A DNA stretch of 41,476 nucleotides. It comes from a virus. The notes beneath the pieces were generated by a model. The model was given only the letters and a program-made list of their open reading frames with translations. It had not been told where the DNA came from and searched no databases. Positions 1-41,476 of this stretch are shown one piece after another; the stretch's first letter is position 1; the number at the start of each line of letters is the position of its first letter. Location of the stretch: positions 1 to 41,476 of IMG/VR virus record IMGVR_UViG_3300023171_000024; one strand, given 5' to 3'. Position numbers and translations under genes: made by a program.

Positions 1-1311
1 GCCCAGAACCCGCGATCCGTCATCAGCCGAACCCGCGCCATAGGCAGCACCGTACAGAGCATCACCGCCCAGTGCAGCAGCACCAGCGCTCAGACCCGCC
101 CGCGCCAAACCGAGTTCTGTTGCCCCAGCGGCCAACGCGCCACCCGTCACAGTCCCAGCCAACGAAGCGCCTGGATACTGCTGCTGGCTGTAGTCGATCG
201 CCAGCTTCGATTGCCCCCCTGCGATGTTATCGAGCGTTCCCGCCGTCAGCGCATCAGCGGCGTTGATGGCGTAAGCACCACCAGCCGAGTCCGCCAGCGA
301 ACCAAGAGCTTTACCAACACCGCCTCGCGTATCATCGGCAACCGGAGGTGCGAAGTTCAACCGACCACGCTTTGCAATGGCTGCGATGGTAGCGGGATCC
401 GAGAACGTCTGAAACCCGTTATCTGACAGCAGCCGGTTAAGTTCCTGCACGCCCGCACCCTTGGTGTAGGCCTCCGACAGCTTTTTGGACATCGCCACAC
501 CTGCCGCGCTTGCGAAGGTGCTACCACCACCCGAGCCGCCAGAGACACCGCCGCCAGTCGTGCCGACGTTGTAGCCTTCGGGGCCGCTGGGAGTCTGTGG
601 CGTGGTTCCCGCACCGGGGATCATTGCGGCTGGCTGCTGCTGACCCTGCTGCTGCCCCTGACGACGTGCGCCGCCCATAGAGTCTGCCATACCCTGCAAA
701 CGCTGGAGTTTTGCGAGAATCTGTGCATCACGGTCGCTAGATTGCGGAATGTACGGACCGACGGCTCGCGCGACTTCACCCGGCGTATTAAGCTGAGATG
801 CCGAAAGGTTCAAAGCGGGGCCAATAAGTGCCGCCGCTGCATTGCCGGAATCGTCGGCAAGCTTGTTGGCATCGCTGGGCAGGTAGTCCTTCAGTCCTGC
901 CCAGCCAGTGGTTTTTAGAGCCCCCGCCCCAAAGCTCTGCCGCATCGTATCAATAGCGCGCTGAAGGTTCTCGCGCTTGGTGACGTTGGTATCGGGAGCC
1001 GCAACCTCGCGGCGCGACTTCTCTAGCGCTAGGCGTGAAGCCTCAGCATCGATCTCAGCCTTAGTGGTATCGGCAGCGGCCTGCCTTGGCGCATAAGGCG
1101 CGCGTGCGGCATCCATAGCAATCTGCTGCGCCGTTCGCTGGTTGCTCAACTGAGCCCCGCCCAACTCTACGCCTTGCCGCGCCGCCTGCACTGGATTAGG
1201 TGCAACCACGCTACCCCCGCTCTGGCCACCGGCCGCGCTAACGAAGACCGGAGTTCCGCTACTGGTATCCCAGATGTTGCCCGCGTCGTCTTGCTGTAGC
1301 TGCTGTGCCAT
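1..1311 (-). CDS. Large putative ejection/internal virion protein, N-terminal part (runs off window)
   Basis: Open leftward reading frame of 437 codons with no stop before the window edge. The ATG shares its first base with the TAA of the transglycosylase gene. The N-terminal third is Ala/Gln-rich and probably helical. The middle is a Gly/Ser/Gln-rich linker with QQQGQQQ. The last ~70 residues are Ala/Gly-rich and hydrophobic (glycine-zipper-like). Such proteins follow the neck genes in podoviruses and are often ejected with the DNA. The frame continues in spirit at 40320-41476 but not in frame across a direct join. No recognised enzymatic domain, so the function rests on position and composition. 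Confidence 0.7.
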   Translation of the reverse strand, partial: MAQQLQQDDAGNIWDTSSGTPVFVSAAGGQSGGSVVAPNPVQAARQGVELGGAQLSNQRTAQQIAMDAARAPYAPRQAAADTTKAEIDAEASRLALEKSRREVAAPDTNVTKRENLQRAIDTMRQSFGAGALKTTGWAGLKDYLPSDANKLADDSGNAAAALIGPALNLSASQLNTPGEVARAVGPYIPQSSDRDAQILAKLQRLQGMADSMGGARRQGQQQGQQQPAAMIPGAGTTPQTPSGPEGYNVGTTGGGVSGGSGGGSTFASAAGVAMSKKLSEAYTKGAGVQELNRLLSDNGFQTFSDPATIAAIAKRGRLNFAPPVADDTRGGVGKALGSLADSAGGAYAINAADALTAGTLDNIAGGQSKLAIDYSQQQYPGASLAGTVTGGALAAGATELGLARAGLSAGAAALGGDALYGAAYGAGSADDGSRVLG

Positions 1312-1748
1312 TATACCCCCATGCGCCGAAGGATGTTATCGGCGTAAGCATTAGTCTTCGGTCCCCAGAGGCGTCGGTTAGGGCCTCCGTGGTATCGCAT
1401 TAACCCATCGCGCACGTTGCCGGTAGCGTTAAGGGATTCCTCCAGATAGCCTTGGCCTAGCGCTTTCTGGTAGTTTACAGCTGCTTCCGACGTGCCCGAC
1501 ATGAGATCCGGCCTCCACGGGACGCCCAGTTTCTTCGCCACACCAGCAGCGGTTGCAGGCAACATCTGCGTCATGCCTTGCGCCTGTCCGTACTGCGTCA
1601 TCGGCCCAGAGATGCCCGCACGTCCGCCGCTTTCCTGCTTGATGAGGTGCGGCAGGATGTCAGCGGACTGGAAAGGTACGCGCCCCTTGCGAGGGCGCAC
1701 CTCCACCACCGAGGGGGGTAAGTTTGCCGACTGGTGCCTGTGGGGCAC
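1311..1748 (-). CDS. Lytic transglycosylase (SLT domain), virion-associated
   Basis: Encodes an SLT-type lytic transglycosylase fold that cleaves peptidoglycan glycan strands, presumably to let the ejection apparatus cross the host wall. The catalytic Glu is in KQESGG, followed by QGMTQMLPATA and YHGGPNRR, the family's usual order. The only usable starts in this frame are GTG codons (1748 or nearby) with no good ribosome site. The frame overlaps the upstream gene by 89 bases, while almost all other junctions overlap by 4. The enzyme domain begins right where the upstream frame stops, so it may be made as a +1 frameshift fusion or as a separate protein. The 5' boundary is uncertain. Confidence 0.75.
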   Translation of the reverse strand: MPHRHQSANLPPSVVEVRPRKGRVPFQSADILPHLIKQESGGRAGISGPMTQYGQAQGMTQMLPATAAGVAKKLGVPWRPDLMSGTSEAAVNYQKALGQGYLEESLNATGNVRDGLMRYHGGPNRRLWGPKTNAYADNILRRMGV

Positions 1749-2268
1749 CCTGCATGCCCATACCCATCGAAGGGGGCGTCACCCATCGGCCACCGCCAGC
1801 GCCGTCGGACACGAAGTTCGGAGCGGGGGAGGCAAGGGTCTGGGCGCGCTGGAGATACAGCGCCTTAGCCTGCGGTGAAGCGGGATCGATGCCACCGGCT
1901 ACCAGCGCACGCGTGAACGTGTCATCAGCCGGAGCCTTGGGATGCGCCGACTCGTACTGCTGCTTGCGCTCCCAATCAGTGTATTCGTCGGTACGGCGCT
2001 GCTGATACTGCTGCGCCTCAGCCGCTGCCTGCTTCTGCCGAGCCAGACCCGGCAGAAAAGATCCCTGACCACCTCCCCACTGCGATAGAGTATCCCCCAG
2101 CGTACCGATGATAAGCTGCGCAGTTGACGGCTTCTTGTACGTCGGGACCACTGCATCCCGAGCAACGGGACCGGTTCCAGGCGCAGAACGATCTTCCACA
2201 AAGTCACCCGGCGTGCGGCCCATCGGTGCTCCGAACAATCCCCGGCGTGTCGTACCCAACATGCTCAA
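1660..2268 (-). CDS. Putative ejection/structural protein upstream of transglycosylase
   Basis: About 202 residues. The start is TTG in a TTGA overlap with the upstream stop; an in-frame ATG lies two codons later (2262). The N-terminus is Gly/Arg/Pro-rich, the middle (about 80-115) is a charged Gln-rich helix with many AQQYQQRR-like residues, and the C-terminus is a Gly/Pro linker ending just before TGA followed by C. The position between neck and transglycosylase genes suggests a virion protein injected with the DNA. In related phages such a region can be the N-terminal half of a transglycosylase-containing virion protein, which is why the overlap with the next frame is notable. No enzymatic motif seen. 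Confidence 0.65.
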   Translation of the reverse strand: MSMLGTTRRGLFGAPMGRTPGDFVEDRSAPGTGPVARDAVVPTYKKPSTAQLIIGTLGDTLSQWGGGQGSFLPGLARQKQAAAEAQQYQQRRTDEYTDWERKQQYESAHPKAPADDTFTRALVAGGIDPASPQAKALYLQRAQTLASPAPNFVSDGAGGGRWVTPPSMGMGMQGAPQAPVGKLTPLGGGGAPSQGARTFPVR

Positions 2269-2921
2269 CCCCCCGCGTATGCGCTGGCAGCGTTACCGGC
2301 TGCTTGTGCCAGTAGCTGTGCGATGGATGGCGAAGACGTTTGCTTCGTATTCGTATAGCTGCCGAGCAATCCACCGATACCAGCACCTGCGCCTGTGGCA
2401 GCACGGACCGGAGCCTGCTGCGACTCCAGAATGCTCTGGATAATCGACAATGGCTGATACTGCCCCGCCGAGATACCAGCAGCGGCAGACGCCGCGCCAT
2501 CCATGCGGTTACGCTCGTTGGTATAATCGGTATAGCGCAGGTTGTTTTCATTCTTGGCGAGGTTGCTGGTGATGATGTCGCCGAATGCCGAACCGCCAGT
2601 CAGACCGCGCGTGCCCAGAGACGCCGACAGGCCATTACGCACACCCGCGTTGGTCTGGTCAATCTGCCCCTGAAGGTATGGATTGCCGGCGTCGAGATAC
2701 TTACCCGACGTGACATCCTGATTATACTGCATGGCCGACTTCACGCCGGGGTTGCCGTTGTTATATTGCTCCATCAAGCCCGGAACAGCGCTGCCGAGTG
2801 AATTAGCTGTAGCAGTGATACCTGGCTGGGCTTGAGCGTAAGCATTGCTGATGTTACCGGCTGCGCCTTCGATCTGGGCGCCGTACACAGGCTTTACGGA
2901 ACTCTTGGACTTGCTCTTCAT
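2265..2921 (-). CDS. Putative virion/ejection protein
   Basis: 218 residues, ATG in an ATGA overlap with the upstream gene. The N-terminus is basic (KSKSKSS), followed by an Ala/Gly/Gln/Asn-rich body and a hydrophobic Gly/Ala segment (TGAGAGIGGLLGSY). This composition resembles small pore-forming ejection proteins of P22- and T7-like phages, but no specific family was recognised. The gene lies in the run of neck and ejection genes and is translationally coupled on both sides. Confidence 0.65.
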   Translation of the reverse strand: MKSKSKSSVKPVYGAQIEGAAGNISNAYAQAQPGITATANSLGSAVPGLMEQYNNGNPGVKSAMQYNQDVTSGKYLDAGNPYLQGQIDQTNAGVRNGLSASLGTRGLTGGSAFGDIITSNLAKNENNLRYTDYTNERNRMDGAASAAAGISAGQYQPLSIIQSILESQQAPVRAATGAGAGIGGLLGSYTNTKQTSSPSIAQLLAQAAGNAASAYAGG

Positions 2922-3274
2922 ACTTCTAGCTCCAAAATCGCAAGCCCATCTTCAAAGCCGCAAAAGGTCCAGTGAGGTAACATACGAAGCCATCCTTTAC
3001 GCCCCCATATCCTAAGCTTTTTCACGCTGGAATGAAAGGGGGATGTAACAACGTCGTGTTCAAGTTTGCGAAGTGCTTCCAACGTCATCTTGCCTCCGCC
3101 TAGTCGGATGTCGCAAACGCCCTCTTCGTCCACTTCGGTTGTTATTGTCATGCCGTCGGCGCGCCAGATCATTGCATGGCCGGTGGCTAGATTGCGCTCT
3201 AGGTTTTCGCCCGCGTAGCCCGCCATGATGCAGGCCGGCCCTAAGCGAGTGCCATCTTCGTCGGTTAGCATCAC
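2918..3274 (-). CDS. Hypothetical protein in neck/ejection cluster
   Basis: 118 residues starting at GTG (GTGA overlap with the upstream stop) or at the adjacent ATG. The composition is that of a small soluble globular protein, with a Trp-rich basic stretch (IWGRKGWLRMLPHW) and an acidic C-terminus (LAILELEV). The MLPHW and FCGF motifs slightly recall small phage acyltransferase-like folds, but that is a guess. Conservation in synteny with neck genes would suggest a virion or assembly role. Confidence 0.55.
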   Translation of the reverse strand: MMLTDEDGTRLGPACIMAGYAGENLERNLATGHAMIWRADGMTITTEVDEEGVCDIRLGGGKMTLEALRKLEHDVVTSPFHSSVKKLRIWGRKGWLRMLPHWTFCGFEDGLAILELEV

Positions 3275-3435
3275 GGCACGTCAACCCAGTCAGTGCCATC
3301 GTAATACTGCATCACGCCCGCATGATAGCGTACGTCCTCAGACTGGGGCTTACGGTTGATAAGTGTATTGATAGCGTTCGCCACCAAGCGCGGCCAATCG
3401 GAGCGCTGGGCATCGACGGGGACGGGTTTAATCAC
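3271..3435 (-). CDS. Small hypothetical protein next to stabilisation protein
   Basis: 54 residues beginning at a GTG that forms a GTGA overlap with the stop of the stabilisation protein gene. The ending YYDGTDWVDVP, with its Trp/Asp/Tyr-rich tail, is typical of short phage head-completion or fibre-anchor peptides. The frame could extend upstream, but that would overlap the previous gene by 51 more bases, so the coupled GTG is preferred. Function unknown. Confidence 0.55.
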   Translation of the reverse strand: MIKPVPVDAQRSDWPRLVANAINTLINRKPQSEDVRYHAGVMQYYDGTDWVDVP

Positions 3436-4850
3436 CGCCCACCCCCAGTCGAGTAATCCACGTCCAGCCCCTGACAATAACTCCACCGCACACCCTCAGC
3501 GATCGTCGTCGTAATTGCCAGATACTTCCCCCGCGCACGGACCGGAACACGCCCCGACGGCTGCATAGTACCCGAAGTTACAAGCCCGATACGATCCCCC
3601 ATCCGCTGCCGCTGGTCGATAGAAATGGTAACGCCAGTGGTGGCGTCCGACATAGGCGTCAAAGAACGAACACGCGCTACCAGAGGGTCCGCCAAAGCTT
3701 GCCAACCCATCGTAATCACGGCTTGAAGGTTAGGCCCCGCAAGCGCCCCGATACGGCTCAGACGGTCCACCAGATACAGCCGTGGATCGCCGCCCTGGAA
3801 CCGCGGATCGTCCAGCGAATAGGGCATTGTGTCCAAGTCCGGATACAGCGCCGCCACATCCTCCAGGGACAAGCTGCTTTCATAGCCCGCGAAAAGCCCC
3901 AAGAAAGGTATTTCAATAGTGGAAGCGCGATCCAGAACCCAGTTATAGACCCAGATCCTGCCGGGGGTGCCGGGTACGCCCCAAAACACTAGCGAGCGCT
4001 TCGGATCGATCGCGGACCACATTTTTTCGTAATCTTCCGGCGACACGGAATCACGGAAGGCTTGGTCGAACTTCTCGTTGCCCAATGGCTTGAGCGACTG
4101 CCCATCCTCCAGCGACATGAAGCCGCGGTCGGACAGGAAGAACACAGAGCGGCCTGCCTGAGCGATCGAGCCAGAGGAAGCGCACCCGAAGTTGGGCGTA
4201 ATCTCGGAGAACGAGAACGGTGCCGTAGCATCCCCCGTCCGTTCCATACGAACCAGTCGGAACCGCTGAAGGATGACGCCGTATTCGCCGCCAGCTATGC
4301 CCTTGATCTCGCCACCGGTAAGCATCGGCTGGAACCCCGACTGGTCCACGCCCGCCGTCCATTTGGTGTGATCGTTGAAACCGGACCACTTCACCAGCAG
4401 CTTGTCGCCGCCGGCCTGCGTGATGACAACATAATCGCCCACCACCGCCACACCGTTAGCGCTGGGACAACCGGTAAGATCCGACGCCGTGCCTGCGTTA
4501 AGGTCGATCTGCTTGGTGGTTACCCCGTTGACCGCGACCACGAAGTTGCCGAACTGCACGAACCGCCAACGGTCTGCGATGGACAGGCCAACCAGAAGGT
4601 CCGTCCAACCGCCGCCTGAGTAGCGCGCTAGACCGTTTGCTGTGCCTGCCAGCAGATAGGTAGTGCCGTCCGTAGAGATAGCCGCAAAACCGCCCTTGAA
4701 CGTCGCCGGCAGTGGATCGGAGATGTTGGAAAAGCCGCGCACTGGGCGATAGCCGTCGGCAGCGGGGAAAACGTTGATAGCGCTAGTTAGCACATCGCGG
4801 GGTAGCTGGTCGGGAAGGTATGCGGGATAGGGGAGGCGTTTGGTACTCAA
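3432..4850 (-). CDS. Packaged-DNA stabilisation protein (P22 gp10-like tail hub)
   Basis: 472 residues resembling the packaged-DNA stabilisation/tail-hub proteins that plug the portal-neck after packaging. It begins with the recognisable LPYPAYLPDQ, then a repeated beta-rich body (YLLAGTANGLARYSG, VVAVNGV) as expected for a beta-propeller-like hub. The start is TTG, in a TTGA overlap with the adaptor gene stop. The gene lies directly after the adaptor gene, the usual podovirus order. Family assignment is from sequence style and synteny. Confidence 0.75.
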   Translation of the reverse strand: MSTKRLPYPAYLPDQLPRDVLTSAINVFPAADGYRPVRGFSNISDPLPATFKGGFAAISTDGTTYLLAGTANGLARYSGGGWTDLLVGLSIADRWRFVQFGNFVVAVNGVTTKQIDLNAGTASDLTGCPSANGVAVVGDYVVITQAGGDKLLVKWSGFNDHTKWTAGVDQSGFQPMLTGGEIKGIAGGEYGVILQRFRLVRMERTGDATAPFSFSEITPNFGCASSGSIAQAGRSVFFLSDRGFMSLEDGQSLKPLGNEKFDQAFRDSVSPEDYEKMWSAIDPKRSLVFWGVPGTPGRIWVYNWVLDRASTIEIPFLGLFAGYESSLSLEDVAALYPDLDTMPYSLDDPRFQGGDPRLYLVDRLSRIGALAGPNLQAVITMGWQALADPLVARVRSLTPMSDATTGVTISIDQRQRMGDRIGLVTSGTMQPSGRVPVRARGKYLAITTTIAEGVRWSYCQGLDVDYSTGGGR

Positions 4851-5503
4851 AATCTAGCCCCCCGAACCTGCTGAATCCCCCTCGTAACCAACGGCGCCGA
4901 ACCCCAGCGGGCTTTCTGTGCCGCCGACTGGATCGAGCCCATCAGCGTAGACACCTCATTAGCAGCCTGAGCCATTCCCGCTTCGTCACGCTCGCGACGG
5001 GCAAGGTGATACAGCACGCCAGCGACGTAGAGGTCTGGATGCTTGCGAAGGAGCCAGTTGGATACCTGAGCATCCGTCAGACCAAGGATGCGTTGGTAAT
5101 AGACCATCTCGACAGCAGCGGTTCCGACGGGGCCAACGCGGATATTGCCGCCCTCCAGTGTGTACGCCATCGGACACCCCGAGCGCCCATAATACGTCGC
5201 AAGAAGCCCCGAAGGCGACATGCTTGCCAACGGTTGATCTGGCATACCCTCCACGAAGATAAAGCGCATTTCGAGGAAGTCAGCAGGTAGGGCGGTAAGA
5301 TCCCCGCTGACGGTAAATACAGCCCGCGTTTCCATATCCGGCGTCCGTAGCGTTCGGTTAAACTCCGCCTCAGACTTCCTAAGCGCCCGGTCAATCGCTT
5401 CCTGATTATAGTCCGCGTCGTCCATCATATCGCGGATCTCCGTCACCAACTCCGAGTAAGAGGTGATGGAGCCGGGTGCGTAAGTTGGGATTGCGATGGA
5501 CAT
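4847..5503 (-). CDS. Head-tail adaptor / phage adaptor protein (gp4-like)
   Basis: 218 residues with an N-terminal helical pattern (SYSELVTEIRDMMDD, then ALRKSEAEFNRTLRTP), a beta-rich middle (TALPADFLEMRFIFVEG) and a C-terminal helical part (LYHLARRERDEAGMAQ). This matches adaptor proteins that sit under the portal ring in podoviruses. It has its own ATG, about a dozen bases after the fibre gene stop, and couples by TTGA to the stabilisation protein. Confidence 0.75.
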   Translation of the reverse strand: MSIAIPTYAPGSITSYSELVTEIRDMMDDADYNQEAIDRALRKSEAEFNRTLRTPDMETRAVFTVSGDLTALPADFLEMRFIFVEGMPDQPLASMSPSGLLATYYGRSGCPMAYTLEGGNIRVGPVGTAAVEMVYYQRILGLTDAQVSNWLLRKHPDLYVAGVLYHLARRERDEAGMAQAANEVSTLMGSIQSAAQKARWGSAPLVTRGIQQVRGARF

Positions 5504-5515
5504 GGTAGATTCGGC

Positions 5516-6769
5516 CTAGATGGTGGCAAGAATGCTGGCGATTTGCCCACTTACCCAATTAGAGAGAGTGAGGTGCCCCGCCGTGTCAGGGTGAAGTGAT
5601 GTTTGCGTGAAAACAACGCCAGTAGGATCCAGTGTGTAAACACCAGACTTCCCTGCAGTTGCGGCCTTGATGGCATCCCTAACCACAGCCTTGTTAGAAG
5701 CCAATGCGGAAGGGGCCTCAAGATCCCAAGGCGTAATCCAAAACTGAGGAGCTAGAGGGTTTCTAGCCTGAAGGCCCGCTATGACGGCATTTGCCGCCGC
5801 CGTTATGTCGGAAGGCTGCACCGAAATGTTTGGAGAAACATCGTTCGTGCCCATAGCAGGAATAAAGGCCGTAAAATCCTGTTGAATAGCATCATCTAGC
5901 CGCGCCGTAAGCGCTAGTTGCGTTCCGCCCGTATTGGCAATAAGTCCAGTGCCGCCAATGCCAGAGTTGGTAACTTCAGCGTTAAGTTGCCAGCCTAGTA
6001 ATTGTGCAAAACCATCACCAGCGAAAAGTGCGTTTCCACCCTGCCCAAAACTATCCGCCAATACGCAAATTTTATTAGGCGCAGTACGGATGGAAGGCGC
6101 CGCTGCCGTGTATCCACTAGAAACGCGGAATGCCGTCAATATTGACGCAGTCCCGCCATCGCCGGTGTATGCGGCAAATTCAATCCGCGTCTGACGACCG
6201 GCTAACGGTGATGCATAAGCGACTTTTACGCTTGTACCCGCTGCCGTAGTGTCCATTGTGATTAGGCCAGTATGCGCATATTTCCAAGGCGCCGATGATG
6301 ACGCTCGTGAAAGAATCCTGCATCGCGTGGTGGATTGACGAAATATTCTAAATTCTATGATAGGAGACGCTGTCTCAACTTCATGGAATACTGCTTCTTG
6401 ATACTGGCCAGCGTTCAAATTCGAGCCAGTAGAAACCGATGCACCAAAAAGACCGCCGCCTGAATAATCTACTAGCTTGCCGCCACCGCTATAAATCTTA
6501 TCTCTGTTCGTATTGTACGTAAGTGCATAGTTAACAGAGATGCTTGTGTCGGCGGAAGTATATGATGTAATAGTCGGACGATCGCCTACATCCATAACAA
6601 TGGGAACGCCCTGGGCGTTGGTGCGCGCTGATTTCATACGCTGAAGCGCTGCCAATGCCGGATATCCTGCATTGCCCTGGACGGCCCCCATTGCGGATTG
6701 GATAGCTTCGCCATCCAAGAGCGATTGGCGACCGCCATAAGATTGATTAATGAAAGCGCGGTCGCCCAT
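5516..6769 (-). CDS. SGNH/GDSL hydrolase fibre or virion esterase
   Basis: 417 residues. Residues ~1-215 are beta-rich and probably anchor the protein to the particle. The C-terminal ~200 residues carry an SGNH hydrolase: ADSFGQGG (block I, Ser nucleophile), GIGGTG (block II Gly), GTND (block III Asn) and SLHPDTAGH (block V Asp/His). Virion SGNH enzymes usually remove acetyl groups from capsular or lipopolysaccharide glycans. By eye the gene is AT-richer than its neighbours and sits inside the neck operon, which suggests a module acquired by transfer. It has ordinary intergenic spacing rather than 4-base coupling. Confidence 0.82.
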   Translation of the reverse strand: MGDRAFINQSYGGRQSLLDGEAIQSAMGAVQGNAGYPALAALQRMKSARTNAQGVPIVMDVGDRPTITSYTSADTSISVNYALTYNTNRDKIYSGGGKLVDYSGGGLFGASVSTGSNLNAGQYQEAVFHEVETASPIIEFRIFRQSTTRCRILSRASSSAPWKYAHTGLITMDTTAAGTSVKVAYASPLAGRQTRIEFAAYTGDGGTASILTAFRVSSGYTAAAPSIRTAPNKICVLADSFGQGGNALFAGDGFAQLLGWQLNAEVTNSGIGGTGLIANTGGTQLALTARLDDAIQQDFTAFIPAMGTNDVSPNISVQPSDITAAANAVIAGLQARNPLAPQFWITPWDLEAPSALASNKAVVRDAIKAATAGKSGVYTLDPTGVVFTQTSLHPDTAGHLTLSNWVSGQIASILATI

Positions 6770-6772
6770 TTG

Positions 6773-6820
6773 CTAGTTCCCAGATTTAGAGTTGATAAGG
6801 TCGCGGTTGGTGTTGGGCAT
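6773..6820 (-). pseudogene. 15-codon ORF, possible remnant of a truncated gene
   Basis: An ATG sharing its A with the TAA of the upstream gene (TAATG) opens a 15-residue frame starting MPNTNRDLI and ending in TAG four bases before the SGNH gene. A good ribosome site (CCTCC complement side aside) is not obvious. The start resembles the N-terminus of gp4-like neck proteins, so it may be what remains of a gene cut by acquisition of the SGNH module. It could equally be a meaningless spacer. Confidence 0.25.
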
Positions 6821-7362
6821 TAGGAGGCACTCACGTCAGAGCGGGCGATAGCAACCACTGAAACAGACGCATCAGCGGGCGAACCGCCGAACACGTTGAA
6901 CCCGGTAAGCGATGCAGCGATGGCATTAACGCCAGCCACCACAGTAGTAAGGATCGCCAGCACGTTCATCTGAGGCTGTGCCGGTAGCGCCTGACTGCGA
7001 TAACCCTTGATGACGCATCCAGTGTACGGCGTACCCGCGCCTCCAGGCTGCAAGAACGACTCCACGACGCACACCAGAGGCTGCGTCTTGTTGGTGTCCA
7101 CTTCCGTGATCGAGAACCCCGGCTTGTTCGTGAAAGACCGCGTGAACGTCACCGTAGCGCGTCCGTTGGCATCCAGCACCGCATACGTCGTGCTAGTAAG
7201 GCGGGGGTGCTGGTGGCCCTCCTGCGCGAACTTCATGGGGTTGCTGCCGGTGTTGCCACCAGTGGTTTCCGAGCTTGGGGTGACGGTGGAGGGGCGCGGC
7301 ATTACGGCGTCAATAAGCGCCTGCGCCTGCCCCGACGTGATGCCGCCAGTAACCTCAGCCAT
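6820..7362 (-). CDS. Putative head-fibre/decoration structural protein
   Basis: 180 residues, ATG start two bases after the upstream stop. The N-terminus is helical (ITSGQAQALIDAVMP), followed by a Ser/Thr/Gly-rich linker with EGHQHPR and a beta-rich C-terminal half that includes a hydrophobic stretch (LAILTTVVAGVNAIAASLTG). EGHQHPRLTS-type linkers occur in phage fibre and needle-like proteins, where they lie between coiled or helical anchor and beta tip. The position just before the SGNH enzyme suggests that both belong to one surface-exposed assembly. No exact family recognised. Confidence 0.6.
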   Translation of the reverse strand: MAEVTGGITSGQAQALIDAVMPRPSTVTPSSETTGGNTGSNPMKFAQEGHQHPRLTSTTYAVLDANGRATVTFTRSFTNKPGFSITEVDTNKTQPLVCVVESFLQPGGAGTPYTGCVIKGYRSQALPAQPQMNVLAILTTVVAGVNAIAASLTGFNVFGGSPADASVSVVAIARSDVSAS

Positions 7363-7364
7363 CG

Positions 7365-7760
7365 TTAAAACTCGGTCGCAGTGTAAGCCGACGACGCAGC
7401 GGAGGCCACAACAGTGATAAGGTTAGTAGTGCGGATGTTTGTCGAGCCCCCAGCCGGCACGATATAAGTTCCAGCCGTGCCGATGGCCGCGGTGCCGCCG
7501 AATTCATTAATGCCAATCGTATTGGCGCTGATGTTCTGGATGTTGAGGCCCTTGCGAGCCGTATTGGCGGGGGCAAGTGTGGCGGAGCTAGTACCCGCTG
7601 TGCCGCTACGATCCGTACCAGCCGTAAGCTGCCCCATAGGGGAGCCATCAGAACCTTCAGCAGAAATACGAAGAGCGCCCCTCTGGGTCAAACCCCAGCG
7701 CGACTGCTGACCATCCGCTAGGGTTAGGTTAGTCGCCCGGTAGATACCGTGTTCGCTCAT
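7365..7760 (-). CDS. Putative head-decoration/fibre structural protein
   Basis: 131 residues, Thr/Ala/Gly-rich and beta-prone, including QQSRWGLTQRGAL near the N-terminus and IVPAGGSTNIRTT near the C-terminus. Similar small beta-sandwich proteins occur after the capsid gene in phages with SU10-type capsids and decorate the head or anchor fibres. The ATG follows an 11-base gap from the upstream stop. The assignment is inferred from composition and place. Confidence 0.6.
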   Translation of the reverse strand: MSEHGIYRATNLTLADGQQSRWGLTQRGALRISAEGSDGSPMGQLTAGTDRSGTAGTSSATLAPANTARKGLNIQNISANTIGINEFGGTAAIGTAGTYIVPAGGSTNIRTTNLITVVASAASSAYTATEF

Positions 7761-7771
7761 TACACCGCCCT

Positions 7772-8101
7772 TCAGATGATAAAATTACGCACCCTCAGAT
7801 AGCGGTAATCGGGATGGTTTAATAGTCTTTTAACGCCATCCTTATGATCTGGATTCCACATCTCCACACCATATTTGGCTGCCCACTCGTACATTACGAT
7901 AGTCGGAATGTGCGCGGCATGCCACATCTCGGAAGATTTATCCCAACTCTCAGCTTGCGCTTCCTTGTTGGCATCAAGAATGGGGGACACATCCTGCTCG
8001 CGTCGGAAATGCCAGCGCCCCCCATCCTCGTCATCTGACGAGAACCAAGTCTTTAGACCCGTCGTAGGATCGTAATCAAAAAGCTTCTCGTCAGACATCA
8101 T
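7772..8101 (-). CDS. Conserved hypothetical phage protein
   Basis: 109 residues starting at ATG-ATG immediately after the previous stop. It is Trp/Asp/His-rich, with FDYDPTTGLKTWF at the N-terminus and PDYRYLRVRNFII at the C-terminus. The pattern WAAKYGVEMWNPDHKDGVKRLLN followed by YRYLRV is one I associate with a small protein found near capsid genes of many podoviruses, function unknown. The gene belongs to the same leftward head operon. Confidence 0.6.
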   Translation of the reverse strand: MMSDEKLFDYDPTTGLKTWFSSDDEDGGRWHFRREQDVSPILDANKEAQAESWDKSSEMWHAAHIPTIVMYEWAAKYGVEMWNPDHKDGVKRLLNHPDYRYLRVRNFII

Positions 8102-8103
8102 CG

Positions 8104-8652
8104 TTACTTCACCTGCTTGCGGTCACGGAGCATCTTCGCGATGTCCTTATCAACCTTGGCGGTGTCGCCCTTCGCCAGCGTACGGCCATCGCCCAGATGG
8201 ACGGGGGACGTAAGCGTATCGGCGCCGGTAACTTCCACGAAGCCATCTTCGTCGCGTGCCTTGCGGGTTGCGCGGCCCTTCTCGTCCGTCTCAGTGACCA
8301 GAATGGCCTCGGGATCCGAGCGCTGGCCGTGCGGGTTCGGGTTCGCATCGGTGGGCGAAAGCGGATGCTCAACGATGGTCTCGCCGGCAATATAGCCATC
8401 GACATCCTTCGTTTCCTCCGTTTCGATCCCCAGGGCAGCAGCCGACTTCCCGGCTTCCGAGATGTTGGCATATTCCTCAGCGGGCTTTACGGGCTCGCCA
8501 AAGGGATTCGCCGGGGGAAGGTCGGTAACAGCCGGCGCAACGCCGTCATAGGCCTCACGCGACTCAGGCAGAGCGCGGCCCTGGCTGTTCGATTCCATCT
8601 TCTCGCTGTCGTCGCCGCCCATGATGGGTTCGGGCTTTGGGGTACGTGCCAT
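8104..8652 (-). CDS. Hypothetical head protein downstream of capsid gene
   Basis: 182 residues, highly acidic and Pro-rich over the first ~60 residues and probably disordered. The more ordered C-terminus (VEVTGADTLTSPVHLGDGRTLAKGDTAKVDKDIAKML) has the look of a small beta-hairpin plus helix. It is the first gene after the capsid gene and is separated from it by a strong hairpin. A decoration or head-stabilisation role is possible; no family recognised. Confidence 0.6.
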   Translation of the reverse strand: MARTPKPEPIMGGDDSEKMESNSQGRALPESREAYDGVAPAVTDLPPANPFGEPVKPAEEYANISEAGKSAAALGIETEETKDVDGYIAGETIVEHPLSPTDANPNPHGQRSDPEAILVTETDEKGRATRKARDEDGFVEVTGADTLTSPVHLGDGRTLAKGDTAKVDKDIAKMLRDRKQVK

Positions 8653-8670
8653 GTTCTGTCCTCTCTAAAT

Positions 8671-8693
8671 GGGGCCCGCATTACGCGAGCCCC
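8671..8693 (-). terminator. Hairpin after major capsid gene, possible partial terminator
   Basis: A 9-base-pair stem (GGGGCTCGC with GCGGGCCCC, one G-T pair) with a 5-base loop lies between the capsid stop and the next gene. In the leftward sense it is followed by ATTTAGAG, not a long T-run. It could attenuate transcription or protect the abundant capsid mRNA 3' end. Confidence 0.5.
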
Positions 8694-8701
8694 GGTATAG
8701 T

Positions 8702-9667
8702 TTACGTGAGATCCGCGATGACCGACGAACCAGCCGAATTGCGGCATACCAGAGTTTCCTCCGAATACATCGCATCACGGTCGGCAAGGCCCGTCGTCGC
8801 CAGCTTACGCTTCTGGAGCGGGTCCAGCGTGCGGATTGCCCACAGTTCAGGATCGACCACCAGCACGTCGCGCGTCGAACAGAAGCGATCCGGCACGAAC
8901 TGAAGCTCACCCACGTCCGACACATACACGTCGGCGCCTGCGATGATCGTCAGCCGCTTGTTGCCGGTTTCACGACGCTGCTGCGCCAGACCCGAAAACG
9001 TGGCCGCAATCTGCTTCTGTGCCAGCGACATGATAACGAGGGTGGGTTCGCCACCAGCGTTCCAGGCCGCTGCAATCGACTGCTTCAGCAGTGCTTCCGT
9101 GAAAGCCCGCTGCGTACCGTTGGTCGGGCCGGCATTGGGATAGCCCATCGTGGTGCCCGAAAGCGTCGGATCGACACCACCAGCGCCGCGGTTGGCAGTC
9201 GGCGCACGCATGAACGCGAGTGCGCCAGCCGATTCACCGGCAACCGAAGCCGACGGCGGAACCGCTGGCAGAGCGCTGGTATAACGCGCCTCACGATCGC
9301 GCTTCCATTCCTTGCCGGCCTTGGCGATCTGATAGGCATGCTCATTAGCGCGGCCTGCTGCCTTCACAGCCTGCTGCGTGGTCGAGGTGCCGACAACCTT
9401 CGTGAAGATTTGGGTGTAGTTGCCCAGACGGGTCGTTGCAGGCCGGTTCTCGTTGCTCAGGTCATCACCCTGGATGGCCTTGTTGTTCGCGTTGGCCGAA
9501 ACCAGCGCATCCGTCTGCCACTCGGTATAGACGGCTTCGGCCTTCTCACGACCAATAGCCGTGACAAATGGCGTTTCAACCGGAGAAATGTTCGAGATCA
9601 GATCCGACAAGTCCTCGCGGTTGCCCACGCGGCTCATGGTCTGAATGGTATTCGATGGTACTGCCAT
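8702..9667 (-). CDS. Major capsid protein, SU10/DUF5309 type
   Basis: 321 residues forming the head shell. The family pattern is visible: NREDLSDLISNISPVETPF at residues ~16-34, then EWQTDALV at ~50, a long helix with GRANEHAYQIAKAGKEWKRD, and C-terminal beta segments (ERF-like FVPDRFCSTRDVLVVDPEL). This matches the SU10-type major capsid family. The gene follows the scaffold gene, as expected, and has hairpins on both sides, which suggests separate control of expression. ATG start with ordinary spacing. Confidence 0.85.
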   Translation of the reverse strand: MAVPSNTIQTMSRVGNREDLSDLISNISPVETPFVTAIGREKAEAVYTEWQTDALVSANANNKAIQGDDLSNENRPATTRLGNYTQIFTKVVGTSTTQQAVKAAGRANEHAYQIAKAGKEWKRDREARYTSALPAVPPSASVAGESAGALAFMRAPTANRGAGGVDPTLSGTTMGYPNAGPTNGTQRAFTEALLKQSIAAAWNAGGEPTLVIMSLAQKQIAATFSGLAQQRRETGNKRLTIIAGADVYVSDVGELQFVPDRFCSTRDVLVVDPELWAIRTLDPLQKRKLATTGLADRDAMYSEETLVCRNSAGSSVIADLT

Positions 9668-9684
9668 GTTCGTATCCTATGCCT

Positions 9685-9712
9685 ACTGTCTCACGACGTT
9701 GGCTGAGACAGT
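9685..9712 (-). other. Perfect 9-bp hairpin between scaffold and capsid genes
   Basis: ACTGTCTCA and TGAGACAGT form a perfect inverted repeat around a 10-base loop in the 47-base gap between the scaffold stop and the capsid start. It is not followed by a T-run. It might act as an RNA processing or stability element that raises capsid over scaffold expression, or as a weak terminator. Confidence 0.5.
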
Positions 9713-9714
9713 GG

Positions 9715-10713
9715 TTAAAGTCCCATACGGGCAATCGCAGCCGCAGCATCCTTCACATCGCCGCTCTTCTGCAATCGCTCGCGCGATTCGCGATAACCCC
9801 GACCTTCCGCGCTGCTGGGCTGGGCTGCGTTGGGTTTGGTGGTTCGCGCTTTCTTGCCATCACGAACGCGCTGCATCTGACGTGCCGTTGCGGCATCGTA
9901 CTTTTCGGACTTCTCACGCCAGTCTGCGACCTGTCGGAGCGCCTTCAACTCAGCTGCGGTTGCGTGATCCATCTGGCTACGATCCAAACCCAGCACATCG
10001 GCGGCGCCTAGTGCCTTCTTGAACCATTCTTCCCGCGTAGCCTCGTTTGCCACCTCGGGGATCGCCATCAGTTCACTATCCCGCTGCTGGATTTCAGCCT
10101 GCGACATGGCTTGACCGGCATCAGTGCCGAGCGATTCCGCCTGCTGCATGAACTCGTCATGCTGGGCCTTGGCGGCGTCGTACTGCGCTTTCTGGGCTAT
10201 GTAGGTTGCAGGGTCCTGATACGCCAAAGCGGGATCCGGCATCTGCGGAGCCAATGACTCCCCGATTGCCTTCAACTGCTGGGCATAGCGTGCCTGCGCC
10301 TGTGCGTCGGCCTGTGCTGCGCGCTGGTCTGCTGCACGCTGGGCATCTGCGGCCTTCGTCGTTGCGGTCTGCACCTGAGTAGCCCTGCGGCTCTCCAAGT
10401 CTGCCACGTAACGCTGCGCCTCTGGGGTGAGGGCAGCGAACTTGGCCTTTTCCTCCGCGTTCAGGCTGGCGGGAGCGTCGATGGCAGCCTTCGTAGGATG
10501 TTCGTCGTCTTCACCTTCCTGCTCTTCATCATCACCATCAGCGTCGAGGTCTAGTTCGTCCTCTTCGCCTTCGGGATGTGAATTCTCATGCTCCTTGGGG
10601 TCTTCCTGCTCCGTGTCGGAAAACTCGTCCAAGTTCAAACCGCTAATTGCTGCTGCTGCGCTATCGAGATCGTCGCCTGCGCCGCCGGCTGCATCATCCT
10701 GATACTGGGCCAT
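9715..10713 (-). CDS. Scaffold protein (head assembly)
   Basis: 332 residues with typical scaffold composition. Residues ~1-75 are extremely acidic (DEEQEGEDDEH). A long Ala/Gln-rich coiled-coil-like region (AQADAQAQARYAQQLKAIGES) follows, and the C-terminus is basic (RVRDGKKARTTKPN), where capsid binding usually lies. It is placed directly before the capsid gene. No protease domain was seen, so the scaffold is probably released or degraded by other means. Confidence 0.8.
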   Translation of the reverse strand: MAQYQDDAAGGAGDDLDSAAAAISGLNLDEFSDTEQEDPKEHENSHPEGEEDELDLDADGDDEEQEGEDDEHPTKAAIDAPASLNAEEKAKFAALTPEAQRYVADLESRRATQVQTATTKAADAQRAADQRAAQADAQAQARYAQQLKAIGESLAPQMPDPALAYQDPATYIAQKAQYDAAKAQHDEFMQQAESLGTDAGQAMSQAEIQQRDSELMAIPEVANEATREEWFKKALGAADVLGLDRSQMDHATAAELKALRQVADWREKSEKYDAATARQMQRVRDGKKARTTKPNAAQPSSAEGRGYRESRERLQKSGDVKDAAAAIARMGL

Positions 10714-10727
10714 TGGTTACTGTGCTC

Positions 10728-11072
10728 CTAGCGGATATTGGAAATCTTCTCCGCGTGCGCCCGATCATTAGCACGAATACGCCCCGTTTCAATAACAGTT
10801 TGTACCTTGCGCTCTATCTCGCGCGCAATGCGATCTGCCATGCCTAGAGCCTGAAGGCCGGCAGTGTCGCCGGGAGTGAGTTGACCTACCTTTTCGAAAT
10901 AGTCGCGGCGCAATGCTGAGATCATATCGCGTAGGCCGTCTTCCTCCAGATAGAAAGCTTCGTAGCGCTGCCCGCGTGCTACGGCGTCTGTGCCGTTTTG
11001 GATGCGGGGCAGAGGGAGGGGAACGGTGCGGGTATAGCCGAAGTGGGCTAGGATGCGGTCAAGCCACTGCAT
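10728..11072 (-). CDS. Hypothetical protein between portal and scaffold genes
   Basis: 114 residues starting with MQWLDRILAHFGY, then a mainly helical charged body (RDMISALRRDYFEKVG, ADRIAREIERKVQTVIETGRI). Short proteins of this style commonly sit between portal and scaffold in podoviruses with DUF5309 capsids; their role is not known to me. The start lies inside the end of the 48-codon upstream gene, which supports coupled translation. Confidence 0.6.
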   Translation of the reverse strand: MQWLDRILAHFGYTRTVPLPLPRIQNGTDAVARGQRYEAFYLEEDGLRDMISALRRDYFEKVGQLTPGDTAGLQALGMADRIAREIERKVQTVIETGRIRANDRAHAEKISNIR

Positions 11073-11205
11073 TCTTTTCGCGCTCCCTTTTTTCTTTATC
11101 CGCGCGGTATTCCCAACCTACGACACGATAATAGTTAATACCGCTTTGGTTGAGCTTGTAATCCTCAAGAGCTTTCGCCCAAGCACCCTCTTTATGACTA
11201 AGCAT
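11059..11205 (-). CDS. Small basic/charged protein, 48 residues
   Basis: Found by reading the gap below the 64-residue gene. The ATG overlaps the upstream TAG by 8 bases and a GGGGG run lies just upstream as ribosome site. The protein starts MLSHKEGAWAKALEDYK and ends in a strongly charged helix (RADKEKREREKNAVA). It resembles small phage proteins of unknown role between portal and scaffold. The gene fits the gap exactly and overlaps the next start by 14 bases, both of which support it. Confidence 0.6.
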   Translation of the reverse strand: MLSHKEGAWAKALEDYKLNQSGINYYRVVGWEYRADKEKREREKNAVA

Positions 11206-11392
11206 CCCCCAACTCTTCCGCGCTGGTGTTGAGGGCTTGGTCGATGACAGAACGCAATACGCGTAAGTCCTCGCGATTCATGCCTTCAACAATTGGCGAC
11301 TTGGAAACCGCCTCACCGAAAGGACATGCGTAAAGGGTGAAATCGTCAGTGCTGTTTACGCTAACGCCCCAAAAGTTATTCTGCTGTGTCAT
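11198..11392 (-). CDS. Small hypothetical protein after portal gene
   Basis: 64 residues, ATG in an ATGA overlap with the portal stop. The N-terminal half is polar and beta-prone (NFWGVSVNSTDDFTLYACPFG), the C-terminal half is a helix (NREDLRVLRSVIDQALNTS). Probably a globular minidomain. No family recognised; coupling to the portal gene suggests a head-assembly or accessory role. Confidence 0.55.
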   Translation of the reverse strand: MTQQNNFWGVSVNSTDDFTLYACPFGEAVSKSPIVEGMNREDLRVLRSVIDQALNTSAEELGDA

Positions 11393-13569
11393 TGATCGAG
11401 TGCTCCACCTTCGCGATTAACCCCAAGATCATCTCCCTGCGACGTTGCTCCGACACGCGCCGCGTAAGCCTTGACCTCCGCTTCCTTGTCGATGCGGTAT
11501 TTTGCTATCTTAGACTCTTCCACGGCTTTGTCATAGGCCAGATCGCTCTCAAGCTGCGCCGCCTCCCGCTTCTGCTCCATCTCAAGAGCATGGCGCTCAC
11601 GCAGGGCTTGGTTATTCGCCGCCGCTTCGTCACGCTTCAACTGGATCTGCGCTTCAGCCTTACGCTGCTCTAGATCAAGCTGACGTTGCGCACGCTGTTC
11701 CTCAGCGGCGGCTTTGGCATCTTCGCGCGCCTGCTCGGCCTGTGCTGCCATAGCTTCTGGATCTGGCTGCTCAGGCTCTGGTGGCTTGGGTTGCCCCGTC
11801 GCTGGGTCAATCTCTGGCGGTGCATCGGGATCCTTCCAGAAGTCCGGCCCCTTACCAATCCCCAAATCACGTACCAGCCCATCAATGAAGTTGAACCGCT
11901 GCTTGGGCGATACCTCACCAATCTGCGTGCCTTCAGCAAGGATGGGCACCATCGCCATACGCGCCTGTACGCGGCGGTCCTTGTTGCCGGTGCCCAATCC
12001 CACGCGGATAGCCAGATTCACGTCCTCAGGCCACTGCGACGGGTCTACCTGCTTGTATTGACCGTCCACCTTGATCTTGAACGGGTCGCCCTCGCGACGC
12101 ATCAGCCTGTACTTCTTCGCCATCAGCCGGGAGAAGGCCTCCGCGAAGTTGCGGGCGATAAACTCTTCCTGCTGCTGCCCCTGCGCCTGCATCATGGCGG
12201 TGCCGGTCGCGGTTTTATTCAGCGCGTCTGCGTCCAAACCCTGGTTCAAACGTGTGATGCCAGTGCGGCTCTCGCGCTCACCTGTCATCCACTCCATCAC
12301 CGTCAACGACTTGCCGGCGTCGAAGTCGGTACGATACGGCACGATCTGGCTGGCATCGTCTGCACGGATAGGCCCGATGCCCGACAGCAGATCATCGATC
12401 GTGTTCTCGTTCATGCCGCGCGAACCAAGGACAGGCCGCACGTTATTCGACTGGTGCATGCCATCGAACAACTGACGCGCCACGAACGAACGCCCCAACT
12501 GGATGTCCATCACCTTGTCAGCGAGCGAATAGCCTACCAGTCGGTGCGGACGCGGGAACGGGCAAAACACACTGAACGGCTGCTCATCGACAACCTCGAT
12601 AGCATCCTCGCCATCAGCCCAACGCAGGATTTCGTTCTCGATGCGGAACACCTTGACGCGCTCGGCAATGCCATCGCCATCCAGATCGATGCGCGCATAT
12701 TCCTCGCGCAACTCGACCATCTGCAACGCTGGCGTACTTTCGGGGTCTGGCTCGTAATAGTCATCGTCACGATCGCGCGGCAATGACGAATAGGTCGGCA
12801 CGGCATAAGCCTGCGCACGGTCAAACCCCATATCCACCAGATCGGATCTGGTCTTGACGGCGATGTGCGCCAGATAGTCGGATTCATCCTCATGGCGCGC
12901 ACGCGCTGAGTAGCGGAATTCTTCAGCGGGGATCGTTTCATCAACGAAACGTTTAACCTTCGTCTCGGTCTTCAGGGACAGCGTGTAGGTGCCATCCGGG
13001 TTTTGCTCAGCGTCCTCAACCTCGCCCTGGAAACCTTCAAGCTCCACCGGATCCGAGATGGTCACACGCTCGCGCATCACGCGCTCTTCGTCCACCATCG
13101 TAGTCTTGGTGACGCCGTACTTCTCCAGCAGCCCGCACGTCAGCCAGTCATGCAGCACCCGGTAGCCGTCCTGCTGCCGCATGAAGCTGTAGCCCACCGC
13201 CGACGTAGCTTCATCAGCCGCGGCCTCGTCTGCCTCATCCGTCGCCTCGAACTCCACGATACGATCACCACTGACGAACGTACGCAGCACCGACGGCACC
13301 ATGTAGTCGATCGTTTCCTGAACATCAGGAAGAACGATTTGGCTACGGCCATCGACCTCATTACCGAACGGCTTGGCCTCGTAGTAGCGGCGTGCTGCCT
13401 CCTGAAAACCACGCAGGCGGTCCCACTCACTCTCCGCCGACTCAGCCTCACGGCGCAGTGCATCGACCAGTTCGTCAATGTCGATGCCTGTATCGTTGGC
13501 TGCGGCGGGTGCGTCACCGGCTTCTAGAGCAACAAGCTCGGGATCAATAATAACGGGCGCCGTTGCCAT
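11389..13569 (-). CDS. Portal protein
   Basis: 726 residues, the usual size for large P22-like portals. The portal ring is the DNA entry and exit channel and docks terminase and adaptor. Visible features: an N-terminal acidic domain, ETIDYMVPSVLRTF near residue 90, wing/stem regions with YSLADKVMDIQLGRSFVARQ, and NKTATGTAMMQAQGQQ in the tunnel-loop region. A long Gln/Glu/Ala/Arg-rich C-terminal helix (about 580-690) would form a barrel, as in P22. The ATG lies in a TGATG overlap with the large terminase stop; a TTG one codon earlier is also possible. Confidence 0.85.
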   Translation of the reverse strand: MATAPVIIDPELVALEAGDAPAAANDTGIDIDELVDALRREAESAESEWDRLRGFQEAARRYYEAKPFGNEVDGRSQIVLPDVQETIDYMVPSVLRTFVSGDRIVEFEATDEADEAAADEATSAVGYSFMRQQDGYRVLHDWLTCGLLEKYGVTKTTMVDEERVMRERVTISDPVELEGFQGEVEDAEQNPDGTYTLSLKTETKVKRFVDETIPAEEFRYSARARHEDESDYLAHIAVKTRSDLVDMGFDRAQAYAVPTYSSLPRDRDDDYYEPDPESTPALQMVELREEYARIDLDGDGIAERVKVFRIENEILRWADGEDAIEVVDEQPFSVFCPFPRPHRLVGYSLADKVMDIQLGRSFVARQLFDGMHQSNNVRPVLGSRGMNENTIDDLLSGIGPIRADDASQIVPYRTDFDAGKSLTVMEWMTGERESRTGITRLNQGLDADALNKTATGTAMMQAQGQQQEEFIARNFAEAFSRLMAKKYRLMRREGDPFKIKVDGQYKQVDPSQWPEDVNLAIRVGLGTGNKDRRVQARMAMVPILAEGTQIGEVSPKQRFNFIDGLVRDLGIGKGPDFWKDPDAPPEIDPATGQPKPPEPEQPDPEAMAAQAEQAREDAKAAAEEQRAQRQLDLEQRKAEAQIQLKRDEAAANNQALRERHALEMEQKREAAQLESDLAYDKAVEESKIAKYRIDKEAEVKAYAARVGATSQGDDLGVNREGGALDQ

Positions 13570-14870
13570 CAAACAATCCCTCGCTTCAGTCGGTTAAGGT
13601 CCATTGAAACGGCCTTACGTGGTTCTTCATAAGCAACACAACCCGTACCCCAAGCATCGGCGGAATGCGAGGACCAATCATGGTTAGGCCCCAGACCTAT
13701 GCCGCGCTGGTCATCGCGCTTCTCATGATACCAGCCCAGAGCCTTCAACCCGGCTGCACACTTCACCTCATCGAAGCGCATGCGGGAGAACAACTGCCTG
13801 CCGCGCTCGACACGCTGCATCGCTGCACCCTTGCCTTGATTCGGAACCACCTCCACCGAATAGCCAGCATCCTCCAGAGCGCGCCTGTAGGACGTATCGA
13901 ACACCTTTTCCTGTGTGTCGCCGTCGTGAGGTAGCCAGATCTTGCACTGGTCCTTGGTGTAGCCCTGCGACCGCATCCAGGCGAGATGCGCGCTAACCGG
14001 TTGCCCTTGGCTCTCGTAGTGGTTCGTCCACCGTATCTCCGTGCCGACGAACTGCGCGGCCCAGAACACGAAGTTATCTGCCTTGGCGCCAGTACCACCG
14101 ATGTCTGCAAACAGCCGCACGATAAGATTAGGATCTTCCGCCACCATGCCGATGCGGTTTTCCTCACGCGCTTTAGTGAGATGTGTAGCATAATAGGCAC
14201 CCTCTACCACGCGGATAAAGTCGCCCTCCCAGATGTGATCGTATAGGTGTGGACGTTCTTCTTTGTCGCGCAGGCGAACGCGGTCTAGAATGTCGGGGAA
14301 CCAAGCGTTGTCGCGGTAATTGAGTTCCACTATCTTGACGCGCGGGTCTACGTTGTCACGAAAGCGCTTGTTAGTCGCGCTCTCTTCACGCTCAGGGTTC
14401 CAAGTTACCCACAGCTCAGAGTCTTCCTCGCGCAACGTCGGAATAAGCTTGGTCCACGCCTCATCCGATACAGTTTCAGCCTCGTCTACCCAGCAAAGAA
14501 GGATGCGCGCCTTGGACTTCACGCTGTCAATGTTGCGATCAAGGCCGGTGAAGCTGTAGTTAATCCGTCCGTCTTTGGTGCGGATATACTTCTCGCCAAT
14601 GTCAAAGTGCGGAACCAGCCAATCCGTCTCACGGATCGCGGCCTTAATTTCCTCTAACGATGAATCCGCCAGAGAGTTCATAAAGACGCGGCCACAAAGG
14701 ATAATTCCCTCGCGACCGGCTTTAGACCACATCAATGCGCGAACCGCTGACATCTTTGCAAAGGTGCGGGTCTTACCCGAACCTCGACCACCATGCGAAC
14801 CCCTAACGTCAGCTTCACCAGAAAACACCGGCACAAGCTTGGCTGGCATCTGGATCTGGACAGTACTCAC
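13569..14870 (-). CDS. terL: Terminase large subunit (PBSX/Terminase_3-like)
   Basis: 433 residues, ATP-driven packaging motor and DNA-cleaving nuclease. The ATPase domain shows Walker A GGRGSGKT (~27-34) and Walker B LLCWVDEAE (~124). The nuclease domain shows ADIGG, HDGD and SSHSADAW, each placing an Asp suitable for metal binding. Start is GTG in a GTGA overlap with the small subunit gene. The type suggests headful or cohesive-end packaging; the sequence alone does not say which. Confidence 0.9.
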   Translation of the reverse strand: MSTVQIQMPAKLVPVFSGEADVRGSHGGRGSGKTRTFAKMSAVRALMWSKAGREGIILCGRVFMNSLADSSLEEIKAAIRETDWLVPHFDIGEKYIRTKDGRINYSFTGLDRNIDSVKSKARILLCWVDEAETVSDEAWTKLIPTLREEDSELWVTWNPEREESATNKRFRDNVDPRVKIVELNYRDNAWFPDILDRVRLRDKEERPHLYDHIWEGDFIRVVEGAYYATHLTKAREENRIGMVAEDPNLIVRLFADIGGTGAKADNFVFWAAQFVGTEIRWTNHYESQGQPVSAHLAWMRSQGYTKDQCKIWLPHDGDTQEKVFDTSYRRALEDAGYSVEVVPNQGKGAAMQRVERGRQLFSRMRFDEVKCAAGLKALGWYHEKRDDQRGIGLGPNHDWSSHSADAWGTGCVAYEEPRKAVSMDLNRLKRGIV

Positions 14871-15187
14871 TCGGGTTCTACTGCGACCAACTCAATCTTA
14901 GCAATCTGAATAGCGCCGCCATCCTCGCCAGTTATTTGCATTGGCAGGACTTTGCCAAGCAAAGGCAAGAAACCCTTTGGATAATCATTAGCCTGCTTAA
15001 CCAAATAACCTACAAGACCCCCATCTTCACCTTCGCCGCCAGCTTTGATAGCTGCTTGAATAATGGCATCTTTGAGTAGCGCTGTAGTCTTATTGGGCAA
15101 GCCTTTAGGACGCCCTGGTCCGGGCGTTCCATCACCTACTCTGACGGGTTTCTCATCGTTATTAAAACCGTTCTCCATCCCCCTCAT
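14867..15187 (-). CDS. Terminase small subunit-like protein
   Basis: 106 residues. GRPKGLPNKTT (~26-36) is the motif seen in DUF5681-type proteins often found upstream of the large terminase, followed by a helical domain (ALLKDAIIQAAIKAG) and a C-terminal beta tail. It would recognise phage DNA and load the packaging motor. Two ATG codons are possible (15187 or 15178), both with a purine-rich GGGG stretch upstream; the first was chosen. Confidence 0.7.
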   Translation of the reverse strand: MRGMENGFNNDEKPVRVGDGTPGPGRPKGLPNKTTALLKDAIIQAAIKAGGEGEDGGLVGYLVKQANDYPKGFLPLLGKVLPMQITGEDGGAIQIAKIELVAVEPE

Positions 15188-15231
15188 CTAACCCCTATCG
15201 CGCGCAGGAGCAAGTGGGCGTGTGTGAAGCG

Positions 15232-15513
15232 TCATGCGGAGGTGGCCGGGGTGGAAAGCGACAGCATCGCGTAACCAGCTGGCATCCCGAAACCGCCGTC
15301 CAGCACGTGCGTGATGTCGCGCATGATCTCACGGTGCGTGTAGGACGCGGTGGCCGTATCCCATTCGCGGATCAGCAGCGTGTCGCCGACCTGATATCCG
15401 CGATCGTTATAGCGAAACTCCGCTGTCTTGCGCCCAGCCCGCAGCTCCTCGAAGATGTCCGGCCAGCACTTGATGTTGTGACACTTGGTGGCCTGTGGCT
15501 GGGGATTTACCAT
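15232..15513 (-). CDS. DUF3850/ASCH-like small protein
   Basis: 93 residues. HNIKCWPDIFEELRAGRKTAEFR, then NDRGYQVGDTLLIREWD, is the clear pattern of the DUF3850 branch of the ASCH superfamily (RNA- or nucleoside-binding PUA-like fold). Members are common in phages, but their substrates are largely unknown; some ASCH relatives are amidohydrolases acting on modified nucleosides. A second ASCH-like protein lies at 32812-33120. Confidence 0.8.
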   Translation of the reverse strand: MVNPQPQATKCHNIKCWPDIFEELRAGRKTAEFRYNDRGYQVGDTLLIREWDTATASYTHREIMRDITHVLDGGFGMPAGYAMLSLSTPATSA

Positions 15514-15611
15514 CCGAGATGCGCCTTGATTAGATTGGCAATGACGTTCCCCGCGACGAACATCGCAAACAACGCGATCAAAAAAATGACTGTTTTGATC
15601 CTCTCACTCAT
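15507..15611 (-). CDS. 34-residue single-span membrane peptide
   Basis: ATG with a good AGGAAG ribosome site just upstream opens a 34-codon frame that overlaps the next ATG by 7 bases. The product begins MSERIKTVIFLIALF and is one hydrophobic helix with a positive N-terminus, then a short polar tail (NLIKAHLGW). It is too short for most gene finders. It may be a membrane-targeted host-modulating peptide; role unknown. Confidence 0.6.
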   Translation of the reverse strand: MSERIKTVIFLIALFAMFVAGNVIANLIKAHLGW

Positions 15612-15644
15612 CTTCCTGCTCCTTCATTCGTAACGGGGGACATC

Positions 15645-15908
15645 CTAGCCGCACTCGGATTCGAATTGGGCGCGGTTACGAGCCTGAGCGCGCATAACCT
15701 GTTGCAACTCCAACTTGTGAACCCCTGGGCGGTAATGGATACAGCCATCATAAGCTGTAGTCACATCACGAAAGACGTTGGGACAGCGGAATGCCATTTG
15801 ATCTAGCAAATCGGCTTCCACCCTTAGGCGATGCTCAAGCAGATCAATCCGCTGCGACTTGCTAGGCCCAAGACCTAGAAACTCTCTAATCTTGCCCACC
15901 TCACTCAC
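15645..15908 (-). CDS. Hypothetical protein, 87 residues
   Basis: Start chosen at a GTG that overlaps the upstream stop by 8 bases; longer starts would lie deep inside the upstream gene. The N-terminus reads VSEVGKIREFLGLGPSK, then a charged helix (QRIDLLEHRLRVEADLLDQMAF) and a Cys-containing middle (RCPNV, YDGCIHYRP). Mostly helical, soluble. No family recognised. Confidence 0.5.
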   Translation of the reverse strand: MSEVGKIREFLGLGPSKSQRIDLLEHRLRVEADLLDQMAFRCPNVFRDVTTAYDGCIHYRPGVHKLELQQVMRAQARNRAQFESECG

Positions 15909-16374
15909 CCCTTTCCAGAGCGCGCCCGCGGGACAGGATTTCGTAAGCAGTATCCTCGCTGATGGCCCATATGCCTGCAAGCCGCTTGGCCTCGACACGA
16001 TCCAGCGACACCGGCTCCAACTCAGCGAGGATGTCGCGAGCTTCATCGCCTAGCTCTGTTTCGATGCCGAACCACTTGCCTGGATGCGTATCATGCCCTT
16101 TACGAACCACAGCAATCGCTCGCACCAAATCCTCCATCCTCTGCTCAAGCGCGGTGCGGGTGGGGGTGGCGTAGTGGGGGTGGTTGGCGGGGAGGCGGAT
16201 GTATTTAATGCTATATTCCCAGCCGCAAATGCTTCTGGTTGTATACTTGCCGACGGCTCCATGAGTCCATCCTACCTGAACAACAACATCATCCCCCAAC
16301 CACTCAGGCCGCTTACCCTCAACAGGAATTTCAGCGCCCCACTCGACATTCTCATTCGTCATGCTATCCATCAC
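15901..16374 (-). CDS. Hypothetical early/accessory protein, 157 residues
   Basis: GTG 16374 or ATG 16371 start. The first half has a beta-rich pattern of Trp-containing strands (VVVQVGWTHGAVGKY, CGWEYSIKYIRLPANH), a style seen repeatedly in short phage proteins of unknown function. The second half is helical and acidic (LGDEARDILAELEPVSLDRVEAKRLAG), ending RGRALERGE. A 31-base stem-loop region precedes the gene. No function assigned. Confidence 0.55.
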   Translation of the reverse strand: MMDSMTNENVEWGAEIPVEGKRPEWLGDDVVVQVGWTHGAVGKYTTRSICGWEYSIKYIRLPANHPHYATPTRTALEQRMEDLVRAIAVVRKGHDTHPGKWFGIETELGDEARDILAELEPVSLDRVEAKRLAGIWAISEDTAYEILSRGRALERGE

Positions 16375-16405
16375 TCAGCGTCCTTTCTCGTCAAAGGGTC
16401 GTTAC

Positions 16406-16446
16406 ACCACCGGGTTGATCGGAGCTCCACAACGATCCCCGGTGGT
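16406..16446 (-). other. Strong stem-loop between two small leftward genes
   Basis: ACCACCGGG (16406-16414) and CCCGGTGGT (16438-16446) pair perfectly, continued by GATCG with CGATC after a 2-base bulge, around an 11-base loop containing GAGCTC. The element occupies the ~95-base gap between two small genes. Without a T-run it may be a Rho-type or structural mRNA element, or a binding site. Confidence 0.5.
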
Positions 16447-16469
16447 TGGAACATGAAGCGGGTAGGGTG

Positions 16470-16802
16470 TCAACCGATGCGATTGAAGCGCATGGCTTCC
16501 GAATGCAGCGAGTTAGCCTGGTTACGAATGCGACGAATGATCGTAGCTATCGATTCCTCGGGCATCTCAGTTGAACATCCGGCTGAACCCTTGAGACTGG
16601 ACGAACCGAACAAAGCGTCTGCACCCATCTGTATCGTGTTGCCAGCATCGGCAAGGATCTTCTCAATCTCGAAAAGCTGCTCGCGCATGGGCGGCTGGTC
16701 AACAATCTGAGAAGCGCTGGCCTGCCGATCCATGTAAGCCTGCTCGGCAGGATGAACCTTGGAAGCGCTCTGTCCCAACGTCTCACCGTAAAATCCGTTC
16801 AT
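16470..16802 (-). CDS. Hypothetical protein, 110 residues
   Basis: ATG with GGAG seven bases upstream. The N-terminal ~35 residues are polar, then REQLFEIEKILADAGNTIQMG forms a predicted helix, followed by a Ser/Gly-rich loop with one Cys and a C-terminal helix (ATIIRRIRNQANSLHSEAMR). It looks like a small soluble helical protein of early phage regions. No family recognised. Followed by the stem-loop at 16406-16446. Confidence 0.55.
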   Translation of the reverse strand: MNGFYGETLGQSASKVHPAEQAYMDRQASASQIVDQPPMREQLFEIEKILADAGNTIQMGADALFGSSSLKGSAGCSTEMPEESIATIIRRIRNQANSLHSEAMRFNRIG

Positions 16803-16857
16803 GTATTTTCTCCAATATGCCCCACAGGGCGATTCTAGCTATGCTACAGCGCCAATC

Positions 16858-17049
16858 CTAAGATTTGGCAGGGTCAGTAGAGTTGAGGGCTTCGGATGCC
16901 ACCACACGGCATGCCTGAGCCTGATCCTCCCAATTGCAGTTTGGCGGAAATGGCCGAGCGATGCTTTCAAGGGCATTGACCATCCGCTCCATCTTCTCCG
17001 CCATGCGCCGACGATGGGCTTTCTGCTTTTCTGCGTTGGTCAAAGCCAC
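16858..17049 (-). CDS. Small basic protein, AEKQ-type, 63 residues
   Basis: GTG start with GGAG seven bases upstream. Begins MALTNAEKQKAHRRRMAEKMER, a basic helix like those of small phage and plasmid proteins thought to bind nucleic acid. A second helix (EDQAQACRVVASEAL) follows. DNA or RNA binding is an inference from charge. Overlaps the upstream gene by 10 bases. Confidence 0.55.
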   Translation of the reverse strand: MALTNAEKQKAHRRRMAEKMERMVNALESIARPFPPNCNWEDQAQACRVVASEALNSTDPAKS

Positions 17050-17210
17050 AAGCGTTCTCCAGTAATGCGAGCAACACGCCGCGTAAGGGGGTTCTGGTGC
17101 CCTGCCAGAGCCTTCTCAGACCAAAGCCGATACCAGTACGCCCAGACCGTACCATCGGCCTTAACGGCCCTGCGCTCGTAGTGGGCCGCCACGCGATCGG
17201 CGACCGTCAC
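17040..17210 (-). CDS. Small basic protein, 56 residues
   Basis: Found in the gap above the AEKQ-type gene. The GTG start is in a GTGA overlap with the upstream stop. The product begins MTVADRVAAHYERRAVKADG, has a Trp/Tyr cluster (VWAYWYRLWSEK) and ends with an Arg-rich helix. It is tightly packed between two coupled genes, which supports it being real. Function unknown. Confidence 0.55.
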   Translation of the reverse strand: MTVADRVAAHYERRAVKADGTVWAYWYRLWSEKALAGHQNPLTRRVARITGERLWL

Positions 17211-17368
17211 GCCTTCACCTCCACATAATCGCCGCGACGAAATGCGTTGACGATTTCGGTTGCTGCCGACTGAGCGTAATACTCGGTCAAGCCGGCATCA
17301 GCCGCAAACTCTGCTCGGATGCGAGCGATGCGGGCTTTATTGGCGGCAGCGTGTTGTGCGAGGGTCAT
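17207..17368 (-). CDS. Small helical protein, 53 residues
   Basis: ATG with an AGGAG site eight bases upstream. Begins MTLAQHAAANKARIARIRAE, continues as an amphipathic helix and ends VEVKA. It is the first gene after the second leftward promoter of this cluster (17396-17424), so it probably heads a small early or middle transcript. Function unknown. Confidence 0.6.
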   Translation of the reverse strand: MTLAQHAAANKARIARIRAEFAADAGLTEYYAQSAATEIVNAFRRGDYVEVKA

Positions 17369-17395
17369 GTTCGTTGCTCCTTGGTGTGTGAAAGC

Positions 17396-17424
17396 TAGTT
17401 AAGATTGGTTACGGCACCGGTCAA
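17396..17424 (-). promoter_or_regulatory. Leftward promoter with shared operator-like 13-mer (copy 2)
   Basis: A -35 box TTGACC (17424-17419) is followed after 17 bases by TAACTA, a weak -10. The 13-mer at 17407-17419 reads CGGTGCCGTAACC in the leftward sense, ends in -35 and covers most of the spacer. The same 13-mer sits in the promoter at 17748-17776 in the opposite orientation. The weak -10 would fit an activator or repressor-dependent promoter. Confidence 0.5.
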
Positions 17425-17430
17425 GCGGTA

Positions 17431-17712
17431 TTATGCCGTCTCACCAAGAGACGGCATCGAATAGTTAAGGGCATAACCCGAACCAGCCCACAGGCCAGTG
17501 ATCGGCTTCGACAGCCAGTATGCCACCGTGACCGAAGCCCACTCGCGGGGATGCGTGTGGTCGTGCTTCATGCCACACTCAATGGCAGCATCGACCAAAG
17601 CATTCTCCTTGCGGACGAACGCGCGCGGATCAGTGCACGTGTCGAAGTCGCCAGCGAGCAGCACTGCGTTGAGTGCGTCGGAGAGGACTTCGAGGTTGTG
17701 GTCGTTGCGCAT
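17431..17712 (-). CDS. Hypothetical protein, 93 residues
   Basis: ATG with AAGGAG eight bases upstream. The N-terminal half is helical (NLEVLSDALNAVLLAG) with a Cys (DTCTDPR), the middle carries a His cluster (GMKHDHTHPREW), and the C-terminus is hydrophobic with Trp/Tyr (VTVAYWLSKPITGLWAGSGY). The His-rich stretch could bind a metal, but this is not tested. Flanked by two copies of an inverted 13-mer. The 3' end forms a hairpin. Family not recognised. Confidence 0.6.
   Translation of the reverse strand: MRNDHNLEVLSDALNAVLLAGDFDTCTDPRAFVRKENALVDAAIECGMKHDHTHPREWASVTVAYWLSKPITGLWAGSGYALNYSMPSLGETA
17433..17457 (-). terminator. Perfect 10-bp hairpin at 3' end of 93-residue gene
   Basis: ATGCCGTCTC and GAGACGGCAT pair perfectly around the loop ACCAA, covering the last codons and stop of the gene. 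No T-run follows, so it is a terminator-like or mRNA-stabilising hairpin rather than a textbook intrinsic terminator. The next promoter starts 9 bases downstream in the leftward sense. Confidence 0.5.
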
Positions 17713-17747
17713 TGGGTGGCTCCTTGCCGGGGTGGGTTGTTGAGGTC

Positions 17748-17776
17748 GGTATATCGGTGCCGTAACCTATCGTCAA
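17748..17776 (-). promoter_or_regulatory. Leftward sigma70-type promoter with shared operator-like 13-mer (copy 1)
   Basis: -35 TTGACG (17776-17771), exact 17-base spacer, -10 TATACC (17753-17748). The spacer holds GGTTACGGCACCG in the leftward sense (17767-17755). The CGTAACC part recurs at 17779-17785 on the other side of the -35. The predicted RNA starts about 30 bases before the 93-residue gene. Best promoter match in the leftward operon. Confidence 0.65.
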
Positions 17777-17839
17777 TACGTAACCAAAGATTATTTTCAC
17801 CCCCACCCCACACACCCCGCTCCAACGCGGGCGGTGGAA

Positions 17840-17963
17840 CTGTCACCAACTGTCCCTTAACGCGCGCGACAAACAGCCAAATGTCCCAAAATATAAAAAA
17901 AGAGAGTTTTATATGTCTTCCTGCGTAAGGGACATTTGGTGACAGTCGACACGACAAACAGCA
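17840..17963. repeat. Nested inverted-repeat element next to primase gene (candidate origin or control site)
   Basis: Outer arms at 17840-17863 and 17923-17945 are near-perfect inverted repeats (CTGTCACCAA, GTCCCTTA and CGC shared, one mismatch and one extra base). A third partial copy, CCAAATGTCCC, lies at 17877-17887. Inside, ATATAAAA (17891-17898) and TTTTATAT (17907-17914) form a perfect AT-rich inverted repeat. CGACAAACAGC is repeated directly at 17867-17877 and 17952-17962, exactly 85 bases apart. The element lies between the primase stop and the promoter of the next gene and carries no gene. It could be a replication origin, an operator array or a large RNA hairpin. Confidence 0.65.
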
Positions 17964-17983
17964 TGAAAAACACGACGAACCGT

Positions 17984-20398
17984 TCAATCTTCGAAAAACT
18001 CCTTGACCCGTCGCTGAGACTCCGCCCGAGTCTCGCGCTCAATATCCGCACGATCTGCGAAAAGTTTATGCGCCATTGGGTTCACCAGCCACGTCGATGT
18101 ATCGGCGCGCGCCTGAATTTCCTCCAGCCATCCATAGGCTACCATCTGCTCAAAGATCTGATGGCCCTCGAATTTGGTAAGCCGGCGCATCGCCCGTGTG
18201 CCCCGCGCCAGGGTTCTCAGGGACACCTTTTCCTCCTTCTTGGACAGGATGTATCCCGCCACGTCCTTGATGATCTCATGGTCGTCCGTGAGACCCGCGA
18301 CGTTGGTGTAGAACGCCGATGCATGCCGCCGCAGGAACTTGTGCAGGAACTGCGAGGCCCGACGCGCGGTATCGATCTGGATCGTTTCAGTAAGCGGCTT
18401 GTCGGCGCTGTGCGTCACATGCTCGATGCAATGGAAAATGATGCACAGCCGCCCGAACATGCCGTCATATTTGCCGATGTGAGACGCAATCTTGCGGTTC
18501 ACGGTTTCCATGCTCGCGACCATCTGAAGGTGCTGCAGTTCCAGTTCGGACCGCAATGCCTGTGCTTCATCGCTGAAAGTGAGGGGTAGCTTACCCAAGA
18601 AGCTTTCAGGTGGCTCTAGCGCCCACAACCGGTCAATCAGCGAATCATATTCACCCGCAACGTCGGGCATTTCGATATCCTTACCGGGGAACGGATCGCC
18701 AAGCATGATCGGGAAGAACCGCTGCATAAGCCCGTCGTCGGTTGCGTCGGACATGATGCGCCGAATAGGATCGGGCTGGACACCGCCAACGATCGATATG
18801 GAAAGGTTATCTACGAACGCGGCTTTGCGCCCGATCCGGTCGGTAGCGTAGTGCCCGCCGTTGAAGGACTGCAGCCAAAAGGAACGGTCCTTCGCGCCTC
18901 CCTTGCCACCGCTGTATTTCTCGATGCCGCCGAACCATCCGCTAAGTTCGTCCTGCAGCGCCAAGATGCCGTCGGGATTATAGGCGCACACCTCGGACGC
19001 AGCTTCCATTGTGATATCGCTGATACGCAGCCGGTGAGGCACGGGCATTGGCCCGTTCTTGTCCTCGTTCCAGTCCTGCAGCTGGCGTTGGTATTCGACC
19101 ATCAAGCCCGCATCCAGATCCGATATCCGTTTGGTGGCGGCACGTAGCATCGGCGTCTTCTTGCGGCTGGGATCGCCTACTAGCATCACCCAAAGCCGCG
19201 CTTCCTCTTTCCACCCGGCGTCGTGCTTCTTCATGCGCAACTGGATCGTATCACGGATAACCGTACCGCATGCAGCTAGCGCGGCCATAGCAATGCCCGA
19301 AGGATCGCAGCCGATCATATCGGCGCGTGTCTTGGCAAACCGGGCCAGCAATGGCGGCAGCATGCTTTCAGGAAACGGGGGCGCCGCGGTCTTCTTCCAG
19401 AGGTCTAGCGGACCTTCCTCGGCTTCCTTCTCGACCTGAGCGCGAACCTTACGGGTAGCGAATGCCTGCAGTCCTTCATCGATCTGCAATCGCACCGCGT
19501 TGACGCCATGTGCGCAATGTTCGTCATTGAAGTCCCAGCCCTTGGCGGGACCAATGGCGACGATGACGGCGCAATCGAGTTCCGCGCCGACGGCGGTAAA
19601 GTGGTCGCCTTTGTCCTGGTCACATGCCAGTACGACGAACGAACCGCGCTCGGCATATTCACGCGCAAGGCGTTCCATGTTGTCAGCGCTGAAGGCAACC
19701 ACGACTTGATCGGACTGCGCCGAATAGAGACTGGAGCCGGTGGCGAACCCCTCGCAAATGATGGTGCGGCCCATATTGATACCGAGATGGAAGCGCCCGC
19801 CAGAGCTGGGCGCACCAGTGGCAAACAGCTTCTTGCCGCCAGACTCCGCGGGAATAGTCTGCACCGTCTGCAATTCGCCTTCGGCGTCGTAGACGGGGAT
19901 AAGAAGGTTTGAGCCTTCCGACTTAATCAATCGGTACTCGTCGTAAAGCTCCGCGATAGCTTTGCGCACCAGATACGGATGAGATGTGTCGACAGATGCA
20001 GCACGTTCCCAACGCGCTGCGGCCTGCCGCGTACCTGCAGCGCGGCGTTCGTTTTCTTCCGCCTCACGCTCTAGCCGGATTCGGTCGCGCTCGCGTTGTG
20101 TTTCGGGCGCTATCACGGCGACCCTCCCGCCTGTTAGATGATCGATCGCCTCCGTAACGGTGAGGCCGTGAAGCTGGCGCACGAAGTCAACGACATCCCC
20201 GCTGGCGCTGCAGCCTTGACAGAAAAATACCTCCTTATCGGGATTGACCGAAAAGCTGGGCGTTCGTTCGTTGTGCAGCGGGCATAGCCCAACCCATTCA
20301 TTGCCAGCGCGTTTCAGTTTTACCGTTTTCTGCACCTCATCCAACAGGGGATATTGCGCGCGGATGGCGTCGAACTCGTTGTTACGGCGGGGGGTCAC
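17984..20398 (-). CDS. Primase-helicase: CHC2 zinc finger, Toprim and DUF3987
   Basis: 804 residues. An N-terminal zinc-binding CHC2 domain (CPLHNERTPSF, then FFCQGCSASGD, residues ~38-70) and a Toprim domain (ICEGFATG, then ACDQDKGD, residues ~205-265) form a primase core. A DUF3987 region follows, with the Walker-A-like VGDPSRKKTPM near residue 405. It would prime and unwind DNA for phage replication. The GTG start is in a GTGA overlap with the HTH gene. It is read leftward while the other replication genes are read rightward, an unusual split. Its stop is followed by the repeat element at 17840-17963. Confidence 0.88.
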   Translation of the reverse strand: MTPRRNNEFDAIRAQYPLLDEVQKTVKLKRAGNEWVGLCPLHNERTPSFSVNPDKEVFFCQGCSASGDVVDFVRQLHGLTVTEAIDHLTGGRVAVIAPETQRERDRIRLEREAEENERRAAGTRQAAARWERAASVDTSHPYLVRKAIAELYDEYRLIKSEGSNLLIPVYDAEGELQTVQTIPAESGGKKLFATGAPSSGGRFHLGINMGRTIICEGFATGSSLYSAQSDQVVVAFSADNMERLAREYAERGSFVVLACDQDKGDHFTAVGAELDCAVIVAIGPAKGWDFNDEHCAHGVNAVRLQIDEGLQAFATRKVRAQVEKEAEEGPLDLWKKTAAPPFPESMLPPLLARFAKTRADMIGCDPSGIAMAALAACGTVIRDTIQLRMKKHDAGWKEEARLWVMLVGDPSRKKTPMLRAATKRISDLDAGLMVEYQRQLQDWNEDKNGPMPVPHRLRISDITMEAASEVCAYNPDGILALQDELSGWFGGIEKYSGGKGGAKDRSFWLQSFNGGHYATDRIGRKAAFVDNLSISIVGGVQPDPIRRIMSDATDDGLMQRFFPIMLGDPFPGKDIEMPDVAGEYDSLIDRLWALEPPESFLGKLPLTFSDEAQALRSELELQHLQMVASMETVNRKIASHIGKYDGMFGRLCIIFHCIEHVTHSADKPLTETIQIDTARRASQFLHKFLRRHASAFYTNVAGLTDDHEIIKDVAGYILSKKEEKVSLRTLARGTRAMRRLTKFEGHQIFEQMVAYGWLEEIQARADTSTWLVNPMAHKLFADRADIERETRAESQRRVKEFFED

Positions 20399-20565
20399 GA
20401 TTGAACCTGCAGGTAGTCGGAAAGCGTCTTGATCGTGCTATATGTCGGCTCGCTTCCACGCTTAACCAAGCTGTAAATCTTCATGTACGGCACGCCGCTG
20501 CGGCGGCTAACCTCCATGAGATTACGGTCTTCCAGCCGGTCTTTGATCTCCACTGGCGTCAGCAT
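20395..20565 (-). CDS. Small Cro/CI-like HTH regulator, 56 residues
   Basis: ATG with GAGGG five bases upstream, too short for most gene finders. MLTPVEIKDRLEDRNL, then MEVSRRSGVPYMKIYSLVKR and a helix ending in TIKTLSDYLQ, matches the XRE helix-turn-helix: the scaffold helix, then the turn at SGVPY and the recognition helix. It lacks an oligomerisation domain. It overlaps the primase gene and lies beside the divergent promoter region, so it probably controls the rightward replication promoter or its own transcript. Confidence 0.7.
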   Translation of the reverse strand: MLTPVEIKDRLEDRNLMEVSRRSGVPYMKIYSLVKRGSEPTYSTIKTLSDYLQVQS

Positions 20566-20586
20566 ATTTTCCCTCGCGCTAAAATT

Positions 20587-20625
20587 GTTGCTTGACTACT
20601 AACGCTATCAGGCGTCATAAGCAAC
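20587..20625 (+). promoter_or_regulatory. Rightward early promoter inside a 7-bp inverted repeat
   Basis: -35 TTGACT (20592-20597), 18-base spacer, -10 CATAAG (20616-20621). GTTGCTT (20587-20593) and AAGCAAC (20619-20625) form a perfect inverted repeat overlapping both promoter boxes, as an operator would. The RNA would start ~25 bases before the first rightward gene. The HTH gene beside it is the obvious candidate regulator. Confidence 0.6.
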
Positions 20626-20654
20626 CCCGGAAGCAAAGAGAGAAAGGCAAACAC

Positions 20655-21041
20655 ATGAGTGACATTCTGAATGCGCGTGTCCTGAGTGTAAAATTCAGCG
20701 ACGGCAACACCGAACAGCAATATGCATATTTCACCGACGACGCCTCGATCGCAGTTGACGATCTGGTTCTCGTTATGCCGCCCAAGGGACTACCCAAGGT
20801 GGTAAAGGTCTCTTCGGTCGACGAAACCGTGGAGGCAATCCAGCGCGTTCGCGAATGGATCATCTGCAAGGTTGATCTGACGCAGTATAAGGCCCGTAAG
20901 GAAGCTGAAGAAAAGCGAGCTGTCCTGCGTGCTAAAATCGAACGCGCTAAGGCCGATGCACTGGCCTCGTTTCAGATGGACGATCTGGTCGGTAGGAGCC
21001 CGGCGCTTGCATCGCTCATCGCTGAATACAACAAGATTTAA
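20655..21041 (+). CDS. First gene of replication operon, unknown, 128 residues
   Basis: ATG with GAGAAAGG nine bases upstream; a longer TTG start would lie inside the promoter and is not credible. The N-terminal ~70 residues are beta-rich (RVLSVKFSDGNTEQQYAYF). The C-terminal half is a charged helical region (KARKEAEEKRAVLRAKIERAKADAL). It resembles small phage proteins at the head of recombination operons, but the role is not known to me. The AGGAG for the next gene overlaps its stop. Confidence 0.65.
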   Translation: MSDILNARVLSVKFSDGNTEQQYAYFTDDASIAVDDLVLVMPPKGLPKVVKVSSVDETVEAIQRVREWIICKVDLTQYKARKEAEEKRAVLRAKIERAKADALASFQMDDLVGRSPALASLIAEYNKI

Positions 21042-21053
21042 GGAGCATATAGC

Positions 21054-21872
21054 ATGAGTGTCCTCGCAACCGGACGCGTCTCGACCAAGCGCCCATTGAT
21101 CGCCACGCTGGTAGGCGGTCCCAATACCGGCAAATCATCCCTCGCCTGCACCTTCAAGAAGCCGTACCTGTTGCGGACCGAAGGCGAGAACGTACCTTCC
21201 GACATACCCGACGCTCGCCTACCTGCCGGCCCGGAAGATGCCTTGGAAAGCGTCGATCAGCTTTGGGAGCAGTTGAACGCGCTGCACAAGGAGGATCACG
21301 AACACGCTACGCTCATTCTCGATAGCACGTCGGGTCTGGACGAGATGTTCGCTAACGCCGTGATGAAGGAATCGGGCAAGTCCACGCTGGCAACCAGCCT
21401 TGGTGGCTACGGTGCTGGCTACGAAGCCGTCGCCGCGATGCATGGCCGCGTGCGCAAGTATGCCGAACTGCTGCGCCGTGACCGCGGCATGTCTACGGTG
21501 TTTATCGCGCATTCCGACATCATCCGCCTGGAGCCGCCCGACTCGGAGGGGTACACCAGCCACTCTCTTCGGCTGCACAAGAAGTCGATCCGGCATTACG
21601 TCGATAGCGTGGATCTTGTCGGCTTCATCAAACAGGAAACAATTCTGCGCGGTGAAGAAGGAGCGAAGAAAGCTATCACCACGAATGGCCGCGTGCTGGT
21701 GGCGTACCTGACTCCGGCCAACGTATCGAAAAACCGAATGGGCATCACTGACGATCTGCCATTCGAGTTTGGCGAAAACCCAATTTACCGCTGGATCAAG
21801 GAGAATGCCAAGAAGGCGGCTCCCAAGCCAGCGGCAACCGAAGTCAACGAAGAGAAGGAAGACGTAGCATGA
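21054..21872 (+). CDS. Sak4-like RecA-type ATPase (AAA_24 family)
   Basis: 272 residues. Walker A GGPNTGKSS at ~21-29 and Walker B TLILDS at ~85-90, in the layout of the phage Sak4/AAA_24 family, which anneals or pairs single DNA strands with SSB help. The middle carries GYGAGYEAV and FIAHSD, consistent with sensor regions. The last ~25 residues are Lys/Ala/Glu-rich and probably disordered. Coupled by ATGA to the SSB-like gene, which is the expected partner. Confidence 0.8.
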   Translation: MSVLATGRVSTKRPLIATLVGGPNTGKSSLACTFKKPYLLRTEGENVPSDIPDARLPAGPEDALESVDQLWEQLNALHKEDHEHATLILDSTSGLDEMFANAVMKESGKSTLATSLGGYGAGYEAVAAMHGRVRKYAELLRRDRGMSTVFIAHSDIIRLEPPDSEGYTSHSLRLHKKSIRHYVDSVDLVGFIKQETILRGEEGAKKAITTNGRVLVAYLTPANVSKNRMGITDDLPFEFGENPIYRWIKENAKKAAPKPAATEVNEEKEDVA

Positions 21873-22456
21873 GTTTCTGGAATCTGGACGACGGCACCAG
21901 CGCCGTCAGCGACGACAAGGAATATAGCGCGGGAGGCGGTGACTTCGATGTCATCCCGAAGGGCTCCAGCGTCCTTACTACGATCGAAGACGCATCGTGG
22001 AAGGAAGGCTATCAGGTGTCGGAAACGTTCGTGAACCTGAAGGTTCGCGTTTTGAAGCCCGAAGCGTATGCCAACCGAGTGCTGTTCTTCAAGCTCTGGA
22101 TCGATGATCTGGATCCAGGCGTGAAGACCGGCGGTAGCTTCGACCGCACCAAGGCCGTCACTAAACGTGACAAGCACAAGCGCATGCTGATGGCGATCGA
22201 TGCCAATGCGAAGGGTCGCTTGGCTAAGCTCGCAGCGCGTCCGACGGACGATCAGCTGGCGGTGGCGCTGGTGGGGTCGCAGTTCGTCGCTACACTTGGC
22301 GTGTGGGACAAGGAAGAGGACGGCAAGAAGGTGCCGGGTGGTAACTGGCTTATGTCGGCTTCCCCGAAAACTAAGGCCGTCACGGAAGTTGAAAAGCCTG
22401 TGCAGAAGCGAGCGCCGGCATTCTCGGACGATCTGGACGACGACGTGCCCTTCTGA
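21869..22456 (+). CDS. DUF669-type SSB-like protein with acidic C-terminal tip
   Basis: 195 residues. N-terminal half matches DUF669 proteins (beta-rich, with VLTTIEDASWKEGYQVSE and NLKVRVLK). The C-terminus ends DDLDDDVPF, the kind of acidic tip by which SSB proteins recruit partners. It is probably the single-strand binding partner for the ATPase upstream and nuclease downstream. It is likely to bind ssDNA via an OB fold; this is inferred. A G/C-rich hairpin without T-run (about 22477-22495) follows the stop. Confidence 0.78.
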   Translation: MSFWNLDDGTSAVSDDKEYSAGGGDFDVIPKGSSVLTTIEDASWKEGYQVSETFVNLKVRVLKPEAYANRVLFFKLWIDDLDPGVKTGGSFDRTKAVTKRDKHKRMLMAIDANAKGRLAKLAARPTDDQLAVALVGSQFVATLGVWDKEEDGKKVPGGNWLMSASPKTKAVTEVEKPVQKRAPAFSDDLDDDVPF

Positions 22457-22520
22457 TCGTCGCCACCCCTTACCGGACCCCGCTTCACGGCGGGGCGAGG
22501 CTAAGAGATGGAGAAGTGAT

Positions 22521-22775
22521 ATGTCATTGTACGATAAGGCTGACGTAAAGCGCACGATTCAGATTGATGATCTGACGCCTAAGGAGTTGGCGGCGCTGTT
22601 CTGCGATATGTTCGGGAACCAGCAAGCGGAATTCTTCGATGAGATCTATGCCATTACCCGCAAATGGCCGGGTGCTGGTTGGTGCCAGCAATCATGCGAT
22701 ATGGTTAGCCACCTGACGACCGATGGTCGCGAAGTGGTCAAGGTTATGGCTGCACATCTGGAGCTGGAATCATGA
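22521..22775 (+). CDS. Hypothetical protein between SSB and exonuclease, 84 residues
   Basis: ATG with GGAGAAG six bases upstream. N-terminus MSLYDKADVKRTIQIDDLTP, then a helical body with Trp and Cys (KWPGAGWCQQSCDMV) and a C-terminal helix. Coupled by ATGA to the exonuclease gene, so it may assist recombination. No family recognised; the Cys pair is close and could be structural. Confidence 0.55.
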   Translation: MSLYDKADVKRTIQIDDLTPKELAALFCDMFGNQQAEFFDEIYAITRKWPGAGWCQQSCDMVSHLTTDGREVVKVMAAHLELES

Positions 22776-23641
22776 TCGAACAACGCACCCCCGAATGGTT
22801 CCAGCAGCGCAAAGGCCGCGTCACAGGCTCCGTCGTAGGCGGCATCCTAGGCCTATCCCCGTACATGACGCGGGCCGATGTACTCAGGAGCATGGTCCGC
22901 GCTTCCTTGGGCGCTCCTAGCGAGTTTACGGGCAACGTCGCGACCGAGTGGGGAACCTACAACGAGGCGGGCGCTATCCAAGAATTCGAGATGGAAACCA
23001 GCGAGCGCGTCTCGCCCATGCCGTTCGTGGAATACGAGGATTGGCTTGGAGCCAGCCCCGACGGCTCCGTAACTGACGGCAAGGGCCTGGAGGTCAAGTG
23101 CCCCTACGGTATCCGCAACGATCCCAACCCCATCTTCAAGATGCCGAGTGAGTTGCCGCACTACATGGCGCAATGTCAGGTGGAGATGTTCTGTTGTGAT
23201 TGGCAGTCTCTGTGGTTCTATCAGTGGACGCCGCACGGCACCTGTAACAAACTAATCCACCGTGATGACGATTGGTTGGCGACGAACATCCCCCGTCTGC
23301 GCCAGTTCCATTGCGAGTTTCTTGACGAACTAGCCAACAACCCCGAAGAACACCTAACCGACAAACGCATCACCATCGACACACCAGAAGCCGCAAAGAT
23401 GGTGAATGAGTACGACCAGCTAACCGAAGCGCTGGAGCGCGCCGGGGAACGACGGAAGGAACTGTTAGCGGAGATGGTAACGCTGTCGGGTGAGAAGAAC
23501 GCCGTTTTTGGCGGGCGTAAGCTGACGCTTACTAAGAAGGCTGGCTCCGTCAGCTATGCAAAGGCATTGGCTAAGTACGCCCCAGGGTCGGATCTTGAAC
23601 CCTTTAGGGGCAAAGAGTCGTCGTTCTGGGGGTTGAAGTGA
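22772..23641 (+). CDS. YqaJ-type viral recombinase exonuclease
   Basis: 289 residues, 5'-3' DNA exonuclease of the YqaJ/lambda-exonuclease class. Motifs: QQRKGRVTGSVVGGILGLSPY at the N-terminus, EDWLGASPDG (first metal Asp), GLEVKCP (Glu and Lys of the core), then AQCQVEMFCCDW, which holds the following helix. The C-terminal ~70 residues are coiled-coil-like (LERAGERRKELLAEM). It completes a recombination pair with the ATPase and SSB-like protein. Its TGATG end overlaps a 5-codon ORF that leads into the homing-endonuclease region. Confidence 0.88.
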   Translation: MIEQRTPEWFQQRKGRVTGSVVGGILGLSPYMTRADVLRSMVRASLGAPSEFTGNVATEWGTYNEAGAIQEFEMETSERVSPMPFVEYEDWLGASPDGSVTDGKGLEVKCPYGIRNDPNPIFKMPSELPHYMAQCQVEMFCCDWQSLWFYQWTPHGTCNKLIHRDDDWLATNIPRLRQFHCEFLDELANNPEEHLTDKRITIDTPEAAKMVNEYDQLTEALERAGERRKELLAEMVTLSGEKNAVFGGRKLTLTKKAGSVSYAKALAKYAPGSDLEPFRGKESSFWGLK

Positions 23642-23667
23642 TGTCCGCCGCAAGGTAGGATTGCAAC

Positions 23668-23720
23668 GTGAGCGGCCCTCTGGCCAGTTGAAGCGGGTTG
23701 ACCTAGCCCCTGCCGCTCAC
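23668..23720. repeat. 9-bp inverted repeat upstream of homing endonuclease gene
   Basis: GTGAGCGGC (23668-23676) and GCCGCTCAC (23712-23720) form a perfect inverted repeat with a 35-base centre in the 112-base gap after the exonuclease stop. It contains GGCCCTCTGGCC in one arm region. It may regulate the endonuclease gene or mark an insertion edge. Confidence 0.5.
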
Positions 23721-23753
23721 TTCCATTTTAGGTCGGGCCGAAGGTAAGCCTAT

Positions 23754-24449
23754 ATGAGCGAGTTTTATGTTTATGTGCATCGTCGGGCGTCTGACGGTGC
23801 CATTTTTTATGTTGGCAAGGGTTCGGGCGGCAGGCTGCGCTCCAAAGCGAGCCGATCGCCTTTTTGGCATCAAATTGTAAATGAGCATGGGTTCGAAGCA
23901 GAAATATGTTCGCCTATGATGAGCAACGCCTGCGCACTTTCGTATGAAAAAATACTGATACATACGATTGGGTTTGATCGCCTGTGTAATCTCACAAGGG
24001 GCGGAAACAAGGGCGCTAGCGGATACAAGCCTGATAGGAAGGCTGTCGAAGATCGGGCTAGAAAGTGTATGAAGCCCGTTATAAATTCGGACGGTAAAAT
24101 TTACGCATCTTTGAAAGAAGCTGCGTTGGATATGCGCCTCAATGGGCACCCGAACGCAACCGAAGCGCATATTTCAAGTTGCTGCAAGGGAAGCAGACAT
24201 GTGGCTTTTGGCCGTTCATGGTCAATGGACACAACCTCGATTCCCCCGCTAATAGATGCTTCCAGCAAAGTTAATGAAGCTAGGAGGCGAGGCGTGGTTT
24301 CGTCTAACGGTATGTTTTTCGGAAGCGTATCACTCGCCGCCCAATGGGTTAGAATTACACTGAATGTCATGTGCGGGACTTCCGACATAAGCCGTTGTTG
24401 CAATAAAACCAGAAAAGCTTGCGGTGGGTTGGGATGGGATTATGTCTAA
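23754..24449 (+). CDS. GIY-YIG homing endonuclease (free-standing, Seg-like)
   Basis: 231 residues. GIY-YIG domain at the N-terminus: FYVYVHRR, then IFYVGKG, an Arg, and a catalytic-type Glu in SYEKI, followed by NLTRGG. Two similar DNA-recognition repeats follow (VINSDGKIYASLKEAAL with HVAFGRSW, and VVSSNGMFFGSVSLAAQ with ACGGLGWDYV), the NUMOD/IENR type. All core residues are present, so it may be active. The gene is AT-richer by eye than its neighbours and lies inside the recombinase-helicase operon, a sign of recent entry. It ends inside the helicase start. Confidence 0.85.
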   Translation: MSEFYVYVHRRASDGAIFYVGKGSGGRLRSKASRSPFWHQIVNEHGFEAEICSPMMSNACALSYEKILIHTIGFDRLCNLTRGGNKGASGYKPDRKAVEDRARKCMKPVINSDGKIYASLKEAALDMRLNGHPNATEAHISSCCKGSRHVAFGRSWSMDTTSIPPLIDASSKVNEARRRGVVSSNGMFFGSVSLAAQWVRITLNVMCGTSDISRCCNKTRKACGGLGWDYV

Positions 24450-26235
24450 ACTTCGACCGTACCAGCAGGCAGCTTGTGACGCTGCGCTAGATTACATGCG
24501 GACTACTACGAGCCCGTGTCTAATTGACGCAGCCCCTGCGGCCGGGAAAAGTCACTGTATAGCCTATATTGCCGATACCCTTCACCGGATCAGCGGCGGC
24601 AAGCGCATCCTGTGCCTCGCGCCGAATGCCAAGCTGGTAAAGCAGAACATGGATAAGATGCTCGAAACCGGGCATCCATGCTCCATGTTTTCCGCCAGTG
24701 GTGGCGTCAAATCTACTCGGCACAACATCATTTTCGGGACGCCGGGAACCGTCGTTAACGCCATCTCGCGTTTCTCTGACGGCTCTTATTGCGCTGTCGT
24801 AGTCGATGAGTGCCACGGCATGACGCCGACCATATTAGCAATTGTAGAGGCCATGCGTGCGGGCAATCCTAACCTCCGCGTGCTGGGACTCACCGGCACG
24901 CCTTACGTCATGGGTAAAGGCTATATTTTTCGCCAGAACGCCGATGGTCGAATCAACGGCGAAGACGTGTGCCGCGACCCGTATTTCACGCGCTGTGTGT
25001 ATCGCGTGTCCGCTCGCGAAATGCTGGACGAGAAATACATAACCCCCATGATCGTCGGGCAGATCAATGCGGAGTCCTACGACACGTCAGGGGTCAAGGT
25101 TCTACCCAACGGAAAGCTAGACGATGCCAGCGTAGAGCGCGCTTTCGTTGGGCATGGCAGGAAGACCGCTGGAGCAGTCGCAGACGTGGTAGCGCAGGCG
25201 CAGCGCAGAAGCGGTGGTGTTATGCTCTTTGCCGCCACGATCGCGCACGCGCACGAGATTATGGCATCGTTGCCGCCGGGTAACTCCGTGATGGTGACGG
25301 GTGACATGGCGCCAGCGGATGAGAAGAAAGCCGTTGCAGCCTACAAGGCGCACAAAGTTCGCTATGTCGTATCCGTTGGCAAGCTTACCACTGGCTTTGA
25401 CAGCCCTTGGACCTCGATCATTGCCACCCTGCGCTATTCCGAGTCGGCAACCCTGCTGACACAGATCTTGGGTCGGGCGTGGAGATTGTTCGAAGGCAAG
25501 GGTGACTGCTTGTGGCTGGACTACGCCGGAAATTACGACCGGCACTTCCCCGATGGTGATATATACTCGCCTACCATCAAGGCCGGCAAGGCTGGCGAGA
25601 AGGGTGGAGCGATTGTCGCTGAATGCCCGCTATGCGCCCATGAGAACGACTTTACCGCCAACCCCGACACGCTCGACTACAAGCTCGACAAGCATGGCTA
25701 CTGCCTGGACGTTTGGGGAAATCCGATCGAGACGGAGTTTGGGCCTATGCCGGGTCATTTCGGACGGCGCTGCAACGGTTTGGTGAAGGCTGGGCCGGAA
25801 TACGTCCGGTGCGGTTATTTCTGGACGTCCAAGGCGTGTGAGGTGTGCGAGGAAAAGAACGATATCTCCGCGCGTCGCTGTAGGTCTTGCAAGTCAGAAA
25901 TCATCGACCCTAACGAGCGCTTGGTAGCAGAGTTTCAAGCTGCTAAGAAAGACCCAACACAGCCCCAGACTGATATAGTTCTTTCCTTAGAGACCAAGGA
26001 ATCCGTATCGCAGCGCGGTAACAAAACCGTGCGTGCCGAGTGGAAAACGCCGTTTCGTAACTTTACGGTCTGGTACACGCCAGAGAGCAAGCACCCAACG
26101 GCGCGAACCGATTGGCAGAAGTTTCTATCGGCAACCCAAGAGGGGCCGCCAGAAACTGTGTCCTACGTTCGCGGTGTAGATACGGCATTCTACCGCACCT
26201 TAGCATTCAACATGGAGGCAGACGTTGCGCCTTGA
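24442..26235 (+). CDS. Superfamily 2 DEAD/DEAH-like helicase with C-terminal zinc fingers
   Basis: 597 residues. Walker A AAPAAGKSH at ~30, motif II DECH at ~123, motif III GLTGTP at ~150, and a C-terminal helicase lobe with ILGRAWRLFEGKG. Behind it are two Cys-rich regions (CPLCAHEN and a CEVCEEKN/CRSCKSE pair) that look like zinc-binding modules. ATG 24442 is preferred over an upstream GTG because it matches the family start MSKLRPYQ; it overlaps the endonuclease end by 8 bases. It would unwind branched DNA in replication or recombination. Confidence 0.85.
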   Translation: MSKLRPYQQAACDAALDYMRTTTSPCLIDAAPAAGKSHCIAYIADTLHRISGGKRILCLAPNAKLVKQNMDKMLETGHPCSMFSASGGVKSTRHNIIFGTPGTVVNAISRFSDGSYCAVVVDECHGMTPTILAIVEAMRAGNPNLRVLGLTGTPYVMGKGYIFRQNADGRINGEDVCRDPYFTRCVYRVSAREMLDEKYITPMIVGQINAESYDTSGVKVLPNGKLDDASVERAFVGHGRKTAGAVADVVAQAQRRSGGVMLFAATIAHAHEIMASLPPGNSVMVTGDMAPADEKKAVAAYKAHKVRYVVSVGKLTTGFDSPWTSIIATLRYSESATLLTQILGRAWRLFEGKGDCLWLDYAGNYDRHFPDGDIYSPTIKAGKAGEKGGAIVAECPLCAHENDFTANPDTLDYKLDKHGYCLDVWGNPIETEFGPMPGHFGRRCNGLVKAGPEYVRCGYFWTSKACEVCEEKNDISARRCRSCKSEIIDPNERLVAEFQAAKKDPTQPQTDIVLSLETKESVSQRGNKTVRAEWKTPFRNFTVWYTPESKHPTARTDWQKFLSATQEGPPETVSYVRGVDTAFYRTLAFNMEADVAP

Positions 26236-26647
26236 TAACTTACCGTTTCCTGTGTTCGGAGACACGTCATTTAGGGGAAAATGCCCCAAGGAGTATGTGG
26301 AGCAAGCCTCTATCATCAACAGGATACGCAAAGACTTCCCCGACACATGGGGGTTGCTTGTGCTGCACCCTCGCAACGAGGGGTTGAAGGAGGGCGGGCA
26401 GTTTTCCACTGTGCTGAAGCACAAGGCTGAAGGCATGGCCGTGGGAGCATCGGATGTCGTGATCCCTGCGTCGGTGGCCTTCGTATGCGAGGTAAAGCGC
26501 CTCGACCACACCCTATCAGCATGGCAACCGGGGCAGGTGCCCTATCTTACCGCTGCTCATGATGCCGGCGCGTTCGCCTGCGTGGCATTGGGAGCTGTAG
26601 GAGCGTGGGCAGCATTCGAGGCTTGGCGCGACAGCTTAACGAATTAA
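26225..26647 (+). CDS. VRR-NUC endonuclease (putative Holliday-junction or flap nuclease)
   Basis: 140 residues, TTG start with GGAGG six bases upstream, overlapping the helicase end by 11 bases. The VRR-NUC core is visible: EYVEQASIINRIRKD, RNEGLKEGGQF, GMAVGASDVVIP, then FVCEVKRLD and WQPGQ. Asp of ASD, Glu-X-Lys of EVK and Gln are the catalytic-type residues. Proteins of this family cut branched DNA in phages. It fits the replication-recombination operon. Confidence 0.82.
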   Translation: MRLDNLPFPVFGDTSFRGKCPKEYVEQASIINRIRKDFPDTWGLLVLHPRNEGLKEGGQFSTVLKHKAEGMAVGASDVVIPASVAFVCEVKRLDHTLSAWQPGQVPYLTAAHDAGAFACVALGAVGAWAAFEAWRDSLTN

Positions 26648-26676
26648 CAGTTCAACAACGAAGGAAGGACTAAGGT

Positions 26677-26883
26677 ATGGCAAGCAAGGAACGGCCTCTT
26701 ACGGCCAAGCAGATCGAAACCATTCTAGCCACAGAGCCGACGCTCTACGGCGATATGAAGATGGTGTTGGGGCACGGTCGAACTCTCAGGGGTCTAAAGA
26801 ACCGTGGATTGATCGAGGGTGAAAAGCCTCACGTCTATCTAAGCGAAAAGGGAAAGAAGGAGCTTTCACGCCTTGTCGGGTAG
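26677..26883 (+). CDS. Small winged-helix-like protein, 68 residues
   Basis: ATG 8 bases after a GGAAGGAC site. PLTAKQIETILATEPTLYGDMK and TLRGLKNRGLIEG, then VYLSEKGKKELSRL, gives a short helix-turn-helix pattern followed by a beta-hairpin wing, as in small MarR- or PadR-like domains. It may bind DNA. No specific family recognised. Confidence 0.6.
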   Translation: MASKERPLTAKQIETILATEPTLYGDMKMVLGHGRTLRGLKNRGLIEGEKPHVYLSEKGKKELSRLVG

Positions 26884-27148
26884 CGACGGAAAGTGCGGGA
26901 TGGGTATTACCCGTCCCGCGCACTGGTGGCTGAAAGAGGTGCTGGCGGGGCGCATCGACATGGAAGACGCGCCTCTGTCGGTACAATCCTGGGCACGCCT
27001 GCCGATTTTTCAGGGCGCGTGCGACATAATCAAACTGGACACCCCCGAACAACGAAAGGCCGAACTCGCTAAGATTCCTCCGCGCGTTCGGCCTTGGGTT
27101 GAGAGGGAGGTGGTTAAGTGGTGGGGGAGACGGGGGGAGTTGGGTTAG
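26873..27148 (+). CDS. Hypothetical phage protein, 91 residues
   Basis: TTG start with AAGGAG ten bases upstream, overlapping the previous stop by 11 bases; an ATG at 26900 is the alternative. ITRPAHWWLKEVLAGRIDMEDAP and PRVRPWVEREVVKWW are Trp-rich and look like a small DNA- or protein-binding fold common in phage operons. Ends in convergent overlap with the leftward block. Function unknown. Confidence 0.55.
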   Translation: MSGSDGKCGMGITRPAHWWLKEVLAGRIDMEDAPLSVQSWARLPIFQGACDIIKLDTPEQRKAELAKIPPRVRPWVEREVVKWWGRRGELG

Positions 27149-27317
27149 CTTCAGCCTCAGCGTCAGCCATCTTGCGCAGCTTGGCACGGTCAACGTAACC
27201 AACCTGTTTATGGCAGATGCAACACTCGCCCCAGCATCCGCCTTCATCGCTTGCGAACCGGAAGGTGTGGCATAGACCGACAATACAAATCGGCTTGCGA
27301 TACCAAGGCGCGGTCAT
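27114..27317 (-). CDS. Small Cys/His-rich protein (zinc-binding candidate), 67 residues
   Basis: ATG in an ATGA overlap with the upstream stop. CIVGLCHTFRF, then CWGECCICHKQ in one ~30-residue span gives enough Cys and His for one zinc site. The tail is Pro/Thr-rich. Such mini zinc-ribbon proteins are common in phage accessory blocks; role unknown. Its end overlaps the convergent rightward gene by 35 bases. Confidence 0.55.
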   Translation of the reverse strand: MTAPWYRKPICIVGLCHTFRFASDEGGCWGECCICHKQVGYVDRAKLRKMADAEAEANPTPPVSPTT

Positions 27318-27526
27318 GCTGCCACCTTAGTAGCTGCCGAGTGTTCACCCTTCGCGATTTGCTCCATGACCTGAAGCGATGGCATGGCGATCCACACGTC
27401 CATCGCGTGAAAGCCGCCTACCTTGCCAGCGAAGTGTGCCGCCCGGGTGTATTCCATCGTGAAGCCGCTATCCCGACAAACGCGGATGTAGAGGTCTTGG
27501 ATGAACTTGCGCCGGTCCTCGCTCAT
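27314..27526 (-). CDS. Hypothetical protein, 70 residues
   Basis: ATG start. Begins MSEDRRKFIQDLYIRVCRDSG, then a His/Ala/Gly-rich middle (YTRAAHFAGKVGGFHAM) and a short C-terminal helix. Small, soluble. No family recognised. Coupled by ATGA to the Cys-rich gene. Confidence 0.55.
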   Translation of the reverse strand: MSEDRRKFIQDLYIRVCRDSGFTMEYTRAAHFAGKVGGFHAMDVWIAMPSLQVMEQIAKGEHSAATKVAA

Positions 27527-27560
27527 GCTTCTTGCTCCAATTGGATTGGATTAGTAATCA

Positions 27561-28295
27561 TTACGCCGCCATCCTCCGCAAAGCCCGCCCAGCCCGCTCA
27601 ATAAGCTCGCTGTCCGAGATGCCGACAGACCGCCCACAGATCCAGAACCGTCCCTTGGGATCTTGGCGCCCTTCAGCGGTACACCGCACAACCGGTTTCC
27701 AACCATCTCGCTGCAACACCCGCTGAGCCTCCCCCGCCGTCGAGTCCTCCTTATACCCGCGATCGACAGGCGCGGTCATGTAGCCGGGTTTGGCGATCTT
27801 CTGTGGCTTGGAGGCGGGTTGGCGGGTGAAGTCTACGGCGCGGACGTTGGCGCCCTTCTGGGCCCTCTTGATGCCCTTCGAAACGACCCAGCGGCGCACG
27901 GTCTTCGTGCTGACCCCGTAGTGCTTACACAGCCACGATACAGGGTTTTCCGTCCACATGGTCACGAAGTCCTCTGGAACGGGCTTGGCGGGCACTCTGC
28001 GCGACTGTGGAGTTCCCTTGGACAGCCTGTAGCGATCAACAGCGTTGCAGACACGCTTGCGACCCACGTTCATCTGCTTGGCGATGGCGTCGTAGGAGTG
28101 CCCCGACTCCACCAGTGTCTTGAGGGTATTGAGCATTTCGTCCGTCCAGGCGCGCTGGTGGACCGACACGCCCGACATACGCCGCCAGCGCATGATAGTG
28201 TGCCTGCCGACACTGTAGCGTGTCATCTGCTCCGGTACCGTCTTGTGCAGGTGTTCGCGGAAGTCGGCGGGGAGGGGGTTTTTGAGGGGGGTCAT
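27561..28295 (-). CDS. Multi-HTH DNA-binding protein, 244 residues
   Basis: ATG in an ATGA overlap with the methyltransferase stop. Three homeodomain/resolvase-type helix-turn-helix units can be seen: near residues 20-45 (TRYSVGRHTIMRWRRM), 48-90 (YDAIAKQMNVGRKRVCNAVDRY) and 110-145 (WLCKHYGVSTKTVRRWV). The C-terminal domain reads VVRCTAEGRQDPKGRFWICG and ends SELIERAGRALRRM. It probably binds DNA as a regulator or target-site factor. The link to the adjacent methyltransferase genes is worth testing. Confidence 0.7.
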   Translation of the reverse strand: MTPLKNPLPADFREHLHKTVPEQMTRYSVGRHTIMRWRRMSGVSVHQRAWTDEMLNTLKTLVESGHSYDAIAKQMNVGRKRVCNAVDRYRLSKGTPQSRRVPAKPVPEDFVTMWTENPVSWLCKHYGVSTKTVRRWVVSKGIKRAQKGANVRAVDFTRQPASKPQKIAKPGYMTAPVDRGYKEDSTAGEAQRVLQRDGWKPVVRCTAEGRQDPKGRFWICGRSVGISDSELIERAGRALRRMAA

Positions 28296-29050
28296 GATGA
28301 TGCCTGAATATGATTGTTGATACGTTCGATTGCCTTGGCGCTGTATTCCTCGTCGCGCTCAATACAGATCCAGCGTCGTCCAGCCCGTTCGGCCGCAATA
28401 GCCGTGGTCCCTGCTCCAGCAGTATTATCTAAAACCACATCGCCGGGATTGGTGTAGGTGCGGATAAGATACTCGAAAAGCTCAACTGGCTTTTGCGTTG
28501 GATGAATCCCACCGCGTTCCACTACGCAAAAGTCGATGACCTGCTTGGGGTAGCGCTTACCATCGTTATCGTTTCGGAAATTGGTATAAGCGCCATAATT
28601 GTCCGTCATGCTGCTTGTGCCAGCATGGTTCTTACCCGCTTTATCCTTGTAGGGGGTACCATCTGTCATTTGAGGATTGTAAGTACACTGCTTGTCATAG
28701 AAAACCAGCACATCTTCCTTGTCACGCATAGGCTGACGTTTGGCGTTTAGATGTCCGGTTCCTTTTGGTTTACGCCATGTCCAGTCATATTTAAACATAG
28801 CTGGATTGGACATCACTAGAGCTGAAGTAAATGGTTGCGCGGCTGTCAGAACGATGGCCGCGCTATCTTTTGCTACCCATTCATAAGCCGCCCAAAGCTG
28901 GTCAAACGGAATTACGCTGTCCCATTTGTTTTGGGTTGTGCCGTAGGGCAGATCACACAAAACCATATCAACGGAATTGTCTGCGATCTCACTCATGGCG
29001 TCGAAGCAATCGGCGTTATACCAGACGCCATTTCCTATTTCGGTTCTCAC
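28292..29050 (-). CDS. DNA adenine-type methyltransferase (beta class)
   Basis: 252 residues. Catalytic motif IV DLPYGT at ~35-40 comes before the SAM-binding motif VLDNTAGAGTT (~210), which is the beta-class order of N6-adenine and N4-cytosine enzymes. HPTQKPVELFEYLIR leads to it. The GTG start gives a GTGA overlap with the membrane-peptide gene; an ATG 15 bases earlier is inside that gene. Free-standing phage methyltransferases usually protect phage DNA from host restriction or alter its control. Target sequence is not visible. Confidence 0.87.
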   Translation of the reverse strand: MRTEIGNGVWYNADCFDAMSEIADNSVDMVLCDLPYGTTQNKWDSVIPFDQLWAAYEWVAKDSAAIVLTAAQPFTSALVMSNPAMFKYDWTWRKPKGTGHLNAKRQPMRDKEDVLVFYDKQCTYNPQMTDGTPYKDKAGKNHAGTSSMTDNYGAYTNFRNDNDGKRYPKQVIDFCVVERGGIHPTQKPVELFEYLIRTYTNPGDVVLDNTAGAGTTAIAAERAGRRWICIERDEEYSAKAIERINNHIQASS

Positions 29051-29196
29051 ACCCCATCCTCCCATTCATCAACGCCGGGGCCGTAGTGGAAGCCGTCGGA
29101 GTCCTGATAACCGTCGGGCGCCGTCCAAATCACGTAAAGCATCGCTACGAACAAAATCACTAGCAACGCGATGAAGGCGTATGCGCCGGGGGTCAT
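29047..29196 (-). CDS. Small single-span membrane protein, 49 residues
   Basis: ATG in an ATGA overlap with the upstream methyltransferase. MTPGAYAFIALLVILFVAM is the start of one transmembrane helix, then WTAPDGYQDSDGFHYGP and an acidic Asp/Glu/Trp tail. A longer start exists but runs inside the upstream gene. A membrane protein between two methyltransferase genes is unusual. Role unknown. Confidence 0.6.
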   Translation of the reverse strand: MTPGAYAFIALLVILFVAMLYVIWTAPDGYQDSDGFHYGPGVDEWEDGV

Positions 29197-29798
29197 GACA
29201 GGTTGCTCCACTGTTCGGCCATTGCGTCGGCAATGCCTTGGTACGTCCGTGATCGTTCTTTCCATCGATTAGGTCCGGGCGGCATCTTGTGGATGCGGTC
29301 CGAGCGTCCTTCAACGATGTCTGTAGGTACCAGCTTGGGAAGGTTCTTCAGCCAAAGGCACGTTGCCTTCGTCTCGCCATGACCGAACTGCCATGGCTGA
29401 ATGATCTGGTCAGGCTTGCGGATCTTGCTGCTGATGACTGAGATAGGGTTTTCGAGGGCGATGCGCGGAATAGGGGAATCCAGCAATTTCCGTACGAAGT
29501 CCAACGCGCTCGCCTGTCGGCCATCCGCGATCTTCTCAGCGAAGTGACGAGCGCCACTGACAGCAAGATCGGTGCATGGTGGATGGGCGATCATTAAATC
29601 CCAGCCGCGTTCCCATGGCTTGGCACCGGGATACAAAAAGCGGCCTTCGTAATAAATCGCGCGAAATACGCCCATTTGCATATGCCACCTAGGATCACCC
29701 TCAGTCGGCAACAGATCACACGACCATGCATCATGCCCCTTCGCGCGAAACGCATCCCGCACCGTGGCAGAATATTCGCAGGCCACCAAAACTCTCAC
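29193..29798 (-). CDS. DNA cytosine-methyltransferase-like protein
   Basis: 201 residues. VLVACEYSATVRDAFRAKGH resembles motif I (SAM binding), AHPPCTDLAVSG carries the PPC of motif IV with the catalytic Cys, and ALENPISV matches motif VI with Pro for Val. No separate target-recognition domain was seen, so it is shorter than bacterial C5-methyltransferases. Phages carry many such short proteins. GTG start in a GTGA overlap with the regulator gene. Confidence 0.75.
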   Translation of the reverse strand: MRVLVACEYSATVRDAFRAKGHDAWSCDLLPTEGDPRWHMQMGVFRAIYYEGRFLYPGAKPWERGWDLMIAHPPCTDLAVSGARHFAEKIADGRQASALDFVRKLLDSPIPRIALENPISVISSKIRKPDQIIQPWQFGHGETKATCLWLKNLPKLVPTDIVEGRSDRIHKMPPGPNRWKERSRTYQGIADAMAEQWSNLS

Positions 29799-29992
29799 GA
29801 TTCCATCTCCTTATAAAGCTCAGGAACTGGCACACCGTGGACAGCGGCCAGTGTTCGCACCGAACCTAGCAGCAGGTCAGGGACGCCTTTTTTGGTCCAC
29901 ATGCCGATTGCTTGGCGCGAGATGTTGAAATGCGATCCCAGGCGGGCTCGGCCGATCCGCTCGATAGCGGGTGTGTGTGGGTGTTTTTCCAT
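29795..29992 (-). CDS. Cro/YdaS-like repressor, 65 residues, predicted leaderless
   Basis: Starts MEKHPHTPAIERIGRARLGSHFNI; the HTH reads LGSHFNISRQAIGMWTKKGVP, with NISRQAI as the recognition helix and a C-terminal helix (TLAAVHGVPVPELYKEM). It is the first gene of the leftward methyltransferase block. The predicted transcription start falls on the A of its ATG, so the RNA probably has no leader and no ribosome site. It likely represses one or both divergent promoters. Confidence 0.75.
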   Translation of the reverse strand: MEKHPHTPAIERIGRARLGSHFNISRQAIGMWTKKGVPDLLLGSVRTLAAVHGVPVPELYKEMES

Positions 29993-29998
29993 CCCCGA

Positions 29999-30062
29999 TA
30001 GCTACGCTCGCAAATATATTCCGTCAATCCCGGTTGACACGATTATTTTCCGCGCCCATAAC
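29999..30062. promoter_or_regulatory. Divergent promoter pair with inverted -35 boxes
   Basis: Rightward: TTGACA (30034-30039), 17 bases, CATAAC (30057-30062). Leftward: TTGACG (30027-30022), 17 bases, TAGCTA (30004-29999). The two -35 boxes face away from each other with 6 bases between, so GTCAA and TTGAC form an inverted repeat. Leftward transcription would start at about 29992, the first base of the repressor ATG. The layout is that of a two-way genetic switch. Confidence 0.65.
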
Positions 30063-30089
30063 CCCTCCAACAGCAATGGAGCAAATGAG

Positions 30090-30566
30090 ATGGCTGCTAC
30101 AAAAAATACCCCCACCGCCAACGCGCAGGACGTGACGGCGAAGCACACGCCGGGTCCTTGGAATATGGTCGACGAAGACAAGCGCATCGCCATTGGTGTC
30201 GGTCTTGTCGAAGGCCCTAACGGCTACGACGTGGCGGAAGTCTACAACGACGACTGCCCTCGCGAAGTAGGCGAGGCTAACGCCCGCTTGATTGCAGCCG
30301 CACCTGATCTGCTGGAGGCGCTGCAAGAGGTTTGCCGCCCGTACGGTATGCTCGACATTGTCGTGTCGGAGCACATGCACGGTTCGCGCGGTGACGACAT
30401 GCTCGCCGTGGCGAAGAAGGTCCGTGCTGCCCTTGCCAAGGTCACGGCAGCAGCCACCTGCCCCCGCTGCGACGGCCACGGTGTAATTAACGTCGAGGAT
30501 CGTCCGTACCCGAACGACATCAGCCCTTCGACACACGAAGCACCATGCCCGGAGTGCAGCGCATGA
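30090..30566 (+). CDS. Early accessory protein with C-terminal zinc-finger-like motif, 158 residues
   Basis: ATG with GGAG eight bases upstream; longer frames start inside the promoter or repressor and are rejected. The N-terminus contains HTPGPWNMVDEDK and DVAEVYNDD, and the middle NARLIAAAPDLLEAL, a motif repeated in many phage early proteins (Ea22-like). The C-terminus CPRCDGHGVI followed by CPECSA is a CXXC-GXG zinc-finger like those of DnaJ-type domains. First gene after the rightward early promoter. Function unknown. Confidence 0.65.
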   Translation: MAATKNTPTANAQDVTAKHTPGPWNMVDEDKRIAIGVGLVEGPNGYDVAEVYNDDCPREVGEANARLIAAAPDLLEALQEVCRPYGMLDIVVSEHMHGSRGDDMLAVAKKVRAALAKVTAAATCPRCDGHGVINVEDRPYPNDISPSTHEAPCPECSA

Positions 30567-30775
30567 GCGTCACCCTATACCGCGAGATTGATGCGCTTGG
30601 CGGCACCGGTATGCCAGCAGAAGGCGAAAGCTGGAGCCGAGGCTACAGCGAGGCGCTTTCCGATGTTTTGTCGATCCTGACAAAGCGCGGCTTTACCGAA
30701 TACGCAGACTTCGACCCCACTGAGGAAGGCTCTGGTCTTGACCCACGCACTCCGGAATATGGTGTGGGTCGATGA
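30563..30775 (+). CDS. Hypothetical protein, 70 residues
   Basis: ATG in an ATGA overlap with the previous stop (preferred over an ATG 18 bases earlier). VTLYREIDALGGTGMPAEGES, then SRGYSEALSDVLSILTKRGF, and an acidic tail (DFDPTEEGSGLDPRTPEYG). Small soluble helical protein. No family recognised. Confidence 0.55.
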   Translation: MSVTLYREIDALGGTGMPAEGESWSRGYSEALSDVLSILTKRGFTEYADFDPTEEGSGLDPRTPEYGVGR

Positions 30776-30822
30776 GCGCGCACCAGAAGCTCACGCCTCA
30801 GTCCGCGCAGGTGCAATCATGA
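30772..30822 (+). CDS. 16-codon ORF inside the ATGA chain
   Basis: The ATG overlaps the previous TGA and its own TGA overlaps the next ATG, both as ATGA. The product is MSAHQKLTPQSAQVQS. It fills the only gap in the coupled series, and the next gene has a poor ribosome site of its own. It may be a real micropeptide, a ribosome bridge that carries coupled translation, or a worn-down gene. Without it the next gene would have a 46-base gap. Confidence 0.4.
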   Translation: MSAHQKLTPQSAQVQS

Positions 30823-31034
30823 CCCACGACTACGACGCCATAACCCGCGCCATCAAGGAGTTGCCGCTGGGCAGACAGTTGCGGCTGGTACGTGAGATCG
30901 TGGAGGCCAAGGACTTCGGTGCCTTTACCTGTGATGCCACCAACGCAATCGACTTTGCCCTGGACGACATGGACGCGCAGGCAATCGAACTACTACGCGA
31001 AGACGACATCGCTATTCATGGAGCAGAAGCATGA
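30819..31034 (+). CDS. Hypothetical acidic protein, 71 residues
   Basis: ATG in an ATGA overlap with the 16-codon ORF. MTHDYDAITRAIKELPLG, then a helix (QLRLVREIVEAKDFG) and an acidic C-terminus (ALDDMDAQAIELLREDD). Helical, acidic, soluble; such small proteins can bind host enzymes, but no evidence here. Coupled to the next membrane protein gene. Confidence 0.55.
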   Translation: MTHDYDAITRAIKELPLGRQLRLVREIVEAKDFGAFTCDATNAIDFALDDMDAQAIELLREDDIAIHGAEA

Positions 31035-31240
31035 GTATTACCGCAATATGTTTTAGCGTATTCTTTGCATCTATCATCGCCGGAATGTTTGGGATTTGTT
31101 ATTTGGCGCATCGCTTTGAAGCTCAGTTCGATTGGCTGTTAGATCAGTGGTGGGGCTTACCCACCTCCATAATCGGCGCGCCAATGGCGATATTCGGACT
31201 AGCTTTCGCAGCAGCAACTTTAGTGGAGTACATCGCATGA
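31031..31240 (+). CDS. Two-span membrane protein, 69 residues
   Basis: ATG in an ATGA overlap. First span about residues 4-26 (ITAICFSVFFASIIAGMFG), a loop with WLLDQWWGLP, second span about 46-66. Early-region membrane peptides of this kind may alter the host envelope, for example against superinfection; that is inference. No family recognised. Confidence 0.6.
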   Translation: MSITAICFSVFFASIIAGMFGICYLAHRFEAQFDWLLDQWWGLPTSIIGAPMAIFGLAFAAATLVEYIA

Positions 31241-31380
31241 TCCCCTCAGAAGCACAGATCGCCAAGGAAATCGCGGCGTTCGGACCCGGCTTGGGCAAGA
31301 TGCAGGCCATCAATCGTATTCGTCAGCGCGCCTGGATTCAGGAGCAGATGCGGCGGAATGTTCGGGGGTTTGGGGCATGA
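31237..31380 (+). CDS. Small basic protein, 47 residues
   Basis: ATG in an ATGA overlap with the membrane protein gene. Starts MIPSEAQIAKEIAAFGPGLG, then a strongly basic helix (INRIRQRAWIQEQMRRNVRG). The Arg-rich half could contact nucleic acid. Function unknown. Confidence 0.55.
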   Translation: MIPSEAQIAKEIAAFGPGLGKMQAINRIRQRAWIQEQMRRNVRGFGA

Positions 31381-31541
31381 TCTATCAACGAAAGAGCGGA
31401 CTCCACACCCGAGACCGCGACATCGCCAACATGCCGCTGGAGTCGGCATATGCCAAGGATGAGCCTTGGTGGGTGTCGCTGGCGCTGTGGCTGGCAATCA
31501 TTGGCGCTGTAGGCATGGTCTACATCGCGTTTCATTCGTAG
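31377..31541 (+). CDS. Single-span membrane protein, 54 residues
   Basis: ATG in an ATGA overlap, too short for most gene finders. Begins MIYQRKSGLHTRDRDIANMP, basic and polar, then a transmembrane helix (WWVSLALWLAIIGAVGMVYI) and the end AFHS. Topology: cytoplasmic N-terminus by the positive-inside rule. Second membrane protein in a row in this block. Function unknown. Confidence 0.6.
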   Translation: MIYQRKSGLHTRDRDIANMPLESAYAKDEPWWVSLALWLAIIGAVGMVYIAFHS

Positions 31542-31550
31542 GATCTGGAT

Positions 31551-31943
31551 ATGACCAACAACACAGAACAGCAAGCGGTGCCGGTTGCGCAGAGCGATCG
31601 TGATGCGGCTGCGACCCTCGAAGCGATCTTGCGTGATGTCTGGGATGGCTATTCGAGCGTCCACGCAATCCGAGAGGGATGCGCCGATGGTAGCTCGATC
31701 GTCCAAGCCTTCGCCCATCATCGCCTGGCCGCGATCAATGCCACCCAGACGCGAGAAGCGGAGTTGGTCGGGTTCCTTGAGCAAGTCCTCCTGTATGCCG
31801 ATCCGAGCGGAGACGGGCTCTACGACGGCGCGGGCGACATTGCGGGCGTCAAACAGAACGGCGCGTTGGTGTTGAAGGGCAGCTTTATCACGATCTGCAC
31901 CCGTATCCGCGCCGCCCTCAACGCACAGGAGGCCTCCGCATGA
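31551..31943 (+). CDS. Hypothetical early protein, 130 residues
   Basis: ATG with a GGAT-type weak site after a 9-base gap, so this junction is not a 4-base overlap. N-terminus is polar (TEQQAVPVAQSDRDAAATLEA), then ILRDVWDGYSSVHAIREG and an alanine-rich helix, then YADPSGDGLYDGAGDIAG and ITICTRIRAALN. Style resembles mosaic Ea22-like phage early proteins. No function assigned. Confidence 0.55.
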   Translation: MTNNTEQQAVPVAQSDRDAAATLEAILRDVWDGYSSVHAIREGCADGSSIVQAFAHHRLAAINATQTREAELVGFLEQVLLYADPSGDGLYDGAGDIAGVKQNGALVLKGSFITICTRIRAALNAQEASA

Positions 31944-32815
31944 CCTCCAATCCCAACCCGAGCCCCGAGTTGCGCGAGGCGGCACAAGAGGCCCACGATA
32001 CGCTGCACGAATGCACGGCGGTACTGACGGCTAACGATTGCGCAAAGGTGGCAGCTACCATGTCACGCCTCCGCGCCGCTCTTGCCACTCCAGAAGTATC
32101 TACCGATGCGCTTGCTGACACTGCCTGGGACGCACGAGTAAAAATCAATGAAAACCTTTCTTCGTTTGTTGCGAGCGATATTCAGCAACCGGGTACCTTG
32201 TCCCTTGTGCGACCGGCCGCCCAATCGGTGCAGGTGCGGCATGATGTGACAGCGGATCTCCGGAAAGTGTTTCGAGATGCTGCGAGGGGGTATGGGCGCG
32301 CAGGGACCGCCGATTTACCCGGTGGCCCGGATATGTCGATGGATGATGCGGCTGACGTGTACGCTTCGCTCGCCGCCCTCTCGCAGACACTGCCAGCGCC
32401 GGGGGAGGTGGACTATGCGGAAGCCGCGCGCGTGATGTTCGAAGCGTGCCGCGATCGGTTCATGCGGGCCGAGCAGTGCTATCCAGCGATTGATGCATTG
32501 GCCGCTGCCGGGTTCTTCGCCACCGTTGCGGCAGCGAATGACGAAGGGGTGGCGCGGATTATCGATCCATATGCGTGGAAAGCGCGGGAAAGTGATCTGG
32601 CGAGCGCTGATAAGTGGCACAAGAAAGCGGACGCTTACGCCGTTGACACCGATCCCAATATCTTTCCGCTTGGTCAGCAGGCGCTCGATAATATCGTATC
32701 GCAATGGCACGGTCTAGCTGATCGATTTGCCAAAAGTGCCGGTGATAGGGTGAAGCCCTCGCTCGCCAAAGCAGCCGCCATCCGCCTCTTGTCGCAGGGA
32801 GGGGGGAAGGCATGA
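31940..32815 (+). CDS. Mosaic early-region protein, 291 residues
   Basis: ATG in an ATGA overlap. N-terminal SPELREAAQEAHDTLHECTA resembles the repeat-rich early proteins of other phages, with VAATMSRLRAALA following. The middle is Ala/Asp-rich (SMDDAADVYASLAALSQTLP) and the C-terminal third is helical with Trp and His (WKARESDLASADKWHKKADAY). It is the largest protein of the block and probably built by domain shuffling. Unknown role. Confidence 0.6.
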   Translation: MTSNPNPSPELREAAQEAHDTLHECTAVLTANDCAKVAATMSRLRAALATPEVSTDALADTAWDARVKINENLSSFVASDIQQPGTLSLVRPAAQSVQVRHDVTADLRKVFRDAARGYGRAGTADLPGGPDMSMDDAADVYASLAALSQTLPAPGEVDYAEAARVMFEACRDRFMRAEQCYPAIDALAAAGFFATVAAANDEGVARIIDPYAWKARESDLASADKWHKKADAYAVDTDPNIFPLGQQALDNIVSQWHGLADRFAKSAGDRVKPSLAKAAAIRLLSQGGGKA

Positions 32816-33120
32816 GCAGCATCCTCACGATCCCGGTCAACGGCATCTACTTCGATCAGATCGCGTCCGGCAAGAAGACTCGCGAGTATCGGTTGCGCAC
32901 CCAGTATTGGGCCCAGCGCTTGCGTGACCGCGCATACGATGCGGTCGTGCTGACGCGAGGCTATCCCAAGGGGGGCGGCGTCGAGGGCGTTACGCGGCTC
33001 ACACGCGAGTGGCGTGGCTTCGATCCCATAACGATCACGCACCCGCACTTCGGTCCCGATCCTGTCGAGGTTTTCGCGATCGACGTCTCACGCTCGCAAC
33101 ACGAAGGGGCTTCATCATGA
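32812..33120 (+). CDS. ASCH-domain protein, 102 residues
   Basis: ATG in an ATGA overlap. ILTIPVNGIYFDQIASGKKT, then REYRLRTQYWAQRLRD and DAVVLTRGYPKGG are the ASCH fold's beta-helix-beta pattern with the basic GKKTREYR motif. ASCH proteins bind RNA or nucleosides, and some cleave modified cytidines. It is the second ASCH-like protein in this genome, the other being DUF3850-type at 15232-15513. Confidence 0.78.
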   Translation: MSSILTIPVNGIYFDQIASGKKTREYRLRTQYWAQRLRDRAYDAVVLTRGYPKGGGVEGVTRLTREWRGFDPITITHPHFGPDPVEVFAIDVSRSQHEGASS

Positions 33121-33443
33121 AGATTTCGCTCGAAACCATAAGTGACGCGATCGATCAGGGCGTGACCGGCGCTGCGAAACGCGCTGTCCCTGGCATCGTG
33201 GATACCTGCCTAAACGCGCTATGGGACCACCCCTGGTTCCCCTTCATCGTGGGCGGGCAAGTTCGGCTTATCGAGACAGGCATGAAGCCTCGCGATGCTT
33301 GGGAGCTATCCCGCAAAGTGCTGATCGAATGGGTGCGCAGCGAAGGCGTGCAGTTCGGCGACCCGCTGTACGGCTGGGATGCTCAAGGCGGTCGCGAGAT
33401 CGTGCAGGAATGCGAAATCCAGTATTGGGATGCTGCCTCATGA
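33117..33443 (+). CDS. Hypothetical protein, 108 residues
   Basis: ATG in an ATGA overlap with the ASCH gene (a longer frame exists but starts inside it). ISLETISDAIDQGVTGAAKR, then WDHPWFPFIVGGQVRLIETG with a Trp/Pro-rich loop, and an acidic C-terminus. Soluble. No family recognised. Confidence 0.55.
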   Translation: MKISLETISDAIDQGVTGAAKRAVPGIVDTCLNALWDHPWFPFIVGGQVRLIETGMKPRDAWELSRKVLIEWVRSEGVQFGDPLYGWDAQGGREIVQECEIQYWDAAS

Positions 33444-33748
33444 ACCCGACCACCAACACCGAGGCGGGGGCTGTTGCAGACGTGGCGGCGAAGCTGACGC
33501 GAGGACAACGCGACATGGTGAAAGCTCGCCACGATGAGAGCGGCAATCCGTGGCCGTTCATCTCCATCACTCAGCGGTCTGGCGGCGCTAAGGGGCGCAC
33601 GTTCGCCAAGATGCAGGACGCCGGGCTCTACGATCGCGGCAACAACCTCACACCGCTCGGCCTAGCAGTCCGCCAGCACCTTGAGCAGGGGGCGACGGCG
33701 GGGGTTGCAGAAATGAATGAACAGATGTTTGGGCAGGGGGATGGGTGA
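33440..33748 (+). CDS. Small DNA-binding-like protein, 102 residues
   Basis: ATG in an ATGA overlap. After a polar start, RGQRDMVKARHDESGNPW and RSGGAKGRTFAKMQDAGLYDR suggest a winged-helix-like pattern (LTPLGLAVRQHLEQ as the wing-helix end). This style is common for phage-encoded DNA-binding minidomains of the PadR/MarR shape; it is not proven. Function unknown. Confidence 0.55.
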   Translation: MNPTTNTEAGAVADVAAKLTRGQRDMVKARHDESGNPWPFISITQRSGGAKGRTFAKMQDAGLYDRGNNLTPLGLAVRQHLEQGATAGVAEMNEQMFGQGDG

Positions 33749-34182
33749 TGCAGGAGCCGACGATGGGATTGCTTGAAGAGCTAGCCGTGCGGTGTGAGGC
33801 GGCGAGTGCGTTGGACGTGCCGGTCCTTAAAGCACTGAACTACGACATTCTGTGCGAGCTGGGATGGACGAGCGATAATCACGATGCATACCGGCCCGAT
33901 GGTAGTCGAGCGCCGTTCGGTGTGCCGGGTTATGTCATGTTGCTGGATGACGCGATGACGCTGGTTCCGAAGGGCTGGAACTGGATGGCAGGCAACCGAG
34001 ACCAACCGGACGCACGCGCCTACGTCAACAATGGTGAGCTAGCATTTACTGGCGCTGGCATGCGACGGAACCCTAATCGCGCGTGGTATGAGACGACAGC
34101 AGCCACCCCTGCCCTAGCCCTAACCGCCGCCTCCCTCCGCGCCCGTCACGCCCTCGCTCTGTCGAAAGGATCGGAGGGGTGA
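33745..34182 (+). CDS. Hypothetical phage early protein, 145 residues
   Basis: GTG start in a GTGA overlap with the previous stop, or the adjacent ATG. The N-terminal helix ELAVRCEAASALDVPVLKAL is followed by an aromatic middle (VPKGWNWMAGNRDQ) and the end ASLRARHALALSKG, which is a family feature of many early phage proteins (SLRARHA helix). Role unknown. Confidence 0.6.
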   Translation: MMQEPTMGLLEELAVRCEAASALDVPVLKALNYDILCELGWTSDNHDAYRPDGSRAPFGVPGYVMLLDDAMTLVPKGWNWMAGNRDQPDARAYVNNGELAFTGAGMRRNPNRAWYETTAATPALALTAASLRARHALALSKGSEG

Positions 34183-34415
34183 GTAAGGAAAACCAGGACG
34201 ACGGCCTGCAATGCTTCGCTGAGGGAGACTCAGACACCAAGGGCTGGTTTGCGCGGCAATGGAAGATTTGGCCGAAAAGAGCCGATGAAACTAAGACCAC
34301 GAACCTCAGCTTCCTTTACGGAGGGATACTGGCCTACCGAAAAGCGCACCAATTGCAGCCTGAGATGTCCAATGACCTGCGGCAGAACATTGAGTGGCTT
34401 GACCGCCATCCGTAG
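34179..34415 (+). CDS. Hypothetical protein, 78 residues, last gene of early rightward block
   Basis: GTG in a GTGA overlap. MSKENQDDGLQCFAEGDSDT, then WFARQWKIWPKRADET and a helix (NLSFLYGGILAYRKAHQ), ending IEWLDRHP. Followed by the two-hairpin convergent region. No function assigned. Confidence 0.55.
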   Translation: MSKENQDDGLQCFAEGDSDTKGWFARQWKIWPKRADETKTTNLSFLYGGILAYRKAHQLQPEMSNDLRQNIEWLDRHP

Positions 34416-34441
34416 CCAGCGGGGCGGCGCTCTACGAACAC

Positions 34442-34493
34442 CAGTTGTACGGTCGTATCGTACAACTGAACTACCGGATAATTTGCGGTAGTT
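34442..34493. terminator. Two tandem perfect hairpins at the convergent junction (possible bidirectional terminator)
   Basis: Hairpin 1: CAGTTGTACG and CGTACAACTG, 10 bp, 7-base loop (34442-34468). Hairpin 2: AACTACCG and CGGTAGTT, 8 bp, 9-base loop (34469-34493), starting the base after the first. They sit in the 187-base gap between the rightward early block and the leftward lysis operon. Neither has a T-run, so they would work as Rho-type blocks or as paired binding sites. The rest of the gap shows no other feature. Confidence 0.6.
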
Positions 34494-34601
34494 GCCGCGG
34501 CGAATGTTCGGAGTTTCACCGACCCGGCCCGATCACGGAACCGTTCTTCTCGGGTATCGCCGCAGCCCTCACACACTACCACCGCGCGAATCGTGTTGCA
34601 A

Positions 34602-34772
34602 TCAAACGATACGCTTAACCACCACCCTACCCACTTCCGACTTCCCCGCCTCAACCAAAGCATCCTTGGCCGCATCGAGCGTCAGGGGTGCTTTTGGGTT
34701 AGTGGCGATCTTGGCGACGGCGGGGATTAAGACGCGGCGGGCTAGGGTCGACAGCAGCTTTCCGAAGTTCAT
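34602..34772 (-). CDS. Small amphipathic protein of lysis cassette, 56 residues
   Basis: ATG in an ATGA overlap with the holin gene; longer starts lie in the holin frame and are rejected. MNFGKLLSTLARRVLIPAVA begins an amphipathic helix, then a Lys/Ala-rich end (ALVEAGKSEVGRVVVKRIV). Could be a holin regulator or a small lysis-associated protein. It is the last gene of the leftward operon. Confidence 0.5.
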   Translation of the reverse strand: MNFGKLLSTLARRVLIPAVAKIATNPKAPLTLDAAKDALVEAGKSEVGRVVVKRIV

Positions 34773-35002
34773 GGCGTAGGCTCCTTGTTCACATTGACAT
34801 CGCCGGTAGTCGTGGTGGCTACAGATCCGCTTTTGGGGCGAAAGGTACCCAACACGCCGATAAGCCCGGTCATCACGCCACCGATGCCAATCGCCTCTAC
34901 GCTCTTGCCGAACGCGAGACAGATGCAGGCAGCGGCGAATAGAAGGACGATGGCGCCTAGCGTTGCCAGGAACGCGATTAGGGTGTGGTTTTCTTCGTTC
35001 AC
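34769..35002 (-). CDS. Putative holin, 77 residues
   Basis: GTG in a GTGA overlap with the endolysin stop. Two transmembrane spans: HTLIAFLATLGAIVLLFAA at ~6-24 and SVEAIGIGGVMTGLIGVLGTF at ~34-54, then a soluble Thr/Lys tail. This size and topology fit class II holins, which form the pores that release endolysin. It follows the endolysin, with translation coupled. Confidence 0.65.
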   Translation of the reverse strand: MNEENHTLIAFLATLGAIVLLFAAACICLAFGKSVEAIGIGGVMTGLIGVLGTFRPKSGSVATTTTGDVNVNKEPTP

Positions 35003-35535
35003 GACACAATCCGATCCAGCCAGCCGTACATGAATCGCTCTTGCGATGGCGAACCTTCAGCCAAAGACAGATAGCGAGCCCCCTGGAGTGCATTCAGGAG
35101 CGCCAACAGCCGCTTCTCACCCTCCTTGCCTCGCTTGGCAATGTAGGCCCTCAGAGCGGCCACGGTGGCAGGCCCAATCTTGCCGTCAGCTACGATGTCC
35201 TTGTAATCGGCGCCCTGCTGGTTCAGTGCGTTCAATGACCGCTGTAGGAAGCCGCTAGGCACCGCTGGCCCCATGTTCACGCCGGTATCGACCAACTCGG
35301 CAGCGATCAGCGGTGATACCTCAGCGATGGCCGCAAAGCCCGGTTTCACGACATACTGCGTGCGGTAGATGTCTAGCGCCTTATCTCGCGGCATGTCCCT
35401 CATCGCGCCGCCATAGCCGTTAGTGCGAGCTACGTTGACGGTGATTCCCCAGTTGGTTTCACCGCCGCGGTCGCTAGGATCGTTGACGTAGCCGCCTTCG
35501 TTGCGGAGTACGGTTTCTAGGATTGCATCGATCAT
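34999..35535 (-). CDS. Endolysin, GH108 muramidase with PG-binding domain
   Basis: 178 residues (ATG 35535; GTG 35538 gives one more in a GTGA overlap). The GH108 catalytic Glu is in LRNEGGYVND, with RGGETNWGIT as the other hallmark. The C-terminal half holds GKIGPATVAALRAYIAK, a PG_binding_3 motif. It hydrolyses peptidoglycan at the end of infection. It has no signal peptide, so it needs the adjacent holin. Coupled on both sides. Confidence 0.87.
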   Translation of the reverse strand: MIDAILETVLRNEGGYVNDPSDRGGETNWGITVNVARTNGYGGAMRDMPRDKALDIYRTQYVVKPGFAAIAEVSPLIAAELVDTGVNMGPAVPSGFLQRSLNALNQQGADYKDIVADGKIGPATVAALRAYIAKRGKEGEKRLLALLNALQGARYLSLAEGSPSQERFMYGWLDRIVS

Positions 35536-35858
35536 CACGGCTTCCCCCTCTGTGCCCGCCAAATCTCACCCTGCTGGATCATGATCTTGTTGGCGCGCGA
35601 ATGCTTGTAATCCCGCCACGTCCTGCCGGCGAGAAACAGAATCACCCCGTATGTCAGCAGAGACACAGCCCAACCTTCAAACGGGTTGTCGTTCTTGAAC
35701 ATGATGACGGGGATCGTAAGGAATGAACCAGCGCCCATCATGCCAAGGCCGGAGCGCTCGCAAAAGTTGGTCATCTCGCGAAACTGGGTGAGCTTGAACA
35801 CGACGATAGACGTTACGATCAACCGCCCTGCGACGTTCAGGATATCAAAGACGGTCAT
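35535..35858 (-). CDS. Membrane protein of lysis cassette, 107 residues
   Basis: ATG in an ATGA overlap. About three transmembrane segments: MTVFDILNVAGRLIVTSIVV, MMGAGSFLTIPVIMF and WAVSLLTYGVILFLAG, then a basic soluble tail (RDYKHSRANKIMIQ). It may be a holin, antiholin or pore-assembly partner. Family not recognised. Confidence 0.6.
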   Translation of the reverse strand: MTVFDILNVAGRLIVTSIVVFKLTQFREMTNFCERSGLGMMGAGSFLTIPVIMFKNDNPFEGWAVSLLTYGVILFLAGRTWRDYKHSRANKIMIQQGEIWRAQRGKP

Positions 35859-36169
35859 GCCGTATCCTTCCCGCCGAACAGAGCGACACCAGCTTTGGCC
35901 TTTTGAATGGCGAATGGCAGAAGGATGTTCCACCCGGTTCCGCCGATGTAAACGATAGCGTTGGTTGCGCGAATATTAGCCTCTTCAATGCCCATCCACT
36001 GAGCCACGGACGGCATGAAGAATACGGCAAACCCGAACCCCGAAAAGAGTGTCAGTGCAATTTGCACCCACGTCATTTCCTTATAGGTCATTTGTGCCAA
36101 CGCGGTGACAGCGCCAGCGAGTGCGGACATGAACATCCACACGTGGCGCATATCGCTGTCATTAATCAC
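35855..36169 (-). CDS. Membrane protein of lysis cassette, holin-like, 104 residues
   Basis: GTG in a GTGA overlap. Spans at about 10-27 (VWMFMSALAGAVTALAQMTY), 33-52 (WVQIALTLFSGFGFAVFF) and 68-88. The C-terminus is short and basic (KAKAGVALFGGKDTA). This resembles three-span holin-like phage proteins, so it could be a second holin. It sits between two other membrane protein genes. Confidence 0.6.
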   Translation of the reverse strand: MINDSDMRHVWMFMSALAGAVTALAQMTYKEMTWVQIALTLFSGFGFAVFFMPSVAQWMGIEEANIRATNAIVYIGGTGWNILLPFAIQKAKAGVALFGGKDTA

Positions 36170-36669
36170 GACGCATTTTCAACCACTCGGCGGGGATCAC
36201 GGCGTACACCACGAACGCTGCGCCAACCAACAAGCAAACGATCTGCACAGTCACCACCCCCAACCACGAAAAGCGTTGCAAGCTGGAGAATCAATGCCGC
36301 GTCCAGCACCCGGCGATAGTCGAGATATTCCAGCCCGTTAGCCCATGCTACAGCATGCATGGAGAGCGTTACCAGATAGGCGGACCAAAGGATAGGTGAC
36401 CACCAGAACCTACGGCAAACAACGCCTACAATTATGAGAGAAATAAGGTCGATTATCGACCATGTATCCTCATGGGTCATGTAGAACCCGAGGTCGGTCA
36501 TGACGAAGGCTGGTGACGCCTCTGGATGGATCCAGGCCATTGCAAATAGTAGCCAGTTCGTAGCGATCACCAGCGCCGCCGTCAGCACGGCGTTGCGGTC
36601 CACCTTCACGCATGCCGACACTGCCACGCACAAAGCGCATAACAGGCCAAAGGTGTAGGCGGACCACAT
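36166..36669 (-). CDS. Polytopic membrane protein, 167 residues
   Basis: ATG start. Four or five membrane spans, beginning YTFGLLCALCVAVSA and including LTAALVIATNWLLFAMAW and SIIDLISLIIVGVV. The tail is Arg-rich (LVGWRSVRGVRRDPRRV). The gene is too large for most holins. It could be a lysis regulator or a superinfection-immunity protein; both are guesses. Confidence 0.6.
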   Translation of the reverse strand: MWSAYTFGLLCALCVAVSACVKVDRNAVLTAALVIATNWLLFAMAWIHPEASPAFVMTDLGFYMTHEDTWSIIDLISLIIVGVVCRRFWWSPILWSAYLVTLSMHAVAWANGLEYLDYRRVLDAALILQLATLFVVGGGDCADRLLVGWRSVRGVRRDPRRVVENAS

Positions 36670-36673
36670 GCGG

Positions 36674-36802
36674 TTAAGCTACCGTCGGCTTTTTGGGCTG
36701 CGTCGGGTTCGTGTTGCCGCCGCCGCCGGACAGCGCCTGAAACGTCTTGTTCGAGGGCTTCGGCGCCGGCTTCGGCTTTTTCGGTGTGGTTGGCTTGGTC
36801 AT
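36674..36802 (-). CDS. Pro/Lys-rich peptide, 42 residues
   Basis: ATG with AAAAGGAAAAG just upstream. MTKPTTPKKPKPAPKPSN, then a Gly/Asn linker (LSGGGGNTN) and QPKKPTVA. Highly positive and disordered. Such peptides are found near tail and lysis genes of some phages; function unknown. A longer frame exists upstream but overlaps the next gene. Confidence 0.55.
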   Translation of the reverse strand: MTKPTTPKKPKPAPKPSNKTFQALSGGGGNTNPTQPKKPTVA

Positions 36803-36803
36803 G

Positions 36804-36953
36804 TTACTTTTCCTTTTCGAAAAAATTATCTGGGACATACTCGCAGCCCACAACCCTTTCAGGGTCGTTATTGATGATAGCATCCTGCCTGCTGTTTGCA
36901 TCAACGTTTTTGGTCGAGCCATCTTCGTAGGTCATAAGAAATCTGTATGTCAT
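36804..36953 (-). CDS. Small protein between tailspike and Pro/Lys-rich peptide genes, 49 residues
   Basis: Found by reading the gap. The ATG is in an ATGA overlap with the tailspike stop. MTYRFLMTYEDGSTKNVDAN, then SRQDAIINNDPERVVGCEYV, predicts a small beta-alpha-beta fold. The acidic, non-membrane character contrasts with the neighbours. Function unknown; placement suggests a small tail-associated or lysis-regulating protein. Confidence 0.6.
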   Translation of the reverse strand: MTYRFLMTYEDGSTKNVDANSRQDAIINNDPERVVGCEYVPDNFFEKEK

Positions 36954-39430
36954 GTCAGTGTTACCGCCTTTCCGTCAGTGGCGCTAGTTGGCGCGCCTCC
37001 TGTCTTGAAACGCAAGATGGGATTTGCGGGGTCTGTCTCATCAACGAACAAACGAAACTTACCGCCTTTGCCAAAGACAAAATGCTGACCGTTAAACAGG
37101 CCATCACCCAAAGTCTGAATATGGCCGGTATTGGCATAATCGCGAGCTTGGTAAATCTGGACTTCCGCAACACGGAACTTGTTTGCCGTTGCCGCGTATT
37201 CGATGCTTTCAATTTTTAGCTGCCATGCCGTTTTGTTTGAAGTCGCGGGCAACTGGAAACGCAAACGTATTGCGTTATAATCGCTGGTTAAAATTAGCCT
37301 GCGTTCATTAGCAATATCGCCTGTGGATTGGTTCTGCATATAGACGCGGACAGCGTAAGAGCTATTGGTGGAACCACGCGCCAAAATAAGGGCAACGCGG
37401 ACCTGCTTGCCTTCCGAAAGATTGGCATCAAGGGGAAAATAGAGCCCTTGACCATTGCCGGAAACGGTTACTTCTACAGCTCTTGCAGTTCCAGCGTAAT
37501 TGTTAGTCCCAGCGGCAGATGCCCCGCTATATGTTCCATTCGGACTGAAGCTGGTAAACTCTGCAACCGTGCTGGCAGAGCCAAGCCTAAACAGCGATGC
37601 GTCATCTCCTCCCGCTGAGGGCAGGGCAACCATCTCCTGGTTTCCGTACAGGCCATCGGGATCGTCTTGTACGCCAATCAGCGCCTGACCGTTCACTACG
37701 CCATCGCGGAAAGGTAGCCCCTGGGGGTACCCATCGCCCGCGAACAATTCCACCTTATGGTTCATGTTCGTATAGTCGTTGGGCCGAGTACCCATGTACT
37801 CAACCATTACAGTATGCGCGCCACCGTCATGGCGGTTATTCTGCCACCGAACCCCACGGAACTGCCCGATATACGATCGGCAGAACGGAGCGCTTGGTAC
37901 GGCCATGCACGCCACACGGCTGTCCTTGACCGTAATATTCTGGAGGAATGCGCCAGTCGGATACCATGTGGGATCAGGCATGCGAACCTGCCGATTTGCC
38001 CCTGTCGCTTCCTTTGCGATCAGAATACGAACATCTCCGGCCTGCATGTTCTCATTGCCGAACTTGGTGCCGGAAATGATATGTGCGTTACCAGCGTTGA
38101 CCCCATCAGGATCGGTATCGTTAGGCACAAACCAGAAATTGGCGAGAAACGGTGTGGTACTGTCCCAACGCAACATATCGTTGTTTTCGAAATGTGAGGA
38201 ACCAGACTGGTAAGGCCCCCATTTGATATGGATGTAGTTTCTGAGGAACTTGTTCTTTCGAACCAAGCAGCCATCGGCATAGCCACCCCAGGCAATACCA
38301 ATTGCCTGAGAACCCGCAGCCGCCATAAAGGAACAGCCCGTCACCTCAAGATACGGTGCGTCAACAGCATTGTTGCCAATCGCGCACTCTGTGTAATTGT
38401 CAAAAACACAGCGCTCGAAAACAAGCTCTCCGTTGACATTAACACCGGTATAAGTGTGCTGGAACGTTCCCTTTCCGCCCGCAAAGTTAATGCCGTAACA
38501 ATATATGTTATTCATGCGCTCGTTGCATGTAAACGCATACTGTCCGTCTGGGATTAAAACTACGACCGTACCGGGTACGGCATAAATATGCAGAGACACG
38601 AATGGCTGAGTATTACCCGTTAGAGCTATAACTTGGCTCAGTGAGTAGGCGCCAGCCGGGAGGAAGGTGGCATCTTGTGGGTGTGCCCAATAACTTGCAT
38701 CGATTTTCGGAGCATAAGTACCCGTCGAGGCCGCAAAGGCCAACGCGGAAGAAAAAGCGGGCTGATCGTTAGTAGGAATGCCGCCCGCAGAACCTACACT
38801 GGAGCCAAAGTCCTGTACGGATTTGCGCTCAGAAAGCTTCTTGTCGGAGGGTCGGAATTTGGCCGTGGCAGCGGCTAGGAAGGCAACAGACTGCGCGCTC
38901 TGAGGAACCAAGGCTCCTGTCGTCAACGGCACGGCATTGAGCTGCACAACGTCCGTACGAGCTGTGAAATTGCCAGTCTGGTAGGTGAAAAGGCCGTTTA
39001 CATATCCACCATCAGCGCCTGAAGGAGCGGCGAGACGCGGCGAAGGATAGACGATAGGATCGATGGCTTTTAGCGCCGCAAGGGTAGGAAATGTCGCATC
39101 AGAGGGCCCGACATCGCCGGTAGCTCCTGGCGTTCCAGTATCGCCCTTAGTCGAATTCATCGCCACCGACGGCACGCGGAAAATAAAACTGGTCGCATTC
39201 GGCGCGTAGATGTCGAGGTGATACGTCCCCGGCACTACGTAGAAATCCAGATTCCCGTAATCGTCGGTGGAGCCCATGTTCTCGACACCGGACTTTGTGA
39301 CAATCGGCGTACCGTTGTCGTCAGCGGACATCGTGATGGTGTTCTGGGTAGCGGGATCAATAACGCGTGCGAAATAACCAACCAGCGAATCGCCGCTGGT
39401 GTTAGTGATGGCCTCGAAATAATGGTGCAT
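36950..39430 (-). CDS. Tailspike-like protein with beta-helix domain
   Basis: 826 residues. N-terminal ~90 residues are beta-rich (particle-binding end), then a short collagen-like KGDTGTPGATGDVGP. Around residue 205 the usual pectate-lyase/tailspike entry appears (VQDFGSSVGSAGGIPTNDQPA), followed by a long right-handed beta-helix pattern (CFSMFAAAGSQAIG-type turns, FENNDMLRW, KVELFAGDGYP). The C-terminal ~170 residues have a carbohydrate-binding-like look (ARAVEVTVSGNGQGLYF). It likely binds and may cut host surface polysaccharide. Catalytic residues could not be pinpointed. Confidence 0.8.
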   Translation of the reverse strand: MHHYFEAITNTSGDSLVGYFARVIDPATQNTITMSADDNGTPIVTKSGVENMGSTDDYGNLDFYVVPGTYHLDIYAPNATSFIFRVPSVAMNSTKGDTGTPGATGDVGPSDATFPTLAALKAIDPIVYPSPRLAAPSGADGGYVNGLFTYQTGNFTARTDVVQLNAVPLTTGALVPQSAQSVAFLAAATAKFRPSDKKLSERKSVQDFGSSVGSAGGIPTNDQPAFSSALAFAASTGTYAPKIDASYWAHPQDATFLPAGAYSLSQVIALTGNTQPFVSLHIYAVPGTVVVLIPDGQYAFTCNERMNNIYCYGINFAGGKGTFQHTYTGVNVNGELVFERCVFDNYTECAIGNNAVDAPYLEVTGCSFMAAAGSQAIGIAWGGYADGCLVRKNKFLRNYIHIKWGPYQSGSSHFENNDMLRWDSTTPFLANFWFVPNDTDPDGVNAGNAHIISGTKFGNENMQAGDVRILIAKEATGANRQVRMPDPTWYPTGAFLQNITVKDSRVACMAVPSAPFCRSYIGQFRGVRWQNNRHDGGAHTVMVEYMGTRPNDYTNMNHKVELFAGDGYPQGLPFRDGVVNGQALIGVQDDPDGLYGNQEMVALPSAGGDDASLFRLGSASTVAEFTSFSPNGTYSGASAAGTNNYAGTARAVEVTVSGNGQGLYFPLDANLSEGKQVRVALILARGSTNSSYAVRVYMQNQSTGDIANERRLILTSDYNAIRLRFQLPATSNKTAWQLKIESIEYAATANKFRVAEVQIYQARDYANTGHIQTLGDGLFNGQHFVFGKGGKFRLFVDETDPANPILRFKTGGAPTSATDGKAVTLT

Positions 39431-39443
39431 CTCTTAGCCCCGC

Positions 39444-39893
39444 CTATTGGTTCGTCTGGTTATAGAGGTAATATTCGCACTGTCCAACCGCCGTGTTACC
39501 ACTGGCATCTGTGCATGTGACCGTTGCTGTGGCGTTGATTTCTTGGTTACTGGCGAGTGACGCTGTGAATGCGGTGAAGGCGCTTGTTGGGTTCGTGATC
39601 GTCACGCCGCCAGCCGTCCAGACGTAAGAGTAGGGCGCTGTGCCGCCGTTGGGAGTGGCCTGTGCATAGCTTGTGGTGACGGTCTGCCTAGAGGGTTTGG
39701 CAGGGCTCGCACCGCCCTGAACGTAGGGAGTGACCGACAACGACAGCGGCGGTATGAAGGAGGCAATACCTACCCACGCGCCGCTGCGATAAGACTCCCC
39801 GCGCGTAATCCGCCGCCAAGCGCCGCCAATAAGCACTTCTCCGCGTGCGGGCGTTCGCCATGCTCCAGATATGAAGGCTTCCATCTTAGGCAT
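39444..39893 (-). CDS. Tail protein with GAW repeats and Ig-like domain
   Basis: 149 residues. The N-terminal 40 residues hold three short repeats (ISGAWRTP, IGGAWRRI, RSGAWVGI). The C-terminal ~95 residues look like one immunoglobulin-like beta sandwich (YSYVWTAGGVTITNP, then ATATVTCTDASGN). It may bind host surface or decorate the tail. Overlaps the upstream gene by 8 bases. Confidence 0.65.
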   Translation of the reverse strand: MPKMEAFISGAWRTPARGEVLIGGAWRRITRGESYRSGAWVGIASFIPPLSLSVTPYVQGGASPAKPSRQTVTTSYAQATPNGGTAPYSYVWTAGGVTITNPTSAFTAFTASLASNQEINATATVTCTDASGNTAVGQCEYYLYNQTNQ

Positions 39894-40218
39894 AGTAGAA
39901 CACGACCATGCCTTCAGCGCCGGTAGGGCGCGCCGAGCCCTCAGGCAAGAACATCACGCGCCCGTCGGTTTGTGCAGATCCTGCGTGGTGGAGGTAGGCG
40001 CCGCGAGTTGCTCGGAAGATATCGCCGGTATAGCTGCCGCCACTTGCGGGCACGAATGTGCCGGCGGCGGGGATCTTGTCGTAGGTATCGCGCATTGCGG
40101 CAGCCAAATACCGCTCAACATTATTCAAACCGCCCGGTGAACACCCTTCTGCAACGTTCACGCCGCCAATCGTGACATTGGCATCGGGAGTAAGAGAGAA
40201 CTCACTAGCACTTGGCAT
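39886..40218 (-). CDS. Tail-fibre-like connector protein, 110 residues
   Basis: ATG with GGGAG upstream. VTIGGVNVAEGCSPGGLNNV, then YLAAAMRDTYDKIP and FVPASGGSYTGDIFRATRG, is a recurrent phage pattern in which a helical hub binds a fibre; it ends GMVVFYYA. It is the first gene after the ~100-base gap that follows the large putative ejection gene. TATAAT at its ATG is a coincidence of the start codon. Confidence 0.65.
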   Translation of the reverse strand: MPSASEFSLTPDANVTIGGVNVAEGCSPGGLNNVERYLAAAMRDTYDKIPAAGTFVPASGGSYTGDIFRATRGAYLHHAGSAQTDGRVMFLPEGSARPTGAEGMVVFYYA

Positions 40219-40319
40219 TATACTTACTCCCGAGATCTGCTATACCATACGGTATGTCATGGGGCATCATACTAGGTATTGCGCTGAAAGGCGCGCTATT
40301 CGAACTCTACCACCAGTGG

Positions 40320-41476
40320 TCATTGCGTCGCCAACTGCGAACCAGCGCCGGCAAGCATGGGCGCACCGAAAAGACCGCCAATGCGCGCCCGGTTCGCTAT
40401 GCCGTTACCAGCGCGGATAAGCATATCAGGACGATCGAGCAGAGCAGCCGTTAGGGCGCGCTGGCCTGCGCGAGTTCCGCCGCCCGCAAGAAGTGCCGCC
40501 AACGCCAACGTACCACCTGCGCCCTTAGCTGCACCTTCTGCGCCGTCGGATGCATAGCCACCACCACCAGCCGCCGTAAGGCCTGCCGTGAGCGCCACAC
40601 GGCCCGCTGTGCCGCTATCGGCAACTTTGCTAGTCAAAACCCTCTGCCCCGCGCGCGTAAGGTCAAAGAATGGCTGGCGTGTGGTACCCTGCGAGTTGCC
40701 GAACTTTTTGGAATTAGCAGCAGCGGCATCGGCAAGCTGCGAGGGAGCAAAGACACCGGGCTCGCCAACACGCGTACCGACACGCGCGCGGTTCACGGCA
40801 TCGCGAAGGATTTCCGTGTTCCGATACGCTCCGTTAGCTGCCTGATAGGCAGGGATGACATCCGGCGCCTGTCGGTTAAGAAGCCCCTCTAGGGCGCCTT
40901 CGGCTTGCCGTGTGACGTTGCCAAAGTCCTGCCCATACGGCTCATTGCGCATAACAGCGGCATCTTGCCGTAGTCCGCGCATCGACTGCTGGAACCCGTT
41001 TCCGGTCAATCCGCCGTTCGGATCGAAGGAGTTCCCGACGCGCGTTGGTAGAGTGTAGGCAGCGTTACCGCGCATAGGATCTGGCAAAGCTTGCCCCGCC
41101 TGAACCGCACCGCGCATATCGCCAACGAACGGCGCATCAGCCTGAACGTTCACGCCATCCAACGCCTGATTGTAAGCATCACCGACGCGGTTCTGAGCTA
41201 CGTCAATGCCTTGCTCACCAATTTCCCCGCCAGTGTTGGCATTGATCGGCGCAAGCCCCTCGTCCATTGCCGCGCGGTTGAAACCCTGAAACCCCTCCAA
41301 GCGGCGTGCATTGGTCATAGTCCCAACACCGGGAAGGCCAGTAGTAAGGTCTTCCGCAGTCTTGACCGCCGCGCCCAAGCGGCCGGACTGCGAAAGCGCC
41401 TGTCCTGCCGTCAAAGGCACACCCTGCGAACGAAGCAGCTGCACGCTAGGATCCTGCACACCACGCAGCAGCCCCC
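40320..41476 (-). CDS. Large putative ejection/internal virion protein, C-terminal part (enters from window edge)
   Basis: About 385 residues with no start at the edge; the first usable codon is a GTG at 41459, but the frame is open to the edge (GLLRGVQD before it). NVQADAPFVGDMRGAVQAGQ, SMRGLRQDAAVMRNEPYGQ and a Gly/Ala-rich hydrophobic end (LTAGLTAAGGGGYASDGA, then GAGGTLALAALLAGG) fit a pore-forming virion protein. Joined to the part at 1-1311 it would give at least ~820 residues. A direct circular join is out of frame; a missing piece with length 1 more than a multiple of 3 would restore it. A 101-base gap without features follows its stop. Confidence 0.7.
   Translation of the reverse strand, partial: GLLRGVQDPSVQLLRSQGVPLTAGQALSQSGRLGAAVKTAEDLTTGLPGVGTMTNARRLEGFQGFNRAAMDEGLAPINANTGGEIGEQGIDVAQNRVGDAYNQALDGVNVQADAPFVGDMRGAVQAGQALPDPMRGNAAYTLPTRVGNSFDPNGGLTGNGFQQSMRGLRQDAAVMRNEPYGQDFGNVTRQAEGALEGLLNRQAPDVIPAYQAANGAYRNTEILRDAVNRARVGTRVGEPGVFAPSQLADAAAANSKKFGNSQGTTRQPFFDLTRAGQRVLTSKVADSGTAGRVALTAGLTAAGGGGYASDGAEGAAKGAGGTLALAALLAGGGTRAGQRALTAALLDRPDMLIRAGNGIANRARIGGLFGAPMLAGAGSQLATQ

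Follow-up and report, generated by a model that had tools for sequence, protein, structure and literature searches.

The window analysed here is the whole stretch of virus record IMGVR_UViG_3300023171_000024, with a length of 41,476 bases. Matches to phage families were obtained for its portal, scaffold, major head and terminase genes, and the nearest terminases are those of Rhizobium phage RHph_Y1_10, Sulfitobacter phages pCB2047-A/C, Paracoccus phage KLEP18-1 and Microcystis phage Mae-JY35. No terminal repeat that would indicate circular closure of the window was found. Both of its ends (1-1335 and 40320-41476, minus strand) lie in open minus-strand frames that are mutually out of register, which makes a small gap likely; apart from this gap, and perhaps a few bases missing at the ends, the record is probably complete. 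The locus of interest is a 97-base intergenic region between a leftward gene of 65 codons and a rightward gene of 158 codons, with the following features.

27561-28295 (-), leftward-operon gene for a 244-aa helix-turn-helix protein, which passes the Pfam cut-offs for HTH_23 and GcrA
28292-29065 (-), N6/N4 DNA methyltransferase gene (PF01555)
29193-29798 (-), second gene of the leftward operon, encoding a DNA methyltransferase (phrog_757)
29795-29992 (-), open reading frame of the 65-aa helix-turn-helix regulator, predicted leaderless
29807-29812 (-), Shine-Dalgarno AAGGAG of the second leftward gene (-10.0 kcal/mol), in contrast to the leaderless first gene
29999-30004 (-), -10 hexamer TAGCTA of the leftward promoter, no -7T, 6 nt before the ATG
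30011-30023 (-), candidate operator copy CGGAATATATTTG in the leftward promoter spacer
30022-30027 (-), -35 box TTGACG of the leftward promoter
30023-30038 (no strand), inverted repeat GTCAA-N6-TTGAC formed by the two -35 boxes
30034-30039 (+), -35 box TTGACA of the rightward promoter
30040-30052 (-), candidate operator copy CGGAAAATAATCG in the rightward promoter spacer
30057-30062 (+), -10 hexamer CATAAC of the rightward promoter, no -7T, 17-nt spacer
30078-30081 (+), Shine-Dalgarno GGAG of the divergent gene (-5.6 kcal/mol)
30090-30566 (+), first rightward gene, open reading frame of 158 aa with a family match to phrog_1273, function unknown

The original prediction had described two divergent promoters, a repeat between them and a repressor ATG at 29992, and each of these elements is found at the position it gave. 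The locus was compared with 16 relatives from viral contigs, whose proteins are 34-97% identical to the 65-aa protein of the window. Together with the window these give 17 upstream regions and 14 non-redundant sequences, which share ancestry and hence are not 14 independent trials. In relatives L013 and L020, cousins of the phrog_1273 protein are encoded directly downstream of the 65-aa gene and hence on the other side of the switch.

Back-to-back promoters and candidate operators

On the rightward side the -35 box reads TTGACN or TTGCGN in 14 of 14 sequences, and TTGNNN is followed by xATAMM at exactly 17 nt in 12 of them; the rightward RNA is predicted to start at approximately 30069. When both sides are taken together, TTG is present at -35 and A at -11 in 28 of 28 promoters and T is the last base in 0 of the 28 assigned -10 hexamers, with spacers chosen by eye within 16-18 nt and hexamers that are weak matches to TATAAT. 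The first hexamer base is T in 10 of 14 leftward and C in 13 of 14 rightward promoters. TTG at -35, TA at -12/-11 and an often absent -7T describe alphaproteobacterial sigma70 promoters, and both promoters have this form, which is a tendency and not proof of host. The -7T is absent from most sigma70 promoters of alphaproteobacteria (PMC8407463), and leaderless mRNAs are common in this class, with 375 in Caulobacter crescentus (PMC4117421) and 171, all AUG-starting, in Sinorhizobium meliloti (PMC3616915). Combined with the terminase relatives, these features point to a host that is probably an alphaproteobacterium.

Comparison across the relatives supports the predicted arrangement of divergent promoters with back-to-back -35 boxes. 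The inverted repeat that the boxes form is real, with exact arms at 30023-30027 (GTCAA) and 30034-30038 (TTGAC), 6 nt apart. Its exact form is present a single time in the window, where about 0.04 copies are expected (simple arithmetic on 10 fixed bases), and additional copies with up to two mismatches are not above chance in the window (11 versus 13.2 expected). It had been proposed that the repeat is itself the operator, with one dimer bound across both -35 boxes shutting both promoters. In favour of this, the 6-nt gap recurs in L019, L020 and L022, and in L012 both boxes have changed together into the 7-bp perfect arms ACGCAAG-CCC-CTTGCGT. However, TTGAC is the -35 consensus, and the repeat thus follows from two adjacent boxes. 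The search of related phages suggested as a check found gaps of 3, 4, 5 or 6 nt in 12 of 14 sequences and of 14 nt in L025 and 23 nt in L014. Such variation argues against one rigid dimer site, which would not tolerate it. In 5 of 14 sequences, moreover, the repeat is either imperfect or out of place, and L008, L013 and L024 have no exact copy. Hence, we regard the repeat as an unlikely operator. What is kept is the closeness of the -35 boxes, which should make the two promoters mutually exclusive.

Paired sites in the two promoter spacers are better candidates than the repeat, and on the comparative evidence they are likely operators. In the window the two copies, 29 bp apart, are identical at 10 of 13 positions (shuffle P=0.01), and over the 14 sequences direct repeats at a lag of 29 top all lags from 8 to 45 (z=4.6). 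The evidence leans mainly on two relatives with perfect 13-14-mer repeats, in which CGCGAAAATTGTTC (L010) and AGGAAAATATTTG (L024) each occur twice, 29 bp apart, with each promoter spacer holding one copy. The left and right spacers of one phage resemble each other more closely than do those of different phages (P=0.0027, or P=0.057 without L010 and L024). The lag-29 repeat was not seen in several relatives (L009, L019, L022 and L023), and the genomes of L010, L024 and the window hold no other copy of the candidate sites within one mismatch. Spacer repeats in inverted orientation gave no within-phage signal (P 0.10-0.63), and we therefore propose direct repeats only.

The most divergent relatives carry a different operator candidate, the palindrome GCGCA-N5-TGCGC, with 2-3 copies or near-copies over the switch (L014, 3911-3990; L015; L025, about 3924-3980). 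In L014 and L025 it is found alongside a different recognition helix. The palindrome was rejected as the mark of a genome-wide regulon in L014, L015 and L025, given that few exact copies exist and most of them lie at the switch; elsewhere in these genomes, whose DNA is GC-rich, copies with one mismatch abound.

A predicted leaderless start

On the minus strand the leftward elements follow in the order TTGACG, a 17-nt spacer, TAGCTA, TCGGGG and ATG, with the A at 29992. An in-frame TAG lies 12 nt upstream of this ATG, which makes it the first possible start of the 65-codon frame. Judged from the window alone, the claim that the leftward RNA has no leader is weak: TAGCTA matches TATAAT at only two of six positions, and because of this a promoter scan passed over the claimed promoter and favoured GTGTCA-16-TATATT instead. 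Support for a start at about 29992 comes from the comparison.

All 17 upstream regions have a TTG 34-36 nt ahead of the regulator start codon, which is ATG in every one, and in 14 of 14 sequences a YA.... hexamer fits 5-7 nt ahead of this ATG. The complete pattern, TTG-N3-N16..18-YA-N4-N5..7-ATG, is present in all 14 non-redundant sequences, compared with 0.6-4.3% per sequence in shuffles. This geometry is conserved despite a mean identity of just 34% in the stretch from -31 to -1 relative to the ATG. Shine-Dalgarno energies are weaker for the 65-aa gene (median -1.65 kcal/mol) than for the next gene (-8.05, P=5e-4) or the divergent gene (-7.6, P=1e-4). An AUG start and no usable Shine-Dalgarno site, the pattern of a leaderless mRNA gene, are hence found throughout, except in L012, in which a good Shine-Dalgarno site (-9.6) overlaps the putative -10.

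The promoter favoured by the scan would instead start the leftward RNA approximately 14 nt further upstream and leave a short leader without a Shine-Dalgarno site. It has 9 of 12 consensus matches and is the sole promoter scored at this place. However, it is missing as a promoter in L010, L012, L020, L022 and L023, whereas the distance from the -35 box to the ATG is kept in 14 of 14 sequences. Its -10 furthermore relies on the E. coli consensus, which the rightward promoter likewise disobeys. We consider this upstream start improbable.

The regulator, its neighbours and phage lifestyle

The AlphaFold2 model of the 65-aa protein is all-helical, with five helices and a mean pLDDT of 90.5. By motif and model the protein is helix-turn-helix-like; the layout of the locus suggests its role as a repressor. 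Searches of solved structures by sequence profile and by fold returned nothing significant and no close PDB fold for the model, phage and plasmid records held no relatives, and two pattern scans of 84,980 bacterial and archaeal species genomes found no homologue. The label 'Cro/YdaS-like' given in the original prediction could not be sustained. YdaS (PF15943) scores 12.7 bits against a Pfam gathering cut-off of 30, with nine family members matching at a best E of 0.016, and Phage_CI_repr (PF07022) scores 13.8 bits against a cut-off of 22. P22_Cro (PF14549) matches only 2 of 17 members (best E 0.0083) and is not significant, and there is no HTH_XRE family match. Weak similarity was seen to the phrog_8008 DNA binding protein (14 of 17 family members) and to NF046037 carph-isopro (11 of 17), but for the latter the best listed member, at 25.5 bits, falls short of the curated cut-off of 38 bits and the window protein has no match. 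A second small protein in the L025 genome (G011:C1:27280-27405), about 4 kb from the switch gene, is above the NF046037 cut-off.

The regulator had also been paired with a methyltransferase operon. Methyltransferase genes do lie downstream of it in the window, but they are near the 65-aa gene in only a minority of relatives and so are not a constant partner. The 244-aa helix-turn-helix protein is the more constant one, being found near the 65-aa gene in at least 9 of 16 relative loci; partner counts are lower bounds, as some loci are short. In the window, the 244-aa protein scores 29.5 bits for GcrA in Pfam (cut-off 26.9 bits) and higher for HTH_23. Its gene overlaps the N6/N4 DNA methyltransferase gene by 4 bases, which recalls the GcrA/CcrM pair of alphaproteobacteria.

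The layout resembles the lysogeny switches of temperate phages, in which the 65-aa protein would act as a cI or cro. Phage lambda has the divergent promoters PRM and PR, a leaderless cI and operators overlapping both promoters, together with two antagonistic proteins, three operators, a 236-aa CI and an integrase. The window shares the divergent promoters, a regulator gene predicted to be leaderless and candidate operators that overlap both promoters. Unlike lambda, it has a single 65-aa protein, two candidate sites and no integrase that we could find.

Leaderless prophage repressors are likewise encoded in the other two switches of this layout. In prophage CP-933P the PaaR2/YdaS intergenic region is also 97 bp long, with direct and inverted repeats over both promoters and a repressor found to be leaderless by 5' RACE, but it serves two competing regulators (PMC8630535), sits in a prophage and belongs to different sequence families. 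The cI/cro region of telomere phage PY54 has leaderless repressor mRNAs from divergent promoters; in contrast to the one predicted leaderless gene in the window, both of its genes are leaderless, and Cro binds a single site in a temperate plasmid prophage (PMC4488713). The terminase cousins RHph_Y1_10 and pCB2047-A, moreover, carry an integrase and repressors.

Against a lysogeny switch, no tyrosine integrase was found in the 15 records carrying the switch, by a search that was positive in two temperate-looking structural-gene cousins. The window, too, shows no integrase or other lysogeny gene in a record that may lack a few end bases. S24 peptidase and serine recombinase were not found in the 7 records searched, nor ParA in the 12 searched, and the lack of a homologue in the two pattern scans of bacterial and archaeal genomes likewise speaks against such a switch. 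The divergent side has no second repressor, its phrog_1273 product giving no helix-turn-helix match, and thus the two divergently encoded antagonistic repressors of a lambda-type switch are not seen. Since the searches yielded neither an integrase nor an S24-type repressor, we consider a lambda-type role in lysogeny unlikely and put little weight on a temperate switch of this kind. Together with the missing ParA, this indicates that the switch is probably a brake on early transcription.

Restriction-modification controller (C) proteins are small autoregulators, with leaderless (AhdI) and overlapping divergent-promoter (EcoRV) examples (PMC5333194), and the small helix-turn-helix regulator with a methyltransferase gene downstream would fit one timing the methyltransferase operon, but this is very improbable: the scanned neighbours include no identified restriction gene, only methyltransferases that most relatives lack, and the 65-aa protein has neither detected C-protein homology nor the HTH_XRE match.

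A proposed one-protein early switch

From the elements, their conserved geometry, the missing Shine-Dalgarno site, the repeats seen in part of the relatives and the failure to detect lysogeny genes, we infer a divergent early switch run by one protein, and hold this complete explanation to be probable, with considerable room for doubt. Two host-sigma70 promoters without a -7T would face away from each other with their -35 boxes 6 nt apart, a distance at which polymerase could probably occupy only one at a time. The leftward RNA would start at the A of the regulator ATG and be translated leaderless, and the rest of the leftward operon and the divergent operon would use Shine-Dalgarno sites. The 65-aa protein would most likely bind two phage-specific sites 29 bp apart, one in each -35/-10 spacer, and shut off both promoters when bound. 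It would hence regulate its own gene and, in a phage with no evident lysogeny genes, act as a Cro-like brake on early transcription.

By analogy, the switch would work like the lambda, PY54, PaaR2/YdaS and AhdI cases, although by sequence it is a member of none. It differs from them in its one short regulator, its near-abutting -35 boxes and the absence of detected lysogeny genes. A broader reading, which we offer tentatively and think may well be wrong, is that of a virulent-phage lineage with no lysogeny programme, in which a single, always-leaderless 65-aa regulator and two mutually exclusive promoters of the CarD type (no -7T) form an early timer; polymerase competition would choose the operon, and one protein at the paired spacer operators would then close the choice.

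Leaderless phage repressors are so far known from a few temperate model phages. If the proposal is true, a lineage-wide leaderless regulator in phages without evident lysogeny genes, combining fast-changing operators with a short one-gene regulator, would allow a test of why repressor genes stay leaderless. It would also provide a compact natural divergent switch suited to alphaproteobacteria, which are unlike E. coli in their promoters and leaderless translation.

Two further observations concern the replication genes of the window. A homing-endonuclease-like gene (23754-24449, plus strand) lies in the replication module between a RecE-like exonuclease and a helicase. A second divergent region (20399-20655), between a primase-helicase gene and the rightward replication operon, contains TTGACT (20592) and, 18 nt downstream, CATAAG, which is the promoter style of the switch.
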